64,000 nt of DNA from Scytonema sp. UIC 10036 (GTDB lineage: Bacteria; Cyanobacteriota; Cyanobacteriia; Cyanobacteriales; Nostocaceae). The number at the start of each line of letters is the position of its first letter. The stretch's first letter is position 1. Under the pieces are notes generated by a model, which worked only from the letters and a program-made list of their open reading frames with translations, searched no databases and was not told the origin of the DNA. The position numbers and the translations under genes were made by a program. The stretch covers positions 1-64,000 of the forward strand of contig NZ_WJFC01000032.1 of NCBI RefSeq assembly GCF_009725235.1, given 5' to 3'. Shown piece by piece: positions 1 to 64,000 of the stretch.

Positions 1-17
1 CCCAGCCTCAGGCTGGG
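1..17. repeat. Short palindromic interspersed repeat
   Basis: The first 17 bases form a near-perfect palindrome with arms CCCAGCCT and AGGCTGGG around a single C. It lies at the point where the xisI-like reading frame on the minus strand loses family resemblance, so it may be part of a dispersed repeat that truncated that gene. The window edge prevents seeing its full extent. Confidence 0.5.
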
Positions 18-263
18 AATGCCTTTTTAGGACGTCTTTTGTCACATTCCATTGCAGCCAAATTTTTCCGCTTTTTATGTCAATATGGATAATACAACTA
101 TGTATCCAATCCTGACCTTCCAGCTTATATAAACGATTTGGTAACGATCGCGTTCCGTATCAAAAGTTGTCTCAACTTCAACATCCCCGTAAGCAGGTTT
201 TTCTTTTCCATACTCTCCAAGCATCTGTTGCACAAGCTGCCGATGTCGTACTATTTTTTCCAT
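18..263 (-). pseudogene. Broken xisI-like gene (fdxN element excision controlling factor family)
   Basis: Read from an ATG at 263, the product begins MEKIVRHRQLVQQMLGEY and continues through KPAYGDVEVET and FDTERDRYQIV, which are hallmark stretches of XisI family proteins. After the Trp codon near 120 the frame must shift by one base to recover EGQDWIHSCIIHIDIKSG and KIWLQW, the next conserved block. A single missing G explains this. The expected C-terminal third is absent and is replaced by unrelated sequence next to the palindrome at 1-17. XisI proteins are usually about 110 residues. XisI/XisH pairs are common outside the nif element in cyanobacteria; no xisH is visible here, but it could lie beyond the edge. 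Probably nonfunctional. Confidence 0.75.
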
Positions 264-340
264 TCCACAATTACCGAAAGTATTTTCAGGAGTAAGTTCA
301 AATGAGTAAGCTGGTAATACCAAATTTTACAGGAAACCAA

Positions 341-760
341 ATGGGGCAAGTCACCGTCACTTTAACTCTTACAAATCTAATCGATCAAGTTTTAGCTCAG
401 CGAGGTTTTATTTCTTCTGAAGAAGTTCGCTCTTGTATCCTAGATGATGTTTTGGTAGATACGGGTGCAACAATGCTATGCTTACCCACTGCCATTATTA
501 ATCAACTCGGTTTAGTTCAGTCTGGCGAAGCGAATGTAGAGACAGCAGCCGGAATAAAGCTGGGACGGATTTTTCGAGCTGTTGACCTCTGTATTGAGGA
601 GCGTCGAGGGACTTTTGATTGTCTGGAATTAACAGACGTGCCTTACGCCCTGCTAGGTGTGACACCAATGGAAGTTCTTGGGCTAGAACCAGATTTGAAA
701 AATCGTAAGTTGCGGGTATTACCTATGAATTCCGAGCAAACTTATCTTAGTATTTTATAA
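341..760 (+). CDS. Retropepsin-like aspartic protease family protein
   Basis: The product is about 139 residues from the ATG at 341, which has AGGAAA five bases upstream. An in-frame ATG at 302 with AGGAG upstream would add 13 residues and overlap the broken xisI; I prefer 341 because family members typically begin with an MGxVxVxxxLxN pattern. The core motif is VDTGATMLCLP, the Asp-Thr-Gly active-site loop of single-domain clan AA proteases that work as homodimers. A hydrophobic-hydrophobic-Gly stretch (ALLGVTPMEVLGL) follows, as in retropepsin folds. Substrate is unknown. Such small solitary proteases are frequent in cyanobacteria, often beside toxin-antitoxin or xis-like genes. Confidence 0.75.
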   Translation: MGQVTVTLTLTNLIDQVLAQRGFISSEEVRSCILDDVLVDTGATMLCLPTAIINQLGLVQSGEANVETAAGIKLGRIFRAVDLCIEERRGTFDCLELTDVPYALLGVTPMEVLGLEPDLKNRKLRVLPMNSEQTYLSIL

Positions 761-787
761 GGAAGTATCAAAGTCATAGCATTGCAT

Positions 788-1573
788 CTACCTTAAGCCC
801 TGCTGTTTCAAAATCTCTGAAACCCAAGCAGCATTCTCTTGTGACAGTGGAGGTATGGGTTCTTGAGTATAGTCAATTACCAAATCGTAATTCCCTTCAT
901 CATATATTTCATTAATTAATATTTGGATATCTAGTAACGGTTCCGGATCGTTGTCTCGTAAAGGTAGGAAATAGCTAGGAATTGGATTTGGTAAATTAAA
1001 GGCGTATAAATCAGCTTTCGGACGATTGGAAGCACGGCTTATCAAAATTCTATAATCACTTTGAATGTTATTTGGTACTTGCTGAATTGGCTTTCCATCC
1101 CGCAGTAAATCAATTTCAACTAAATTCGTAGAACTTCCTAAGATTTGTAAACGCTTCTTTATATATGCATTTCGTCCTTCCCCCGAACGCTTGTTTTTAG
1201 GCGAAAGAATTTCAATGACAGTTATTACTTCTTGTGTTATGACATCTCGCACTTCTAAATAAGTTTCCTTGATGGTTTCGGGCATAGTAACATCTACTGT
1301 GACAACTTCGACTGATGGTGTTGTAACAGCGGTCGCTGCTTTTTGTGGTGATGATGTCTTTTGCGTATTCTGTACTGCAACATCGGCAACACCTACTAAA
1401 AGCGAATCTTCATCTGTTGTTTGATATACACGCTTTTCAATCGCCGCTTTATATTTAGGGCGCAATTGAGGGTTCAGTTTCCGGAAAATAGCTACTATCA
1501 GCAGGTTATGGATTTCTGCCCAAAATAAGGGATTCTCTAGATATGGGTTCATCCCCGAAAATGGTGAAGTCAT
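788..1573 (-). CDS. DUF4058 family protein
   Basis: The 261-residue product begins MTSPFSGMNPYLENP and contains EVRDVITQEVITVIEILSP, NKRSGEGRNAYIKKR and SDYRILISR, all typical of the cyanobacterial DUF4058 family. Family function is unknown; the middle part resembles Uma2/restriction-like nuclease folds in layout but I see no firm catalytic motif. The gene is complete, so it serves as the reference for the damaged paralogue at 39134-39821. It converges on the retropepsin-like gene with only 27 bases between stops. The insertion of a Thr/Val/Ser-rich stretch around residues 75-95 looks like low-complexity linker. Confidence 0.85.
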   Translation of the reverse strand: MTSPFSGMNPYLENPLFWAEIHNLLIVAIFRKLNPQLRPKYKAAIEKRVYQTTDEDSLLVGVADVAVQNTQKTSSPQKAATAVTTPSVEVVTVDVTMPETIKETYLEVRDVITQEVITVIEILSPKNKRSGEGRNAYIKKRLQILGSSTNLVEIDLLRDGKPIQQVPNNIQSDYRILISRASNRPKADLYAFNLPNPIPSYFLPLRDNDPEPLLDIQILINEIYDEGNYDLVIDYTQEPIPPLSQENAAWVSEILKQQGLR

Positions 1574-1666
1574 TACAATACCTCATAATAATCTTTACTC
1601 CCTCTCTTAGAAAATAGACGCCGCATATAATAATAAAATTCAAATTGACACCAGAGCAAGCAACAA

Positions 1667-2437
1667 ATGGCGCTAGACCAAGTAAGAATCATCTTAGTAG
1701 AGCCATCCGGACCAATGAATGTGGGATCTGTAGCACGAGTGATGAAAAATTTTGGGTTTAATCATCTAGTGTTAGTCAATCCTCAATGCGATCCGCTTTC
1801 ACCAGAAGCACTGCAAATGGCAGTTCATGCTAAGGATATTCTACAATCGTCTCGAACGGTGGCAACTCTACCAGAAGCTTTACAAGGATGTACGCGAGCG
1901 ATCGCCACAACTGCTCGCGTTCGTGACTGGGGAACACCTATGGAGAATCCCCGCGAAGTATTACCGTGGTTGCTCCAAGAACCAAAACACTCAGCAGCGC
2001 TGATCTTCGGTAGGGAAGATCGGGGCTTGAGCAATGAAGAACTGAACTACGCTCAACGATTTGTTCGCATTCCCACCAGTTTTATCTATCCATCTCTCAA
2101 TCTAGCAACTGCTGTTTCTCTCTGCTGTTACGAACTGGCAGTTTTTGATACTGAGAATCAAGAGGATACTGAGACCGAAGAACTCATCGCTGCAAAAAAT
2201 GTCTTAGACAATGACCCTGCTTCTTTGGACGTTGTGGAAACATACTACCAAGAACTAGAATCCCTTCTCCTCAAGATTGGTTATCTTTATAGCCATACAT
2301 CAGCAAGTCGCATGGAAAAGTTCCGACAATTGTACAATCGCGCTCAGCTACAAACGAAAGAAGTTGCTATGTTGCGAGGTATTTTACGACAGGTAGAATG
2401 GGCTATTGGGAACCTTCATAACCATGAAGATTCATAA
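1667..2437 (+). CDS. trmJ: TrmJ-type RNA 2'-O-methyltransferase (SpoU/TrmH superfamily)
   Basis: The 256-residue product starts VRIILVEPSGPMNVGSVARV, the N-terminal signature of TrmJ-group SPOUT enzymes, followed by AALIFGREDRGLSNEE (SAM-binding knot loop) and PSLNLATAVSLCCYEL, the third SPOUT motif. TrmJ methylates the ribose of residue 32 in tRNAs in bacteria such as E. coli, using SAM. The length matches the family. The C-terminal stretch after residue 190 is the helical extension found in this group and is the part most variable between TrmJ and plain TrmH proteins. The gene stands alone on the plus strand. Confidence 0.85.
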   Translation: MALDQVRIILVEPSGPMNVGSVARVMKNFGFNHLVLVNPQCDPLSPEALQMAVHAKDILQSSRTVATLPEALQGCTRAIATTARVRDWGTPMENPREVLPWLLQEPKHSAALIFGREDRGLSNEELNYAQRFVRIPTSFIYPSLNLATAVSLCCYELAVFDTENQEDTETEELIAAKNVLDNDPASLDVVETYYQELESLLLKIGYLYSHTSASRMEKFRQLYNRAQLQTKEVAMLRGILRQVEWAIGNLHNHEDS

Positions 2438-2660
2438 TTCATTATTTCCAGTACACACAATCTTTTTCTCAAAGCTTACAATCATGGCTTAACCTATAGA
2501 CAAATAATTTGGAGGGCTTGATTCATCATGATTGGGAGACTGACACCTAAAAAAATCTTTTTCACTCGCAATAGGGATTAGTATGTAATTGCACGTGTAC
2601 TTTAGCGTTGGTATTTATTAAAATCAATTATATTATAAAAATTTATCATCATTATATATT

Positions 2661-4271
2661 ATGAATACAAGAACGCGTATAAAAGTTATCTCACAACGTC
2701 AATCCCCTCCTCGGCGTCCCAATTTACGCAAAGTCCAAAAACTTCCACAGAAAAAGATGGAGGTACGCAACCAGCAGCGTCCCCCTCAACAAAAACCAAC
2801 ATCTTCACGTGTAAAAGTTATTCCACCATTGAAACCAGCCACTGTACCGAGAAGGCAAACAAAAGGAGTCGCTCCACCCGTTCAGCACTCTGCTACTTTT
2901 AAAGGGAGGATTCCTCCTTACAACCCCAACACTGTAGAGTTAAAAACTGTCAGAGTGCAAAAGCATCCGGTGATGAAACAACCATTATCATCTCGAAAAA
3001 CGCGATTAAAGCCGATGGCAAGAACAATGTTATATGCCCTGCGGTTGTTAATTGTGGGAGTTGGTATAGGTGCGATTGTAGGTACTGTTTTATCTGTGTT
3101 AGATCCAGCCACTCGTCTGGCGACACCACCGGGCGCATCATCCGATACCACTGTTGAACAAAAAGCACAGTCCCAACCAACACCAACACCAACACCAACA
3201 CCGACAGCGTCTAGTGTGTCTTTATCCCAAGAAAATATTCCCTTAAAATCGGCTATCCAAAGTTTGGCTGCATCAAATCCAAATCTCACACCAGGAGTTT
3301 TCTTGCTCGATTTAGACAACAGCGGTTATGTGGATTTGAATGGCTCTGCCAGTTTTGCTGCTGCTAGTACAATTAAAATTCCAATTCTAGTTGCTTTCTT
3401 TCAAGATGTCGATGCACAAAAAATTCGTCTTGATGAAAGCTTAACCATGTCCAAGGGAATGGTAGCAGGTGGTTCTGGGAATATGCAGTATAAACCAGTA
3501 GGAACCCAGTTTACAGCGCTTGAAGTTGCTACGAAAATGATGACAATCAGCGATAATACAGCAACTAATATGCTGATTGCTCGGTTGGGTGGTATTGATG
3601 CGTTAAATCAACGTTTTCAAAGTTGGGGTTTGACAACGACTGCGATTCGCAATATCTTACCGGATTTGGGAGGTACAAACACAACCAGCCCCAAAGAGTT
3701 GGGTACTTTGATGGCAATGGTTGGTAAAGGAAATTTGGTGAGTATGAGATCGCGCGATCGCATTTTGGACATTATGCGCCGAACTGTGAGAAATCACCTG
3801 TTACCAGCTGGTTTAGGTCCGGGAGCAACTATTGCTCACAAAACTGGTAATATTGGGACAATATTAGGAGATGCAGGTCTAGTGGATGTGCCTACTGGCA
3901 AACGTTATGTTGTTGCTGTCATGGTGCAACGCCCAAGAAACGATACCGATGCTGAAAAGCTCATTGTCTCCATTTCTCGCGTTGCTTACCAACAGCTTAG
4001 CCAAAGTTTTACCGTTCCAAATAACATGGGAAGCAGCATACCAACCACTAGCTATCAGCAGCCACCAGTGATAAGCCCTCCACCAGCCATAAATCAACCG
4101 TTCCCCAATGGCATGAGCAACACCTTACCTCCCACTGGATACCAACCCCCAGTCATGAATCCACCATTCCCCAATGGTATCAGTACTAATGTACCACAAG
4201 CGGGGTATCAAGCACCTGCGATCGCTCCACAAGTAGCACCGCAATATTACTACAATCCATACCAAAGATAA
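2661..4271 (+). CDS. Membrane-anchored class-A beta-lactamase-like serine hydrolase
   Basis: A 536-residue protein in four parts. Residues 1-120 are basic and Pro/Arg/Lys-rich, probably cytoplasmic. One membrane helix spans about 124-146. A PTPTPT linker leads into a beta-lactamase-fold domain at about 190-450. The catalytic motifs are visible: S236-T-I-K239, S297-D298-N299 and K394-T395-G396. I do not see the ExxLN loop carrying the deacylating Glu of true class A enzymes; the region reads LPDLGGTNTTSP. It may therefore be a penicillin-binding or peptidoglycan-hydrolysing relative rather than a resistance enzyme. The C-terminal 90 residues are Pro/Gln/Tyr-rich with repeated NQPFPNGMS and NPPFPNGIS segments, suggesting a flexible cell-wall-facing tail. 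It ends 13 bases before psb28. Confidence 0.8.
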   Translation: MNTRTRIKVISQRQSPPRRPNLRKVQKLPQKKMEVRNQQRPPQQKPTSSRVKVIPPLKPATVPRRQTKGVAPPVQHSATFKGRIPPYNPNTVELKTVRVQKHPVMKQPLSSRKTRLKPMARTMLYALRLLIVGVGIGAIVGTVLSVLDPATRLATPPGASSDTTVEQKAQSQPTPTPTPTPTASSVSLSQENIPLKSAIQSLAASNPNLTPGVFLLDLDNSGYVDLNGSASFAAASTIKIPILVAFFQDVDAQKIRLDESLTMSKGMVAGGSGNMQYKPVGTQFTALEVATKMMTISDNTATNMLIARLGGIDALNQRFQSWGLTTTAIRNILPDLGGTNTTSPKELGTLMAMVGKGNLVSMRSRDRILDIMRRTVRNHLLPAGLGPGATIAHKTGNIGTILGDAGLVDVPTGKRYVVAVMVQRPRNDTDAEKLIVSISRVAYQQLSQSFTVPNNMGSSIPTTSYQQPPVISPPPAINQPFPNGMSNTLPPTGYQPPVMNPPFPNGISTNVPQAGYQAPAIAPQVAPQYYYNPYQR

Positions 4272-4284
4272 GTTTTCCAATTCC

Positions 4285-4653
4285 ATGACTTCTAAAACAC
4301 CGTCAATTCAATTTTTTGCTGGCATTTTTGAAGAACTGAACAATGTCAGCCTGCGCCGTAACCTTCGTTCCGGTAACCGTATTATTGTAATGCTTTTTAA
4401 ACAAGTGAAAGCTTTAGATGGATTTAATAGCTTCACACAACAATCTTTGAACTCAATGCTATTAACTGATGAAGAAGGAGAAATTCGTGTCACACCTTCT
4501 TCAACTCAGTTTATTTTTGGAGGTGCAGAAGGGGATGAATTGCAGAGAGTAGAGTGTAAATTTGAAATCGAGCAAGACGATCAATGGCAAAGATTCATGC
4601 GTTTTATGCAGCGATATGCTGAAGCAAATGGTATGGCATATGGGGAATCATAA
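4285..4653 (+). CDS. psb28: Photosystem II Psb28 family protein, class 2
   Basis: The 122-residue product shows the Psb28 pattern: SIQFFAGIFEE near the start, VKALDGFNS, LTDEEGEIRV in the middle and the conserved end WQRFMRFMQRYAEANGMAY. Psb28 proteins bind CP47 on the cytoplasmic face during assembly of photosystem II and are not in the mature complex. The internal sequence, with LRRNLRSGNRIIVMLFKQ in place of the canonical VRLTRSRDG segment, fits the second paralogue (Psb28-2) of cyanobacteria. It begins 13 bases after the serine hydrolase stop, so the two may share a transcript. Confidence 0.85.
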   Translation: MTSKTPSIQFFAGIFEELNNVSLRRNLRSGNRIIVMLFKQVKALDGFNSFTQQSLNSMLLTDEEGEIRVTPSSTQFIFGGAEGDELQRVECKFEIEQDDQWQRFMRFMQRYAEANGMAYGES

Positions 4654-4706
4654 GTGACTAACCTACAGAAAAGATGATGTCTAACTCGATATATCAAAAC
4701 CCACAG

Positions 4707-5204
4707 TTACCATAGCGTTAGCTGTAAATCATGAATTTGTTGTTTTGGAGTTTCTAAAGTGATTAGTTTAGGAATAGCAGCACGGCTCATCTCGTAATAC
4801 TCTAAATTCCGCTCAATTCCAATGCAGCAAATGCCCATAGCTTCTGCTGCTGCTACTGTTGAACCAGAACCCATAAAAGGATCTATAACTACGCCCTCAC
4901 CCAAAGGCAATGCTGCATAAACTATCTGTCGAAGAAAAGACTGTGGTTTAAGACTTGGATGATTAGCAATAGCGCGTTCTTTTTGAGAAGTTCTTTTGCT
5001 AGGAATAACATCCCCCAATGGTGTACCATCTGGGTTTCGTCTTAACCCATCAGTTTGGAATTGTCGGAGACAGTCACTCAGCTTCATTCCTGAGGGTATG
5101 GGCGCTCTAAAAACGCCCCAAGGTTCATAACAACCTCGCAACATAGAGGAGACATTGGGAAATTCATCTTCAGCTTTTACTCCATCCCCTCGAAGATTAC
5201 TTAA
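4707..5204 (-). pseudogene. 5'-truncated DNA (N4/N6) methyltransferase remnant
   Basis: The open frame from 5204 down to 4707 encodes NLRGDGVKAEDEF, SSMLRGCYEPWG, LRRNPDGTPLGDVIPS, NHPSLKPQSFLRQIVYAA and VVIDPFMGSGSTVAAAEAMG. The last is the SAM-binding motif of beta-type site-specific DNA methyltransferases, followed by the usual CIGIERNLEYY. The upstream half with the catalytic DPPY/NPPY motif is missing: a TAA at 5205-5207 closes the frame and no matching sequence follows before dprA. An ATG at 5144 would give 145 residues but no catalytic motif. This is the 3' end of a decayed modification gene; no partner nuclease is visible. Confidence 0.75.
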
Positions 5205-5302
5205 TTAATTGAACCGTTTTTTTAAATTATTTCATAAATACTAAAAAAATCCTACACAGAGAGTGAGCTATATTTAGCGTTTTTGGAGAAATTCCTACGC
5301 AA

Positions 5303-6424
5303 TTAACAGCGTTGATACCTCATCCCTGGACGTTGTGAAACTAAACCAATTAATTCTAACTGTAGTAAAGCGCTGGATACTAATCCTGGAGCCATAGCAG
5401 TTTGTTGAACAATAAAATCGAATGGTAATGCTTCTGAAGAAAGTACATTCATAACTTGTTGAAGTTCTGGAGATAAATCGGGTAAAGTTAATTGCTGCGG
5501 TGGAGAGGCGGCTTCAATAGAATCAAGTTCCGGGATTGCTCCTAGCATTTTGAGGAGTTCGTCTAATTCTCTAAGAATGGGAAACGCCCCTTGGCTAATA
5601 AGTTTTAAACATCCTTGGGAAGGGTAGTCATCTAATCTTCCTGGTAGTGCGTAAATATCTCGCCCAAATTCATTGGCATAACTAGCAGTAATCAAAGCAC
5701 CCGATTTGATTGGTGCTTCCATCACTAACACGGCGCGGCTTAAACCAGCTATGATCCGATTGCGGCGGGGAAAATGAGTGCGATCGGGTGGAGTTTTTGA
5801 GGGATATTCACTCAAAACTAATCCATTAGGCAAAATCTGTTTGTAAAGTTCTTTGTTTTTAGATGGATAAACAACATCTACGCCCGTACCAAGGACTGCT
5901 AGTGTACGTCCTCCTGCTTTAATCGTAGCGCTATGGCTTTCCGTATCGATTCCGTCTGCTAAACCGGACACAACTGTGAAACCATTTTTAGCTAAAGCCA
6001 TACTAATTTGACGAGTCCAACGCAAACCATACTCTGAGGGCTGACGTGTTCCGACAATACCAACCGTTGGTTTCTGTCCGAGATTTTCTCGCAAATCAAC
6101 TTCGCCGCGATAGTACAAAATAGGAGGTGGGCTGGGAATCTCTAGCAGCAACCGAGGATACTCTGGATCGGCTGGTGTCCAAAAATGAGGGTTTTGCTGT
6201 TGGTGTTGTTGAAGAAATTTTTCTGGGTGCAAACGCGATCGCTGTTGTATAACTTTAGATAATGTTTGAAAACCAAAACCTTCTACCTCTTTCAACTGAG
6301 CCTCGGTTGCTTCCCAAGCTGCTGCTAGCGTGCCAAAATGCTGTTGCAATCGTCCTAACAGGATAGGACCAACGCCTGAAATTTGCGACCACGCTACCCA
6401 ATACGCACGTTCTTGTCCCACCAA
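5303..6424 (-). CDS. dprA: DNA-processing protein DprA (Smf)
   Basis: The product carries the helix-hairpin-helix start (WSQISGVGPILLGRLQQ), the Rossmann-like core with VGIVGTRQPSEYG, VSGLADGIDTESH and LAVLGTGVDVVYP, then PRRNRIIAGLS, and a C-terminal winged-helix-like domain. DprA loads RecA onto incoming single-stranded DNA in natural transformation. I place the start at the TTG at 6424 because GAGGA lies seven bases upstream and homologues begin close to ERAYW; an in-frame ATG at 6505 would add 27 residues without family resemblance. The gene sits 15-96 bases after the DUF2301 gene, depending on start, on the same strand. Confidence 0.9.
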   Translation of the reverse strand: MVGQERAYWVAWSQISGVGPILLGRLQQHFGTLAAAWEATEAQLKEVEGFGFQTLSKVIQQRSRLHPEKFLQQHQQQNPHFWTPADPEYPRLLLEIPSPPPILYYRGEVDLRENLGQKPTVGIVGTRQPSEYGLRWTRQISMALAKNGFTVVSGLADGIDTESHSATIKAGGRTLAVLGTGVDVVYPSKNKELYKQILPNGLVLSEYPSKTPPDRTHFPRRNRIIAGLSRAVLVMEAPIKSGALITASYANEFGRDIYALPGRLDDYPSQGCLKLISQGAFPILRELDELLKMLGAIPELDSIEAASPPQQLTLPDLSPELQQVMNVLSSEALPFDFIVQQTAMAPGLVSSALLQLELIGLVSQRPGMRYQRC

Positions 6425-6520
6425 TTGCCCATCCTCATTCTCTCTGGGTTTATTGTTCCCAAATTTCAGGAGGTTCGTAGTTGCGGTGCATGGGCTGAAG
6501 CGCAACTACAAACAAAATAA

Positions 6521-7171
6521 TTACGTTGCTTGCCGAGTTTTTAAATACTCGAATACAGACTTATCTCCAATATCTGGAGGAATTGCTTGCACTGCTTTCC
6601 GCACGGCAAATACGACAAACAGAACTGCCCAAATTCCTAATAAAATTTTTTCCCCTTGCGTTGGTAACACCCCAACTAAGTGTCCTAGCAAGAGCAACGG
6701 AACTATTGGTGTTAGTATTTTAGTTTCAAAGCGATTAAAGCAAAACGCTTCTTTAAAATAAATCCCTGTCAATGCTGCAAAAGTAAATCCTACCCCCAGT
6801 AATGTCACTGGTTGAGTATAAACAGTGACAGCTAAGGTTTCGCTACTATACAACGTTAATACTAAGGCGCTAACACTGCCAATTGCCCAAAAAACTTGCA
6901 AAAGTCGGTGTAACATCACCAGATAGATATGTATCATCAGTAAACTGACACCCAAAGCCAGACTAAAACAGACATATAAAGGTGTAAGTACTGAGAAAAA
7001 TTCTGGTTTCTGGTTAAATAAGACTAAAGCAGTACCCGTAGCAAAGCAGAAAGCAGAGACCATAAGCCCTGTACGGTAAACAATAACACCCCTGCGATCG
7101 CTCTGATTAATTGTAAACTCCCCAAACTGACCTTGATAAACTTCCGGTGCAGGTAAAACTTGCTGAGCCAT
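6521..7171 (-). CDS. DUF2301 integral membrane protein
   Basis: A 216-residue protein with about six hydrophobic segments, including VYRTGLMVSAFCFATGTALV, SLALGVSLLMIHIYLVML and IVPLLLLGHLVGVL. The combination of a short soluble N terminus (EVYQGQFGEFTINQSDRRG) and a conserved IYFKEAFCFNRFETKILT loop matches the cyanobacterial DUF2301 family. Function is unknown; it presumably sits in the thylakoid or plasma membrane. It lies directly upstream of dprA and downstream of the SAM hydrolase gene on the same strand, about 90 bases from the latter. Confidence 0.75.
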   Translation of the reverse strand: MAQQVLPAPEVYQGQFGEFTINQSDRRGVIVYRTGLMVSAFCFATGTALVLFNQKPEFFSVLTPLYVCFSLALGVSLLMIHIYLVMLHRLLQVFWAIGSVSALVLTLYSSETLAVTVYTQPVTLLGVGFTFAALTGIYFKEAFCFNRFETKILTPIVPLLLLGHLVGVLPTQGEKILLGIWAVLFVVFAVRKAVQAIPPDIGDKSVFEYLKTRQAT

Positions 7172-7261
7172 AGCAATAGAAATCCGAGATTTTTAATAAC
7201 AGCCAATCATCCCTATGCTATTTTATCCGCGTTCATCTGCTACAGGCTGCGGTTCAATTCT

Positions 7262-8035
7262 TTATTCAAAATACACTTCCAAGCGATCGCCCAACTTTAT
7301 CTGCAACTGCGATCGCGCATTGCCATTGTTCACAGCAATTTCCACCCAACCATGGCTACCAACCAGGGCGATGACCTCACCAACTTTAACATCACTATAA
7401 GTTCCACAGTTGGGAATAGTTATTCCCGCCACTTCTACATTCCATTTTTTCCCCAGCACATCAGTTCCTGGAATGTTAGTCACTAAGTTACCAAAGCGGT
7501 CAATATATTGAATACTACCACTTATTCCCGTTTCCATTACCGTACATTTGGCAATATCCAATTGTACGAGAGTTGCGGGATCGATTGAGTCGCCCAACTG
7601 CTTGAGGGGAACACCGCTAGAAAGATAAGCTGCAACTGGTGCGAAAATGTCCCTCCCGTGGAAGGTACTGCTGGGTTGAGGGGTTCTCCAATACTTGGGA
7701 TTTGTGAGTTCTACGGCTGCTATTGCCGTGCTTTCACTCAAAACTCCACCAAATATACCATTATCAGGTCCCACGAGGTAACCTTTGGCAAATTCTACTG
7801 CGATCGCCCGTCGCGTATTACCTACACCAGGATCGACAACAGCTAGATGCACTGTACCGACTGGAAAATAAAGGTAAGCATCCATTAAGCAGAACCGAGC
7901 AGCCGCGATATCTTGCGGTGGAACTTCATGTGTCAAGTCTACTACCATAAGTTTTGGGTTGATTTGGGCAATCACTCCCTTCATCGCCCCAACGTAAACA
8001 TCACGGGTTCCAAAATCGGTTAGCAAGGTAAGCAT
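7262..8035 (-). CDS. SAM hydrolase / SAM hydroxide adenosyltransferase (DUF62 family)
   Basis: From the ATG at 8035 the product begins MLTLLTDFGTRDVYVGAMKG, which is the family signature; an upstream ATG at 8059 adds eight residues and is less likely. Further motifs are VDLTHEVPPQD, HLAVVDPGVGNTRRA and GPDNGIFGGV. Enzymes of this fold, related to fluorinase and chlorinase, cleave SAM to adenosine and methionine using water. The halogenase-specific loop insert is not evident, so hydrolysis is the likely reaction. The length of about 257 residues is normal. The C-terminal beta-barrel domain covers about residues 165-257. Confidence 0.85.
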   Translation of the reverse strand: MLTLLTDFGTRDVYVGAMKGVIAQINPKLMVVDLTHEVPPQDIAAARFCLMDAYLYFPVGTVHLAVVDPGVGNTRRAIAVEFAKGYLVGPDNGIFGGVLSESTAIAAVELTNPKYWRTPQPSSTFHGRDIFAPVAAYLSSGVPLKQLGDSIDPATLVQLDIAKCTVMETGISGSIQYIDRFGNLVTNIPGTDVLGKKWNVEVAGITIPNCGTYSDVKVGEVIALVGSHGWVEIAVNNGNARSQLQIKLGDRLEVYFE

Positions 8036-8100
8036 GGGGTTGTAAAGCTTCCACAGCAAGATATTGCTGCTTAATAATATATATTAAGTTTATTTTTTCT

Positions 8101-8131
8101 GTAGCAAAAGTTACGAAAAATTTGCTATGTT
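8101..8131 (+). promoter_or_regulatory. NtcA-type box overlapping a putative promoter of the pirA-like gene
   Basis: GTAGCAAAAGTTAC at 8101-8114 is an exact GTA-N8-TAC palindrome, the consensus for the nitrogen regulator NtcA. A -10-like TATGTT lies at 8126-8131, only 11 bases later. Activated NtcA promoters usually have about 22 bases between the box and the -10, so this box would cover the -35 position and would more likely repress. No binding can be shown from sequence alone. Confidence 0.6.
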
Positions 8132-8179
8132 AGGAAAGTTAGACATTTGATGGAGAAATCCAAGAGGCACATTGTTAAA

Positions 8180-8335
8180 ATGAGCAGGAACAGATTGGAA
8201 TCCGTAAAACAAGCACGAGAAACCCACAAACTAAATATTAAAAGAACTTTAGAACATCGCTTAAAAGTGGCTAGAGAAAAAGGCGATGAAAATCTAGTTC
8301 GCCAATTGGAAGCTGAAATGAACTATTTCAGTTAA
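8180..8335 (+). CDS. pirA: Small PII-interacting arginine-synthesis regulator candidate (PirA-like)
   Basis: A 51-residue basic, helical protein: it starts MSRNRLESVKQARETH and ends with AREKGDENLVRQLEAEMNYF. Size and the NRLxxxKxAR and RLKVAREKGDExLxRQLEAE patterns fit my memory of PirA (Ssr0692 type), which sequesters PII and so affects N-acetylglutamate kinase and arginine synthesis. I cannot confirm this by alignment. I chose ATG 8180, with AAGAGG 12 bases upstream, because it gives the known size and lies after the predicted transcript start; ATG 8150 would add ten residues. The NtcA box upstream supports a nitrogen-control role. A strong terminator follows, so it is a monocistronic gene. 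Confidence 0.55.
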   Translation: MSRNRLESVKQARETHKLNIKRTLEHRLKVAREKGDENLVRQLEAEMNYFS

Positions 8336-8380
8336 AAATAGAGTTTTATTGTTCTAGTTCATAGTTTTGTTGTGTGTTAA

Positions 8381-8398
8381 CCCGCCTTGGCGGGTTTT
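8381..8398 (+). terminator. Rho-independent terminator after pirA-like gene
   Basis: CCCGCC (8381-8386) pairs with GGCGGG (8389-8394) around a TT loop and is followed directly by TTTT. It sits 45 bases after the pirA-like stop codon and would end that short transcript. Confidence 0.75.
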
Positions 8399-8497
8399 CG
8401 TATCTTTAACAGCGAGCTATCATCAGCCCCTAATATTTAATCGGGATGAGCAAAAATACCCATCCTATAAGAAATGTGATTTATTTAGTTTGTGTTT

Positions 8498-8827
8498 TTA
8501 TGCATTTGTGAATGCAGATTCGTCTTCGTATATCTCAAATAGTCTATCTAGTTGAGTCAATTCAAAAATCATTTTGAGTGCAGGCGATACAGAGCAAAGA
8601 CTGAAGCGTCGTCCCATATTCTGAGATAACTTTAACACAGATACTAATGCTAACACCGCAGCACTATCTATAGATTCTACTTTACCCAAATCCAGCAGCA
8701 AAATTGAGCAGTCACCCTGTGTTAACAGTGTTGTCAGTTTGCGTTCAAACTCTAGTGCGTTTGCACCATTAATAGAACCATTTGGTCTGATAACTGTCAT
8801 GTTTGGATTTACAAGTGTGCTTTGCAT
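8498..8827 (-). CDS. STAS-domain protein (anti-sigma factor antagonist-like)
   Basis: The 109-residue product is a single STAS domain: PNGSINGANALEFERKL, the core LLLDLGKVESIDSAAVLAL and a C-terminal helix ending RLFEIYEDESAF. The Ser in SIDSAAV occupies the place phosphorylated in SpoIIAA/RsbV-type antagonists. These proteins bind anti-sigma or Ser/Thr kinase partners in partner-switching control. No partner kinase is adjacent. It lies upstream of, and on the same strand as, the exopolysaccharide sugar transferase gene beyond a repeat array (transcription order: sugar transferase first), so a shared regulon is possible but not shown. Confidence 0.8.
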   Translation of the reverse strand: MQSTLVNPNMTVIRPNGSINGANALEFERKLTTLLTQGDCSILLLDLGKVESIDSAAVLALVSVLKLSQNMGRRFSLCSVSPALKMIFELTQLDRLFEIYEDESAFTNA

Positions 8828-9054
8828 GGTTCAGCTTTTATGCGTCAGATAATCAAAGTCTTAATGAAAGGATAAATAGGTCAACCAAAACCAAAAAAGG
8901 ACAAACAAGTCAACAAGAAGGTAGATGACAGAAGGCTAGAGGTAGGAGGCTAGGGTGAGAAAGATGAAGAGTTTGACTAGTATTGATTTTCGATAGCTCA
9001 ACAAAACTTCTAACCCTCAAACTTGTAAAAGCTTAGCAATTAGTCATAAGTTAT

Positions 9055-9128
9055 AACCACTAACTACCAACCACTAACCACTAACCACTAACTACCAACC
9101 ACTAACCACTAACCACTAACTACTAGCC
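9055..9128. repeat. Tandem heptamer array (STRR-like)
   Basis: About ten degenerate 7-base units of the form CCACTAA / CTACCAA run through this intergenic stretch just downstream of the sugar transferase stop codon. Short tandemly repeated heptamers of this kind are typical of heterocyst-forming cyanobacteria. The rest of the 8828-9133 gap has AGGAAGGC-like low-complexity sequence and no gene that I can support. Confidence 0.8.
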
Positions 9129-9133
9129 ATAAC

Positions 9134-10558
9134 CTAATAAGCCCCTGTTTTTTTCAAAACAACGCGTACTGTTTGTAACAAAATCTTCAAGTCCAGCCAC
9201 AGCGACCAATTTTCAATGTATGAAATATCCAGTTTTACTGCGTCTTCAAAATTATCGATATTGGAACGACCAGAGACTTGCCACAATCCTGTAATACCAG
9301 GTAAGACTTCTTGTCTGAGAAAATGCTTTGTTTGGAACTTTTCTACATCTCTAATAGGAAGAGGACGAGGACCAACCAAACTCATCTCTCCTAGCACAAC
9401 ATTAAACAGTTGTGGTAACTCGTCTAAACTGTAGCGGCGTAAAAACTTACCAATTCTGGTGATGCGAGGGTCATTTTTGACTTTAAACAGAACACCATCC
9501 TTGACTTCGTTTTTGGCTTCTAAAGCAGCTTGTAACTTTTCCGCATTAACAACCATGGTACGGAATTTCCATATCTTGAATTTTTGACCGTGCAATCCAA
9601 TTCTGTCCTGTCTAAAAAAGATTGGTCCTGGAGAGTCTAATTTAATCAGTACAGCAAGTGTTAAGTACACAGGTAAAAACAGGAGTATCAGAATGATTGA
9701 AGAACAAAGGTCAAAACATCTTTTTACCCAGAACTCACTACCAGTGATTAATGGTGCTGGAATTGTTACAAAAGGAACTTCACCAATCATCCAGAAATAA
9801 GATTTGGAAGGAAGTACTCCAGCTTCAGTTGGGATAATTCTGATTGTGATACCGGCAGTATAAAAGTGCCAACAGACGTACAGACGCTTTTTGATGGCAT
9901 CCCAAGAGACAAAGACCTCTTCAACACCTAGACTGCGAATATAGTCTAAAGTTGTTTCGCGGACGCTTCTGTCCAAGCAACTTGGGTTAGCTACACCAAC
10001 AACTGTATAACAATCTTCCTTTTCTATAAGCCTGATATTTCTTTCTTGTTCATCAGAATTAGTGATTAGAAAAACTGTATGACGGACGACTCCTTTTTTA
10101 CGCAATAAGTTAGTGGTCACATCAACAAGGAAACGCCCACCACACAGGAAGGTTACTGAGAATAACCAAAATAGCAAAAAGGTTGAGCGAGAGATATAAG
10201 TATTTGGTTCGTAAAGAAAGGCAATGAATAGAAGAAATACATCGGCTAGGGAAACTGCTTTGATAAGACGGGAATAACTCCGACGATTGTACCCCGAACG
10301 ATATAATCCCTGTGCGGTGAGAATTCCTATTTGAACAAATAGAGTTAGTAGTAAGAAAGAAGATTTTTCTGTCCAAGGAGAATTGACTGGAGTCCCATAA
10401 AATACTGCTGCTTTCCATGCTGTCGTTAAAAGTAAGACATCTAGTGGTACTAGCGTCAACACGCGCAAAAATTTAGTTGCAAATCCTTTTTGAATTCTTG
10501 CGCCACGACCTGACCTTAAATCTGGTTTGAACCCGATAACTGACAACTTGTAAGTCAT
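9134..10558 (-). CDS. Exopolysaccharide polyprenyl-phosphate glycosylphosphotransferase
   Basis: A 474-residue membrane enzyme of the WcaJ/WbaP class. The N-terminal half has four or five membrane helices followed by a CoA-binding-like domain (HTVFLITNSDEQERN). The C-terminal bacterial sugar transferase domain is complete: KRCFDLCSSIILILLFLP, SPGPIFFRQDRIGLHG, FKIWKFRTMV, RRYSLDELPQLFNVVLGEM and SLVGPRPLP. Such enzymes transfer hexose-1-phosphate from UDP- or GDP-sugar to undecaprenyl phosphate, the first step of capsule or exopolysaccharide repeat synthesis at the cytoplasmic membrane face. It groups with the GH10 and WecB-type genes upstream on the same strand. Confidence 0.9.
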   Translation of the reverse strand: MTYKLSVIGFKPDLRSGRGARIQKGFATKFLRVLTLVPLDVLLLTTAWKAAVFYGTPVNSPWTEKSSFLLLTLFVQIGILTAQGLYRSGYNRRSYSRLIKAVSLADVFLLFIAFLYEPNTYISRSTFLLFWLFSVTFLCGGRFLVDVTTNLLRKKGVVRHTVFLITNSDEQERNIRLIEKEDCYTVVGVANPSCLDRSVRETTLDYIRSLGVEEVFVSWDAIKKRLYVCWHFYTAGITIRIIPTEAGVLPSKSYFWMIGEVPFVTIPAPLITGSEFWVKRCFDLCSSIILILLFLPVYLTLAVLIKLDSPGPIFFRQDRIGLHGQKFKIWKFRTMVVNAEKLQAALEAKNEVKDGVLFKVKNDPRITRIGKFLRRYSLDELPQLFNVVLGEMSLVGPRPLPIRDVEKFQTKHFLRQEVLPGITGLWQVSGRSNIDNFEDAVKLDISYIENWSLWLDLKILLQTVRVVLKKTGAY

Positions 10559-10697
10559 ATTGACTGTACCTAATTGTTTACTATGGTGTTTTTACTCTTT
10601 GGTTGATACATGAGAATTCGCGAGATTAACAATGGAGTAATCGGACGAATTTGAGTTCGAATGGGTAATTTAACGCTTTGACATATGAAAACTATTT

Positions 10698-11864
10698 TTA
10701 GCGCTTTCGAGCTTGGTCAAATGCTCTTGCTATTGCATTCCAAGCTAGTTTGCGTTGAAAGTTGAAATCCAGTGGTAAAGGACGCACTGGTTTACCATCA
10801 GAACGTGGTAGAAAAGATGCGTGCCATGTGTATCTATCGCTCAGTCCCCAGGTTAATACTGCAATGACTGCTTTTTCATCTAGCACCACTGAAAGATAAT
10901 CTTCATAGACACTAGCAACCATGCGATCGCGAACTGCAGAATCTGCAGGCAACTGTTGATCTATTACGTCTAGTTCAGTAATCAGAATTTTTAAACCGAG
11001 ACTCGCAACATTAGAGAGAAAAGCTCGCAATTTTTTAGGGTTCAAGCCTTTTTCATGAGCCATTAAGTGAGACTGAATACCAAGAGCGTGAATCGGTGTA
11101 CCCTTCTTTAAGAGATTCTCTAGGAGCTTTAATGTTGCTTTTCTCCTAGCCTCATGTTTGGGTATATCGTACTCAATCCAAGTTTCATTATACACTAACA
11201 TAGCTTTGGGGTCAGCTGCTGCTGTTGCCCGAAAGGCTAGTTCAATATAATCTGGCCCTAAAAAATCAAGCCATGGAGAGGTCTGCAAAGCATCAGACCT
11301 ACCTGATTCTGGGTCTATCGCCTCGTTAACCACATCCCAAGAATGCATTTTACCCGCATAGCGTTTGGAAACAGTCGTGATATGGTCTACTAAAACTTTC
11401 TCTGCATTCTGGCGGTTAACAACCTCTTTAAACCATACAGGTATATCATTGTGCCATACCAAAGTATGCCCTCTGTATAACATACCATGAGCGCGTGCAA
11501 ATGCAGCTAGCCAATCTGCTTTAGCAAAGTCATACCGTTCGGGAGCAGGACGGAGTTGAGTCCATTTGAGAGAGTTCTCCGGGACTATCATGCCGCAATC
11601 TTTGAGAAAGCTAGCTCTGAAGGGTGTATTGGATTGAAAAAACTCTGGTTCAACTGCTGCCCCATAAATAATTCCTTTTGAAGCAGCACGTTGTTTCAAA
11701 GAATTTTGTCCAACCACTTTAAAGTCTCTTTGTGGATTGTAAAGAGCTTGGACTTGACTATTTGTGTTAACTACTTTTCCTGCTGTGACAGCAGCTGACC
11801 CTGCTAATCCTGATAACCCAAGAAATAAGATTTGACGTCTGCTTAGAGGAAATTTTGGCAACAT
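10698..11864 (-). CDS. Secreted GH10 endo-1,4-beta-xylanase family protein
   Basis: The 388-residue product begins with a twin-arginine type signal, SRRQILFLGLSGLAGSAAV. The GH10 barrel shows LKWTQLRPAPERYDF, RGHTLVWHNDIPVWF, the acid/base WDVVNEAID and the nucleophile ITELDVIDQQL. Family GH10 cleaves beta-1,4-xylan and related glycans with retention. In this position, between a polyprenyl-phosphate sugar transferase and a WecB-type transferase, it is more likely to trim or release the cell's own exopolysaccharide than to degrade plant material. The C-terminal WGLSDRYTWHASFLP region, also conserved in the family, is present, so the domain appears full length. Confidence 0.88.
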   Translation of the reverse strand: MLPKFPLSRRQILFLGLSGLAGSAAVTAGKVVNTNSQVQALYNPQRDFKVVGQNSLKQRAASKGIIYGAAVEPEFFQSNTPFRASFLKDCGMIVPENSLKWTQLRPAPERYDFAKADWLAAFARAHGMLYRGHTLVWHNDIPVWFKEVVNRQNAEKVLVDHITTVSKRYAGKMHSWDVVNEAIDPESGRSDALQTSPWLDFLGPDYIELAFRATAAADPKAMLVYNETWIEYDIPKHEARRKATLKLLENLLKKGTPIHALGIQSHLMAHEKGLNPKKLRAFLSNVASLGLKILITELDVIDQQLPADSAVRDRMVASVYEDYLSVVLDEKAVIAVLTWGLSDRYTWHASFLPRSDGKPVRPLPLDFNFQRKLAWNAIARAFDQARKR

Positions 11865-11885
11865 GGAAGATTCAGAGGTAGTACA

Positions 11886-11935
11886 ACTGATAACTGGTCA
11901 TTGGTCACTGGTCACTGATTACTGGTTACTGGTCC
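11886..11935. repeat. Heptamer array entering the 3' end of the WecB-type gene
   Basis: Degenerate seven-base units of the type ACTGGTC/ACTGGTT run through the gap before the GH10 start and continue past the stop codon (11912-11914) into the coding sequence of the neighbouring transferase. The last residues of that protein, GPVTSNQ, are encoded by the repeat. Confidence 0.7.
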
Positions 11936-12691
11936 GAGTAGGTCTATAAATTTCTGCCGCAACAGCCGATAAAAAAATAATGAATTGCCTACTAAATATC
12001 TTTTCCAAAGACGACGAGGTTCAGTCACGAATCTTGTCAACCATTCAAACCCAGAGTCTGTCAGCCACTGCGGACCGCGATAGACAGTATTTGTATAGAA
12101 ATCGAGGCAAGCACCAAGAGGCAAGAAAACTTTTGTATCGATTCGATCCATGTTGTCTGCAATCCAACGTTCCTGTATTGGCATTCCAAAACCCACGTAC
12201 AGGATTCCTGGTTTAAATTCATTAATCTTCTCAATCAGAATATCGTTATCACGACCAGACTTATCAAAATAGCCGTGGTGCCCTTCTACTTTCAGATTAG
12301 GTGCGATCGCGGTTAACTGAGAAATTGCCTTGTTGACTACTCCTGGCTTTCCCGCAAGAAGGAATAAAGACACATTGTTTCTTTCACAAGCTAACGCCAA
12401 GCTTTCTATATAGTCAGGGCAAGTCATGCGATGTGTAGGTTCTACAGAGTACCCAAAAAATTTTGCTGCTAGCAGTACACCGAACCCATCACAGAAAACC
12501 ACATCAGCTTTATTTAGGAAGTTGCGATACCAAGGCAATTCGCAAGCAAAGTTCATGGCTCGGATATTGACATTACCTACAACTGTCTTCTTTTGAGTTT
12601 TCGCTGACTCTACGACATACGAGATCAATTGACAAGCGGTGAGCTTGTGAAATCGAGTTTTCAGTATTGTGACTTCTTCAAATGGTGGCAT
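11912..12691 (-). CDS. WecB/TagA/CpsF family glycosyltransferase
   Basis: The 259-residue product carries the family pattern: VVGNVNIRAMNFACE, ADVVFCDGFGVLLAAKFFG, THRMTCPDYIESL, LFLLAGKPGVVNKA and LYVGFGMPIQERWI, followed by LPLGACLDFY. Enzymes of this GT26 family transfer ManNAcA or ManNAc (WecG, TagA) or related sugars onto lipid-linked acceptors at the membrane. The C terminus GFEWLTRFVTEPRRLWKRY is typical. With the neighbouring sugar transferase it would extend the lipid-linked precursor. Its last few residues come from an encroaching heptamer repeat, so the true ancestral C terminus may have been longer or different. Confidence 0.88.
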   Translation of the reverse strand: MPPFEEVTILKTRFHKLTACQLISYVVESAKTQKKTVVGNVNIRAMNFACELPWYRNFLNKADVVFCDGFGVLLAAKFFGYSVEPTHRMTCPDYIESLALACERNNVSLFLLAGKPGVVNKAISQLTAIAPNLKVEGHHGYFDKSGRDNDILIEKINEFKPGILYVGFGMPIQERWIADNMDRIDTKVFLPLGACLDFYTNTVYRGPQWLTDSGFEWLTRFVTEPRRLWKRYLVGNSLFFYRLLRQKFIDLLGPVTSNQ

Positions 12692-13524
12692 AATTACACC
12701 CCTTACCTCTCTAAAATGAATAAGATTAATGCTGACGGAGATTGCTGCATTGCAAACATTCAGTAAACTTTATAAATTTCGTCACCTCTTATGACGCAAT
12801 TCAACTTCTCGGTAGTCAAACGTATCGATAGAAGCCAAGAGAGTTACATTGGGGGAATTGAGATTTCTAAGACCTGGAAGCCTATCTCCACGCTTCAACC
12901 ACACATAAAGATTTTACGGACTCAGTCTAAAGCGTGTCACCCCAATACGAGCGTTTGTATCAAGGCTTTCACTTAAACTACAGATGCACGCTATCAGCAC
13001 AAACCGATAAGCAATAAAATATTTGCTATCAATTCATCAAAATATTTGTATATTTCGACACATCTACCCTGTCAATTTTTTTCTTTTCATAAATTATTTA
13101 ATGAAGTATCTGTTAATTATTGTTTGATTGTGAGCATATCGCAATTACCATAGCATTGCAACTCGATTTTATATCAAATATTCAAATTAAAACTTCACAA
13201 TATCTTTGAAAAAGTGAGCAAAGATAAATGCTATCTTGCTTAGCTTTTCCTGATTGTTAAAACTGTTTCTACTTACGATTTTCACAAATAGTGATAAATG
13301 TCATAAAAGTAATATTTGTGAGATATGTGTGTTGGTTTCAGATCGTTTCAAAAGCGAGAAGGGTTATCGTCTATTTTTATTTAGTAGTAATAAAATTATT
13401 TCATTTATCCTACTTAATATCCCAATAACATCACCGATCCGTCCTTTGCTGATGTTTAGATGAAATGAGGAGAGTACAATTTTTCCTCTTTTGTTCTCTC
13501 GTTCCGATGGTACAAGATTTCCAA
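12692..13524. other. Intergenic region, AT-rich, no supported gene
   Basis: More than 800 bases between aspS and the WecB-type gene, both on the minus strand. Short open frames near 12791 and 13254 have no recognisable product and poor start contexts. The part next to 12691 presumably holds the promoter of the exopolysaccharide genes. I see no RNA gene. Confidence 0.5.
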
Positions 13525-13579
13525 GTAGATAGGGCTATGTCCACCATCAACTATTGATGGTGGGCATAGCCCTACCTAC
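13525..13579. repeat. Long imperfect hairpin element downstream of aspS
   Basis: Two 26-base arms (13525-13550 and 13554-13579) pair around a CTA loop with two mismatches; the core arm contains AGGGCTATGTCCACCATCAA. No T-run follows in the direction of aspS transcription. It resembles the GTAGGGTGGGCA-type interspersed hairpins of cyanobacteria and may act as a transcript-end structure. Confidence 0.65.
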
Positions 13580-13610
13580 TACTTACTTATCAGTTGTGCG
13601 GCATAGCCAT

Positions 13611-15404
13611 TCAAATTGTTTGTGCTTTGGGCTTGAAAGTGGAAGCAACGTGCAACTCTTTAAGCTGCTTTGCATCGACTGTCGAAGGTGCCTCTGTTAA
13701 CAAGCAACGTGCTTGTTGAGTCTTTGGAAAAGCAATCACATCTCGAATGGATTCTTCTTTAGAAAGTAACATCACCAAACGATCCAAACCATAAGCAATT
13801 CCACCATGAGGTGGAGTACCGTACTCAAAAGCATCTAACAGAAAGCCAAACTTGTTGTGGGCTTCCTCCGGAGAAAGCCCAATTGCCTCAAAAACTTGCT
13901 CCTGCACTTCACGTTGATAGATCCGCAAGCTACCGCCACCAACTTCAAAACCATTAAACACCAAGTCATATGCTTGTGCTCGTGCAGTTTTTAAATCACT
14001 GAGATCGTTTGGATTTGGTGCAGTAAATGGGTGATGTAATGCCTCTAGACGTTTTTCGTCAGCATTCCATTCAAACATGGGGAATTCTGTAATCCAAAGC
14101 AAGTTAATTTTCTCTGGATCTATCAGTCCAAATTCTTTAGCAACAACTTGTCTCAATCTATCTAAGGTTTTATTGACAGTAGCAGTATCACCTGCACCAA
14201 ATAGCAATAAATGACCGGGTTTTGCGTCTGTACGGCGTAAAATTTCCTGTTTTTGTTCTTCTGTTAGGTTAGTTTTGATGGCGTTAATTGTGTCGATCTC
14301 ACCATCTTCTCTGACTCGAATGTATGCTAAACCTTGAGCACCTGCATCAGCCGCTTCCTTAAAGACATCACCGCCCGGTTTAATACGCACGTTGGAGATG
14401 ATTTCCCCATTGGGGATAGGCAGAATTTTGACGACTCCTCCATTCGCTACAGCGTCCTTAAAAACTTTAAAACCACAATCTGTCAAAATATCAGAGACAT
14501 TAACAAGTTCTAAACCGTATCGCGTATCTGGTTTATCACTTCCGTAGCGTTCCATCGCCTCTGCATAAGTCAGACGTGGAAAGGGACGTTGTAACTCAAA
14601 GTTTTTAACTGTTTTGAAGATGTGACAAACTAACTTTTCGTTGAGTTCGATAATTTCCTCTTGGGACATAAAGCTCATCTCCATGTCCAATTGAGTAAAT
14701 TCTGGTTGTCTGTCAGCGCGTAAGTCTTCATCTCGGAAGCAACGAGCTATCTGATAGTATCTGTCAAATCCAGATACCATCAATAACTGTTTGAAAAGTT
14801 GGGGTGATTGTGGTAAAGCAAACCATTCACCTGGGTTAGCCCGACTCGGTACAAGATAATCCCGCGCACCTTCAGGGGTAGAACGAGTTAACACGGGAGT
14901 TTCAATTTCTACAAAACCTTCTACATCTTCCAAGTAACGGCGAATGGCTTTCACAATTTGATGCCGCAATTGTAAGTTATTTGCCATGCGATCGCGTCGC
15001 AAATCCAAGTAACGATACTTCAGCCTGAGTTCTTCCCGCACTGGATCTGCATCTGCGGTGGAAACTTGAAATGGAAGTTGTTTGCCCACAGCATTAAGCA
15101 GTTTAATATTATCGGCGTAAATTTCTACTTTGCCTGTGGGTATGCGAGAATTTAGAGATTCTTCGGGACGTTGCGTAACCCTACCCTTAATTTCTACAAC
15201 ATACTCATTTCTTAGAGCAGTAGCGTCTTCGTAGGAATTGGAAGTGCGCTGAGGATCGCTAACAATTTGAACTGTGCCACTGCGATCGCGTAAATCTATA
15301 AATATCACGCCTCCGTGATCGCGGCGACGATCTACCCATCCGTACAAGGTAACAGTTTCTCCAATGTGTTCTTTTCGGAGTTCGCCGCAATAGTAAGTTC
15401 GCAT
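13611..15404 (-). CDS. aspS: Aspartyl-tRNA synthetase
   Basis: A 597-residue class II synthetase of the bacterial type. It has the N-terminal OB fold ([19 protein letters not shown]), motif 2 region ([20 protein letters not shown]), the GAD insertion typical of bacterial AspRS, and motif 3 at the end ([14 protein letters not shown]). It charges tRNA-Asp, and in many cyanobacteria also tRNA-Asn for later amidation, depending on specificity. Length matches the family. It stands alone on the minus strand. Confidence 0.97.
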
Positions 15405-15736
15405 AATTGATTCTTGTTTACAGAGCTAGGGAGTCAAAACTAATATTAAAGCTTTTCCATTATCTAGCATCTATAGCAATTCTAGTAATTCACTTCCAAA
15501 AAATCATGCAAAAGCAAGCTAAATACCCACAGGCTAGCACCTACAATATTCGCATGAAAATTTTCTTACCCCTACTCCTTACTCTATAGCTAAAGAATTT
15601 TCAAACTAAAAACCATCTATAACTTTCTTTATGGGATGGGCATGACTGCCGTCGGTGAGAACGGGCGGGCGAGGATGCCCACCTCACAATCACAAATGAT
15701 TCTAACTTCTTTACTTAGAAATCTCCACTCAACCCA
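15405..15736. other. Intergenic region with GC-rich repeat-like tract
   Basis: No gene supported. The stretch 15636-15690 (GATGGGCATGACTGCC, then CGGGCGGGCGAGGATGCCC) resembles the GGGCGNGNACGCCC-type short repeats that also occur near 38028 and 39070 in this window. The part near 15404 should contain the aspS promoter. Confidence 0.4.
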
Positions 15737-16141
15737 TTAAGAATGAGGGCGAGGAGCATTAAAAGCGTCCCAGGCGGCTTTTGCAGCATCTTGGAAACGA
15801 TCGCCGAGTTCGGCAAACTGTTTCCAAAGCTCATGCCAGTTTTTCTCAGCTTCTCGCTGAAGTATTGTAAATGCGTTTTCAATGCGATCGCGTTCTATGA
15901 GTGTTTCACCTTCAATTGCTTCTCTTGCGCGACGTACTGCATCTAAAAAAGTTTCCCGAGTTAGAGTTCCTGCGGATTCTGCTTCTGCTTGGGCGCGTCT
16001 TCTGAGTGCTTCAATCAGTGCTTTGGTTTCGTGCTTAATTTCATCAGTTTCCCCCGCCATCTCTGTTTCTACCATTTCATTGGTTTGAGGGCTAACTTGT
16101 ACCACAACTACGTTTTCTTCACCGTTTGCATTGTATGTCAT
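15737..16141 (-). CDS. Hypothetical acidic helical protein
   Basis: I do not recognise this 134-residue protein. It is acidic and almost entirely helical after residue 35, with heptad-like spacing in EIKHETKALIEALRRRAQAEAE and a long stretch ending AKAAWDAFNAPRPHS. There is no signal peptide or membrane segment. The Trp/Ala/Phe-rich C terminus and the high Glu/Arg/Ala content suggest a coiled-coil or membrane-surface-associated protein. It shares strand with the M48 protease gene, from which a heptamer hairpin array separates it. Coding use (GCGATCGC sites, biased codons) supports a real gene. Confidence 0.65.
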   Translation of the reverse strand: MTYNANGEENVVVVQVSPQTNEMVETEMAGETDEIKHETKALIEALRRRAQAEAESAGTLTRETFLDAVRRAREAIEGETLIERDRIENAFTILQREAEKNWHELWKQFAELGDRFQDAAKAAWDAFNAPRPHS

Positions 16142-16161
16142 TGGTTTGCCTCCTTGATTGA

Positions 16162-16250
16162 GTTAGTGGTTAGTGGTTGGTGGTTAGTAGTTAGTCGTTA
16201 GTTGTTTTTACCACCAACCACTAACTACTAACCACTAACTACTAACCGTT
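16162..16250. repeat. Inverted heptamer arrays forming a long hairpin
   Basis: A left arm of TTAGTGG/TTAGTAG-type heptamers (16162-16204) faces a right arm of CCACTAA/CTACTAA-type heptamers (16210-16248) around a TTTTTA loop. The arms are largely complementary and end at the stop codon of the M48 protease gene. This is the STRR family seen at 9055-9128, here in a head-to-head arrangement. Confidence 0.8.
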
Positions 16251-17133
16251 AACGAAATGAAAATTCAGAATTTCTAGACAGACCTTGTTCTAACTTTAGC
16301 AAAGCTTCTACTCTGGCTGCAGTGGGCGGGTGACTGGAGAACAGGCTGCTCATGAACTGTCCGGAAAACCCATTGGTAATTAACAGTGGTTCAAAGGCGG
16401 GATTGGCATTAAGAGGTAATTCCCTTGCTGTGGCTTCCAAACGTTGTAATGCACGGGCTAAAGCACGAGGATTGCCTGTCAATTTTGCAGAACCAGCATC
16501 GGCGGCAAACTCCCGTATGCGCGATATTGCCAATTGGATGACTGTTGCGGAAATTGGGGCAAGCAGTACTGTTAATAATAAGCCTATCGGATTTGGGCTG
16601 TTGTCGCGATCGCTCCTTTGATACGGTGCATACCAAACGCTGTAACTTACAATTTGGGCTAGAAACGAGATTGCGCCTGCAATTGTGGCAGCAACAGCTT
16701 GTGTGAGGGTGTCACGATTGGCAACGTGAGTTAATTCGTGAGCGATGACACCTTCTAGTTCATCTTCTGGGAGTAAATTTAAAATTCCTTCTGTCACTGC
16801 AACCGCAGCGTGTTCTGGATCGCGTCCCGTTGCAAAAGCATTGGCGGCTGGGCTAGGAACTCTGTATATTCTTGGTACGGGTAGGTTAGCGCGATCGCAC
16901 AATCGCTGCACCATCCGATACAATCCCGGTGCTTCTTGTGCTGACACGGGCTGAGCGCGATATGCGGCTAAAGCAATCTTATCTGATTGATACCATGAAA
17001 ATAAGTTTGTTACTGCGGCGATCGCAATCCCCATGACTATCCCACTGGTTCCGCCTATAATCCAGTAGCTTATGGTAATCAAAATTGCGCTTAATAAAGC
17101 CAGTAAAGCAGCAGTCTTTAATTGATTTCTCAT
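16249..17133 (-). CDS. htpX: Zinc metalloprotease HtpX-like (M48)
   Basis: The 294-residue product has two N-terminal membrane segments (LLALLSAILITISYW and GIVMGIAIAAVTNLFSW), then the M48 catalytic domain with VIAHELTHVANRD (HExxH zinc ligands and Glu) and the third ligand in REFAADAGSAKLTG. Two more hydrophobic stretches lie between them. HtpX-type proteases degrade misfolded membrane proteins. The length and the YRMVQRLCDRANLPVPRIY and SPAANAFATGRD segments fit the family. The FMSSLFSSHPPTAARVEAL end is canonical. Confidence 0.9.
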   Translation of the reverse strand: MRNQLKTAALLALLSAILITISYWIIGGTSGIVMGIAIAAVTNLFSWYQSDKIALAAYRAQPVSAQEAPGLYRMVQRLCDRANLPVPRIYRVPSPAANAFATGRDPEHAAVAVTEGILNLLPEDELEGVIAHELTHVANRDTLTQAVAATIAGAISFLAQIVSYSVWYAPYQRSDRDNSPNPIGLLLTVLLAPISATVIQLAISRIREFAADAGSAKLTGNPRALARALQRLEATARELPLNANPAFEPLLITNGFSGQFMSSLFSSHPPTAARVEALLKLEQGLSRNSEFSFR

Positions 17134-17636
17134 GCTTTGGTCTCCTTATAATGCTGCACTTTCAAGTTCAAAGCTTGCTAGTAAAAGCATTACTTAAACC
17201 ACTGTTTCATTTTATCAACCCAACCACAGATTTTAGAGGTAGAAATTTACTCCTGTTAAGTACGGCTTTCCCACCTTATTCTTTATCCTTCATATTTCCT
17301 ACTTCATACTTCTGCCATAAGGTTGATTGACCTTAGGTATACTAGGGAACATTTTCTCTGAAAGTAGGAAAAGCAAGAAAATCGTTTGAAATTTACTTTG
17401 ATTTTTAAGTTCTGTAGGTAAAGTAGGAGAATCAAAGCAAGAAATAGAAAAATGCCTAAAAAATAGTATTATTTATCTAAAAATTCTAAAAAAGTTGTTT
17501 TTCTCATCCGGGCAAAAATGTATACAATTATCCATTAAGAGTAAATTTTTCAATTTAAGAGCGCATTTTCCTCTGGATGACTCACTACTTAGTAGAGTTT
17601 CCAGTTGCAGGATCGACATCTCCGAGGACAAATTCC
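17134..17636. other. Divergent intergenic region
   Basis: About 500 AT-rich bases between the divergently transcribed M48 protease and the coiled-coil gene. It should contain both promoters. A TAGGTATACTAGGG motif near 17334-17347 looks like an extended -10, but I cannot assign it firmly. No gene or RNA is recognised. Confidence 0.4.
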
Positions 17637-18488
17637 ATGGCGCAAAATGTAAACAAAACAGGGTTGTTGCAGAAGGTTGTAAAAAGCTTGCAGGAAGTTG
17701 CAGAGTTTATTTTCAGCCCTTGGTTGCATCGTGCATATGTTAAATCATTGCACAGACGAGTCGAATACTTAGAACGAAGAGTCTATGAAGGTGTACCAAA
17801 TACAGAGGAACGCCTAGAAGTGTTAATTCAGCATTGGCAACACCAGTTTGACTTACTACAAAATCAAGCAAAAAGTCAGTTAGATAAGCTGGCAGAATAT
17901 AACCTGCGCCAGCAAATACTAGAAGTCCTTAAGGAACAAACACATATCATTATCCAAACAATAAAACCCACTGTAGAAGAGTTAGTATACGAGATTGAGG
18001 AGAAAAAAAATTTAAAAGATAATGAAAGCTCGGCAAACATTCAAGCAAAACAACAGAAGCTACAAGAATCTTTAGCACAAATTCAACAATTGAGTGCTTT
18101 GCTACCACGTATAGAAGCACAGACAGCAGCTAGCCTGGAAGCCGGACATTGGCTGTTAGCGACTAGAGAAGAACTGGCACAAGACTTAGCAAACGAGTTA
18201 TTAGGTTGGCAACATTCACAGGTAGAAGTATTTCGCACTCAATTGAGTAGATACTTAAAGCTCCTAGGGAGTTGTCTGGAAAATGGCATTGAACCTCGTT
18301 TGTTATATCAAGGAATTATTACTCACGAGCAACCATCAAGTGAGATTTACCTGGAAGCATTTAATATCATTAAAGGTCGATACATTCCGGAGTGGGAATA
18401 CTCATCAAAAATTTCCACAAAAGCGGCTAAGGAATTGAAGAAGTATTTCAATTACTTGACTGATTACCTAGTTACAGTTTCGCTCTGA
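17637..18488 (+). CDS. Hypothetical coiled-coil protein
   Basis: I do not recognise this 283-residue protein. The ATG at 17637 has GAGGA eight bases upstream and is preferred over an in-frame ATG at 17577. It is mostly helical, with long Gln/Leu/Glu-rich stretches, for example YLERRVYEGVPNTEERLEVL and QQKLQESLAQIQQLSALL, that look like coiled coil over about residues 40-170. There is no signal peptide. A hydrophobic patch near the start (AEFIFSPWLHRAYV) might touch a membrane. The absence of catalytic motifs suggests a structural or scaffolding role. Confidence 0.6.
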   Translation: MAQNVNKTGLLQKVVKSLQEVAEFIFSPWLHRAYVKSLHRRVEYLERRVYEGVPNTEERLEVLIQHWQHQFDLLQNQAKSQLDKLAEYNLRQQILEVLKEQTHIIIQTIKPTVEELVYEIEEKKNLKDNESSANIQAKQQKLQESLAQIQQLSALLPRIEAQTAASLEAGHWLLATREELAQDLANELLGWQHSQVEVFRTQLSRYLKLLGSCLENGIEPRLLYQGIITHEQPSSEIYLEAFNIIKGRYIPEWEYSSKISTKAAKELKKYFNYLTDYLVTVSL

Positions 18489-18749
18489 ACTGAAACATCC
18501 ACATTCATAGCTACTGACTAAGTATGTTACAAAACCTTAACCTTAGTAATCCAATAGAGAGGATGCGCTCTTGGAAAGATTACCTTATATTAAGGAAATG
18601 GTAAGAGATGGGTTAGTGACGATTCAAAACGTTGAAGTTCTTCACCACGCACCTGTCGCATCAAGCGATCGCTATTTCAATTGAGTGCTACTTACTTTGA
18701 GTACTACAATAAGTGAGTTAGAAATGTAGGCTACCCACTTGGAAAACTC

Positions 18750-18968
18750 ATGACTATTTCTAAAGTAGAAGCAAAGCAGTTGCTAGAAAGATTAATTTTT
18801 GAGAATACGCCTTCTCACGAGTGGGTGCAGGATGTGTGGGAGTTCAGTCCAACACTGGGAGACGGTGCAGCAAAGTTGTTAGAGGTGTACGAAGCATTGA
18901 TCGATTGCTGTTCGGAAGAGCAGTTGGACAATTTGCTGCAAAGCTACTATCAACAAAGCCTTGAATGA
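18750..18968 (+). CDS. Small hypothetical cyanobacterial protein
   Basis: A 72-residue acidic protein of unknown function with sequence features of a compact helical domain: KQLLERLIFENTPSHEWVQD followed by GDGAAKLLEVYEALIDCCSE. No membrane segment or signal. It precedes tRNA-Ser by 39 bases on the same strand. Codon use resembles its neighbours, and the Trp/Phe-containing core argues against a chance frame. Confidence 0.6.
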   Translation: MTISKVEAKQLLERLIFENTPSHEWVQDVWEFSPTLGDGAAKLLEVYEALIDCCSEEQLDNLLQSYYQQSLE

Positions 18969-19007
18969 ATTGTTATAAAGTGTTACTATAGATAAAGCAT
19001 AGTGTTT

Positions 19008-19092
19008 GGAGAGGTGGCAGAGCGGTTGAATGCGGCACACTCGAAATGTGTTTTAGGGAAACCTAACGGAGGTTCAAATCCTCTCCTCTCCG
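19008..19092 (+). tRNA. tRNA-Ser (anticodon CGA)
   Basis: An 85-base class II tRNA. The acceptor GGAGAGG (19008-19014) pairs with CCTCTCC (19085-19091), followed by discriminator G. The anticodon loop CTCGAAA gives CGA, reading UCG. A long variable arm (TAGGG/CCTA pairing) and the T-loop GGTTCAAATCC are present. CCA is not encoded. Confidence 0.95.
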
Positions 19093-19498
19093 TTTTCATT
19101 ACTAGGTAAGCTTTTTAGCAATTTTGAGTTCTTCTAGATTAGCTGAAAATGGTTGAACAATGGTTGAATGGTTGAACAAATGGTTGAATCAGGAAATCTT
19201 ATTTAAATTATTAAACTACATAGGAATAGCTTAACCTTATATTTACCCCAATACTGCTTGGTTACGAATATTAGTAGGTTGGGTTGAGGAACGAAACCCA
19301 ACAAACACATTTTTCTTTTTTTAACCAAAACCTACGCAGTATTGATAGTTGCTCGGTGTACCTCTAGCTTCTGAAAAAAAGTTTTTAGCGATCGCTGTTG
19401 AGACTGCATAAACCAAATCAGCCAGACATATGAACCGGTAGGAGCAAGAAAAACAACAATTGCTCTTCTAAAAATCAACTACCTACTGGGAGATATCA
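19093..19498. other. Intergenic region with heptamer array and dispersed hairpin
   Basis: 19150-19190 holds tandem units of the type ATGGTTGAA / TGGTTGAAC. 19278-19302 is a hairpin, GTTGGGTT pairing with AACCCAAC, in a sequence motif common between cyanobacterial genes. The remainder up to 19498 should carry the promoter of the following secreted-peptide gene. No further gene is seen. Confidence 0.55.
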
Positions 19499-19855
19499 AT
19501 GATTTTTTTACGTTCTAAATCCAGCCATTTTGCTTTTTTTATGAGCTTGGCTTTAGCCAGTTCAATTACCAGCACTGTCGCTAGGGCAGAGTCAAATCCT
19601 TTTATTGCTCAAAACACCGTAAGTCAAACTGGTGTTCAGAAAATTAATAATCCTATTATTCGCGACAAAATTGATGTACTCACTCCAGGAAAAATCAATG
19701 GAGCCGATCCCTTTAAAGAAGGATTTGCTGACTTCAAAGAAAAACCTGGTTTTGCTGACTTTACCAAACCTGTTGATAGGTCAAGTATCACCAATCCATC
19801 TATTATACAACGTCCATCAGCAGTTGATACATTCAAACAAATTCAAACTCGTTAA
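19499..19855 (+). CDS. Secreted small protein with GFADF repeats; candidate RiPP precursor
   Basis: A 118-residue protein with GGGAG six bases before the ATG. Residues 1-30 form a Sec signal peptide (charged start, SHFAFFMSLALASSITSTVA, cleavage after ARA30). The mature part is short, polar and lacks Cys. It contains two near-identical units, FKEGFADFKEKP and then GFADFTKP, with GFADF at 75-79 and 84-88. The gene is followed 103 bases later by a radical SAM/SPASM gene. Radical SAM cyclophane synthases join an aromatic residue to the residue two positions on; F-A-D fits that spacing. A RiPP precursor role is inference from context and motif, not from a known family match. Confidence 0.7.
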   Translation: MIFLRSKSSHFAFFMSLALASSITSTVARAESNPFIAQNTVSQTGVQKINNPIIRDKIDVLTPGKINGADPFKEGFADFKEKPGFADFTKPVDRSSITNPSIIQRPSAVDTFKQIQTR

Positions 19856-19958
19856 GTTTGAGTATTGCTTTACCTAATACGAAGTGGCAATACATCTGAG
19901 TTAAACCTTGTAAAGACGTTCTGGCAAAACGTCTTTACTTAACACATAGGTCATCATT

Positions 19959-21143
19959 ATGATACAGGAAACAAAAAAAGTTCAATTTGTTGTCAAAACA
20001 TCCAAGCATTGTAACCTACGGTGTCGCTACTGCTATGAATACGCAGAACTAGCCAACAAACAAGCGATCGCACTTGCTCAAATTCAACAAATGTTTACTA
20101 ATATTGCTAGTTATTATCAACATTTAGAATTTACTGTTGAAATTGAGTTTGTCTGGCATGGTGGAGAACCATTACTGCAAACACCTGATTTTTACTGGAA
20201 AGTTTTTGAGTTCCAAAAGCAGATATTTAAATTTGACCATATTCGAGTTAGAAATGGCGTACAGACAAACCTGACATTATTAGATTCACGACGATTAAAA
20301 CTTTTAAAAGAAGGATTTGATGGGGTAGGAGTTTCAATAGATTTATTTGGAGGATTGCGAGTTTACCAAACAGGTATTGAATCCCAAAATAAGGTTTTAG
20401 AAAACATTGATAAACTGACAAGGGCAAATATTGATTTTGGTTGTATCAGTGTCCTCACCAAGCAAAATTTAGAGTTTATTCCAGAAATCTACAATTTTTA
20501 TAGACAGATGAACCTATCTGCCAGAATATTACCTTTATTCAAAGGCTCGTTTGAAAATCAACATCAAGGTTTCGAGATAACTCCATACGAAGTCTTAGAA
20601 GCTTATAAAAAACTGGTAGATTTATGGCTGGCAGATGAAAAATTGGTTTGGATATCGCCAATTTATGAAGCAATTAAGCAGGTAGTTCATCACTACACAC
20701 CCAATGCTCCAACAAGTTTCTATGATAAACGTGAATGGGAGTCAATATATATTGTTGATGTTGATGGAGAAGTTTATAGCTATGCAGATGCTTATTTAAT
20801 AACTCACAGCCACGGTAACATCTTTAATCAACCTCTTGGTTCATTAATTAATAGCGAGCGGCATCAAAAGATAGTTATTGAAGCAGAAGAAAGAATTCAA
20901 GAAACGTGCAGTCAATGTAAGTTTTTCGGGAGTTGTAGCAGTTATCCAATCGCCGAAGGAAATCGACAATATAATGAACTGAATTCAGACGGTTCGATTA
21001 AGTGTATTGTTGATAAAGGACTTCGACAATATATTGAGTATCGGCTATTTGATATGGGAATTATTGATGTGGATAGAGGATACATCAAATTGGAAAGGTT
21101 GGAACTCGAACGCCAAAGTTCGCCTAGTTTAGGCTATGTTTAG
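19959..21143 (+). CDS. Radical SAM/SPASM protein, candidate peptide maturase
   Basis: A 394-residue enzyme. C18-N-L-R-C22-R-Y-C25 is the CX3CX2C ligand of the SAM [4Fe-4S] cluster. VWHGGEPLL is the conserved GGEP motif, and VQTNLTLL and GVGVSIDLFGG are strand motifs of the partial TIM barrel. At the C terminus, residues about 317-350 contain C-SQ-C-KFFGS-C and a later Cys, the SPASM-type auxiliary cluster ligands found in peptide-modifying radical SAM enzymes. No RRE-type N-terminal domain is seen. The upstream secreted protein with GFADF repeats is the obvious substrate. It resembles the general GrrM/OscB style of maturase, but I cannot assign a subfamily. Confidence 0.85.
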   Translation: MIQETKKVQFVVKTSKHCNLRCRYCYEYAELANKQAIALAQIQQMFTNIASYYQHLEFTVEIEFVWHGGEPLLQTPDFYWKVFEFQKQIFKFDHIRVRNGVQTNLTLLDSRRLKLLKEGFDGVGVSIDLFGGLRVYQTGIESQNKVLENIDKLTRANIDFGCISVLTKQNLEFIPEIYNFYRQMNLSARILPLFKGSFENQHQGFEITPYEVLEAYKKLVDLWLADEKLVWISPIYEAIKQVVHHYTPNAPTSFYDKREWESIYIVDVDGEVYSYADAYLITHSHGNIFNQPLGSLINSERHQKIVIEAEERIQETCSQCKFFGSCSSYPIAEGNRQYNELNSDGSIKCIVDKGLRQYIEYRLFDMGIIDVDRGYIKLERLELERQSSPSLGYV

Positions 21144-21247
21144 ATTTCTGGCATTGTCAACCCTAAGTATATTTTACTGTTTCCTAATGAGAGTTCTTTG
21201 TTCCCTTTTTTGAGTTATACTAACCCCATATTTTGAGGAGTGCAATT

Positions 21248-22414
21248 ATGGGCAACCAGCGCTTGGGGAAACTGTTGTCTTTTGGCTTTATTAGTTTGTG
21301 TTTTAGTTTGGGTATTGGTATAGGATTATTTATTCGCTTTGGACAAATACAGCGATCGCAAGCGGCAAGCACATCCACAGATACATTGCCAGTCCCTTTT
21401 TCTGTACCAGAGTTCCCAACGTCAGATACTATTACCATCCAAGCGGTTGGAGACATAATTCCCGGCACAAACTATCCTAACTACAGGTTACCAAGCGATC
21501 GCGACCAACTGCTGCCAAAGTCTGTACGAGCATATCTACACAGAGCAGACATTCTATTTGGTAACTTTGAAACGAGCTTAACCAACCACCCCTACAGCGC
21601 CAAAGACATCAGCCGGGGACAAGTGTTTGCCTTTCGTTCCCCACCCTCCTACGCTCAACTGTTTGCTGATGTTGGATTTGATGTTATGAACATAGCCAAC
21701 AATCATGCACGAGATTTTGGTTTAATAGGGTTCCGAGACACAGTCAAACACCTTAAAGCAGTTGGAATAGACACATTAGGGCATAAAAATCAAATTCTTG
21801 TATTAGAACTTGACAATATTCGAGTTGCGATGATTGGGTTTGCTCCTTACGAACATTACAATTCCATTCACGATCTAGATACAGCCAAAGCACTCGTAGG
21901 AGAAGCCAAAAAAAATGCCAACATAGTCATTGTGTCAATGCACGCGGGAGCAGAGGGAACAAGTGCATTACACGTCAAAAATAAAACTGAGTATTTCTAC
22001 GGAGAAAATCGAGGAAATTCCGTCCTGTTTGCGCGAACAATGATTGACGCGGGAGCAGATCTAGTCCTCGGACACGGTCCCCATGTTCCGCGAGCAATGG
22101 AAATCTATAATGATAAACTCATTGCCTACTCTTTAGGAAATTTTTTGGGATATCGAACGCTATCCACAGTAGCCCAAACAGGGTATTCAATGATTTTAGA
22201 AGTCAAGATTAATTCTCAAGGAGATTTGGTAGGAAGTAAGATTATTCCCATTCGTTTAGATCGCCAAGGAATCCCCCGTATCGATCAACGCTTCCATACA
22301 GTAGGGCTGTTACGTGATTTAATTAGTAAAGATTTTCCCAACCAACAAGTCAAGATTAACAAGAAAGGCGAAATTGTCGTGGACGATAGCGATTTAGTTG
22401 CAGAAAAAGAATAA
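21248..22414 (+). CDS. CapA family protein (poly-gamma-glutamate synthesis-like phosphoesterase fold)
   Basis: From the ATG at 21248, with GAGGAG seven bases upstream, the product has one N-terminal membrane anchor (LLSFGFISLCFSLGIGIGLF) and a calcineurin-like CapA domain: IQAVGDIIPGTNYP, DILFGNFETSLTNH, VMNIANNHARDFG, IVIVSMHAGAE and LVLGHGPHVPRAMEIY, with LIAYSLGNFLGY near the end. These hold the metal-binding Asp/His/Asn residues. CapA takes part in capsule poly-gamma-glutamate production in Bacillus, but cyanobacterial members have no known substrate. It starts about 105 bases after the radical SAM gene on the same strand and may share its transcript. Confidence 0.85.
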   Translation: MGNQRLGKLLSFGFISLCFSLGIGIGLFIRFGQIQRSQAASTSTDTLPVPFSVPEFPTSDTITIQAVGDIIPGTNYPNYRLPSDRDQLLPKSVRAYLHRADILFGNFETSLTNHPYSAKDISRGQVFAFRSPPSYAQLFADVGFDVMNIANNHARDFGLIGFRDTVKHLKAVGIDTLGHKNQILVLELDNIRVAMIGFAPYEHYNSIHDLDTAKALVGEAKKNANIVIVSMHAGAEGTSALHVKNKTEYFYGENRGNSVLFARTMIDAGADLVLGHGPHVPRAMEIYNDKLIAYSLGNFLGYRTLSTVAQTGYSMILEVKINSQGDLVGSKIIPIRLDRQGIPRIDQRFHTVGLLRDLISKDFPNQQVKINKKGEIVVDDSDLVAEKE

Positions 22415-22419
22415 TACTA

Positions 22420-22491
22420 TTTTGGATTTTGGATTTTGGATTTTGGATTTTGGATTTTGGATTTTGGTTTTTGGATTTTGGATTTTGGATT
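22420..22491. repeat. TTTTGGA heptamer tandem array
   Basis: About ten almost perfect copies of the seven-base unit TTTTGGA lie directly after the CapA-like gene. The same unit recurs at 35460-35492 and in the reverse sense at 35720-35754. Confidence 0.9.
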
Positions 22492-22571
22492 GACAGTTCC
22501 AGGTTCTACCTTTCTCGTTTTCTCGTTTCCAGGTTCAACCTGGGAACGAGGGATGTGGCGAACTTATCAGA

Positions 22572-23399
22572 CTATACCCCTTGTAAAACCTCTCGATTTA
22601 ACACTTGATTGAGCTTTCCACTGCGAAAACCTTCCAAATCAAGAGTGACGTACACAAAACCAAATCCCTGAAAAGTAGAAACTAGTGACTGCAAATCTGT
22701 CTTCACGACAAATTCTTTAATTTCTTCAGGTGGCAATTCTATCCGTGCTGTATCTCCTTCAGAACGAACTCGCAAACTGTTGTAACCCAGCTTTCTTAAA
22801 TATATTTCTGCCCTCCCTACTCTTTGTAGCTTGGCTACAGTGATCTCTTCACCGTAAGGAAAGCGAGAACTCAGGCAAGGTTGTGCGGGTTTATCCCACC
22901 AAGGTAAACCAAGTTCTTGGGAAAGTTGCCGCACCTCCGCTTTTGTAATACCAACTTCTGCTAGAGGGGAACGTGCGCCTCTTTCCTTTGCAGCCTGAAT
23001 TCCCGGACGGTAATCACGTAGATCGTCGGTATTCACTCCATCTACCACATAAGGATATCCCATTGCAGTTGCAAGCGGTTTGAGTGTATCATGCAGTTCG
23101 CTTTTACAAAAATAGCATCGGTTGACGGGGTTAGAAGTGTAATTGGGGTTTTCCATTTCGTGTGTTTGAACAATTTTATGACTAATCCCAATAGTTGCCG
23201 CTTGAATTTTAGCGTCTTCCAACTCCTCTGGTAGCAGCGAAGGGGAAACTGCTGTCACAGCTAAAGCACGTTCACCCAAAACATCGCAGGCAATCTTAGC
23301 TACCAAAGTACTATCAACACCTCCAGAGTAGGCAATCAATGCCTTTTCCATTTCTAGAAATATGCTTTTTAGTGTCTCAAGTTTTTCTGCAAGTATCAT
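22572..23399 (-). CDS. larE: ATP-dependent sacrificial sulfur transferase LarE
   Basis: A 275-residue PP-loop ATPase: ALIAYSGGVDSTLVAKIA is the ATP pyrophosphate loop, NPVNRCYFCKSELHDTL carries the conserved Cys, and VDGVNTDDLRDYRPG and GLPWWDKPAQPCLSSRFPYG are LarE signatures. LarE inserts sulfur into the pyridinium biscarboxylate precursor of the nickel-pincer cofactor by giving up a Cys sulfur or via a cluster. LarB and LarC are not present here; in many cyanobacteria lar genes are scattered. The CYFC context with two Cys and the later Cys in QPCLSS suggests the cluster-bearing three-Cys type of LarE, which remains to be shown. Confidence 0.9.
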   Translation of the reverse strand: MILAEKLETLKSIFLEMEKALIAYSGGVDSTLVAKIACDVLGERALAVTAVSPSLLPEELEDAKIQAATIGISHKIVQTHEMENPNYTSNPVNRCYFCKSELHDTLKPLATAMGYPYVVDGVNTDDLRDYRPGIQAAKERGARSPLAEVGITKAEVRQLSQELGLPWWDKPAQPCLSSRFPYGEEITVAKLQRVGRAEIYLRKLGYNSLRVRSEGDTARIELPPEEIKEFVVKTDLQSLVSTFQGFGFVYVTLDLEGFRSGKLNQVLNREVLQGV

Positions 23400-23595
23400 T
23401 TTATTTAATATCCCCTAAGATAGCACCCAATCAATTTCATTGTAGAAGGGGATGAGGAGAATGAGGGGCTGCCAGATCCTCGACTTCACATCAGTTGTCG
23501 GGGATCTAGAGCAACTTTAGCTCGCTTTTGCATAAATCAGGTAATATTCTCTAGATAACTCCGAATCAGTACTTGGAGAAGTTTTTGACAAAATT

Positions 23596-24465
23596 ATGAA
23601 TTTACAATTTGCCCAATTAATTGTTAATGGTATTGCTGTGGGAAGTATTATTGCTTTGGCAGCAGTTGGACTAACGCTGACTCTGGGAATTTTACGGTTA
23701 TCTAACTTTGCTCACGGTGATTTTTTGACTTTAGGCGCTTACTTAACATTCTTACTAAATACAGTATTTAAGATAAATATTTGGTTATCTATGGTAGTAG
23801 CAGCAGTGGGAACAGTTGCTGCAATGCTTTTATCGGAAAAGTTGCTGTGGTCAAGAATGCGCTCTATCCGTGCTACTTCCACAACATTCATTATTATTTC
23901 CATTGGGTTAGCATTATTTATCCGCAATGGTATTATCTTTATCTGGGGTGGAAGTAACAAAAATTACGATTTGCCTATTAGTTCTGCTATAGATATTGGT
24001 GGTTTAAAAATACCACCCAATCAACTGTTGGTTTTTGTTTTAGCTATAGTGGTGATTTTAGTGTTGCACTATGTTCTACAAAATACCAAAATTGGTAAAG
24101 CGATGCGAGCAGTTGCTGATGATTTGGACTTAGCTAGGGTTTCTGGTATTAATGTTGACCAAGTTATCTTGTGGACTTGGGTCATGACTGGTAGCTTGAC
24201 ATCTCTCGGTGGGAGCATGTATGGCTTAATTACAGCCGTGCGTCCAAATATGGGATGGTTCTTAATTTTACCATTATTTGCATCAGTCATCTTGGGAGGA
24301 ATTGGCAATCCCTATGGTGCGATCGCAGCGGCTTTTATCATCGGTGTTGCCCAAGAAGTCAGCACACCTCTGCTAGGTTCTCAGTACAAACAAGGTGTAG
24401 CATTATTCATCATGATTTTGGTGTTGCTCGTTCGTCCCAAAGGGTTATTCAAGGGCACAATATAA
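23596..24465 (+). CDS. livH: Branched-chain/neutral amino acid ABC transporter permease, LivH (NatD) type
   Basis: The 289-residue membrane protein has about eight helices and the LivH signatures GIAVGSIIALAAVGLTLTLG at the start, LRLSNFAHGDFLTLGAYL, and the EAA-like loop KAMRAVADDLDLARVSGINV. In cyanobacteria the homologue NatD is part of the N-I neutral amino acid transporter. The partner permease (LivM/NatC), ATPases and binding protein are not adjacent, which agrees with the scattered nat genes known in Anabaena. It ends at an inverted-repeat element. Confidence 0.88.
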   Translation: MNLQFAQLIVNGIAVGSIIALAAVGLTLTLGILRLSNFAHGDFLTLGAYLTFLLNTVFKINIWLSMVVAAVGTVAAMLLSEKLLWSRMRSIRATSTTFIIISIGLALFIRNGIIFIWGGSNKNYDLPISSAIDIGGLKIPPNQLLVFVLAIVVILVLHYVLQNTKIGKAMRAVADDLDLARVSGINVDQVILWTWVMTGSLTSLGGSMYGLITAVRPNMGWFLILPLFASVILGGIGNPYGAIAAAFIIGVAQEVSTPLLGSQYKQGVALFIMILVLLVRPKGLFKGTI

Positions 24466-24470
24466 AGGGA

Positions 24471-24526
24471 ACTGGGGACTGGAGATTAGCGATTGGGTAT
24501 TGATTTCCTCATCCCCAGTCCCCAGT
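24471..24526. terminator. Inverted repeat between converging genes
   Basis: ACTGGGGACTGG (24471-24482) is perfectly complementary to CCAGTCCCCAGT (24515-24526), with a 32-base loop. It sits between the stops of livH (+) and psaX (-) and could act as a shared transcript end, though no clear T-run follows. Confidence 0.5.
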
Positions 24527-24555
24527 CCGCAGTTCCTATTTATCTATTTAACGTC

Positions 24556-24702
24556 TTACACCAAAATATGAAAATAATAGGCAGCTACAAGGAAGTTAAT
24601 TGCCAACAGCAGTAACGCCCAACCTGTACGGAAGGGATAAGGTGCTTTTGCTTCGTTTTTTATAACGTCTTCGCCTACTTTTTTCTGAGCTTCGCTAACC
24701 AT
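24556..24702 (-). CDS. psaX: Photosystem I subunit PsaX
   Basis: A 48-residue single-helix protein too short for most gene finders: MVSEAQKKVGEDVIKNEAKA, then PYPFRTGWALLLLAINFL and VAAYYFHILV. The block FRTxWAxLLLAINFLVAAYYF matches PsaX as known from the thermophilic cyanobacterial photosystem I structure. PsaX is a peripheral one-helix PSI subunit that binds a chlorophyll and is present only in some cyanobacteria. GGAGAG precedes the ATG at 24702 by about seven bases. The N-terminal extension of about 14 residues compared with the thermophile form is notable. Confidence 0.88.
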   Translation of the reverse strand: MVSEAQKKVGEDVIKNEAKAPYPFRTGWALLLLAINFLVAAYYFHILV

Positions 24703-24791
24703 CGCATTCTCTCCTAATTTAAAGACTTATTAACAGATACCAAATATCTGTCATATTTAGCAAAATTCGTTAGAAATATTTGTCCTACTTC

Positions 24792-25694
24792 TTAATTTTC
24801 CCCTGCGTGATAGGAACTCCGAACTAAAGGACCGGAACGAACATGGCTAAATCCCATCTCTTGAGCGATTCTGCCTAATTCATCAAACTCTTCTGGTGTC
24901 CAATACTTTTGTACTGGCAAATGTTCTAAAGAGGGACGCATATACTGACCGATGGTTATACGATCGCATCCTACTTTACGTAAATCCACCATTGTTTCAA
25001 TAATTTCCTCTCTCGTTTCCCCGTGTCCTAGCATCAACCCTGATTTTGTAGGAATTGTGGGGTCAATGTCTTTAACCACTTGCAGGACAAAAAGCGAGCG
25101 ATCGTATTTAGCACCCCGACGCACTGGTCCCTGTAAACGTCTTACGGTTTCAATATTGTGATTGTAACAGGCAGGTTTAGCTTGCACTATTGTGTTGATG
25201 CGATCGCGCTGGCCCTGCTCGCCAACACCCACACCACCCCAAAAATCAGGTGTCAGTACCTCAATTTGAGTTTCTGGGTTCATTTGGCGAATCGTCTCCA
25301 TCGTCCTCACAAAGTGACCTGCCCCTTGGTCTGGTAAATCGTCACGAGCGACAGAAGTCAGTACCACGTAACGCAATTTTAAAAGCTGCACTGCTTCTGC
25401 GACTTTTTGTGGTTCCTCTGAGTCAACAGGCATGGGGGCATGACCCTTATCCACTTGACAAAAAGCACAAGACCTGGTACAAGTTGGTCCCATAAGTAAA
25501 AAAGTAGCAGTTTGTTGGGCATAACACTCACCCCGATTCGGGCAACGTCCTTCTTCACAAATGGTGTGAATTTGACGCTGTTTAATAATCCGTTGTACCG
25601 TCGAGAGTTCGCTAGCTTTACCAATGGGGCGGCGTAACCATGGAGGCATTGCCATAATTTCAGACTTGATTTGGGATGGCTGCAAAGAAGTCAT
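24792..25694 (-). CDS. lipA: Lipoyl synthase
   Basis: About 300 residues. [13 protein letters not shown] carries the auxiliary-cluster Cys residues and [13 protein letters not shown] the radical SAM CX3CX2C cluster. [34 protein letters not shown] and [11 protein letters not shown] are LipA signatures, and RSSYH at the end supplies the Ser ligand. The enzyme inserts two sulfur atoms into octanoyl chains on lipoyl domains of pyruvate dehydrogenase and glycine cleavage H protein. I chose ATG 25694; the upstream in-frame TTG at 25700 would add two residues only. Confidence 0.95.
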
Positions 25695-25917
25695 AAACAA
25701 TTCAAAATTTTGATAAACCCAGTTGCCTTAAGTATTACTTTGCCACAATCGGAGCTTAAGATCGGTATTGGTTGCGTATGACACTTAAAGTATTGTCACT
25801 TCTACCGGAAATTACTCTCCCCCGATCCAGAGATAAGTTGGATATAGTGGGAGAATTCTTGACGCCTAAAGGCGCAACTACCATATAAACCTAAAGTTTC
25901 TATTAGAGCAAACAGTC

Positions 25918-26535
25918 GTGACAAGTAACAAAATTTTAGTTATCGATGACACCACAGTTGTCAGGGTAAAAGTACGAGAAATGTTACCCCCAGGAAACTT
26001 CCAAGTTTTGGAAGCAAAAGATGGCCTGGAGGGATTGAATTTAATTCATCAGGAAAAACTGAGCCTGATTATGCTAGATTTCCTACTGCCCAAAAAAACT
26101 GGCTGGGAAGTGTTTCAGGAGATCCAAGCTAGTAGTGACTTGAGAAAGATTCCTTTGGTCATTATGTCTGGTCGTAAGGAAGAGGTTACGGAGAAAATCT
26201 CCGAACCCTTCGAATATTTTGAGTTTCTGGGAAAACCTTTTGACCAAAAGCAACTTATTGGTGCAATTAAGTCCGCCATGACTAAGGCTAAACAGCCACG
26301 TCCCGAACCCGCTCAAGTTGCAGTCGCCGCAACGAACAATGGAGTAGCTGTAACGAACAATGGAGTCGTTGCAACTTCTAATGGAGCCAATGCAGTTACC
26401 TCTACTGAATCCGGGGCTTCATCTGCTGAAATCCAAGCATTAAATGAAAAAATTGCCAAAATGCAGGCAGAAATTGATGCTTTGAAAAAGCAACTCAATC
26501 AGGTTGTAACTTTTATCAAACAAAAGGTTAAATAA
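25918..26535 (+). CDS. Response regulator with C-terminal coiled coil
   Basis: The gene starts with GTG and gives 205 residues. A receiver domain (1-125) has D10-D11, the phosphoacceptor D54 in LIMLDFLLPKKTGW, MSGRKE and the invariant Lys in FLGKPFD. A linker of repeated NNGVAVT/NNGVVAT/SNGANAVT units follows. The last 40 residues (SAEIQALNEKIAKMQAEIDA) are a classical coiled coil. There is no DNA-binding output domain, so signalling probably goes through protein interaction. It lies 211 bases before the giant hybrid kinase on the same strand and may be one of its targets. Confidence 0.85.
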   Translation: MTSNKILVIDDTTVVRVKVREMLPPGNFQVLEAKDGLEGLNLIHQEKLSLIMLDFLLPKKTGWEVFQEIQASSDLRKIPLVIMSGRKEEVTEKISEPFEYFEFLGKPFDQKQLIGAIKSAMTKAKQPRPEPAQVAVAATNNGVAVTNNGVVATSNGANAVTSTESGASSAEIQALNEKIAKMQAEIDALKKQLNQVVTFIKQKVK

Positions 26536-26746
26536 CAATAAGTATCGTGATGATATTTCTCTAACGCTGTACTTAATGTAAAGTACGGCGTTTAGATTTT
26601 TGGTGTCATGTCTGTAATTATCGTTAACCCTCACGCAAAGACGCAAAGACGCAAGATTTTTATAAGTTTTTGTCTGAAAAATGATACAAACACTATGCTT
26701 TTGGGAATACTTATTACAGGGTATATTATTGCGAGTATTGGTGTAA

Positions 26747-29700
26747 ATGTTAGTGCTATCAAATACAATTGTTGCTGTTACCGGTTATCGCATCACTCAA
26801 CAAATTTACTCGGGAAGCAAAACCCTGGTTTATCAAGGTATTCGAGAAAAAGACCAACAGTCAGTTATCTTAAAGCTGATGCGGAATGAATACCCAACTT
26901 TTCATGAAATTGCTCAGTTTCGCAAACAGTATGCGATCGCAAAAAGCCTCAACATTACAGGTATTGTCAAACCCTATAGTTTGGAAAGCTATCGTAACAG
27001 TTATGTTTTGATCCTAGAAGACTTTGGCGGTCTTTCCTTAAAAGATTACATCACTCTTGTAGACACTACCCATATAGCGTTTCTACAACAATTTTTTCAC
27101 ATAGCCATTCAAATTGCCTCTACCCTTCAGGAATTACACGGTCACCGCATCATTCATAAAGATATTAAACCTGCTAATATTCTCATTAATTCCACAACAT
27201 CTGAAGTTAAACTGACAGACTTTAGTATTGCTAGTCTCTTACCGAAAGAAATTCAACAACTGACAAATCCTAACTTTTTAGAAGGTACTCTCGCTTATAT
27301 TTCCCCCGAACAAACAGGAAGAATGAACCGAGGGATTGATTATCGTAGCGATTTTTATTCTCTTGGCGTCACATTTTTTGAACTCCTGACTGGACAGTTA
27401 CCCTTTACAACAAACGATCCCATGGAGTTGGTTCATTGCCATATTGCCAAACAACCACCAAAGGCTAGTGATATTAATTCAAATGTCCCTTCAATTTTGT
27501 GTGATATCATTAGTAAGTTAATGGCAAAAAATGCTGAAGAACGCTATCAGAGTGCTTCAGGGTTAAAACACGATTTAGAGATATGTAGGAACCAGTGGCA
27601 AGAAACTGGAAATATTGTGCCATTTCAGTTGGGAGAACAGGATTATTCCGAGCGTTTTGTAATTCCTGAAAAACTTTATGGTCGTCAACAGGAAGTAGAA
27701 AATTTGCTTGCGGCTTTTGAGAGAGTCACAGGTGGTACATCTGAAATAGTTTTGGTTACAGGTTCTTCTGGTATTGGTAAGACGTCTGTTGTCAACGAAG
27801 TTCACAAACCAATTGTTCGTCAGCGCAGCTACTTTATTAAAGGTAAGTTTGACCAATTTCAACGCGATATTCCTTTATCAGGATTTGTACAAGCTTTCCA
27901 AGATTTAATCAGACAATTATTGAGCGAGCCTGATACCGTTCTACAAAAATGGAAATCTAAAATTTTGTCAGCATTGGGAGAACAAGCTCAAGTTATCATC
28001 AATGTTATTCCCGAACTGGAAATTATTCTTGGTACTCAACCACTAGTGACTGAACTTTCTGGAACTGCTGCTCAAAATCGGTTTAATTTATTATTTCAGA
28101 GGTTTATTAAAGTCTTCACTACAAAAAAACATCCTTTGGTTCTCTTTCTGGATGACTTACAATGGGCAGATATAACTTCTTTAAAATTTCTTCAGTTATT
28201 GATCTGTCAAAATACTCCTTTAGAAGAGCGCTCTAAAGACTTTGACGATCGCGAGAAGCGAACTATAGGTGAGGAAGGTTTTTTACTGATAGGTGCATAT
28301 CGAGATAATGAAATTTCTCAAATTCATCCTCTGTCTTTTACTTTGGATGAAATAGAAAAATCAAGTATTACCATCAAGACAATTCATTTAAAAGAATTAG
28401 CTTACAATCATTTACTAACTTTAATTTGCGATACGCTGAATTGCCAAGAAATTACAGCTATTCCTCTCACAAAAATTGTATTTAATAAAACTAAAGGCAA
28501 TCCATTTTTTACCCATCAATTTCTTAAATATTTACAGAATGAAGCTCTATTAAAATTTAATTTTTCTCATCGTCATTGGCAGTACGATATTAACGAAGTT
28601 AAAGCCATAGCTCTCACAGACGATGTTGTAGAATTTATGGCGCTTCAACTAGAGAAGTTGCCAAGCCAAACTCAAGCAGTCTTAAAACTGGCTGCATGCA
28701 TTGGTAATGAATTTGATTTAAGAACTCTTGCTATCATCTATGAAAAATCTGAAGTCGATACAGCAGTAGATTTATGGCAATCGTTACTTGAAGGTCTTGT
28801 TTTACCTGAAGCAGGTTACCAGTTATTGGTTGATGACAGCGAAGTCTCATCAATTCCCAATGAGGGTGTACAAAAGTATAAATTTGTACACGACAGGGTA
28901 CAGCAAGCTGCTTATTCTCTCATTGCTAGCGATCGCAAACAGTCCATTCACTTGAAAATTGGACAATTGCTGCTTTGCAATCTTTCTGTTGAAGAAAGAA
29001 AAGATAAAATTTTTATTTTAGTCAACCAGTTAAATATGGCAACAGAACTGCTTGTAAATCAAAGCGAGCGCAATGAACTAGCACAAATGAATTTGATTGC
29101 TGGTCGCAAAGCTTTAGCATCAATAGCTTACATGGCTGCAGTTAAATATTTAACGACTAGTCTTCAATTACTAGCAAGCGATACCTGGGAAACCAATTAT
29201 GATTTTACTCTTGCTTTGCATGAAACAGCCGCAGAAGCCGCATATCTAAATGGGAACTTTGAACTAGCAGAGCAATTCATAGAAGTGGTATTGATACGAG
29301 CAAAAACTTTATTAGATAAAGCGAAAGTTTACGAGATTAAAATTCAGGCTAATGGAGCACAGAATAAACCGCGACAAGCGATCGATGTCGCACTCGGGTT
29401 TTTAAAACTTTTGGGTATTGAGTTTCCCGATAGTCCCAATCAAACGGATACTCAGCTAGAAATGGCAGCACTAACATCAAATTTAGTTAGCAGGCGTATT
29501 GAGGACTTAATCAATTACACAGAGATGACAGAACCTCATTCACTAGTAGCTATCCGTATCTTATCTAATTTAACTAGTTTTGCCTATCAAGCTGTACCTG
29601 ATTTGTTCCCCTTATTGGTGTTTAAGCAGATCGATTTATCACTTAAGTATGGCACTTCTCCTTTGTCTGCTCATGTTTATACTCTTTATGGAACAATACT

Positions 29701-32437
29701 CTGTGGAGTTGTGGGAGACATAGAGTTTGGCTATCAATTAGGCAAACTAGCTTTAGATCTGTTGTCTAAATTCCAAGTTAGAGAGATTATACCAAAGGTT
29801 GTTATAGGATTCAATGCGACTATTCGGCTTTGGAAAGAGCATATTCGAGAAACATTGCCACCTCTTTTAGAAGCTTATTCTACTAGTTTAGAAACAGGCA
29901 ATTTAGAATTTGCTGCTTATGCTCTTTATTGTTACTCCTACTATGCATATTTCATAGGTGAGGAACTTTCAATACTCAAGCAGCAGATAGAAAATTACAG
30001 CCATGCCATTAAGCAAACAAACCAAACAATGGTGTTAAGCTGGAATAATATCTACTTACAAGCTGTCTTGAATTTATTGGACGTTCGGGAAAATCAAGTT
30101 GACTTAATAGGTGATTCATATAATGAAAGCTCAATAATAACATATTATCAGCAAGCCAATGACAGTCTTGGGCTTGTGCATTTGTATTTATGCAAGCTTC
30201 AAATTTGTTATTTACTCGCTGACTACAATAAGGCAATTGAAAATGCTCTCTGTGTAGAAAAGTATATAGAGGTTGCCGTCGGACATTTAGTTCTTGCTGA
30301 ATTTCATTTCTATGATTCTCTGGCACGTTTGGCAGTGTATCCTAAGGCTAATAAATTAGAACAAGGAAGAATTCAGGAAAAAGTAGCTATTAATCAAGAA
30401 AAAATTCAGAAATGGGCATATCATGCCCCCATGAATTATTTGCATAAATTTTATTTGGTAGAAGCAGAGCGCTATAGGGTTCTCGGTCAATATCTTGAAG
30501 CTATGAATAGTTACGAGCAAGCGATTACCCTTGCTCGAGACAATGAGTACGTACATGAAGCGGCTCTTGCTAACGAACTGACTGGTAAATTTTATTTGGA
30601 GTGGGGAAAACTGAAAATTGCGAAAATTTACTTAATAGATGCTTATTACGATTATACCCGTTGGGGGGCAAAAGCTAAAGTTGATGATTTGGAAAAGCGT
30701 TATGCTCAAGTCCTGACTCCAATACTTCAACAAGGAAAACTAAATACCGAACTAGGGACAAATGGCTCTAGTGAGAGTAGCACGTCCCTATCCACCAGTA
30801 TCTCCAAGCAAACGTTTGTAGCTTCAAACACTAGTAGTATTTCCGATTCTTTAGATTTGGCGTCTGTTGTCAAAGCTTCTATTGCTCTGTCTGGAGAAAT
30901 TGAACTTGAGCAGTTGCTATCTACTTTAATGGAAGTGGTGATGGAGAATGCAGGTGCTTCTAAGTCTGCTCTCATTTTAAGTGAGGGCGATAGCCGGGGG
31001 AGGCTTGCGCTTCGCGATCAGCTGGGTACAGCTTGCGCTAAGAGCGATCGCGTAGCAACGGATGTGCATCTCACTGTTTCTGCAGTCAGTTCAAATTCAA
31101 CAAGTGGGCGGAGCGATACAGAGTTTCCATCAAACCCTGTAGAATCTAGCAGTGAGGTTCCCGTGACTTTAATTAACTATGTCAAGCGAACCCAGGAAAT
31201 TTTAGTCACTGATGATTTAAAAGATAAACCACTCCTAAGTGCGGATAGCTATATCCTCCGCGAGCAACCCAAAAGTCTGTTATGTATACCCATTATCAAC
31301 CAAGGTAAATTACTGGGTATTCTTTATCTAGAAAATAATTTAACAGCAGAAGCATTTACACGCGAGCGCGTGGAACTTCTCAAACTCATCATCACTCAAG
31401 CAGCAATCTCTCTAGAGAATGCCATACTCTACCAAAATTTAGCACGAGCTAACGAAGAATTGGAAGAATACAACCGCACGTTAGAAGAAAAAGTATCTAA
31501 AAGAACGCAGGAAATTCATGAAAAAAATCAACATCTCAAGAGAGCTTTAAAAGAGTTACAAAACACGCAAACGCAATTAATCCAAAGTGAAAAAATGTCT
31601 TCCTTAGGGCAAATGGTAGCAGGAATTGCTCATGAAATCAATAATCCCATTAATTTTATTCATGGCAATATTACTCACGCCGCAGAGTACGTAGAATCCT
31701 TATTAAATATGATTGCCATATATCAGCAAGAATTTTCAAATTCCTCCACTCTCATTCTGGAAAAAGCTGTTGAAATTGATTTGGATTTCATAAAAGAAGA
31801 TTTGCCCAAGCTTTTAGATTCCATGAGATCTGGAACATCAAGGATTCGGCAGATTGTTTTGGGCTTACGCAACTTCTCTCGTTTGGATGAAGCAGATATG
31901 AAACCTGTAGATATTCATGAGGGAATCGATAACGCTTTGATGATTCTACACCATAGATTTAAGGTAAAGAGCGATTGCCCTTTGCACAAGCCTTACCCAG
32001 CTTATCGCTCTGAGATAGAAGTTATTAAAGAATACAGTCAGCTTCCATTAGTTGAGTGCTACCCCAGTCAACTCAATCAGGTATTTATGAATATTATTGC
32101 CAATGCAATTGATGCTTTACACGATCGCACTGAAACTCAAGGTAAACGTTTATGCGACGGCTACAAACCAACAATTCGCATTCGGACTGAATTAGCAAAC
32201 AAAAATCAGGTCATGGTTCGGATTGCCGACAATGGTGTTGGGATACCTGAGGATGTACGTCAGAAAGTCTTCGATCCCTTTTTTACCACTAAGCCAGTCG
32301 GAAGTGGTACGGGATTGGGATTATCAATTAGCTATCAGATTGTTGTGGATAAACACAAGGGTAGTTTAACTTACAGTTCTGTTCCCGGAGAGGGAACAGA
32401 GTTTGTCGTCCAAATTCCACTCAGACAATCACCTTAG
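26747..32437 (+). CDS. Hybrid Ser/Thr protein kinase - AAA ATPase - GAF - histidine kinase
   Basis: An 1,896-residue multidomain sensor. A Ser/Thr kinase domain (about 8-285) has IIHKDIKPANIL near 135 and DFSIAS near 157. An AAA/NACHT-like ATPase follows, with Walker A GSSGIGKTS near 340 and Walker B LVLFLDDLQWAD near 465. A long helical TPR-like region runs to about 1350, then a GAF domain (about 1380-1565), a coiled coil, and a histidine kinase with AGIAHEINNP (His1629), N box (IIANAID near 1778), DNGVGIP and GTGLGLSI. This is the Hstk-type architecture known from Nostoc. Kinase Lys appears in VILKLM. Two segments, near 1423-1436 and 1742-1755, are encoded by a dispersed DNA repeat and have no place in related proteins. 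Confidence 0.92.
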   Translation: MLVLSNTIVAVTGYRITQQIYSGSKTLVYQGIREKDQQSVILKLMRNEYPTFHEIAQFRKQYAIAKSLNITGIVKPYSLESYRNSYVLILEDFGGLSLKDYITLVDTTHIAFLQQFFHIAIQIASTLQELHGHRIIHKDIKPANILINSTTSEVKLTDFSIASLLPKEIQQLTNPNFLEGTLAYISPEQTGRMNRGIDYRSDFYSLGVTFFELLTGQLPFTTNDPMELVHCHIAKQPPKASDINSNVPSILCDIISKLMAKNAEERYQSASGLKHDLEICRNQWQETGNIVPFQLGEQDYSERFVIPEKLYGRQQEVENLLAAFERVTGGTSEIVLVTGSSGIGKTSVVNEVHKPIVRQRSYFIKGKFDQFQRDIPLSGFVQAFQDLIRQLLSEPDTVLQKWKSKILSALGEQAQVIINVIPELEIILGTQPLVTELSGTAAQNRFNLLFQRFIKVFTTKKHPLVLFLDDLQWADITSLKFLQLLICQNTPLEERSKDFDDREKRTIGEEGFLLIGAYRDNEISQIHPLSFTLDEIEKSSITIKTIHLKELAYNHLLTLICDTLNCQEITAIPLTKIVFNKTKGNPFFTHQFLKYLQNEALLKFNFSHRHWQYDINEVKAIALTDDVVEFMALQLEKLPSQTQAVLKLAACIGNEFDLRTLAIIYEKSEVDTAVDLWQSLLEGLVLPEAGYQLLVDDSEVSSIPNEGVQKYKFVHDRVQQAAYSLIASDRKQSIHLKIGQLLLCNLSVEERKDKIFILVNQLNMATELLVNQSERNELAQMNLIAGRKALASIAYMAAVKYLTTSLQLLASDTWETNYDFTLALHETAAEAAYLNGNFELAEQFIEVVLIRAKTLLDKAKVYEIKIQANGAQNKPRQAIDVALGFLKLLGIEFPDSPNQTDTQLEMAALTSNLVSRRIEDLINYTEMTEPHSLVAIRILSNLTSFAYQAVPDLFPLLVFKQIDLSLKYGTSPLSAHVYTLYGTILCGVVGDIEFGYQLGKLALDLLSKFQVREIIPKVVIGFNATIRLWKEHIRETLPPLLEAYSTSLETGNLEFAAYALYCYSYYAYFIGEELSILKQQIENYSHAIKQTNQTMVLSWNNIYLQAVLNLLDVRENQVDLIGDSYNESSIITYYQQANDSLGLVHLYLCKLQICYLLADYNKAIENALCVEKYIEVAVGHLVLAEFHFYDSLARLAVYPKANKLEQGRIQEKVAINQEKIQKWAYHAPMNYLHKFYLVEAERYRVLGQYLEAMNSYEQAITLARDNEYVHEAALANELTGKFYLEWGKLKIAKIYLIDAYYDYTRWGAKAKVDDLEKRYAQVLTPILQQGKLNTELGTNGSSESSTSLSTSISKQTFVASNTSSISDSLDLASVVKASIALSGEIELEQLLSTLMEVVMENAGASKSALILSEGDSRGRLALRDQLGTACAKSDRVATDVHLTVSAVSSNSTSGRSDTEFPSNPVESSSEVPVTLINYVKRTQEILVTDDLKDKPLLSADSYILREQPKSLLCIPIINQGKLLGILYLENNLTAEAFTRERVELLKLIITQAAISLENAILYQNLARANEELEEYNRTLEEKVSKRTQEIHEKNQHLKRALKELQNTQTQLIQSEKMSSLGQMVAGIAHEINNPINFIHGNITHAAEYVESLLNMIAIYQQEFSNSSTLILEKAVEIDLDFIKEDLPKLLDSMRSGTSRIRQIVLGLRNFSRLDEADMKPVDIHEGIDNALMILHHRFKVKSDCPLHKPYPAYRSEIEVIKEYSQLPLVECYPSQLNQVFMNIIANAIDALHDRTETQGKRLCDGYKPTIRIRTELANKNQVMVRIADNGVGIPEDVRQKVFDPFFTTKPVGSGTGLGLSISYQIVVDKHKGSLTYSSVPGEGTEFVVQIPLRQSP
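31014..31051 (+). repeat. 38-bp dispersed repeat, copy A, in frame in the GAF domain
   Basis: The core runs from GCGATCAGCTGGGTACAGC to the HIP1 end GCGATCGC. It lies inside the kinase reading frame and encodes part of the odd segment RDQLGTACAKSDRVA between the GAF strands. It matches copies at 31971, 38181 and 39422 (the first and last in reverse sense). Confidence 0.75.
31971..32008 (-). repeat. 38-bp dispersed repeat, copy B, in frame before the histidine-kinase ATPase
   Basis: The reverse complement begins GCGATAAGCTGGGTAAGGC and ends GGGCAATCGC, matching copy A apart from several substitutions. It encodes SDCPLHKPYPAYRS, inserted just before EIEVIKEYSQLPLVEC, where related kinases have a short linker. 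Confidence 0.7.
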
Positions 32438-32440
32438 GAC

Positions 32441-32459
32441 GGGTTGGCAATGCCCACCC
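32441..32459. terminator. Hairpin between converging kinase and P450 genes
   Basis: GGGTTGGCA (32441-32449) pairs with TGCCCACCC (32451-32459) with one mismatch. The hairpin fills the 30-base gap between the two stop codons and probably ends both transcripts. The motif is also a common interspersed hairpin in cyanobacteria. Confidence 0.55.
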
Positions 32460-32467
32460 TACCATCG

Positions 32468-33802
32468 CTATGAGGCAAGACGGCGGAACTTAACCCTGAG
32501 ACCATCATAAGGATATGGTGTAGGAAACAGGACTAGATTTAAATTTTGTCCTGGTTCCAGTTCCCACTCATACTCGCGTAGCAGCATTGCTGTCAGCAGT
32601 TTTAAGACCAACTTGCCAAACTCCTTACCGGGACATTCTCGCATTCCACCACCAAAAGGTACATAACCAAATGGTTTTGCTTTATCCTCAGCCCTTTCTG
32701 GCGCAAAACGCTGTGGATCGAAACGCTCGGGTTGTGTATAGATAGAACTATCTTGATGAGTTCTTCTCATTACGTAAACGGCAATCCAATCTTGGGGAAT
32801 GCGATAACCATTAAATTCAAATTCCTTTATGACTTTGCGGAAACCAAAACTAGCAGAGGGAGTGACTCGCAAAACTTCCTTAACAACAAGATCTAGATAA
32901 GTCATCTGCTTTAGGTGTTCCAGTGTTAGCGGTTCCTTAAACTCCAACTGTCGTTGTTCTGCACGGGCAGTTGCCAAAACTTCCGGAGACTGTGCTAAAA
33001 ACATAAACATAGATGTCAGCGCTGACGCTACTGTATCGTGACCACCAAATAGAAACGTTAAAATTTGGTCTTTCACTTCCTGCAAACTTAACTTATTCCC
33101 ATCTTCGTCTTGTATTTGCAACAGTAGCCCCAAAAAATCTTGACTTGTATGTGATTGTTGCTGGCGTTTGCGTACAATTTCCTCAATACGTATCAGTAGT
33201 TGTTCGCGACTGTGTAATGCTCGACCAAACTTAGTCCAAGGTAAACGTATTGGTATAGAGAATAGCCCGTCTCCCCACTCCTCAAACAATTTACTGAAAT
33301 GGCAATCGTTAGAAGTCTCCACGCCTAAGAGAAATTTGCAGGCGACATCAAGAGAATATTTACTCAGTTCTGGGAACCAGTTTAATGTACCCATGCGTTC
33401 CCATTTGTCTAAATAATTATGAGTAATGCTTTCTATTCCAGAAATGGACTGTTCCATAATTTTTGGTTGAAAGGCTTTATGGAACATCTTGCGTCGCTGT
33501 TGGTGCTCGTTACCTGTTTGGATAACTAAAGAGCCGATACCCAGCAGTACCTTGATAGTCTCAGGCCATCCAACAGAAAGATGCGATTTTTCATTGGCAA
33601 ACAAATAGCGATTGGCTTCTGCTCCGATCGCAATAACTGTAGAACATCCAAATAAACTGGTTTTGAAAATCGATCCGTATTGCTTTTGTCGCTTTTCAAC
33701 ATAACGTGGATCGTACAAAAAGTTAAGTGTCTCACCAATTACAGGTAGACCAAAGTGACCAGGAGGTAAAGGTAGCGCTCCCTGGCTAATAGTTATTGTC
33801 AT
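32468..33802 (-). CDS. Cytochrome P450 (CYP110-like)
   Basis: A 444-residue soluble P450. LPLPPGHFGLPVIGETLNF is the proline-rich start, FLFGGHDTVAS is the I-helix oxygen-activation motif, EVLR is the ExxR pair, RFDPQRFAPER is the PERF region, and FGGGMRECPGKEFGKL holds the heme-ligand Cys. The sequence type resembles cyanobacterial CYP110 enzymes. The terpene synthase gene lies 116 bases upstream on the same strand, so the P450 probably oxidises its sesquiterpene product. In Nostoc a germacrene A synthase and CYP110C1 form a comparable pair. The redox partners would be host ferredoxin and reductase. Confidence 0.9.
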   Translation of the reverse strand: MTITISQGALPLPPGHFGLPVIGETLNFLYDPRYVEKRQKQYGSIFKTSLFGCSTVIAIGAEANRYLFANEKSHLSVGWPETIKVLLGIGSLVIQTGNEHQQRRKMFHKAFQPKIMEQSISGIESITHNYLDKWERMGTLNWFPELSKYSLDVACKFLLGVETSNDCHFSKLFEEWGDGLFSIPIRLPWTKFGRALHSREQLLIRIEEIVRKRQQQSHTSQDFLGLLLQIQDEDGNKLSLQEVKDQILTFLFGGHDTVASALTSMFMFLAQSPEVLATARAEQRQLEFKEPLTLEHLKQMTYLDLVVKEVLRVTPSASFGFRKVIKEFEFNGYRIPQDWIAVYVMRRTHQDSSIYTQPERFDPQRFAPERAEDKAKPFGYVPFGGGMRECPGKEFGKLVLKLLTAMLLREYEWELEPGQNLNLVLFPTPYPYDGLRVKFRRLAS

Positions 33803-33860
33803 TTTAAGTATCCATCATGAACTGCGTACACGATAACAAATGAAAATTTTCTTTCTTTCT

Positions 33861-33890
33861 GTAGAGACGCTTCAAATAGCGCGTCTCTAC
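33861..33890. repeat. GTAGAGACGC hairpin repeat
   Basis: GTAGAGACGC (33861-33870) and GCGTCTCTAC (33881-33890) are perfect arms around TTCAAATAGC. The same element in reverse sense is at 42180-42209. It lies between the terpene synthase and P450 genes and may end or attenuate the transcript between them. Confidence 0.7.
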
Positions 33891-33918
33891 TACTTCCTAC
33901 TCCTTTTTTCAAGCTAGA

Positions 33919-34887
33919 TTAGTGTTTAACTGGTTCCAACATTTCTACACTTTGATAGCGATCGGTATAAGAATACCAATCTAGATTGCCACGTATCCAA
34001 GCATGCATTATGGAGATATATTGCGCCAATTCTGTGTCTAGTTCGTTTCCAAAAACTGGCTTAGATTCTTCCAAGCTTGTAAGAGATTCCATCTCCCGAT
34101 CGTGCATGATTACAGCACGCTCAACTGAGGTTTCTAAAGAAAGCTGTTGTTGATAATGCAGCACTAAGACTATGTTATGTACATCACCACTTGCCATTTC
34201 TCTTGATGCTGAAAAAATATCATTACACCAAGCAAGAACGTTGATTGTCATTAGCTTTAGCTTGTCTACAAAATAGTGATTTCTCCAAAAGTCACTTAGC
34301 ATGAAGTTATTGCAAAACTCGCTGACTGTGAGGAAAAGATTTCCACCTACACTCGCTCTGCGTATCATCATATAAGCATCAATGTCAGGCACAATATTTT
34401 GTGCGCGGACGGCTGCTTCTTTAACACATCCAAGGAAGTATTCTTCAAAGCAAAGGAGGAAGTGACGAAACCATTGCGTGCTCGCTCTTTGAACCGTCCT
34501 CTGTCGCAAATCGTGTAAAGCGTGGCTTAGAGGTATATCGTTCTTTCTAGGTTCCGCTCCATTTAAGATTTCCAAAAATCTTGTGTGATAAACCTTCAAG
34601 GCTTCAGGTTGTTTTTTCAACTCTGACAAATCGCATTGATCGTCCCAAATAAATACCCAACTTAACCAGTCGTTTCCAATTTTTAATTCTTCTAATTGGC
34701 AGTTTGGGTATGCACGTGCAGCTAGCAAAAAGAATTTTGACTTAGAAAACCGACGATAAGTAGATTCTTTTGCCAATAAGTTGAAGCGCAACACCCATTC
34801 TAAAGAATAATCTTCCAAAACATTAAAGTATTTGTTGATTTGAGATGGAAATGGACAGTGTAATTTAGGGAAAGTTAATTGAGTCAT
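33919..34887 (-). CDS. Class I terpene synthase (sesquiterpene cyclase type)
   Basis: The 322-residue product has the bacterial terpene cyclase layout. The metal-binding Asp-rich motif is D82-D-Q-C-D86 in WVFIWDDQCD. The NSE triad is N222-D-I-F-S226-A-S-R-E230. An effector Arg (R175/R176 in MMIRRASVGG) lies about 46 residues before the triad, and a DRY motif is near the C terminus. It would ionise farnesyl diphosphate with three Mg ions and cyclise it. The product cannot be predicted, but size and the P450 partner point to a sesquiterpene rather than geosmin, whose synthase is about twice as long. The alpha domain is complete. Confidence 0.88.
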   Translation of the reverse strand: MTQLTFPKLHCPFPSQINKYFNVLEDYSLEWVLRFNLLAKESTYRRFSKSKFFLLAARAYPNCQLEELKIGNDWLSWVFIWDDQCDLSELKKQPEALKVYHTRFLEILNGAEPRKNDIPLSHALHDLRQRTVQRASTQWFRHFLLCFEEYFLGCVKEAAVRAQNIVPDIDAYMMIRRASVGGNLFLTVSEFCNNFMLSDFWRNHYFVDKLKLMTINVLAWCNDIFSASREMASGDVHNIVLVLHYQQQLSLETSVERAVIMHDREMESLTSLEESKPVFGNELDTELAQYISIMHAWIRGNLDWYSYTDRYQSVEMLEPVKH

Positions 34888-35763
34888 AAAACCTCTCTCA
34901 GCGTTCGAAACACAGGATAAATTGACCCAACCTGAAGTCAGAGGGCTTAAATAACAACTGCAAGTGGCAGCTAATTTCTCATAGCTAGTGGCTAATCGCG
35001 TTCAAGCAGAAGCAACTCACTGCTTTAAGCAACACGACATTTTAGTTTTAGACATCTCCCAATGAAAATTTACAAAACGTAAACTTTTCTCAGGAAGTCA
35101 TGCCTGAAACGAAAAGTCATTATTCTTTTGAGTCGATACTTGCAAATTCACTAAGCTTTATGGAACAAGCTAGAGCAAAATCATGCCCTTGCATCAATGC
35201 AATGACTTATTTCAACATCAATTTCCTCAAGATTTTCCATCTTTTGTTTTTTGAATAACAATGGCTACGCTACAACACTTTATACAGAATTTGAATTTAA
35301 AATTCAGCCTGTATTTTGTAGTGTTTCAGATAATTACTGTTGCTTCAAAAACTTTCTTTTACATAATTTTTGTTTTTTTTAATATTTTTTTTGCTTTTTT
35401 TTTTTGGTTTTTTTTTTTTGGATTTTTTTTTTTTGATTTTGGTTTTTGGATTTTTTATTTTTGATTTTGGATTTTGGATTTTGGATTTTGCGATTCTGGA
35501 TTTTTCGATTTTGGGTTGGGGGATGAGGTTATGGATTTCCAATTAAAAAATATATGCAGGAATGGAAGATGGGCAAGATATTATTTAGTTATTTACTCAC
35601 AGGCTTCTTTATCAATCTTCGGATATACCTTCAGTACGATTTTTTTAATCCTGAAGTACCTCTTTGTTGTGCATCCAGGAAGCATTTTCCTATATACAAA
35701 TATCAATATAAGATTTCTTTCAATCCAAAATCCAAAATCTAAAATCCAAAATCATATTGGTTT
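34888..35763. other. Intergenic region with poly-T tract and heptamer arrays
   Basis: Nearly 900 bases between divergent genes. 35365-35460 is an extreme T-rich run broken by GG, apparently decayed TTTTGGA heptamers. 35460-35492 has clean TTTTGGA units, and 35720-35754 holds the same unit reversed (ATCCAAA), so the two arrays face each other around a 230-base segment. The terpene synthase promoter should lie near 34890-35000. No gene is supported: the open frames here come from low-complexity sequence. Confidence 0.65.
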
Positions 35764-36900
35764 ATGTTGTTCAATTTAATTGACTCAATTTTAGGAAGCC
35801 GATTTTGGGCGCTCTTCCAAAAGGAGTTTGCTCAGATATTTCGCAACCGTCAGCTTTTGATTCAGTTGCTTGTTCCGCCGACTGTCTTTTTGATGCTGTT
35901 TGGTTTTGCTTTAAATCCGGAAGTGGAAAATCTGAAGGTTGGTATTAGGGATTACAGTAACAGTAGTGCTTCACGGGAATTTGTACAAATATTTGACCAG
36001 ACGGATGCGTTTGTGGTAAGTCGGTATTATTCCGACCAGAAGGAGATGATAGAGGATTTGGCAACGGGAAAACTAACGGTTGCTATGACCATTCCGCGAG
36101 AGTTTGCTGGTGATATTGCTAAAAAACGTCCTGTAGAAGTGCAGGCATTGTATGATGCTGTTGATGCAAATACGGCAAGTCTTGCTTCGAGTTACATCAA
36201 TCAATTGGTGAGCGATTATAACTCGCGACAGCAGGATAGGGGGGATTTACAAAAGAACCGGGTACAGGTTCAGACTTCGATTTTTTACAATCCTGGGCTG
36301 GAGAGTTCTTGGTTTATTGTGTCGGGAATGTTTGGCATTGTGCTGACGGTGATTGGTTCTCAAGCAGCTGCTTCTTTGGTGGTGAGGGAAAAGGAAGCAG
36401 GGACTGTTGAGCAGTTGGTGATGACTCCTGCTTCTAATAGTGAGGTGATTCTGGCTAAGGTTTGTCCGTTACTGGTTTTGCTAACGTTGGATGTTTTGAT
36501 TGCTCTTGGTGTCGCAAGGCTGGTGTTTGGCGTGCCATTACGGGGTAATTTGTTGGTATTCCTACCGATCGCGGTGCTTTACTTTTGGGTAGGTATTAGT
36601 ATTGGGATTTTGATTGCAACTTACTCAAAGAGCGAACAGCAGACGCAGTTGACTGCTTTCTTTATTAATCCACCGCTAGTTCTGTTGTGTGGAGCTACAA
36701 CTCCAATTTCTTCTATGCCAACGTTTATACAATGGCTCTCTTATTTAGATCCCTTGCGCTATTTTATTGAGGTTTGCCGTGGGGTGTTGTTGAAGGGGGT
36801 GGGTCTGGAGACGCTTTGGCCTCAGGTGCTGATTTTACTAGTTTTTGCTGCGGTGCTTATGTCTTTGAGTATTCGGCAGTTTCGGCAACAGTTGGGGTAA
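35764..36900 (+). CDS. ABC-2 type transporter permease
   Basis: The 378-residue product has an N-terminal helix (LLVPPTVFLMLFGFALNP), a large extracytoplasmic domain of about 140 residues, and five C-terminal helices ending ISSMPTFIQWLSYLDPLRYF, the DP-x-R-Y pattern of ABC-2 drug/lipid exporters (YhhJ/YbhR-like). SLVVREKEAGTVEQLVMTPAS is the coupling-helix motif. No ATPase gene is adjacent, so it must work with a subunit encoded elsewhere or be a left-over. The start lacks a clear ribosome binding site; it follows the reversed heptamer array directly. Confidence 0.85.
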   Translation: MLFNLIDSILGSRFWALFQKEFAQIFRNRQLLIQLLVPPTVFLMLFGFALNPEVENLKVGIRDYSNSSASREFVQIFDQTDAFVVSRYYSDQKEMIEDLATGKLTVAMTIPREFAGDIAKKRPVEVQALYDAVDANTASLASSYINQLVSDYNSRQQDRGDLQKNRVQVQTSIFYNPGLESSWFIVSGMFGIVLTVIGSQAAASLVVREKEAGTVEQLVMTPASNSEVILAKVCPLLVLLTLDVLIALGVARLVFGVPLRGNLLVFLPIAVLYFWVGISIGILIATYSKSEQQTQLTAFFINPPLVLLCGATTPISSMPTFIQWLSYLDPLRYFIEVCRGVLLKGVGLETLWPQVLILLVFAAVLMSLSIRQFRQQLG

Positions 36901-36932
36901 CCAGTGACCAGTGACCAGTGACCAGTGACCAG
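36901..36932. repeat. Tandem heptamer array CCAGTGA
   Basis: Four and a half perfect copies of the seven-base unit CCAGTGA follow the stop of the ABC-2 permease. Confidence 0.85.
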
Positions 36933-36960
36933 GTGCTTGGTGCTCATAACTTCATTAATC

Positions 36961-37173
36961 GTGCTCGGACATTGTGGAGAGATTCATTGCAAACTTGGAG
37001 GCAACAAAGTGTTTGCGTGTCCCAAGTGTAAGTTTACGGCTCCCAGAGATTGGGTGGGCGCAGTTAACATTATGTTGGCTGCTTTGCAGGCTACCGCCTT
37101 CCAGGTTAAGGGAACACAACTGTCTATTGAGTCCTTAACCCAGGATGTTGTAGTTTCACAATCAATCTTGTGA
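36961..37173 (+). pseudogene. TnpB (IS200/IS605 type) C-terminal remnant
   Basis: The frame encodes CGEIHCKLGGNKVFACPKC and then FTAPRDWVGAVNIMLAALQA, the zinc ribbon and the RDxxxAxNI block that end TnpB proteins. The first Cys pair is altered (HCGEIHC) and the RuvC domain upstream is absent. No TnpA, full left end or guide-RNA end can be recognised. It is the tail of an eroded insertion sequence. Confidence 0.7.
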
Positions 37174-37414
37174 GAGATGTGAGGCTTAAAGGTAGCACGA
37201 ATGCTGACGTTGTAAAAAAGGCGGGCTAACTTAGCGCTCATACTACAATTTTCGCTTTTTTTGTCACGTAACCCTGACAATTACTGCTAAAATAACAGCA
37301 GGTAACTGTAACAATTCAACGGGTTAATGTAAAATACATTAGGTGTTTGTAAGGCAATGACTCAACCACTAAGGTGTAGTAATCTAAGGTAATTAAGCGT
37401 ATGTTTGTCTACTT

Positions 37415-37612
37415 ATGCCTAACGTCCCTAAGAAAGATCGTCCCAGAGTGCAATTTGTATGCGACCAATGGGTTAAGGAGTATCTTGACCAATGGGCGGG
37501 AGTCGAAAACCGCTCTACAAGTAACTTAATTGAAACTATTGTTTTGGAAGCAGTGACAACGAAGCAAGCACAGGGAGAATTGCCACCACCACCCAAGCCA
37601 CCTAAAAAATAA
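37415..37612 (+). CDS. Small ribbon-helix-helix-like protein
   Basis: A 65-residue basic protein. RPRVQFVCDQWVKEYLDQWA and then ENRSTSNLIETIVLEAV resemble the strand-helix-helix of Arc/CopG repressors, and the Pro/Lys tail (PPPPKPPKK) is disordered. It may bind DNA and regulate its own operon. The next gene begins ten bases after its stop. The upstream 37268-37400 region carries repeated TAACxGTAA/GGTAAxTxAG-like words that could be operator sites. Function beyond this is unknown. Confidence 0.6.
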   Translation: MPNVPKKDRPRVQFVCDQWVKEYLDQWAGVENRSTSNLIETIVLEAVTTKQAQGELPPPPKPPKK

Positions 37613-37621
37613 GGAAAATTA

Positions 37622-37960
37622 ATGACCAACGCAGAACAACCCAATCGGCTAGATCTTATAGAAGCACTCCTGTTGCAAACTGTACAGCAACAGCAGGTTA
37701 ACACAGCAGCTATCTCGCAGCTAACCCAGCAGCAGCAGGTTAATATAGCAGCGATCGCACAGCTAGCTCAGCAACAAGCAGAACTCAAGCAAGAATTGCA
37801 AGATAGCATTAGCCACTTAGTTGGTGTCATAGGTGATTTTGTTGAAGAAGCTCAACAAGATCGAGTGATTATGCGAGAACTTCAATCTGAAGTCAGGGGT
37901 ATTCAAACCGAAAACCAACGAATTCTTCAATATTTATTTGGACGACAGGGGCAGGGGTAA
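37622..37960 (+). CDS. Coiled-coil protein partnered with the RHH-like gene
   Basis: A 112-residue protein rich in Gln. Two near-copies of [15 protein letters not shown] and [15 protein letters not shown] are followed by heptad-patterned helices ([39 protein letters not shown]). It is predicted to form a long coiled coil. No enzyme motif is seen. The ten-base spacing and shared strand make an operon with the RHH-like gene likely; a partition or addiction module is conceivable but unproven. Confidence 0.6.
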
Positions 37961-38180
37961 CTGTCGAATAGCGAATCTTGCCCACCATGGGGGATAAAAT
38001 TTTGAAACCGCCAGATAATAAAGTAGCGGGCGAGGACGCCATTTATTGTTGGTAGCAATTGTGACTGCGCTTCTAACGACTAGCTCCCTGACTTCTTAAA
38101 CGAGAGGTTACATTTCTTATACTAGTCCTCATTTTTCTAGTGCGGCGATCGATTTTTTATGGCTCTGGTTTTGTAGTTGT

Positions 38181-38217
38181 GTGATGAGCTGGGTACAGCT
38201 TGCGCCGAAGCGATCGC
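38181..38217 (+). repeat. Dispersed repeat, copy C, intergenic
   Basis: GTGATGAGCTGGGTACAGC through GCGATCGC matches the core of copies A and D almost base for base. It lies in the gap between the coiled-coil gene and the HNH gene, with no coding consequence. Confidence 0.75.
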
Positions 38218-38247
38218 CGCACTATAGCATAACACCAGATCGATCCC

Positions 38248-38694
38248 TTACTGACTCATGCGCTGTAATGCCGATGCAGAAGGATACCTATCAACTGTCA
38301 TTAATACTTGACGTTCCACCACTCGCTCATCATTGTTAAAATCAAAAATACGTACCGTGACCTCTCCAATGTCTGTCAAAGGTCGAATAATAGCATCTTC
38401 TAAGCGAAAATGATCTCCCCAAAAATCGCGACGTGGATTAAAAAACCTCACGAGTTCCCCAGTTTGCCAATTAATCGATCCTAAATCGGTTCCTTTTTGG
38501 AGATTGCAAAAGATACAAGAATAAGCGAGGTTTTCTGCTGTGGTTGCACCGCCGTGTTTGACGCTGATAATGTGGTCAAGTTGAAAATCTATACCATCCG
38601 TATCTGAAAACAGACAGTACTCACAGAGAGAATCAGTACGTTTGATAACTAAACGACGGAGATCTGTACTAATGTAGAGACGAAGCACATTCAA
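38248..38694 (-). CDS. HNH endonuclease family protein
   Basis: A 148-residue protein. Motifs in order are LCEYC (zinc knuckle), FQLDHIISVKHGGATTAENL (the HNH core with DH) and CIFCNLQKG (second zinc pair). The rest (GELVRFFNPRRDFWGDHFRL) is typical for small cyanobacterial HNH proteins. It should nick or cut DNA with one metal ion. Its partner, a small gene three bases upstream, is translated in the same transcript. It may be a mobile or defence-related nuclease; no restriction methylase is nearby. Confidence 0.85.
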   Translation of the reverse strand: MNVLRLYISTDLRRLVIKRTDSLCEYCLFSDTDGIDFQLDHIISVKHGGATTAENLAYSCIFCNLQKGTDLGSINWQTGELVRFFNPRRDFWGDHFRLEDAIIRPLTDIGEVTVRIFDFNNDERVVERQVLMTVDRYPSASALQRMSQ

Positions 38695-38697
38695 TAC

Positions 38698-38952
38698 TTA
38701 CTCAATTTTAATATAGGTATAAGCACGGGCTTTTGCTAACCTCATTATATGCTCTAACGTCAAAAAACAATCTAATTCCTTCTTTTCATCTGGTGTCAGT
38801 TCTCCAGTGTGATGAGCATATACCAGATCGTCTAAACGTTCTTTTGCCTCAGCCGATATTTTAAAATCAATCACGCTTTGAGGAGTTGTTCCCGCAGCAA
38901 TAAACTCGATGATTTCATCGTAAACTTTGGTAACCTTGACTACGGTAGTCAT
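38698..38952 (-). CDS. Small helical protein coupled to the HNH gene
   Basis: An 84-residue protein of unknown function: VYDEIIEFIAAGTTPQSVID and then FKISAEAKERLDDLVYAHHT. The C terminus is helical (ALxxIMRLAKARA pattern). No membrane segment. Three bases separate its stop from the HNH start, so translation is probably coupled. A role as antitoxin-like or immunity partner for the nuclease is possible, but no family match is claimed. Confidence 0.65.
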   Translation of the reverse strand: MTTVVKVTKVYDEIIEFIAAGTTPQSVIDFKISAEAKERLDDLVYAHHTGELTPDEKKELDCFLTLEHIMRLAKARAYTYIKIE

Positions 38953-39133
38953 ATATGTATATGTTCTTCTGGATTTACTTTATCTATGGTACTTGAAATA
39001 AATATCCTAGGGTTCTAAGTTTCGGTCAAGGTTCATGCGTAAGTTCTAAGAAAATTCAGAGTAATAAAATAGCGGGCGAATACGCCCGTCCCACAAAATG
39101 GATGATTTATTTCTTGAAATCTTTAGTTTTTGA

Positions 39134-39821
39134 TTATACATCTTGATTTGGAGTTAATGGAGTTAATAACTTTGCAACCCACTCTCGATCTACTGCTGAT
39201 AGTGCGGGAGGTGGGATAGGTTGGCGATAATCAATTCTTGTGGAATAACGAGCGCGATCGTACACGCCGTTAAAGATGTCTTGTAATGGCACCAAAGGTT
39301 CTTCTTCGTTGGGCTTTAGGGGAATTGGAAAAGTAGGTAGTTTTTGTTGCAAGGTAAAGCTGTATAAATCGGCTGTGGGACGTCGATCGCTCCGACTGAT
39401 GAGGATGCGGTATGCTGTTGTCGATCGCGAAGCGCAAGCTGTACCCAGCTTATCGCATTCCTAGAATTGCCATTGGTTGACCACCGCGTAGCAAGTCCAG
39501 TTCTACTAAGTGAGTGGCGCTACCGAGAATTGCCCGTCGCTTTTTCTCATAAGCTGTTCTACCATCTCCAGAACGTTTATTTTTTGGAGATAAAAGTTCT
39601 ATTACGGTAATAACCTCGTCTGTAACAATTTCCCGAACTTCTAGATAGCGCTCGTTGACAGCTAGAGGCATGGGGACTTTAACTTGTCCCTTGTCGGATC
39701 TGGGTGGCTGTGGAGCGATCGCCTGCTGTTGGTTGTTCTTCTGTGGAATTATCGGAGCGATCGGAGAAGATAATAGTTCTGAGAGGATGTTTGAAAATTG
39801 GTTGGCTGTCATTTTAATCAC
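39134..39821 (-). pseudogene. DUF4058 gene broken by dispersed repeat and N-terminally truncated
   Basis: Two minus-strand pieces add up to one DUF4058 protein. 39821-39450 encodes NERYLEVREIVTDEVITVIE, SPKNKRSGDGRTAYEKKRR and LVELDLLRGGQPMA, and stops at a TAA inside the repeat at 39422-39456. After the repeat the frame resumes as YRILISRSDRRPTADLYSF and runs to a normal C terminus at 39134 (WVAKLLTPL). The MNPYLENP start seen in the intact paralogue at 788-1573 is missing, so the 5' end is also lost. Not functional as a full protein. Confidence 0.85.
39422..39456 (-). repeat. Dispersed repeat, copy D, interrupting DUF4058
   Basis: The reverse complement reads GCGATAAGCTGGGTACAGC to CGCGATCG. 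It carries the TAA (39450-39452) that ends the upstream part of the DUF4058 frame, and shifts the frame of the rest. Confidence 0.8.
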
Positions 39822-39937
39822 ATTGTGTGTTCGGAATTGGGAATTGTTTTAACCATAGATACGCTCCGTCATTAGGACATTTAATAATTATACCCTTCAT
39901 ACCAATATTGATATTAAGACTTAGGCAAAGCCCCATT

Positions 39938-40029
39938 AAGACTTACACAAAGCCCCCCTTTTTAAGGAGGGTTGGGGGGATCTACAAAGCGTAAAATTCC
40001 TAAAAGAACGTTGAGGTTGCGTAAGTCTT
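39938..40029. repeat. MITE-like element with 13-base terminal inverted repeats
   Basis: Left end AAGACTTACACAA (39938-39950) and right end TTGCGTAAGTCTT (40017-40029) are inverted copies with one mismatch. The interior has CCCCCCTTTTTAAGGAGGG and ATCTACAAAGCGTAAAATTCC. A second, decayed right half lies at 48646-48699. Another left-end copy (AAGACTTAGGCAA) starts at 39916. It encodes nothing and would need a transposase in trans. Confidence 0.65.
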
Positions 40030-40138
40030 GAAGATAACCCTTGCATCACTGCTTTAGCAAATTCTTCACCTTAAAAAATCCTTATAAAGGGGGTATGAAA
40101 ATTAAGTTCCCTCCCCAATCCATCGGTCTGTCTTAACG

Positions 40139-40489
40139 CTACAATTCAGTATCCATTAATTCTTCTTCTAATTCTTTAATGGCAGAAATACCTGCTAGTG
40201 CGACTGGTGGACGGTTTGGAAATTCAACAACAAGCTTTAACTCACCTCCCATTGCACCAATGTATTTCCGCAAGGTTGAGAGTATTAAATCAGTTTGCTG
40301 TTCTAGTTGAGAAATATTGCCTTGGTCGATTTGAAGAAGTTGCGCCATTTGTTCCTGAGTAAGTTTGAGCGCTGTTCTCAATTGCTGTCGAGTCATTTCC
40401 TCAGCAATGAGAAAGTTAGCTTCTTCTTCAATTTTTTTTCGTCGTTCTGGTGACAACTCTTCTAGTTTTTCTTTCAAAGTTTTTCCCAT
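40139..40489 (-). CDS. higA: XRE-family antitoxin (HigA-like)
   Basis: A 116-residue protein. Residues about 35-90 form an XRE helix-turn-helix: LRTALKLTQEQMAQLLQI, DQGNISQLEQQ, then ILSTLRKYIGAMGGELKLVV, the typical HigA layout with an acidic C terminus (KELEEELMDTEL). It should bind the toxin and repress the operon promoter. It follows the toxin gene by three bases on the same strand, the toxin-first order typical of HigBA. Confidence 0.85.
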   Translation of the reverse strand: MGKTLKEKLEELSPERRKKIEEEANFLIAEEMTRQQLRTALKLTQEQMAQLLQIDQGNISQLEQQTDLILSTLRKYIGAMGGELKLVVEFPNRPPVALAGISAIKELEEELMDTEL

Positions 40490-40492
40490 GGT

Positions 40493-40867
40493 CTATCCTC
40501 CGTTTTCTTCTTGTTGAATCTTTAGTTTTGCAAGATGGGCGTCAAACCGGGCATCAGCAGTTTTGAGCAGTTGCTTGTAAAAACGACTTTCACTACTGCC
40601 TGACTTGTCACCTGCAACTAGCAATATTGCACGTCGCTTGGGGTCAAAAGCAAATGCAACACGCCAAGTACCATCTGCTGCTTTAAACCTTAATTCTTTC
40701 ATGTTGCTATGCCGCGAACCATTAAGTGTATCAACATGGGGTCTTCCTAGCTCAGAGCCGAAAGCTTGCAACAGGGTTATACGGGACAGTAATTTGTTTT
40801 GCACCTCTTCTGGTAGAGCATCAAATTCTGGATCGAAATCTTCATGAAATTCAACAACCCAACTCAT
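40493..40867 (-). CDS. higB: RelE/HigB-type toxin (phage-derived Gp49-like)
   Basis: A 124-residue protein. VVEFHEDFDPEFDALPEEVQ begins the RelE-like fold; TLNGSRHSNMKELRFKAADG and TWRVAFAFDPKRRAILLVAG form the catalytic sheet typical of HigB/Gp49 toxins, ribosome-dependent mRNA endonucleases. Basic residues R and K in KELR and WRVAFAFDPKR are candidates for RNA cleavage. It pairs with the XRE gene. Both look intact, so the module is probably active. Confidence 0.85.
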   Translation of the reverse strand: MSWVVEFHEDFDPEFDALPEEVQNKLLSRITLLQAFGSELGRPHVDTLNGSRHSNMKELRFKAADGTWRVAFAFDPKRRAILLVAGDKSGSSESRFYKQLLKTADARFDAHLAKLKIQQEENGG

Positions 40868-41097
40868 TAATTATGTGCTCAAAAATATATATTTTCAACA
40901 GTATATTAGAACTTGGCGATCGCAAAGTGGACATGAAAGCAATATCTCCAATAATTCACTTATTGAGATCTCTTAGATCGAGTACGAAACTACTGGGTAG
41001 GTGCAAGTAGTAACGAGATCGCACAACTTCCACTCAGTACATCATGCGATCGCGCCTGAAATGCTACATCTCTAGTAACTTAAGTGCTGTTGAAAAC

Positions 41098-41313
41098 ATG
41101 ACTGTGGCTGAAACTTTAAATTTGCTGGTACAAATGGGATACAGCCCCCAATTGCGTTATCGTCAAGCGAAAGATGGTAATGTTTTACTCTATGCACTTC
41201 TTAAGCACGAGCACGTAGAGCCAGAGATGCTAGCGAACACAGATTATCTTGGAAATGAATTGGATGCACTTGCAGAAGTTATTCAACCACCAGATGCGCT
41301 ACGCAAAACCTAA
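41098..41313 (+). CDS. Small hypothetical protein
   Basis: A 71-residue product from ATG 41098: TVAETLNLLVQMGYSPQL, then DGNVLLYALLKHEHVEPEML and ELDALAEVIQPPDALRK. I do not recognise it. An upstream ATG at 41044 sits on a HIP1 site and gives an unlikely basic prefix. Composition is protein-like and codon use normal, but no ribosome binding site is obvious; it could be a fragment. The 41314-41656 stretch that follows has no gene I support. Confidence 0.4.
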   Translation: MTVAETLNLLVQMGYSPQLRYRQAKDGNVLLYALLKHEHVEPEMLANTDYLGNELDALAEVIQPPDALRKT

Positions 41314-41656
41314 GATTTTCTTGTACAGCGCTTACCCGATCGCTTCTCCTCGCGGGCTTTCTCCCTCTAGAAAACCAGTAACCGCATAAATATTTTTTAC
41401 TTTTTAGAAGTTTAGCTGAATGTGAATTAGCAATATAGGCGATCGCCAATTCCCATTCAGTTATCTCAATCTCTGGGTTGACGTTTTTTACCACTGGGAT
41501 ATTTACGTTGTAAGAAACCCCATTTCTCTAAGATCGGACTGCACATTGAAAAAGGTTCGTAGTTGCGCTTTAGCGCCAGAATCAACAATGTGTAACGTTG
41601 CGTGCTTGGGGAAGTGAGGGATTTTGTTGGTGAAATGACACACTGGGGATAGAGCT

Positions 41657-42169
41657 ATGAATTATCTTGTTGCAGTTTTACCGGATAGGGTTAAGGCTGA
41701 GGAAGCTTACACGGCATTGGAAAAGGAAGGTTTACCAACCAATCAAATTGATATTTTAGGTCAGGGGTATAAGAGTGCTGATGAGTTTGGGTTCATCGAT
41801 CCGAACAAGCAGGCAAAAAAAGGGATTGCCCGTTTGAACTCTTGGCTGCTTCCTTTTGGTTTTGTGGCTGGGTACGCTTTTAACGCTTTGACGGGGATTG
41901 AGATATTGCCCATTGGAAATATTGGCAATCATATTATTGGCGGGATTTTCGGTGCTGCTGCTGGTGCGATGGGTGCATATTTTGTTGGTGGCGGAGTTGG
42001 TTTGGCTGTGGGGAGTGGGGATGCTCTACCTTATCGCAATCGTCTGAATGCAGGGAAGTATTTGATTGTTGTGAAGGGGACTCAGGAATTGACCAATCAG
42101 GCGACTCGCATTTTGCGCCAGTTTGAGCCGGAAAACTTGCAGGGGTATGCGGAACCGACAGGGGCTTAA
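41657..42169 (+). CDS. Glycine-zipper membrane protein
   Basis: A 170-residue protein. The N terminus (MNYLVAVLPDRVKAEEAYTA...IDILG) is a small ferredoxin-like domain found in general-stress proteins that sense or bind other proteins. Two hydrophobic segments follow (LLPFGFVAGYAFNALTG and HIIGGIFGAAAGAMGAYFVG), the second Gly/Ala-rich as in glycine zippers. The C terminus is soluble (AGKYLIVVKGTQELTNQATR). Function is unknown; it resembles cyanobacterial membrane proteins of this layout. It stands alone. Confidence 0.7.
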   Translation: MNYLVAVLPDRVKAEEAYTALEKEGLPTNQIDILGQGYKSADEFGFIDPNKQAKKGIARLNSWLLPFGFVAGYAFNALTGIEILPIGNIGNHIIGGIFGAAAGAMGAYFVGGGVGLAVGSGDALPYRNRLNAGKYLIVVKGTQELTNQATRILRQFEPENLQGYAEPTGA

Positions 42170-42179
42170 TTGTAGATAT

Positions 42180-42209
42180 GTAGAGACGCGCTGTTTGAAG
42201 CGTCTCTAC
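42180..42209. repeat. GTAGAGACGC hairpin repeat, second copy
   Basis: GTAGAGACGC (42180-42189) and GCGTCTCTAC (42200-42209) flank GCTGTTTGAA. The loop is the near reverse complement of that at 33871-33880, so the two copies are in opposite sense. It follows the glycine-zipper gene stop by 11 bases and may act as its terminator. Confidence 0.75.
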
Positions 42210-43099
42210 ACTGGTTCTGTAAGCGGAAAGGGTAGGAGTAAGTTCGTTGATAGCTATATCAGTTTCCTATCGATAGAATCACTCCCAAAAAAGGAACTTT
42301 TTACCTGTTGGAGTTGTCATAAATGCCCAAGCCGTAGTGAGGCATTTTTTGGACTCTGTTTATTAGCACTGACAGAGCAGAAAAAAATAGTGTATAAATT
42401 TATAGTATTTCTTCTTATATCTATAATTATTAGAATCCCTAAGAAGGCGCTGGTATAACCGCCAATAACTAACAGTTTTGACCGAAAATGGGAAATGAGG
42501 TGGGACTATAACCTTATCGTGGTTCTAACTCAGCTAGCTATATGCTTTCTATCCATTGAGCTATAGTACATGGAACGCTAAAGCTTGATTTATTCATAGA
42601 TATAAATCTAGGTATCAATGTATAAAAATCAGTAATTTCACGAATAGTAACACCTTGTAAAAAGAGTAATATGTATATGTCAAAGTGAATCTGTAACGAC
42701 AAGGAACAGTACACATATATTATTAAGAAAAACTAAGAAAAAATTGTTGTTTCGATCGATCTACCAGCTTTTTTGAAATCTGAGGCTTTCTTCTTAGCAG
42801 AGCCGTTGTGTTCTGCATGAAAGCTTAAGTTGGCTAAAGCTTATCAAGTCCCTTATACACAAGTTTGTAGTCATTCTAAAGCGAGGGTTGCTGTAGATGC
42901 GATCCCCGCATTTTTTTGGGAATTTTTTAAGCTACAAGCATAGCTATGCATATATACAAATTTGTCCCAACTACAACTAAAAATCAATTTTAATAAATTT
43001 TAAATGAATAGCTAGAATTTGATTTCTTGTGAAGGACTTGTACTGCCCAAAATTGTTTCCAAAAAGTCTTAAATTTTCTTTCTGCAAGAGCATACTTCT
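42210..43099. other. Intergenic region before the polysaccharide locus
   Basis: Almost 900 bases without a supported gene. 42501-42565 on the minus strand resembles part of a tRNA (AGCTCAATGGATAGA, then GGTTATAGTCC), but acceptor and anticodon stems do not pair. The remainder is AT-rich and may hold a long leader or the promoter of the locus that starts at 43100. Confidence 0.45.
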
Positions 43100-44413
43100 A
43101 TGACACAGAGTGAAAGAGTACAGCGAGTTATTCAAAGCGATTTTGAAAGCTTACAGCATATTAATGTCAGCGATTTTTTAGGTATAGAGCAATTTATTAA
43201 ATTGTCTGTTGTGACTCAGTTTTTTCCTCCAGACTTTGCAGCTACTGGGCAACTTATTGAGGAACTGGTGAAACAATTGGAAAAAGAGGGGGTAGATGTC
43301 GAAGTTTTTACAGGTCAACCAGGGTATGCGTTTAAGACGGCTAATGCTCCATCCGTTGAACAATCTGGCGGGTTAAAAATTAAACGCTCTTGTACGACTC
43401 AACTCTGTCCTCAACGGATTCGTGGTAAAGCGATTAATGGTATTTTGTTTACTTTGCGTGCTCTATTCTATCTGTTGAATGCTGCTCGACGGCGCAATGT
43501 GGTGTTATTAACTACGGCCCCTCCATTCTTGCCAATTTTAGGATATATAGCACATATTCTTTTTGGAGTCTCTTATGTGTGCATACTCTACGACCTTTAT
43601 CCAGATATTGCGATCGCGCTAAACGTCATACCAAAACATCACTGGATAGCTCGTATCTGGCGGGGTGTGAACAGACAAATTTTGAAGAAAGCAAAGAGCA
43701 TTATTGTTCTGAGTCCAGCCATGAAGCGACAGGTAGCAGCTCAATGTCCGGAGGCTGCTCACAAAATTTCTGTCATCCACAGTTGGGCAAATCCAAATTT
43801 TATTGTGCCTATTGAAAAGAAAGACAACTGGTTTGCCCACCAACACGACTTAGTGAGTAAATTTACTGTAATGTACTCAGGTAACCTGGGTCGATGCCAT
43901 GACATAAAAACTATGTTGGAAACAGCTCAATACTTGCAAGATGAAGAAAATATTCAGTTTGTCTGTATTGGTGGTGGGGCTAAACGTGATGAGTTGATTC
44001 AACAGGTGCATCGACTGGGGCTGAAGAATTTTCTGTTTCTTCCATATCAAGAAAAGGGCGTGTTGCCTTATTCTCTGACAGCCTGCGATTTATCACTGGT
44101 GAGTGTCGATCCTGGTATGGAAAACCTAGTTGCTCCGAGCAAACTTTACCCTGCTCTCGCAACGGGACGACCTGTCGCTGTTATTTGTCCGGGACATTCA
44201 TATTTAAAGCAACTGATTGCAGATGGGAATTGTGGCACTACGTTTGAAAACACAGATAGTGTTGGTTTAGCTGAGTTTATTCGCTTGCTGAGTCAAGATA
44301 ATAATTTAGCTGAGAAGATGGGTCAAGCAGCTCGTGACTACGTTGAGTGTTATTTCACTCCTCAGGTGATATCGAAGCAGTATCTCAGGGTATTGCGGGA
44401 AGCTATGCTGTAG
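43100..44413 (+). CDS. Glycosyltransferase family 4
   Basis: A 437-residue GT-B enzyme. LSVVTQFFPPDFAATGQLI marks the start of the N-terminal Rossmann domain after an unusual 30-residue prefix; VMYSGNLGRCHDIKTML begins the nucleotide-sugar domain and APSKLYPALATGRPVAVI is the late E/AxxLxP... signature. It resembles WbuB/WcaI-type transferases of exopolysaccharide pathways. The donor cannot be told. It is the first gene of the plus-strand polysaccharide locus but is separated from the ABC exporter by about 600 bases and a strong hairpin. Confidence 0.85.
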   Translation: MTQSERVQRVIQSDFESLQHINVSDFLGIEQFIKLSVVTQFFPPDFAATGQLIEELVKQLEKEGVDVEVFTGQPGYAFKTANAPSVEQSGGLKIKRSCTTQLCPQRIRGKAINGILFTLRALFYLLNAARRRNVVLLTTAPPFLPILGYIAHILFGVSYVCILYDLYPDIAIALNVIPKHHWIARIWRGVNRQILKKAKSIIVLSPAMKRQVAAQCPEAAHKISVIHSWANPNFIVPIEKKDNWFAHQHDLVSKFTVMYSGNLGRCHDIKTMLETAQYLQDEENIQFVCIGGGAKRDELIQQVHRLGLKNFLFLPYQEKGVLPYSLTACDLSLVSVDPGMENLVAPSKLYPALATGRPVAVICPGHSYLKQLIADGNCGTTFENTDSVGLAEFIRLLSQDNNLAEKMGQAARDYVECYFTPQVISKQYLRVLREAML

Positions 44414-44458
44414 GGCTAGTAGCGTTTTTACAGTAGTTTTCACCTAAATGAATCGTTT

Positions 44459-44486
44459 GTAGGGGCGCAATGCCTTGCGCCCCTAC
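44459..44486. terminator. Perfect hairpin after the first glycosyltransferase
   Basis: GTAGGGGCGCAA (44459-44470) and TTGCGCCCCTAC (44475-44486) pair perfectly around TGCC. There is no T-run directly after it, so it may be an interspersed repeat that also ends the transcript. Confidence 0.6.
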
Positions 44487-45040
44487 TGTGGTCTATTTAC
44501 ACACTCAAGTAGTTTTACTTGTATCAATTGCACATGAAAACAATTATTCAGTAGTTTTACGAATAGCATAATTTTGGATACGCAATATTATATAAATGTC
44601 AATTAAAAGTACGGAGAATAATATACATAAATTCTTAAAAGGTGGCATAGCTGACCAACCTACCGAACGGGAAAAAAATTAGAATATTAAGTTTTTTTGC
44701 CGATGTGTTAGTCATGACTATTTTTTGGGAAATATAGGCTCGGCAAATTAAAGCAACAGGAGCTTAGAATGATATATTCTTGTTCATCTACTTAACTGTA
44801 AAAACTTAGTCAGTGTAGTCCCTAACGTTATCTGTGTTCCATCTATTAATTTGTCTGCGATCGCGTAATTGCGATGCTTGAAAAGTTTGAGGACATCGGT
44901 ATAACGCTAGAAAAATCTTGTTGAAATTAAATATATTTACCATGATTTAGGAGCGGGCTTCGATGGTCTTTCGATCTCAGTCCCTCCTCCACAAAACCTT
45001 CATTTTGTCTGTGTATTATCTGTTGATAAAGGAGGTTGAA
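44487..45040. other. Intergenic region before the ABC exporter genes
   Basis: AT-rich, no supported gene. It should contain the promoter of the exporter operon. A short frame from 44963 reads into the next gene but lacks a ribosome binding site. Confidence 0.4.
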
Positions 45041-45466
45041 ATGCAGAGAAGGTGTGACCGAAATCGCAAGCGTTCAAAACGGCGGGCTATTTCTTGCCCA
45101 ATGCATGGTTGCTATCTTGATAGCGTCAGTCAAAAACATCCGTTATTTGCAGATAAGGCTGGACAACTTCAGCAACGAGGGATGGGGCGAAAGAGTTCTT
45201 TATTGTTAATAGGGAGCAAAACTACAGTCCTTCTGAGTGGTGAATGGTTGGAGGCTTTTTGGTGTCAAGAGTGTGAGGAGACAAAATGGTATCACGTGCG
45301 GAAGCGAGATAACACCTATGATTTGTCTGTTGCACCTCCAGAACTTTGGCAGCAGGCAATGGGGGTGGTTCCTCTACAAGGAAATCCTTCTGTAGGAGAG
45401 TTTAGTTTGCGGCAGTCAAGGAAAGTTGGTTATAGGTGCAGGGAGGATTTTAAATGTGTTGGATGA
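45041..45466 (+). CDS. Zinc-ribbon-like hypothetical protein, first gene of the exporter operon
   Basis: A 141-residue protein. ATG 45041 has a very strong AAAGGAGG six bases upstream and is preferred over the in-frame ATG at 44963. It has a basic start (MQRRCDRNRKRSKRRA), then CPMHGCYLDSVSQKHPLF and later AFWCQECEETKWYHVRK, giving two Cys pairs and a His that could bind zinc. The part RGMGRKSSLLLIGSKTTVLL lies between. I recognise no family. It is followed after four bases by the Wzm-type permease, so it is co-translated with the exporter and may regulate it. Confidence 0.7.
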   Translation: MQRRCDRNRKRSKRRAISCPMHGCYLDSVSQKHPLFADKAGQLQQRGMGRKSSLLLIGSKTTVLLSGEWLEAFWCQECEETKWYHVRKRDNTYDLSVAPPELWQQAMGVVPLQGNPSVGEFSLRQSRKVGYRCREDFKCVG

Positions 45467-45470
45467 GCCA

Positions 45471-46313
45471 ATGATGAATGGTCAAGAAACGACTAAGCAT
45501 GAGTTAGTTCTTGAAGCCGGACGTATGGAACGGCAGTACTGGAAGGACTTATGGCGTTACCGAGAATTGTTCTATTTTTTGGCGTGGCGAGACATTCTTG
45601 TACGGTACAAGCAGACTGCGATCGGTATGGCTTGGGCGCTGATTCGTCCGTTTTTGACGATGGTGGTGTTCTCCTTTGTGTTTGGACATTTAGCAAAGTT
45701 GCCTTCCGAGGGTGTACCTTACCCAATTTTGGTGTTTGCAGCAATGTTACCATGGCAGTTTTTTGCCAACGCTCTTTCCGAATGCAGCAATAGTTTAATT
45801 AGTAATGCTAACTTGATTTCAAAGGTCTATTTTCCACGGTTGGTTGTACCTACAAGTGCTGTAGTTGTCAGTTTTGTGGACTTTTTAGTTTCAGGGATGA
45901 TTTTGCTGGGGTTGATGGCGTGGTACAACTATGTGCCTAGCTGGCGTATACTGACACTGCCGTTGTTTGTTGCGATCGCTTTTGGTGCTTCAATGGGGGC
46001 AGGGTTGTGGTTGGCATCGTTGAATGTGCAATATCGGGATTTTCGCTACATCGTACCGTTTATCGTGCAGTTCGGTCTGTATATTTCGCCAGTGGGATTT
46101 AGCAGTAGCATTGTTCCAGAACAGTGGCGCTTGCTTTATTCGTTGAACCCAATGGTTGGGGTGATTGATGGTTTCCGTTGGGCGATTTTAGGAGGGAAAG
46201 CACATCTGTATTTACCAGGCTTTGGCTTATCTTTAGGGCTGGTTGTCTTGCTGTTCTTTAGTGGTATTTGGTATTTCCGCAAGATGGAGCGCACGTTTGC
46301 AGATGTGATTTAG
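45471..46313 (+). CDS. wzm: Polysaccharide ABC exporter permease (Wzm-like)
   Basis: About 280 residues with six membrane helices. RYRELFYFLAWRDILVRYKQ and TAIGMAWALIRPFLTMVVFS are the family start (ABC-2 type TagG/Wzm/KpsM), SLNPMVGVIDGFRWAIL the conserved C-terminal block. ATG 45471 was chosen; ATG 45474 is equally possible, and the open frame upstream overlaps the previous gene. Together with the ATPase 16 bases downstream it exports lipid-linked polysaccharide across the cytoplasmic membrane. Confidence 0.92.
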   Translation: MMNGQETTKHELVLEAGRMERQYWKDLWRYRELFYFLAWRDILVRYKQTAIGMAWALIRPFLTMVVFSFVFGHLAKLPSEGVPYPILVFAAMLPWQFFANALSECSNSLISNANLISKVYFPRLVVPTSAVVVSFVDFLVSGMILLGLMAWYNYVPSWRILTLPLFVAIAFGASMGAGLWLASLNVQYRDFRYIVPFIVQFGLYISPVGFSSSIVPEQWRLLYSLNPMVGVIDGFRWAILGGKAHLYLPGFGLSLGLVVLLFFSGIWYFRKMERTFADVI

Positions 46314-46329
46314 GTGAGGAGCACAACAG

Positions 46330-47562
46330 GTGTCAGATACGGTTATTAGAGTTGAAAATTTAGGTAAAAAGTATATTATTGGGCATCAGCAGCAGGAGAG
46401 ATATACAGCACTGCGAGATGTGATTGCCAATCGCGCCAAGGCTTTGTTAAACCCATTTCAAAAGACAAACTCTCAAATCCAAAATTCTAAGGAGGAGTTT
46501 TGGGCGCTGAAGGACGTTTCCTTTGAGATTAAGCAGGGTGACACAATTGGTATTATTGGGCGAAATGGAGCAGGAAAATCAACGCTACTGAAAATTCTTA
46601 GTAGAATTACAGAACCAACTAGTGGCTCTATCCGAATACAGGGTAGAGTTGCCAGCTTATTAGAAGTAGGAACAGGTTTTCATCCAGAGTTAACTGGAAG
46701 AGAAAATATCTATCTCAACGGTGCAATTCTGGGAATGAGCAAGGCTGACATAAAGCGAAAGTTTGATGAAATTGTAGCATTTGCAGAAATTGAAAAGTTT
46801 TTAGATACGCCTGTGAAGCGCTACTCATCAGGGATGTATGTGCGATTGGCGTTTGCAGTTGCAGCACATTTAAATCCCGAAATCCTTATAGTGGATGAAG
46901 TCTTGGCCGTAGGAGATGCCCAATTTCAAAGGAAGTGTTTGGGTAAGATGGGCGATGTAACTAATAAAGAAGGGAGAACAGTATTATTTGTTAGCCATAA
47001 TATGGCAGCAGTGAGAAAATTATGCAAAAAGGGAATTGTTTTAGATAAAGGACTGGTTAAATTTAATGGGATAGCTGATGAAGCTATTGATGAATATTTT
47101 AAAGGTAGCACTATTAAAGCTTGGTATTGTCAGGATATCAATAAAAATAAACCCCAAATTTTAAATGTTGGTATTCTTGACAACTGTGGCAAGGACTCAG
47201 AAGTTTTACATTCAGATGAGAAATACTATTTGGTAGTCAGAATATTTTCGGCTGAGATTTCTAATCTCAAGTTTGGTTTTACAATTTTTAATTCTCAGGA
47301 TATTGGTGTCATATCTTCAATTACATCCGATTCAATACAAAACATTCCTTTAGGTACCTGTGAGGTAGAAATAGAAATTCCCGTAAATCTTTTAAATCCC
47401 GGACATTACAGACTGGAAGGAGCTTTATATGATGATACACAAGTTTATGAACAAAGCGATTGTTTAAGGTATTTTACTTGTCTAAAAGACAATGATTTTG
47501 ACATTAAGAAAAATCAATCCAAAGGAATATTAAGAGTAAACAGTTCTTGGAAAATGAGATAA
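46330..47562 (+). CDS. wzt: Polysaccharide ABC exporter ATPase with C-terminal glycan-binding domain (Wzt-like)
   Basis: A GTG-started 410-residue protein. Walker A is GIIGRNGAGKSTLLKIL (about 75-90), the signature is KRYSSGMYVRLAFAVAA, Walker B ILIVDEVLAVGD and the H-loop is SHN. Residues about 270-410 form an extra beta-sandwich-like domain (VGILDNCGKDSEVLHS, EVEIEIPVNLLNPGHY) as in Wzt of O8/O9a type, where this domain recognises the terminal cap of the finished glycan. The methyltransferase gene that follows fits with such a cap. Confidence 0.92.
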   Translation: MSDTVIRVENLGKKYIIGHQQQERYTALRDVIANRAKALLNPFQKTNSQIQNSKEEFWALKDVSFEIKQGDTIGIIGRNGAGKSTLLKILSRITEPTSGSIRIQGRVASLLEVGTGFHPELTGRENIYLNGAILGMSKADIKRKFDEIVAFAEIEKFLDTPVKRYSSGMYVRLAFAVAAHLNPEILIVDEVLAVGDAQFQRKCLGKMGDVTNKEGRTVLFVSHNMAAVRKLCKKGIVLDKGLVKFNGIADEAIDEYFKGSTIKAWYCQDINKNKPQILNVGILDNCGKDSEVLHSDEKYYLVVRIFSAEISNLKFGFTIFNSQDIGVISSITSDSIQNIPLGTCEVEIEIPVNLLNPGHYRLEGALYDDTQVYEQSDCLRYFTCLKDNDFDIKKNQSKGILRVNSSWKMR

Positions 47563-47590
47563 CTAGAAGAAGTTAAAGGAGTTTAAATAA

Positions 47591-48367
47591 ATGATATATT
47601 ATATACAAAAAATAGTCAAAAAAATTATTAACTATATTTTAAATAATTCTGATATTGGCAGTAAAATCATGGCATTTCCTAAAGAAGTCTATGAAATAAA
47701 TTTAAAGACAAATTCACAAAATATTGAGTATCAATTAAATTTAAATTCTTTAAAATCAACTGTTGACTACGTAGAACATAATCTTACATATGCTCAACCT
47801 TTATCTAATTTTATGGAAATTTGTGACCATGCACTTACAAAAGTTTCTCTCATAGATGGTCTTTTCTGTGAATTTGGAGTTTACAAAGGTGGAACGATTA
47901 ACTATATTGCTAGTAAGATTAACTGCCAGATTCATGGTTTTGATTCCTTTGAAGGACTGCCAGAATTTTGGCGTTCAGGATATGATACAGGTGCATTCAA
48001 AGTAGAACATTCGAAACTACCTATTTTTAATCCAAATGTGTGTTTACATATTGGTTTATTTGAAGATACACTCAAGAATTTTGTAGAAGAATATAAACAG
48101 CCGATTGCTTTTTTACACATAGATTGTGATTTGTATTCCTCCACAAAAACAATCTTAGATTATCTTGTTAATAGGATACGAGAGGGTACAATCATAGTCT
48201 TTAATGAATACTTCAATTATCCTGGTTGGCAGCAACATGAATTTAAAGCTTTTCAGGAGTTTGTGAAGATAAATCAAATTACCTATGAATACTTGTGCTA
48301 CAATCAGTACCATGAACAAGTTGCGGTCATAATTACTCATTTTCCATCTTTAAATAAGACCAACTAA
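47591..48367 (+). CDS. TylF/MycF-like SAM-dependent sugar O-methyltransferase
   Basis: A 258-residue enzyme. EFGVYKGGTINYIASKI is the SAM-binding loop, IHGFDSFEGLPEFW a family signature, and FLHIDCDLYSSTKTILDYL and NEYFNYPGWQQHE contain the metal-binding Asp residues of TylF/MycF macrocin O-methyltransferase-type enzymes. It should methylate a sugar hydroxyl. The gene lies 28 bases after the exporter ATPase, so it may add the terminal methyl that Wzt reads. GGAG precedes its start. Confidence 0.85.
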   Translation: MIYYIQKIVKKIINYILNNSDIGSKIMAFPKEVYEINLKTNSQNIEYQLNLNSLKSTVDYVEHNLTYAQPLSNFMEICDHALTKVSLIDGLFCEFGVYKGGTINYIASKINCQIHGFDSFEGLPEFWRSGYDTGAFKVEHSKLPIFNPNVCLHIGLFEDTLKNFVEEYKQPIAFLHIDCDLYSSTKTILDYLVNRIREGTIIVFNEYFNYPGWQQHEFKAFQEFVKINQITYEYLCYNQYHEQVAVIITHFPSLNKTN

Positions 48368-48792
48368 TGCTGTAATTCTGAAACAGCATATATTTTAAGT
48401 GATTAACACTTTTGGTTAGGACTGACGTATAGCCCCCTTTGTAAGCAGGAATGTTTTATTTCATAAAGAGAGAGAATTTGTCAATGTTATTGACGCATAT
48501 TTTTGAATCAGAATTGATGGTAAACTTAAACTTGAACCTACAAAGTTTAAGTTTTTTATAGGAAAATTAGAGGGAGCGCTAAAAATAAACCTTGGCATTA
48601 TAAGCCTTTGAGAGAATGAAACAAACCTGCTGTTTCTAAGGGTTTAGAGGTATCTACAGAACGTGAAATCCTCAAAATACTGTTGAAGTTGCGTAAGTTC
48701 TGTTGATAACAAATTTGATGCATATCTCTCATATAAGTTTTAATTTACTGTTTGTGTATAAATTTTATCCTTCTTGTTTAAAGAGAGCGATT
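48368..48792. other. Intergenic region with decayed MITE half-copy
   Basis: 48646-48699 (GGTATCTACAGAACGTGAAATCC cut here to its key words ATCTACA, GTGAAATCC and TTGCGTAAGT) matches the right half of the element at 39938-40029. No gene is seen. The promoter of the flavoprotein gene may lie at 48700-48790. Confidence 0.5.
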
Positions 48793-50100
48793 ATGAATAG
48801 TTTGGAAACTATAATTTTAGGTGGTGGCATAACTGGACTAGCTGCTGGTATAACCTCAGGAGCCCCAGTTTTCGAGGCAGTTAATAGTCCTGGTGGTATT
48901 TGTGCTTCTTACTATGTACGTCCAGGTGAAAAAGAACGCCTCAACCAAGCTCCAAAAGATCAAGAAGCTTATCATTTTGAAATTGGTGGAGGGCATTGGA
49001 TTTTTGGCGTTGATCCAGCTGTTTTAAATTTTATCACGACTTTAACATCAGTAAAAAGCTACGCTAGACGTTCATCAGTCTACTTTCAAGAAAAGAAATT
49101 ATATGTTCCATATCCTATCCAAAATCACCTTCGCTTCCTAAATTCTAAGATTGTAGAACAAGCTTTATCTGAAATGGCTCATCCAAAAAGCTCATTCTGC
49201 ACAATGAAAGAGTGGTTAGAGCAGAGTTTTGGTAAAACCCTCTCTGAACTATTTTTCAATCCCTTCCATGAGTTGTATACTGCGGGACTCTACAAAAAAA
49301 TTGCTCCCCAAGATGGCTATAAATCACCAGTAGACTTATCTCTTGCTATTCGAGGTGCCCTGAATGATGTGCCTTCAATTGGTTACAATACTCAGTTTAT
49401 TTATCCAGAAGAAGGCTTAAATACTCTAGCTCAACGTATGGCAGAACATTGCAATATCCGTTATGGTAAGCGAGCCGTAAAAATTGATGTAGAGGCAAAG
49501 GAAGTTTTATTTGAAGATAGGAGTACTATCTCATATAAGAAACTAATATCCACTTTGCCACTTAATCGTATGCTGGACATAACTGGGTTAATAGTAGAAA
49601 CTTCTCCAGACCCCTATACATCAGTGTTAGTGCTAAATATTGGTGCAATTAGAGGTGAAAATTGCCCTAACGATCATTGGTTATATAATCCTGATGCAAC
49701 TTCAAGTTTTCACCGTGTTGGTTTTTACAGTAATGTAGATAGCTTTTTTCTGCCAAAATCTTCGCGACAAAAGGGAGATCGCGTCAGTATCTATGTTGAA
49801 CGAGCTTTTCTTGGTGGTACTAAGCCTACTGATACTGAAGTCGCTCTCTATAGCAATACGGTTGTTAAGGAACTACAAGACTGGGGCTATATAATGGAGG
49901 CTGAGGTAGTTGATTCAACGTGGATAGATGTTGCTTATACATGGTCTCTCCCTGAGTCTCAATGGAAACAAGAAGCTTTCAAAGTGTTAGAAAGGCATAA
50001 TATTTACCAAATCGGTCGTTACGGACGTTGGATTTTCCAAGGTATTGCAGACTCTATTAGAGATGGCTTTATTATTGGATCGAGCTTTAAAAAATATTAA
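48793..50100 (+). CDS. FAD-dependent UDP-galactopyranose mutase-like / amine-oxidase-fold protein
   Basis: A 435-residue flavoprotein from ATG 48793 (AGAGAG five bases upstream; an in-frame TTG further upstream is unlikely). ETIILGGGITGLAAGI is the dinucleotide-binding motif, GGHWIFGVD and VYFQEKKLYVPYPIQNHL with NPFHELYTAGLYKKIAP fit proteins related to UDP-galactopyranose mutase and protoporphyrinogen oxidase-like carbohydrate enzymes. LISTLPLNRML and QIGRYGRWIFQGIADSI complete the FAD fold. It probably makes a furanose or otherwise altered nucleotide sugar for this locus. It is not the standard Glf size or sequence. Confidence 0.75.
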   Translation: MNSLETIILGGGITGLAAGITSGAPVFEAVNSPGGICASYYVRPGEKERLNQAPKDQEAYHFEIGGGHWIFGVDPAVLNFITTLTSVKSYARRSSVYFQEKKLYVPYPIQNHLRFLNSKIVEQALSEMAHPKSSFCTMKEWLEQSFGKTLSELFFNPFHELYTAGLYKKIAPQDGYKSPVDLSLAIRGALNDVPSIGYNTQFIYPEEGLNTLAQRMAEHCNIRYGKRAVKIDVEAKEVLFEDRSTISYKKLISTLPLNRMLDITGLIVETSPDPYTSVLVLNIGAIRGENCPNDHWLYNPDATSSFHRVGFYSNVDSFFLPKSSRQKGDRVSIYVERAFLGGTKPTDTEVALYSNTVVKELQDWGYIMEAEVVDSTWIDVAYTWSLPESQWKQEAFKVLERHNIYQIGRYGRWIFQGIADSIRDGFIIGSSFKKY

Positions 50101-50182
50101 TCTTATGGCAATTTTATTTTAGTTATCAAAATGCTCGTTAGATAGCAATCATAATTGAATTGTGAGAAAATTCATAGTAACG

Positions 50183-50323
50183 AAGAACTGCATTACTCCT
50201 ATCCCGCTTGAAGATTACCTAATTAAATAAACCGCACTCGACGCAAAGAGCACGAAGAAAGAGGAGAAGAAGATCGGTAATCTTATGGCGGAAAGGGAGT
50301 AATTTTACATTAATGCAGTTCTT
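50183..50323. repeat. 141-bp inverted-repeat element (MITE-like)
   Basis: Terminal repeats AAGAACTGCATTA (50183-50195) and TAATGCAGTTCTT (50311-50323) are perfect inverted copies. Inside, TACTCCTATCCC faces GGAAAGGGAGTA, extending the symmetry. It has no coding capacity and lies between two genes of the locus. Confidence 0.65.
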
Positions 50324-50407
50324 ACAATGAGAAATTGCAATTATACATACAAAAGTGTTTTACTTTGATATTGTCAGGTAAAGCAAGTTATAAGGAAAAA
50401 ATCAAAG

Positions 50408-51550
50408 ATGAGAATAATAGAAGATAAAGTTTTAATTTTCAATAATTATCCTTTAAATCTTACTGATGGAGGACCAAGTGGGTTTTTAGCTCATAATTTG
50501 TCAGGTCATACTTCTCAGTACTATGAGATGAATTCAATTGACTTACATTCTTCTTTTAATCAGAGAGTATTTTCTAACTTAATAAGTTCCATTAAACAGA
50601 GTTCCTTTGAAAAGAAGGCTGCTGGTTTAGATCGGCTTTCTAAATTTAAAGAATGGTGTGTTAATGCCCAACGTATCTTTAAGAAGATTCAAGCTAAAAA
50701 TTATAAATTTATTTATTTCCATGATGTTTGGCAACTAAAATCTTGTTTACCATTAATTCTACCTACACAGAAGGTATTATTACAATGCCATTGTCCTGAG
50801 TTACCTTCAGAGGAAATATCTCTACTACAGCCTGAATGTAGCCTAGGTGATGTAGAATGGGCTAGAGAAGCAGAGTATGATGCTTTCTCCAGAGCAGATA
50901 TTCTTATATTTCCTAATCATTATACAACAAGAATTTATGCTTCGTTAATTTCTCCTCATTCTACAATATACTATTTGTCAAGTGGTGCTAGGGAAGTAAA
51001 AGATCTTAGACAGTATCCTATAGATAGAGAAATAATAAATCTCCTATATATAGGAAGAAGAAATCAAATTAAAGGCTTTGATATCATACTGAATTCTTTT
51101 CAAGAAGCTTATAAATTAAGAAAAAATTTAAATTTAATACTACTAGGTCTAGGAAAGCAAATTCTTAGTGAAGAAGGTATATACGATATTGGCTTTAGTT
51201 CTTCACCACATCAATGGATTTATAACTGCGATTATGTTATAAACTGTAACCGTCAAAGTTACTTTGATCTGAGTGTTTTAGAAACATTGTCTGTCGGAAC
51301 GCCTCTAATTATCTCAACAAATTTTGGGCATCAGCAACTTGCTGAGGATAACTCGCAAGGTATTATTGATATAGGTGAACCTACAATACAAAATTTGCTT
51401 AATACCTTACTTTCTCAAGTACTTATAAAGAAAGAGTTTAACCAAAAAGCTGTTCAGGAAAATAAGTTGCTTTATCAGCAGAAATATTCAGATTCAGTTT
51501 ATAGAAAAAACTTGAATAACTTACTGAGTAAAATTATTTTTTCAAAATAA
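50408..51550 (+). CDS. Glycosyltransferase family 4-like
   Basis: A 380-residue GT-B-like protein with high AT content. IFNNYPLNLTDGGPSGFLAHN is followed by FIYFHDVWQLKSCL; in the second half RRNQIKGFDIILNSFQ and SVLETLSVGTPLI carry the nucleotide-sugar site pattern with the ExLxxGTP signature. The N-terminal motif FDGG-type loop is altered to DGGPSGF. The donor is unknown. Codon use is more AT-rich than genes before 43 kb, hinting at transfer. Confidence 0.75.
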   Translation: MRIIEDKVLIFNNYPLNLTDGGPSGFLAHNLSGHTSQYYEMNSIDLHSSFNQRVFSNLISSIKQSSFEKKAAGLDRLSKFKEWCVNAQRIFKKIQAKNYKFIYFHDVWQLKSCLPLILPTQKVLLQCHCPELPSEEISLLQPECSLGDVEWAREAEYDAFSRADILIFPNHYTTRIYASLISPHSTIYYLSSGAREVKDLRQYPIDREIINLLYIGRRNQIKGFDIILNSFQEAYKLRKNLNLILLGLGKQILSEEGIYDIGFSSSPHQWIYNCDYVINCNRQSYFDLSVLETLSVGTPLIISTNFGHQQLAEDNSQGIIDIGEPTIQNLLNTLLSQVLIKKEFNQKAVQENKLLYQQKYSDSVYRKNLNNLLSKIIFSK

Positions 51551-51658
51551 AACAAGTAACTCTAATAGCATATGGAAAGTTATAATTTTATTTCTTCATT
51601 TACTACTTATTCATTCAGTTATATTTTTGTAATTTTTTTTTAATTATAGCAAAGTTTT

Positions 51659-53233
51659 ATGAGCGAGCTGGTTACATGGTTACTTCCTATAAAAAATGGT
51701 ATGCCCTACTTGCCAGAAACGTTGGCATCAATTGAAGCACAAACATATAAAAATTGGAAAGTTTTGGTATGGGATAACGGATCAACTGACGATACTTTAG
51801 AAGAATTACAAAAGTGGATACCTTCTCGTTTACCAGGTCAAATCATTACAGGAAAACATCTAACTTTGGGGGATTCTTTAGCGAAGATGGTGGAGAAATG
51901 CCAGACAGAATTCTGTGCTCGAATCGATGCTGATGATATTAACCTGCCTGAACGTTTAGAAAAACAAGTTGCCTTTTTGGAGGTACATCCAGAGGTAGCA
52001 GTCCTGGGTAGCCAAATGTATTACATGAACGCACAAGGATTTGATGATGTTGATTTATACAACGTACCAATTGCTCATAATGACATTATTCATGCAATGT
52101 TAACAAAAAACAGTATTGCTCATCCATCAGTTCTATTTAGACGTTCTGCTATTTTAAAAGTTGGTAATTATCGGCATTTATCCGAATGGCAGGGTGTAAA
52201 TGTAGAAGATTATGACCTGTGGCTACGAGTTGCTGCTACAAATTACTATAAATTAGCCAATTTGGATGTACCATTAGTCCGATATCGGATTCATGATAAA
52301 AGTACAACCCAAATAGCAATTCGCGAAAACCGAATTAATCAAGCATTAGACGAATGCTTCTATAAAAATGCTCCACTTCTTTTTGGTTGTACGCAAGGTG
52401 AAGCCAAACTGTTGAGAGAAAAGAAGCATATTTGCGCGATTAAACCACTTTATAAAATTGCAAATCATTTACAACAGAATCAAGGTGGTGAGTTAATGAA
52501 TAGACTTCTTGCTGATTCATTTATTCAAGCGGCAAAAAGTCTTGTGTCTTCTAAAGATATTATCTCTAGATTAGCTATAGCCAGCTTAGAACAGCAACCG
52601 TATGCTTTAAGTGAGGAAATATTTAGTATCGGGAAAACAGTATTTTTAAATTTTATAAAAAATAAAATCTATAATGATAAATTACGTAAAGATTTGCTAG
52701 ATATCATTTGGAAAAAAAGGCTAAATAAGTGGTTAAAAGAAAAAGCAAGAGGAGGAACATTTATTCATAAAACAATTAGTTTTTGTGAAGGTAATAGACC
52801 AATTTTCTCAGCTATAGAAATAGCTGAGAAATGTTATATAGAGCAAGATTTTACCCTATGGCTGAGTCAAGATAAGGGAGCAAATCCAAAATTTATTATG
52901 AAGAGACGAGCTTATATTGGGAGAAATACATTTATTGGAGTATTCCATCCAATTACTATAGGAGAAGCCTCTCAGATAGGTGCTTATTCTTATCTTATTT
53001 CTGCAAATCACTGCTATGAAAGGCGGGACATTCCAATTATTGAACAAGGGTTTGTAGGAGCAGAAATTGTAATTGAAGATGATGTTTGGTTGGGAACTCA
53101 TGTGGTTGTGCTTCCAGGAGTGACTATAGGACAAGGAGCAATTGTAGCTGCTGGTAGTGTTGTGACTAAAGATATTCCTCCATATCAAGTTTGGGGAGGC
53201 GTACCAGCTAAGTTTATTAAACATCGTCCTTAA
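51659..53233 (+). CDS. Fusion of GT2 glycosyltransferase and left-handed beta-helix acyltransferase
   Basis: A 524-residue two-enzyme protein. Residues 1-230 are a GT-A family 2 transferase: [43 protein letters not shown] (DxD motif). A helical middle part of 180 residues follows. Residues about 412-524 are a hexapeptide-repeat acyltransferase: [66 protein letters not shown], with the catalytic His probably in [10 protein letters not shown]. One polypeptide would add a sugar and acetylate it or its neighbour. I see no frameshift at the junction. Confidence 0.88.
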
Positions 53234-53650
53234 CGAAAAATAAAGCTATTACAGTTTTTGAGCCTGATACTACGGTTTTCAAGACTTAAGATATAAAATA
53301 CCTCAGTTCGTCACTTAGGAATCACTTCCTTAAACAAAATACAGGCTTATAGTTAATTTTTGAAAAAGATATGAATCATAAACATCATCTATACTTTGGA
53401 CGAGCATAAGCTGAGTTTTTACATAAATCACACGTTTTGTAGGACGTAAAGCTGCAGCCTTACAACTATGGCTCATTTGCCGAAAAATTACTGTGATTTT
53501 GGTTTCAAAAGTACAATCTGTGCCTTTTTAAAGTATACTCAAAATTGAGCCGTAGTATTCTTAGTAAGAATCCAACTAGATTCCTATAGTTTCTAAATGC
53601 CGCTAGAAGTGCCTTCAACTTTTATCAAATATTACTGTTTTTGAAAAATA
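53234..53650. other. Intergenic region, no supported gene
   Basis: About 415 AT-rich bases between two glycosyltransferase genes. No hairpin, repeat array or small gene is convincing. Confidence 0.4.
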
Positions 53651-54811
53651 ATGAGAATTGCTTTTGTATCAACAATGGCTGGTTATCCTTGGGGAGGTAG
53701 TGAGTATCTATGGGCAGCAGCAGCAGCACAAGCTCTTGAGGAAGGACATGAGGTATTTATCTCTATCTATGATTGGTCTACAAATCATCCATTAATCACT
53801 AAGCTTCAGCATCAGGGGGCACGCTTACTTGCTCGACCTCGATTCCCTAAGTATCCATGTTTACTTTCTAAAGTTTTCAAAAAATTATTGCAATTTTGTT
53901 TTATAACACCAGCATTTTCTAATTCATTATATAAATCTGTTTTCGATTGTCATCCAGATATTATTTGTATTAGTCAAGGTAGCAGCTATGAAGCTATCTA
54001 TATTCCAGATTTTTTACATTTACTTAGTGGTAATTCGATTCCCTACATAGTTATTTGTCAATTTAACTCTGATACGGTTTCACTTGACAGTTCTACTAGG
54101 AACAAAGTCCAACGATTCTTCAATCAGGCTGCTGGCGTTGCTTTTGTTTCACATGACAACCTTAAATTAGCCGAACGCCAACTGGCTCAATCTTTGTCTA
54201 ATGCAGTCATAGTACAAAATCCTGTTAACTTGCTAGATTGTAGTTTAGTTCCCTGTCCACCACAATCAACAGTGAGTTTTGCTAGTGTTGCTCGCTTAGA
54301 AGCAGCTTGCAAAGGTCAAGACGTACTGCTCGAAGCCCTTAGTTTTCCAACGTGGAAACAACGAGATTGGCAATGTTGCCTTTATGGTTCTGGTCCTGAC
54401 CAAGCTTACTTGGAAGCTTTAGCTCAGCACTATGGTATTGGTGACAGAATTAAATTTATGGGACATATTAACGATGTTCGAGCAATTTGGGAAGATAACC
54501 ATATTTTAGTTCTCCCTTCTAGAGCAGAAGGTACACCTCTAGCCTTAGTGGAGGCAATGCTATGTGGTCGTCCTGCTGTTGTTACTGATGTTGGAGGTAA
54601 TACAGAGTGGATAAAAGAATCGCAAACTGGTTTCATTGCAGAAGCTCCAACTACTAAGTCTTTCAGTGCTGCTCTAGAAAGGGCATGGTTAGTTCAAGAC
54701 GAGTGGAAACAAATGGGCGTTAAAGCACATGAATATGCTAAAGCCAATTTTGATCCTTTGACGGTGCAAAAATTACTCAACATGATTCTTAATGCTACAA
54801 AAAGGAAGTAG
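53651..54811 (+). CDS. Glycosyltransferase family 4
   Basis: A 386-residue GT-B enzyme. FVSTMAGYPWGGSEYLWA is the start; VARLEAACKGQDVLLEAL marks the second domain and HILVLPSRAEGTPLALVEAM the E-x7-E donor-binding motif, followed by GRPAVVTDVGGNTEWI. The closest type is the retaining hexosyl transferases of capsule loci. The following GT2 gene begins one base after its stop, so the two are translationally coupled. Confidence 0.88.
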   Translation: MRIAFVSTMAGYPWGGSEYLWAAAAAQALEEGHEVFISIYDWSTNHPLITKLQHQGARLLARPRFPKYPCLLSKVFKKLLQFCFITPAFSNSLYKSVFDCHPDIICISQGSSYEAIYIPDFLHLLSGNSIPYIVICQFNSDTVSLDSSTRNKVQRFFNQAAGVAFVSHDNLKLAERQLAQSLSNAVIVQNPVNLLDCSLVPCPPQSTVSFASVARLEAACKGQDVLLEALSFPTWKQRDWQCCLYGSGPDQAYLEALAQHYGIGDRIKFMGHINDVRAIWEDNHILVLPSRAEGTPLALVEAMLCGRPAVVTDVGGNTEWIKESQTGFIAEAPTTKSFSAALERAWLVQDEWKQMGVKAHEYAKANFDPLTVQKLLNMILNATKRK

Positions 54812-54812
54812 T

Positions 54813-55715
54813 ATGCAACATATTGTTTTAAGTGTTATCATCTGTACTCACAATCCAAGGCTAAATTACCTTGAGAGAGTATTACAAGCTCTGAAGAACC
54901 AAACTTTACCAACCGAGTTGTGGGAACTCTTACTTATTGATAATGCTAGTGACAAACTTCTTTCATCAGAAGTTGACTTAAGCTGGCATCCTCAATCTCG
55001 TTATATTCGTGAAGAAAAGCTAGGTTTAACGCCTGCTCGTTTAAGAGGTATTAAAGAAACAGTAGCTGAAACTTTGGTCTTTGTTGATGATGATAACGTT
55101 TTAGACTCAGATTATTTAGAAGTTGCGTCGAAAATCAGCAAAGATTGGCCCATCCTTGGTGCTTGGGGTGGACAAATCAGACCTGAGTTTGAAGAGATTC
55201 CTCCAGATTGGACAAAACCTTACTGGGGAGCTTTAGCAATTAAAGAATTTGACCAAGATATGTGGTCGAACTTGCTTGAAGCTATCCCAACTGGTGCAGG
55301 AATGTGTGTCCGAAAAATTATAGCTCAGAAGTATAGTGAATTAACCCATAACAACCAAAAACGGCTTCTATTAGACAGAAGAGGTAAGTTATTAACTTCT
55401 GCTGGGGATTTAGATCTAGCACGCACAACTCGCGATCTGAACTTGGGTACGGGGTTATTTGTTGCTTTGAAGCTCACTCACTTGATTCCAGCCTACAGGT
55501 TACAGGAGAAATACTTAATTCGATGGTTAGAAGGGAATTCGTACTCTTGCACGATACTTAATTATATCAGAGGTGAGGTACCTCCACCAGTCGATTTTAC
55601 CTGGGTTAGAAAACTAATTGATTTGTATCGCCTTTTGCGTATGAAACCTAGACAGCGCCGTTTTCATCAAGCTTGGCAGCGGGGAAGAATGCTAGCTATC
55701 AAGGAGATATTATAA
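54813..55715 (+). CDS. Glycosyltransferase family 2
   Basis: About 300 residues. LSVIICTHNPRLNYLERVLQ starts the GT-A domain; LVFVDDDNVLDSDYL is the DxD metal motif and GAWGGQIRPEFEEIPPDW the acceptor loop of a cyanobacterial GT2 group. ATG 54813 has AAGGAAG nearby and follows the upstream stop directly. The stretch WTKPYWGALAIKEF is typical of the group. The downstream 220-base gap holds protein-like codons in another frame but no start I trust. Confidence 0.85.
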   Translation: MQHIVLSVIICTHNPRLNYLERVLQALKNQTLPTELWELLLIDNASDKLLSSEVDLSWHPQSRYIREEKLGLTPARLRGIKETVAETLVFVDDDNVLDSDYLEVASKISKDWPILGAWGGQIRPEFEEIPPDWTKPYWGALAIKEFDQDMWSNLLEAIPTGAGMCVRKIIAQKYSELTHNNQKRLLLDRRGKLLTSAGDLDLARTTRDLNLGTGLFVALKLTHLIPAYRLQEKYLIRWLEGNSYSCTILNYIRGEVPPPVDFTWVRKLIDLYRLLRMKPRQRRFHQAWQRGRMLAIKEIL

Positions 55716-55936
55716 ATTGTCAGTATAGATACAGTTTTATTACAAAAATAACAATAGCGATATATAAGCATTGGCTCGCACCATCATACCTGACTAAGTC
55801 CTTATTTTTAATGAAACGTTATCTGAATTTAAGGATGAACGGAATTAAGCAGCGACTGCGTTCATTCAATATGTAATCTCATATAATCAGGGTTTTTTAT
55901 GGAATTCAAATCAAAGACTTTTGGGAGATGTAACGA

Positions 55937-56914
55937 ATGATTTATAATCAATCAAAAGCAGTTTTAACAATAGCAACTGGCAAATTAATTTATATCCAGA
56001 TGGCGGTTAATCTTGCACGTTCTTTTAAGTGGTGGCACAAAAATAGTTCAATAAAATTTGTATTAGCAACTGACCAGAAACATTTACTTCCTGAAGATTT
56101 GCTAGATATTGAAATTATTGAATTGCAACCAGGGGAGTACGGTTATGGCTTTTCTCCTAAGTTGTATTTAGACAAACTCGCTCCAGCTAAACATACTCTC
56201 TTTATTGATGCAGATTGTCTCTGCGTAAATTCTTTGGACTCAGTATTCGAGCGCTTTGCAGGTCATGCAGTTTCTGTAGTTGGAGGAACAATTTCCCAAG
56301 GTGAATGGTTTGGTGATGTCGCAAGAGTGTGTCAACGCTTCAAAGTAGCAGTTTTACCCAAGTTTAATGGGGGTGTTTACTACCTAGAAAAGGGTGAACT
56401 AAGCGATCGTGTCTACAGTACTGCTCGTGAATTAGAACCCCAATACGACGAGATTGGTTTAGTGCGGTTGCGGAATCGTCCGAACGATGAATTATTGATG
56501 GCTATCGCTATGGCGTTACATAACCAGACTCCTATCCCCGACGATGGATCTATTATGAGTGACCCCCAAGCTTGTCCTGGTGCATTATTCATAGATGTAT
56601 TGCGAGGAAAGTCACGTCTGCTAAATCCTCCTGCTCCTCACCCTAAACATCAAGCCTGGTATCCCTTTACGGAAGTTAATCCAGTTATAGTACATTTTTT
56701 AGGGGATTACACCACAAAATACCCTTATAAGCGAGAGGAATTCAAGTTGTTACTGGCAGGATCTGAAGGTTGGCCAATTAGGGCAGCCGATCTATGGGCT
56801 ACTGTGTTTCGCACCATTCCTTTGTTGAGTATTCAGATTTTGAAGAATACTCTGCGACCTGCTTACCGAAAATTGTTTGGTACTAGACGTATAGCGGTTT
56901 CAGAGCGTCTGTAA
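55937..56914 (+). CDS. Glycosyltransferase, GT8-like
   Basis: A 325-residue GT-A protein. AVLTIATGKLIYIQMAVNLA, FVLATDQKHLLPEDLLD and then HTLFIDADCLCVNSLDSVF, with DAD as DxD metal site, resemble family 8-type enzymes. FNGGVYYLEKGELSD and NRPNDELLMAIAMALHNQTP form the acceptor side. Its product and donor are unknown. It belongs to the plus-strand run. Confidence 0.75.
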   Translation: MIYNQSKAVLTIATGKLIYIQMAVNLARSFKWWHKNSSIKFVLATDQKHLLPEDLLDIEIIELQPGEYGYGFSPKLYLDKLAPAKHTLFIDADCLCVNSLDSVFERFAGHAVSVVGGTISQGEWFGDVARVCQRFKVAVLPKFNGGVYYLEKGELSDRVYSTARELEPQYDEIGLVRLRNRPNDELLMAIAMALHNQTPIPDDGSIMSDPQACPGALFIDVLRGKSRLLNPPAPHPKHQAWYPFTEVNPVIVHFLGDYTTKYPYKREEFKLLLAGSEGWPIRAADLWATVFRTIPLLSIQILKNTLRPAYRKLFGTRRIAVSERL

Positions 56915-56958
56915 AATGACGGTAATTGCTGCATATAGCTTGTCAGGTAAATAATCTA

Positions 56959-57927
56959 ATGGATGTTTCTGTTATTATTCCGACTTATAATCGCCTTTGG
57001 TGTCTTCCCAAAGCGATAGAGTCTTGCCGCCACACTCAATGTCAAACTGAAATCATTGTAGTTGATGATGGCAGTTCTGATGGCACTTGGGAATGGCTAC
57101 AAACTCAACCAGACATTATTAGTCTGCGACAGGATAACTGGGGTAAATGCTGGGCTGTTAATCGTGGTTTTACCTTTGCCCAAGGTAAGTATATACGCTT
57201 TCTAGACTCTGATGACTGGCTCTGCCCTGAAGCAATTGATCGACAGTTTGAGTTGACCATAACACAGGAAACAGACGTAGTAGTTGGAGGCTACGAAGTG
57301 TATTCACAAGAAGGAACACTTCTGCGGCAAGTTTACTGGAATGATTGCGATGATTTCGTAGCTCAACAACTGGGTGAGTGCGATAGTTCTCATTACTCTG
57401 CTTACCTATTTCGTAGAGAATTTCTCAAAGATATTCCCCATCGTCCAGACTACGCTTGGCGCGATGACCGTCTATTAATCATTGAGGTAGCCATAGCAAA
57501 TCCTAAAGTTGCAGTCTATCCACAACCTACCTTTTGTCATCGTCATCATTCTCAAACCCGACTACAATTTCAGCAAGGAATGACAGCAGTAGCTACAAAT
57601 TTACAACATTTGACACTTTACAAAAAGTGCCTTAGTAAACTTGCTGCAAGAGATCAGCTTACCCCACGCCGCCGAAAAGCAAGCTGTAAAATACTTTGGT
57701 CTCTTGCTCATTGGATTGCGTATACTCATCTACATGAGGCTTGCGAAGTTGTGGATTGGATTTATCAGCTAGATCCTGATTTTCAACCTCCTGAGCCGGG
57801 GTTGTTAGGAAAGCTATACACTTATCTTGGCTTTCGGCATACAGAAAATTTATTATGGCTGCGGCGGAATATCTTGACTTTGTTTGGTAAACGTTCAAAC
57901 ATAAAATATCATGATTTTTCAGTTTGA
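56959..57927 (+). CDS. Glycosyltransferase family 2
   Basis: About 322 residues from ATG 56959. VSVIIPTYNRLWCLPKAIES, IIVVDDGSSDGTWEWL and YIRFLDSDDWLCPEAID (DSDD metal site) define GT2. VVGGYEVYSQEGTLLRQVYW and PDYAWRDDRLLIIEVAI follow as in related capsule enzymes. The C-terminal 100 residues are helical and Arg-rich. An AGG stands about 11 bases before the start. The stop is 250 bases from the next gene. Confidence 0.88.
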   Translation: MDVSVIIPTYNRLWCLPKAIESCRHTQCQTEIIVVDDGSSDGTWEWLQTQPDIISLRQDNWGKCWAVNRGFTFAQGKYIRFLDSDDWLCPEAIDRQFELTITQETDVVVGGYEVYSQEGTLLRQVYWNDCDDFVAQQLGECDSSHYSAYLFRREFLKDIPHRPDYAWRDDRLLIIEVAIANPKVAVYPQPTFCHRHHSQTRLQFQQGMTAVATNLQHLTLYKKCLSKLAARDQLTPRRRKASCKILWSLAHWIAYTHLHEACEVVDWIYQLDPDFQPPEPGLLGKLYTYLGFRHTENLLWLRRNILTLFGKRSNIKYHDFSV

Positions 57928-58177
57928 ACTGAAACACATTAACGAAAATAAATTCTCATAATAACTTCAGATGCTCCTACCTAGAACAGTACTTAACACC
58001 ATTAACTACTTACTACTTCAACCGCTAAATATACATCTCGATACCTTAACATCTGAGAAATTGGAAAAGGTTTTTATCTCTATGCATTGGGAGTTAATAC
58101 CTCTTTAGGGTAAAGACTTGTTCAAACCGATGCTCTGTTTACACGTAGTATCTCATAGAAACTTTCTACACTAAGCT

Positions 58178-59344
58178 ATGCGAATCTTTTTAGTTTGTCA
58201 GCAATCTATTTATAACCACCCTATCCCTGCGTATCAGTTCTGGAAAACCTATTTTAGAAACGGAATAGCAGAAGCTGGTTATGAATGGGTTGAGGCTCAA
58301 GATGTTGATTGGGCAAAAGGTTTAGTTAATTTGGATAAATATTCTCTTAAAAAATGGCGTGAACATTCATGGAACATTACTGTTGATTCAATAAAAAAAC
58401 AACATCAAATAAAGCCTATTGATATTTTTCTCAGTTATCTTTTTCCACAGCAAGTTGAACTACAAGCTGTACAAGAAATTCAATTATTAGGAATACCTTG
58501 TATAAATTTTTTTTGTGACAATGTTAGAAATTTTCTTAAGATTCCTAAAGAATTTTCCTGTTTTGATATTCATTGGGTTCCTGAATTTAAAGCAATTAAA
58601 ATGTATCAACAAGCAGGTTTAAGATATGTCTATGCTCCAATGCCTGTTTGGATTCCACCACATAAACGAACTTATTGCCATCCTGAAAATTATGGTATTA
58701 GCTTCATTGGTTCTCAAGATATTCAGCGAGAAGCTCTGTTGGCTCAAGTCCTAAAGCTCGGTATCTCATTAGAAATTCGTGGAGAGGGTTGGAATCAAGA
58801 AAATAATACTGAATTTATTGAAAGATTCCAAGATAAAAACTTATTGAAAACATTTATTAATCAATTAGATTTTCTACAAAGAGATGGTTTTCTTTCTTAT
58901 AAAGAAAAAATTATGCATAAGTTTCAACCTAAGAAAAAAAAATATCAATTTCAAAACTCTATTAAAGCCAAACCGAATCCTCAAGAATATACGCAAATTA
59001 TTCAAGAAAGCTTGATTACTTTGGGAATTAATCGTTATCCTAGTTTTCGCTATCCTTTTTCTCAACCGGATACCTATTCCCGAATGCGAGACATAGAAGC
59101 CCCGATGATGGGTGCTTGCTACTTGACTGAGTGGACAGAAGGACTAAATCACCTTTATGATTTAGGTGAAGAAATTGAAACTTATCACTCTTCCGAGGAA
59201 CTGGTAGAGAAAATTAGAGAACTGGAAAAGAATTCAGAGAAAAGAAAAAATATGCGTTATAAAGCTCAGAGAAGAGCTTTGGCAGAACATACAGTTGCTA
59301 GAAGTATTTCTAAAATTAGTGATGCTTTAGGTCTTAAAAAATGA
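58178..59344 (+). CDS. CgeB-like glycosyltransferase
   Basis: A 388-residue protein. SYLFPQQVELQAVQEIQLLG and INFFCDNVRNFL open it; GISFIGSQDIQREALLAQVL and then RDIEAPMMGACYLTEWTEGL with GEEIETYHSSEELVEKI correspond to the end of CgeB/GT-B (Glyco_trans_1_2) proteins, seen in spore-coat and cyanobacterial capsule loci. The region 225-290 is unusually Lys/Gln-rich (FQPKKKKYQFQNS). The donor is unknown. Confidence 0.75.
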   Translation: MRIFLVCQQSIYNHPIPAYQFWKTYFRNGIAEAGYEWVEAQDVDWAKGLVNLDKYSLKKWREHSWNITVDSIKKQHQIKPIDIFLSYLFPQQVELQAVQEIQLLGIPCINFFCDNVRNFLKIPKEFSCFDIHWVPEFKAIKMYQQAGLRYVYAPMPVWIPPHKRTYCHPENYGISFIGSQDIQREALLAQVLKLGISLEIRGEGWNQENNTEFIERFQDKNLLKTFINQLDFLQRDGFLSYKEKIMHKFQPKKKKYQFQNSIKAKPNPQEYTQIIQESLITLGINRYPSFRYPFSQPDTYSRMRDIEAPMMGACYLTEWTEGLNHLYDLGEEIETYHSSEELVEKIRELEKNSEKRKNMRYKAQRRALAEHTVARSISKISDALGLKK

Positions 59345-59471
59345 AGCAAAATAACTCCGCTAACCCTGAGCTTTTATCTAAATTTACCAATGTGTGGCAT
59401 CAGAATCAGAAGGGCGGATGGATATGTATCGTATCAATGAGATCCAGCAGTTAAGTAAGGTTTAAATACTA

Positions 59472-60461
59472 ATGAGCCGCCTGTGCTTGTACTACATTCG
59501 AGAATCAGAACAAAATCGATGGCTACCTGGAGATCGCTATGTTCGCCCAATTGTTCGTCGCATCATCCGTGGAGCTCCTCGTCCTGGAGGTGTCGATAAA
59601 GTATTTATTAATTTGTGCCTGGGATTGGATAAGTTAGGAATTCCTTACGAGGTTAATTTACCTTTCCCTAAATTACAGCAACACGATCGCGTTGGTATTT
59701 TGGGGCGGGGTCTCTCATGCCTAAACGGCTACAATCAACGAAATCCTATTGTTGCTGGGATTGGTTTAATGACCCATCCGAGTGAGTGGCCCAATCTTTG
59801 TGAACAGTATCCTGTAGTCAGATATCTCCAGCACTCTCACTGGGCTAATGAAGTCTATAAACCCTATTTTGGTCATCGCTGCACAATCTGGCCTGTCGGA
59901 ATTGACACTGAGACTTGGTGCTCTACACATAGCGAAAGTAAATCAATTGATTTCTTGATTTACAACAAAATCATGTGGAATTACGACCAACGAAACTTAG
60001 ATCTCTTAGAGCCAATATGTCGCATTTTGACTCAAAAAAAACTCTCCTTTGAACAGCTGCGTTACGGCTTTTATCATCCGCAGGATTATCGCCAAGCTCT
60101 CAAGCGCTGTCGCGCTATGATTTTTCTGTGTGAGCATGAGAGCCAAGGACTTGCTTACCAGGAATGCTTATCTAGTGATATACCCATTCTCGCTTGGGAT
60201 CGAGGAGAATGTTTAGACCCTAATCGTTTCAAATGGGGAATGCCACACATTCCTGCTACCTCTGTTCCTTACTGGGATGAGCGCTGCGGAGTCAAGTTCA
60301 AAGACATTCATGAGTTTCCTATAAGGTTGGGGGAGTTCTTAGAAAAACTCAACTCTCAGCAATTTTCCCCCCGCAACTACATATTAGAAAACCTAACTTT
60401 GGAAAAGTGTGCCCGCCATTACCTAGAAATTTTGAACCAAGTGCAGAAAAGCATAACTTAG
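59472..60461 (+). CDS. Putative glycosyltransferase of the locus
   Basis: A 329-residue protein starting YYIRESEQNRWLPGDRYVRP. It has GAPRPGGVDKVFINLCLGLD, as in GT-B N-terminal loops, and later FLCEHESQGLAYQECLSSDI, where the E-x7-E motif would stand, followed by PILAWDRGE. Overall it fits a small GT-B transferase. The next gene begins on the base after its stop, which means tight coupling. I am less sure of this family than of the neighbours. Confidence 0.7.
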   Translation: MSRLCLYYIRESEQNRWLPGDRYVRPIVRRIIRGAPRPGGVDKVFINLCLGLDKLGIPYEVNLPFPKLQQHDRVGILGRGLSCLNGYNQRNPIVAGIGLMTHPSEWPNLCEQYPVVRYLQHSHWANEVYKPYFGHRCTIWPVGIDTETWCSTHSESKSIDFLIYNKIMWNYDQRNLDLLEPICRILTQKKLSFEQLRYGFYHPQDYRQALKRCRAMIFLCEHESQGLAYQECLSSDIPILAWDRGECLDPNRFKWGMPHIPATSVPYWDERCGVKFKDIHEFPIRLGEFLEKLNSQQFSPRNYILENLTLEKCARHYLEILNQVQKSIT

Positions 60462-61700
60462 ATGGCAAATATTCTTATCTTAATTAGCGGGCATTTGTGT
60501 ATGGCTCCTCGTCCTCAAAAGGAAGCAGAAGCACTAGCTAACACTGGTCATGATGTGACAGTGCGTGGTTTTTGGTTTGACCCAGAGTTAGTGAAACGCG
60601 ATTGCCTTCTCATGACTAACAAAAAATGGCGCTTTGAACCCATTATTGACTTTCAACCAATTTATCGTCAAAAAAACTTTGGAATCAGACTTCAAAGCCG
60701 AGTAGCTAAGGAAAAATTTAAACGGTTCGGCACTTTCTCACCAGCCTTACTAGGATACGGTGTAAAAGCAATGCTAAAAGTTGCCCGTCAATTTCGTGCT
60801 GACTTGACGATTGTTCACTCGGAACCAGGTCTTTGGGTGGGCAATTGTTTACTAGATGAAGGCTACCGTGTAGGAGTAGACTTTGAAGATTGGTTTTCTG
60901 AAGACCTTTTACCGGATGCTCGTGCTGTTCGACCAATTGCTCAACTGAAGACTCTAGAGAGCCGCCTTGCTCGTGACTGCACCTACTGTTTAACGACCTC
61001 CCATACTCTAGCTGAGGCTTTGGCAGAAGCTTACCAAGCACCAAAACCAACTGTTATTTATAACACGTTTCCCTGGTTCGAACGGCAACAAATTGATTAT
61101 CAAAAGCGCGATCGCCACAATCCTAACCTACTATCTATTCACTGGTTTTCTCAAACAATTGGACCGGGACGAGGATTAGACACTCTCTTTCATGCTTTAC
61201 AGTACCTAAAAATACGTGTAGAAATTCATCTTCGGGGCAAGTACCCTGATAGCTATCATCAAGAATTAGAATCGTTAATTCCAGATGAGTGGCGTGATTA
61301 CCTATTTATTCACCCCACTGTCTGTAATGCTGAATTACTATCTCGTATTACCGAGCATGATATTGGGTTAGCTTTAGAATGCACAGATATTCCGAGCAGA
61401 GATTTTACAGTAACGAATAAACTATTTCAATATTTACAAGCTGGTCTAGCAGTGATTGCTACTGACACAGTTGGTCAACGCGAAATATTCTCCCAACAGC
61501 CCGCAATTGGTCGATTAGTTCCCAGTAATAATCCTTTATCTCTAGCACAAGCTCTAAACGAATTGTTAGAATTTCCTGAAAAATTGAAATCGGCTAAAGA
61601 TGCGGCTCTACTAGCATCTAAAAAACAGTTTTGTTGGGAGATAGAAGCACAAAAACTTGTAAAATTATCTGAGATTGCAATAATTAATAATAGTAAATAA
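60462..61700 (+). CDS. Glycosyltransferase family 4
   Basis: A 412-residue GT-B protein. ILILISGHLCMAPRPQKEAE and DVTVRGFWFD start the first Rossmann fold; SIHWFSQTIGPGRGLDTLFH begins the donor domain and LFQYLQAGLAVIATDTVGQR the late motif. The motif APRPxKEAEAL is frequent among cyanobacterial transferases of such loci. It follows the previous gene without a gap and is followed by the next after 23 bases. Confidence 0.82.
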   Translation: MANILILISGHLCMAPRPQKEAEALANTGHDVTVRGFWFDPELVKRDCLLMTNKKWRFEPIIDFQPIYRQKNFGIRLQSRVAKEKFKRFGTFSPALLGYGVKAMLKVARQFRADLTIVHSEPGLWVGNCLLDEGYRVGVDFEDWFSEDLLPDARAVRPIAQLKTLESRLARDCTYCLTTSHTLAEALAEAYQAPKPTVIYNTFPWFERQQIDYQKRDRHNPNLLSIHWFSQTIGPGRGLDTLFHALQYLKIRVEIHLRGKYPDSYHQELESLIPDEWRDYLFIHPTVCNAELLSRITEHDIGLALECTDIPSRDFTVTNKLFQYLQAGLAVIATDTVGQREIFSQQPAIGRLVPSNNPLSLAQALNELLEFPEKLKSAKDAALLASKKQFCWEIEAQKLVKLSEIAIINNSK

Positions 61701-61723
61701 GGTTATTTAAAAACTCAAACAAT

Positions 61724-62722
61724 ATGCGCTCTAATCATGGCGTAACTTTACAAATCAATCTAGCCCCTAGTGACTGGCTTCATGCCAAATATACATTACC
61801 TCATCAGCTAAGACAATTAGCTCAACAAGTAGATGAAATATTACTAACGTTAGATTTACATCGTAGCCCTGGACGTTTTTCTGAAGGTTGGCAAGAAAGA
61901 CTACCAAAAATTCAAAATTTGATCCAAGAATGCTGTACTCAGTATCCTCATGTACATTTAAAAGAAGTTGACTATTCCCCAAAAGTCGTTGCTAATGTAA
62001 GTGATATGTTTTTTGGTGGACTTCCTATTCCACCTAAAGACTTTCGAGGTGGTCCCTTCTACTCTTATTTTTTTGGTTTATATTCTGCTCAACACAATTA
62101 CATATTTCATCTTGATTCCGATTTAATGTTTGGAGGAGGAAGTTCTACATGGATTGCTGAAGCTATTGACTTATTAAATCAACGTCCTAATGTTTTAGTG
62201 TGTGGTCCGCTTCCAGGTCCACCAACTGCTGATGGTCAATTGCGATCGCAAGTTGCAGAAACAGAACCTTATGACTCGCCTGCTTTTCGCTTTTCTTCTT
62301 TGAGTTCTCGCTATTTTCTATTAGATAGAAATCGATTTACATCTCTAGTTAAGAAGCTTCCTCTCAAATATGCGCCTATACGCGGTATTATCAAAGCTTT
62401 AGTAGAAGGTAATTATCCTTACAATTTACCAGAAAAGATTTTTACCGAAGCAATGCTAGAGAACTCTTTATATCGAATTGAATTTTTAGGAAAACAAACT
62501 GGAATGTGGTCACTTCACCCTCCCTATCGTTCAAAAAATTTTTATGACTGCCTTCCTGAACTGATTCAAAGAGTAGAATCTGGAGATATTCCTGAAGCTC
62601 AGCGAGGAGTTCATGATGTTAATGACAGCTTAGTAGATTGGAGTAGTGCCAAAGAAGCTCTTAAAAAAAATCGTTGGTGGAAGCGAATGGGAAAGCAATT
62701 AAAGCAAAAACTTCTAAATTAA
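61724..62722 (+). CDS. GT-A-like glycosyltransferase
   Basis: A 332-residue protein. VTLQINLAPSDWLHAKYTLP starts it, and YIFHLDSDLMFGGGSSTWI gives an acidic DSD metal site typical of GT-A folds. LVCGPLPGPPTADGQLRSQV and YDSPAFRFSSLSSRYFLLDR are not known to me from other proteins. It probably belongs to a narrowly distributed family of polysaccharide transferases. It ends one base before the FkbM-like gene, so the two are coupled. Confidence 0.7.
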   Translation: MRSNHGVTLQINLAPSDWLHAKYTLPHQLRQLAQQVDEILLTLDLHRSPGRFSEGWQERLPKIQNLIQECCTQYPHVHLKEVDYSPKVVANVSDMFFGGLPIPPKDFRGGPFYSYFFGLYSAQHNYIFHLDSDLMFGGGSSTWIAEAIDLLNQRPNVLVCGPLPGPPTADGQLRSQVAETEPYDSPAFRFSSLSSRYFLLDRNRFTSLVKKLPLKYAPIRGIIKALVEGNYPYNLPEKIFTEAMLENSLYRIEFLGKQTGMWSLHPPYRSKNFYDCLPELIQRVESGDIPEAQRGVHDVNDSLVDWSSAKEALKKNRWWKRMGKQLKQKLLN

Positions 62723-62723
62723 A

Positions 62724-63554
62724 ATGACTCAAGAAATTTGTCCTCAAGTTAAAAACTTTTACTCCCTTCCATTTCCTCTCTTATGGTTACAAGCCATTGA
62801 TTTTCCTCATAAGCTAGGAATTTGTGAGCGCCTTTTTGGTAAAGCGCTTGTATCACAAGGTATACGTTGGGTAAAAACTGGAGCAGGCATTCCTTGGAAA
62901 CTTAACTTAGCAAACCCAACTCATAGATGGATTGTTTATGGCAAATATGAAGGCGCATCATTTATTAACTGGGCTAGGAAATTTCTCGCGTCAGATGGCA
63001 TTATTGTAGATTCGGGAGCAAATATTGGTCAAATGTTAATGTACATAGCGCAGTGGGTACCACAAGGCAAAATACTAGCATTTGAACCTGGACAAGAAGC
63101 AGCTAATTGGCTTGAAGAATGTTTATCTGAGCATACACATTTACCTGTAGAAATTCTCCGAGTAGGTCTTGGTGCTTCTACTGCCCAATTATGTCTTAAA
63201 AGTATAGGAGCTAACTATGGACATGGTGCCTGGAATCAAGTATCTGAAAATGAAGGTGAAGCTATTCATATTGTACGTTTAACAGATGAATTAGCAGCAC
63301 GTTCTATTGAAACTGTAAATTTATGGATTTTAGATGTAGAAGGCTTTGAAATTCCAGCGTTACAAGGAGCAGAAGTGTTACTCAAAGAGCATCGGATCAA
63401 AGCGATATATGGAGAATTAGATGGTAGTAATGGTCAACGAATTATAGAGTATTTGAGTACATTTGGCTATCGCTGTTATCTCTTGAAAAATAACCAACTC
63501 TACATTCCTGATGAATTACCCAGCCACACCAACGGACTTTTTTTAGCTAACTAA
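62724..63554 (+). CDS. FkbM-family SAM-dependent methyltransferase
   Basis: A 276-residue enzyme. IIVDSGANIGQMLMYIAQW is the SAM motif, KILAFEPGQEAANWLEE motif II, and NLWILDVEGFEIPALQGAEV the FkbM signature. These enzymes O-methylate sugars or hydroxyls in glycans and antibiotics. Together with the TylF-like enzyme there are two methyltransferases in the locus. The N-terminal 75 residues lie outside the usual domain. Confidence 0.88.
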   Translation: MTQEICPQVKNFYSLPFPLLWLQAIDFPHKLGICERLFGKALVSQGIRWVKTGAGIPWKLNLANPTHRWIVYGKYEGASFINWARKFLASDGIIVDSGANIGQMLMYIAQWVPQGKILAFEPGQEAANWLEECLSEHTHLPVEILRVGLGASTAQLCLKSIGANYGHGAWNQVSENEGEAIHIVRLTDELAARSIETVNLWILDVEGFEIPALQGAEVLLKEHRIKAIYGELDGSNGQRIIEYLSTFGYRCYLLKNNQLYIPDELPSHTNGLFLAN

Positions 63555-63573
63555 ATAGGTAGGAAACTTTATC

Positions 63574-64000
63574 TTGAGCCATCAAGTTTTAATTGTCAGC
63601 CCTCACTTTCCACCAGTTAACGCTGCTGACCACCAACGAGTACGAATGTCTTTGCCCTACTTCAAAGAGTTTGGTTGGGAGCCTCACGTGTTGACTGTTT
63701 GGCCAGACTGCATTGAAGGAGTCCAAGACTCTCTGTTGGTAAAAACAGTTCCTTCTCATATCCCAGTCACTTATACAAAAGCGTTGCCCATCCAGCTGAC
63801 TCGGCGTATTGGTATGAGCACTCTAGGACTGCGATGTTTTCCTTATTTGCTAAAAGCAGGCGATCGCCTCCTCCATCAAAATAAGTTCGATCTGATTTAC
63901 TTCTCAAGTACCGTATTTATTACAATGACTCTGGGTTTCATGTGGTACAAGCGTTTTGGTATTCCTTATGTCCTAGATTTCCAAGACCCTTGGTTGAGTG
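63574..64000 (+). CDS. Glycosyltransferase family 4, N-terminal part (runs off the window)
   Basis: A TTG start at 63574 with AGGAAA seven bases upstream gives an open frame to the window edge, 142 residues. VLIVSPHFPPVNAADHQRVR, then KEFGWEPHVLTVWPD and later FDLIYFSSTVFITMTLG and YVLDFQDPWLS are the start of a GT-B transferase of family 4. The donor domain lies beyond the window. The frame has no ATG near the start, so it would be missed by an ATG-only search. Confidence 0.85.
   Translation, partial: MSHQVLIVSPHFPPVNAADHQRVRMSLPYFKEFGWEPHVLTVWPDCIEGVQDSLLVKTVPSHIPVTYTKALPIQLTRRIGMSTLGLRCFPYLLKAGDRLLHQNKFDLIYFSSTVFITMTLGFMWYKRFGIPYVLDFQDPWLS

Follow-up and report, generated by a model that had tools for sequence, protein, structure and literature searches.

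The window, by which we mean the whole 64,000-nucleotide stretch of Scytonema sp. UIC 10036 DNA analysed here, contains a small precursor gene followed by a gene for a radical SAM/SPASM enzyme (Table 1), and by analogy with known systems the two probably constitute a two-gene RiPP of the triceptide (three-residue cyclophane) type, in which Phe-x-polar rings would be made before Sec export. Sequence comparisons suggest that, among the known ring-forming enzymes, this one represents a new branch; the cyclophane reading of the pair is well supported. The combined precursor and enzyme pattern lies beyond chance.

Table 1. Features of the precursor–enzyme region, in window coordinates
Feature	Position	Strand	Basis
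tRNA-Ser (CGA), upstream of precursor	19007-19093		Rfam
Hairpin in precursor mRNA leader, just 5′ of ribosome-binding region	19435..19489	+	4 sequences
Precursor gene, 118 aa	19499..19855	+	ORF translation and homologue alignment
Sec signal-peptide-like N terminus, residues 1-30, end ARA	19499..19588	+	by eye
Conserved stretch NPIIRDKIDVLTPGKI, residues 51-66, lying between the signal peptide-like part and the core	19649..19696	+	9-row alignment of Sec-type precursors
Core GFADFKEKPGFADFTK, residues 75-90	19721..19768	+	conservation, codon columns, +2 rule
C-terminal tail motif RPSAVDTFK, residues 105-113	19811..19837	+	7-homologue alignment
Radical SAM/SPASM enzyme, 394 aa	19959..21143	+	ORF, Pfam, NCBIfam, tree
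CX3CX2C radical SAM cluster motif, C18/C22/C25	20010..20033	+	44/44 clade rows
AuxII ligand set C317, C320, C326, C349	20907..21005	+	alignment; assignment from PMC5682303
PGA_cap protein directly 3′ of enzyme	21233-22414		Pfam, 165.7 bits

The precursor reading frame confirms the 118-residue protein described in the earlier note, with its two GFADF units and with a signal-peptide-like N terminus recognized by eye; the intergenic gap (19856-19958) likewise has the 103 bases given there. The protein starts with MIFLRSKSSHFAFFMSLALASSITSTVARA and has an AxA at residues 28-30 (by eye), the GFADF copies occupy residues 75-79 and 84-88, and the protein carries GFADFKEKPGFADF. Its translation contains no Cys, which excludes thioether chemistry. 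Searches with the precursor returned zero Pfam matches at E ≤ 1 and no match to TIGR04260, the GrrA/OscA model; its single NCBIfam match, at 10 bits of 2801, is meaningless. Between signal and core, K57 and P63 are invariant in the nine-row alignment of Sec-type precursors, and this segment is a possible recognition element, as is, separately, the C-terminal tail.

Homology searching at E ≤ 0.01 recovered seven precursor homologues among 5.8 billion proteins, the window's own counted, and GFADFKEKPGFADF is unchanged in all seven. In the tail, R105-V109 and T111-K113 are invariant in 7/7, residue 110 being the exception. When the four Calothrix-type genes (the window and loci L001, L002, and L003) were compared codon by codon, the 19 columns of core residues 73-91 comprised 13 identical, 6 synonymous-only, and no amino-acid-variable columns, whereas 14/42 columns in residues 31-72 and 8/12 in residues 92-103 varied in amino acid. 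Because the core lacks amino-acid-variable columns while its flanks vary, selection appears to act on the peptide, and the comparison points to purifying selection on the core.

All four core phenylalanines have a polar residue at +2, the proposed acceptor position (F76-D78, F79-E81, F85-D87, and F88-K90, in the units FAD, FKE, FAD, and FTK). The earlier note had proposed two ring sites, one per FAD; both FAD units are present, but F79 and F88 bring the candidate sites to as many as four. A minority possibility, though one that we take seriously, is that rings form in the FAD units alone, leaving F79 and F88 unlinked: the two FAD copies match exactly, F-A-D and F-A-N are the units found in GrrA cores, and residue 90 drifts from K (5/7 homologues) to R (2/7). 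Set against this, F79-K80-E81 is invariant in 7/7 homologues, and in relatives' runs such as FRDAFRDSFKE and FVDFSDEPLFVQ nearly all aromatics carry a polar +2 residue.

The precursor travels with the enzyme. A profile of nine Sec-type precursors found 29 proteins at E ≤ 0.1; in 28 of them the core shows an aromatic-x-polar unit (by eye), and the 29th, P0148 (70 aa), is without a core. At E ≤ 0.001 the profile matched 16 of 217 genomes of the family in 18 places, 11 of them full-length, one over positions 4-85, and six over roughly the first 45 positions. Wherever the match extends beyond the signal peptide, the small precursor adjoins the radical SAM/SPASM enzyme (12/12 places; linkage read by tblastn from L095-L104 and L105, and by coordinates for the second place in G002), in agreement with the pairing originally proposed. 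Homologues away from any radical SAM gene had been named as evidence that would count against it; the 217 genomes did not bear this out: the other six places matched the signal peptide alone, and 3/3 of those fetched from among them had no enzyme match at 1e-10. Conversely, 9/9 enzyme-bearing genomes tested have a precursor profile match, several of them having supplied profile rows. The enzyme itself is uncommon. Two overlapping samples were drawn around Calothrix PCC 7103, which has the pair (L002); at E ≤ 1e-60 the enzyme occurs in 9/388 genomes of its class and in 16/388 of its order; the GFADF-type precursor profile matched 1/388 genomes, and that genome has the enzyme.

The nearest named relatives are from Calothrix, with enzyme identities of 85-87%. 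A contig scan that used a 22-enzyme alignment as query yielded 35 loci in cyanobacteria, Streptomyces and kin, Nocardia, a Polyangium, a Pedobacter, and proteobacteria. The small ORFs upstream encode cores such as FRDAFRDSFKE, PFVNFKKP, FREVFREV, PSFVQNQP, PSWVNQ, YNRVYNEV..PYLQ, DFWVEGP..WHERF, and FHQFNQF..FRQ. The motif is broader than FAD, and other forms of it in relatives are FVD, FVN, FRE, FKE, WVQ, WIE, YNE, YLQ, and FRQ. In distant cyanobacterial loci (L041-L047, L077-L080, and L082) the precursors are large, signal-bearing proteins of ~170-295 aa with units WTEGGTWTQGP, WSESGWREGG, or WDQSSWTDQGGW.

To quantify the motif, we used a curated set of 33 nonredundant cores from 47 precursors picked by eye. 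In 137/209 cases (66%) the residue at +2 of F, W, or Y is D, E, N, Q, R, or K, compared with a shuffled mean of 36% (z 9.5; 0/1000 shuffles); the corresponding counts at +1 and +3 are 85/210 and 62/206. An excess at −2 (95/211, z 2.7; D, E, N, and Q alone 77/211, z 4.0) weighs against the reading; tandem motifs would produce it, as might other causes. Since the curated set was chosen by eye, the count was repeated with ORFs selected by rule, which gave precursors, 35 of them nonredundant, at all but five (L009, L013, L034, L040, and L045) of 55 loci and took in L026, L030, L032, and L033. Here +2 was polar in 127/212 cases (z 7.8) and −2 in 93/213. Both sets thus bear out the i/i+2 spacing on which the earlier note had relied. 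As a positive control, GrrA cores (5 precursors from 10 GrrM loci) gave 44/49, and the negative controls gave 38/161 for precursor N-terminal parts and a fraction of 0.35 for the clade enzymes. Left out of the curated set were L026 (not extracted); L030, L032, L033, and L034 (no ORF with the motif picked upstream); L031 (no unbroken frame found for the enzyme); L035 (26% match over ~200 residues); L040, L045, L073, L074, and L081 (near-copies of other loci, on the same contigs as others, or without a selected ORF); and L036, L039, and L048 (repeats of L002 and L012). P0148 and L030, L032, L033, and L034 have no clear pattern and speak against a plain +2 reading: in the alphaproteobacterial L030, L032, and L033 the upstream ORF (147-177 aa) has another build and no plain motif, and rule-based selection gives no candidate precursor for L034.

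The enzyme matches Pfam Radical_SAM at 51.8 bits (cut-off 29.5) and barely passes for SPASM (21.8 bits, cut-off 21.5). The CX3CX2C motif expected from the first reading of the sequence stands; the SPASM cysteines stand in part. In this reduced domain only four of the eight ligands that hold the clusters in anSME are left, those of AuxII (cluster assignment after PMC5682303), and positions 254, 260, 275, and 330, which correspond to AuxI, have no Cys. Across the clade, AuxII cysteines occur in 44/44 rows and AuxI cysteines in 0/44. The same AuxII-only set is found in GrrM (10/10) and FxsB (6/6). DarE, which makes both C-C and ether links, retains part of the AuxI set (C275 and C330), so the cysteine pattern is no general rule for crosslinking enzymes.

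Among the best 25 of the 69 NCBIfam models considered, none reached its cut-off with the window enzyme; XncB, YxdB, and HaaB are not represented in these 25. DynA (NF041298) scored highest among these, at 162.7 bits, far below its cut-off of 450, and the anaerobic sulfatase maturase model (TIGR03942) came second, at 136 of 349.45 bits. The other scores were 102.6 and 85.8 for DarE (NF038005) and DarW (NF041300; cut-off 650 for both), 100.6 of 310 for GrrM/OscB (TIGR04261), 91.4 of 425 and 82.3 of 445 for the cyclophane maturases AmcB (NF041718) and YhhB (NF041707), and 57.4 of 370 for FxsB (TIGR04269), from which the enzyme also differs by clade despite the shared AuxII-only ligands. DynA was the best model for all nine clade enzymes scanned (121-163 bits vs. 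450). A SPASM-enzyme tree, which had been suggested as a check, separates a clade of 44 rows from 10 GrrM rows with support of 100/99. By these scores and this tree, whose references included GrrM and FxsB, the window enzyme falls in its own clade outside every named family tested, as the proposal of a separate family had anticipated. In a search for a DynA reference, 0/398 sampled genomes passed the DynA cut-off; the 12 proteins nearest to DynA keep Cys at positions 275 and 330 and fall outside the clade in a quick tree, in whose alignment columns 254 and 260 are unreliable, since sulfatase maturases show no Cys there. GrrM, FxsB, and XncB entries were absent among the structure matches listed, an absence that is uninformative. 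Among titles and abstract beginnings, a literature search turned up nothing on the clade, which might nonetheless figure in published precursor lists (Nguyen et al. 2020; Sugiyama et al. 2022).

These data bear on whether the enzyme might instead be sulfatase-maturase-like and act on some other protein, with the small gene a bystander. We consider this very improbable: the eight-Cys AuxI plus AuxII pattern of that family is missing from all 44 clade rows, sulfatase genes are not recurring neighbours in the first 30 groups of neighbouring ORFs, the tree separates the window enzyme, and the constant pairing with the precursor argues against a bystander. A diverged GrrA/GrrM (OscA/OscB; TIGR04260/TIGR04261) pair is, in our estimate, just as improbable, even though the pair resembles these cyanobacterial systems. 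In both, a small precursor with a signal-like N terminus lies just 5′ of a SPASM enzyme that has lost the AuxI ligands, and the +2 rule holds; indeed, precursors of GrrM partners contain GFADG, GFANG, and GWADG, which upholds the analogy drawn in the earlier note. However, the window enzyme scores below the GrrM cut-off, lies in a different clade, and has its first AuxII cysteine one position later than GrrM. Its precursor is not Gly-rich, carries the SAVDTF tail, and escapes TIGR04260, whereas the GrrA of L051 scores 62 against that model (cut-off 31).

Cyclophane formation as in OscB is the simplest account of the motif here. PMC11002830 describes OscB as joining Trp to either Asn or Asp, and Phe to Asn; YxdB is described there as joining Tyr to Asp, and all of these links have i/i+2 spacing. 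In the mechanism that we propose, the cytoplasmic enzyme would act on the precursor ahead of Sec export. A 5′-deoxyadenosyl radical would take a β-hydrogen from the residue at +2 of Phe, and that β-carbon would join the aromatic ring. The resulting cyclophanes would be Phe-x-Asp and Phe-x-Glu, with Phe-x-Lys a further possibility. Up to four rings could form, at F76-D78, F79-E81, F85-D87, and F88-K90, each with a loss of 2 Da (up to 8 Da in total). The precursor's own signal peptide would then export the product with no need for an exporter or protease gene, and a stapled peptide of ~88 residues, with no further cleavage envisaged, would reach the periplasm or the outside. We infer the bond type, ring number, timing, and location, and a role as an envelope or extracellular peptide is a guess; the rigid surface peptide envisaged in the earlier note is likewise conjectural. 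The ranking of DynA first and sulfatase maturase second leaves room for other chemistry, and the same motif might be modified by an ether link, or by epimerization, hydroxylation, or desaturation at +2, in place of a C-C cyclophane. DynA and DarE, makers of other bonds too (DarE chemistry, with C-C and ether links, from PMC9055067; DynE chemistry from PMC11002830), are among the curated models closest to the enzyme, and sequence alone cannot give the bond type. Nonetheless, we regard such a modification as unlikely: GrrA, which has a cyclophane-making partner (PMC11002830), shows an aromatic/+2 pattern no different from this one, and the separate oxygenase that accompanies many relatives suggests that hydroxylation is not the job of the radical SAM enzyme.

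This oxygenase is a protein of ~300 aa encoded directly 3′ of the enzyme in L004, L008-L011, L020, L021, L024, L027, L071, and L072, and present as a domain fused to the enzyme in L013/L040 and L045. Six copies (L004, L008, L010, L020, L021, and the fused L013) gave no Pfam match above cut-off, and a profile of the protein matched an oxoglutarate-dependent oxygenase (PDB 9vkm; E 1e-45), which, going by the title of the PDB entry, we take to be MicC. Our literature search found no paper on MicC and none on ChlB. H187, D189, and H281 of the MicC-like protein are invariant in 8/8 sequences and would bind iron; the predicted structure is poor (pLDDT 65.6). The window differs from these relatives in having no MicC-like gene (tblastn, E ≤ 1e-4). 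In L013 (5983-8142 and 8139-10355; same genes in L040 and L045), two tandem radical SAM–MicC-like fusions lie beside one nif11 precursor.

Some relatives carry nif11 leaders, and 4/4 nif11 precursors scanned scored above the curated cut-off for that leader (the second copy in L010, L011, L013, and L021). L021 has an NHLP exporter above its cut-off, and L013 encodes an HlyD-type protein to which ORFs of L011 and L021 are homologous. The MicC-like oxygenase, the nif11 leaders, and the NHLP exporter of L021 are RiPP hallmarks and support the RiPP reading. The window precursor shares its enzyme clade with these four nif11 precursors but has a Sec-type signal, with no exporter seen adjoining. The enzymes of L020 (signal-peptide type) and L021 (nif11 type) are 69% identical, and their precursors align only over ~49 C-terminal columns of core and tail (GPxWVQNQPY...SAVxxFxSL; E 7e-9); the L008 and L021 precursors likewise align through core and tail (E 3e-7). 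As core and tail are alike and the N termini are not, the leader, and hence the export route, has been exchanged: by these alignments, related enzymes serve both Sec-signal and nif11-leader precursors, with core and tail kept. In the tree, the Sec-type cyanobacterial enzymes form one group (99/98), while the nif11-type enzymes do not, with two changes.

The SAVxxF tail is also present in the nif11-type L013 and L021 precursors, and nif11-type L010 and L011 are without it. A position matrix built from 10 Sec-type tails was significant (threshold 0.01) in 3/32 test rows, namely L013, L021, and L075, and its best p on the five GrrA controls was 0.012, inside the signal peptide. This result led us to reject a universal C-terminal helix, which had been suggested by eye from VRDTF and SVREAYLRL in large cyanobacterial and actinobacterial precursors, and the tail is claimed only for cyanobacterial members, some of them excepted. 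Streptomyces-type precursors (L022, L023, L025, L026, and L029) have WVE/WHE cores with a similar helix-like stretch at both ends (by eye), as in L022, with SRSAYLRLLAL before the core and SVREAYLRLRLTL after it; the matrix gave these no support. As a tentative wider picture, which we hold with reserve, the clade may recognize its substrates by core and tail (SAVxTF..L) and not by the leader, leaving leaders and export routes free to swap between a Sec signal peptide that needs no exporter gene and a nif11 double-glycine leader served by a dedicated exporter; the window peptide may be Sec-exported and stapled at up to four sites prior to export; and the clade may represent a cyclophane family that is widespread and distinct from those already named.

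The set of likely cyclophane makers would gain a clade spanning cyanobacteria, actinobacteria, a myxobacterium, a Pedobacter, and alphaproteobacteria, with acidic, amide, and basic residues as likely acceptors and Phe, Trp, and Tyr as likely donors. If it is true that the tail, not the leader, guides the enzyme, leaders would be freely swappable, an asset in peptide engineering. Since AuxI ligands are missing from this clade, GrrM, and FxsB alike, it becomes testable which of the auxiliary clusters accepts the electron in such reactions.

Around the two genes, the hairpin in the precursor mRNA leader is kept in L001-L003 with 13 pairs, of which 3 are changed on both sides yet paired and 4 are broken in one sequence; this evidence is weak, and the hairpin may control translation. 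A perfect 11-bp inverted repeat in the intergenic gap (19910-19938) forms a stable hairpin (z −2.4) and is the only match within the window; it was rejected as a conserved attenuator because it is absent from the three orthologous gaps (L001-L003). Rfam at E ≤ 1 gave the tRNA and one match below gathering score. The PGA_cap protein matches the model for MslH, a lasso-peptide epimerase, below its cut-off (76.5 of 700 bits) and is not a conserved neighbour among the ORFs of 35 loci. A further conserved neighbour was rejected as well: in the first 30 groups of at least three loci, only the enzyme and precursor are common to the window and at least three of the 35 loci.

A signal peptide very similar to that of the window precursor (ALVMGLAIASSIISTVAKAES) also occurs on a different small protein containing KESSDKGKDSKETCESGNCGG, in L106 (2590-3069, minus strand) and L107 (2732-3157, minus strand). 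The next genes there encode a 261/262-aa protein without a Pfam match and then a 554/558-aa protein with sub-cut-off matches to RimK ATP-grasp (L106 only) and to the WelO5 oxygenase, a gene set that is perhaps another secreted RiPP.
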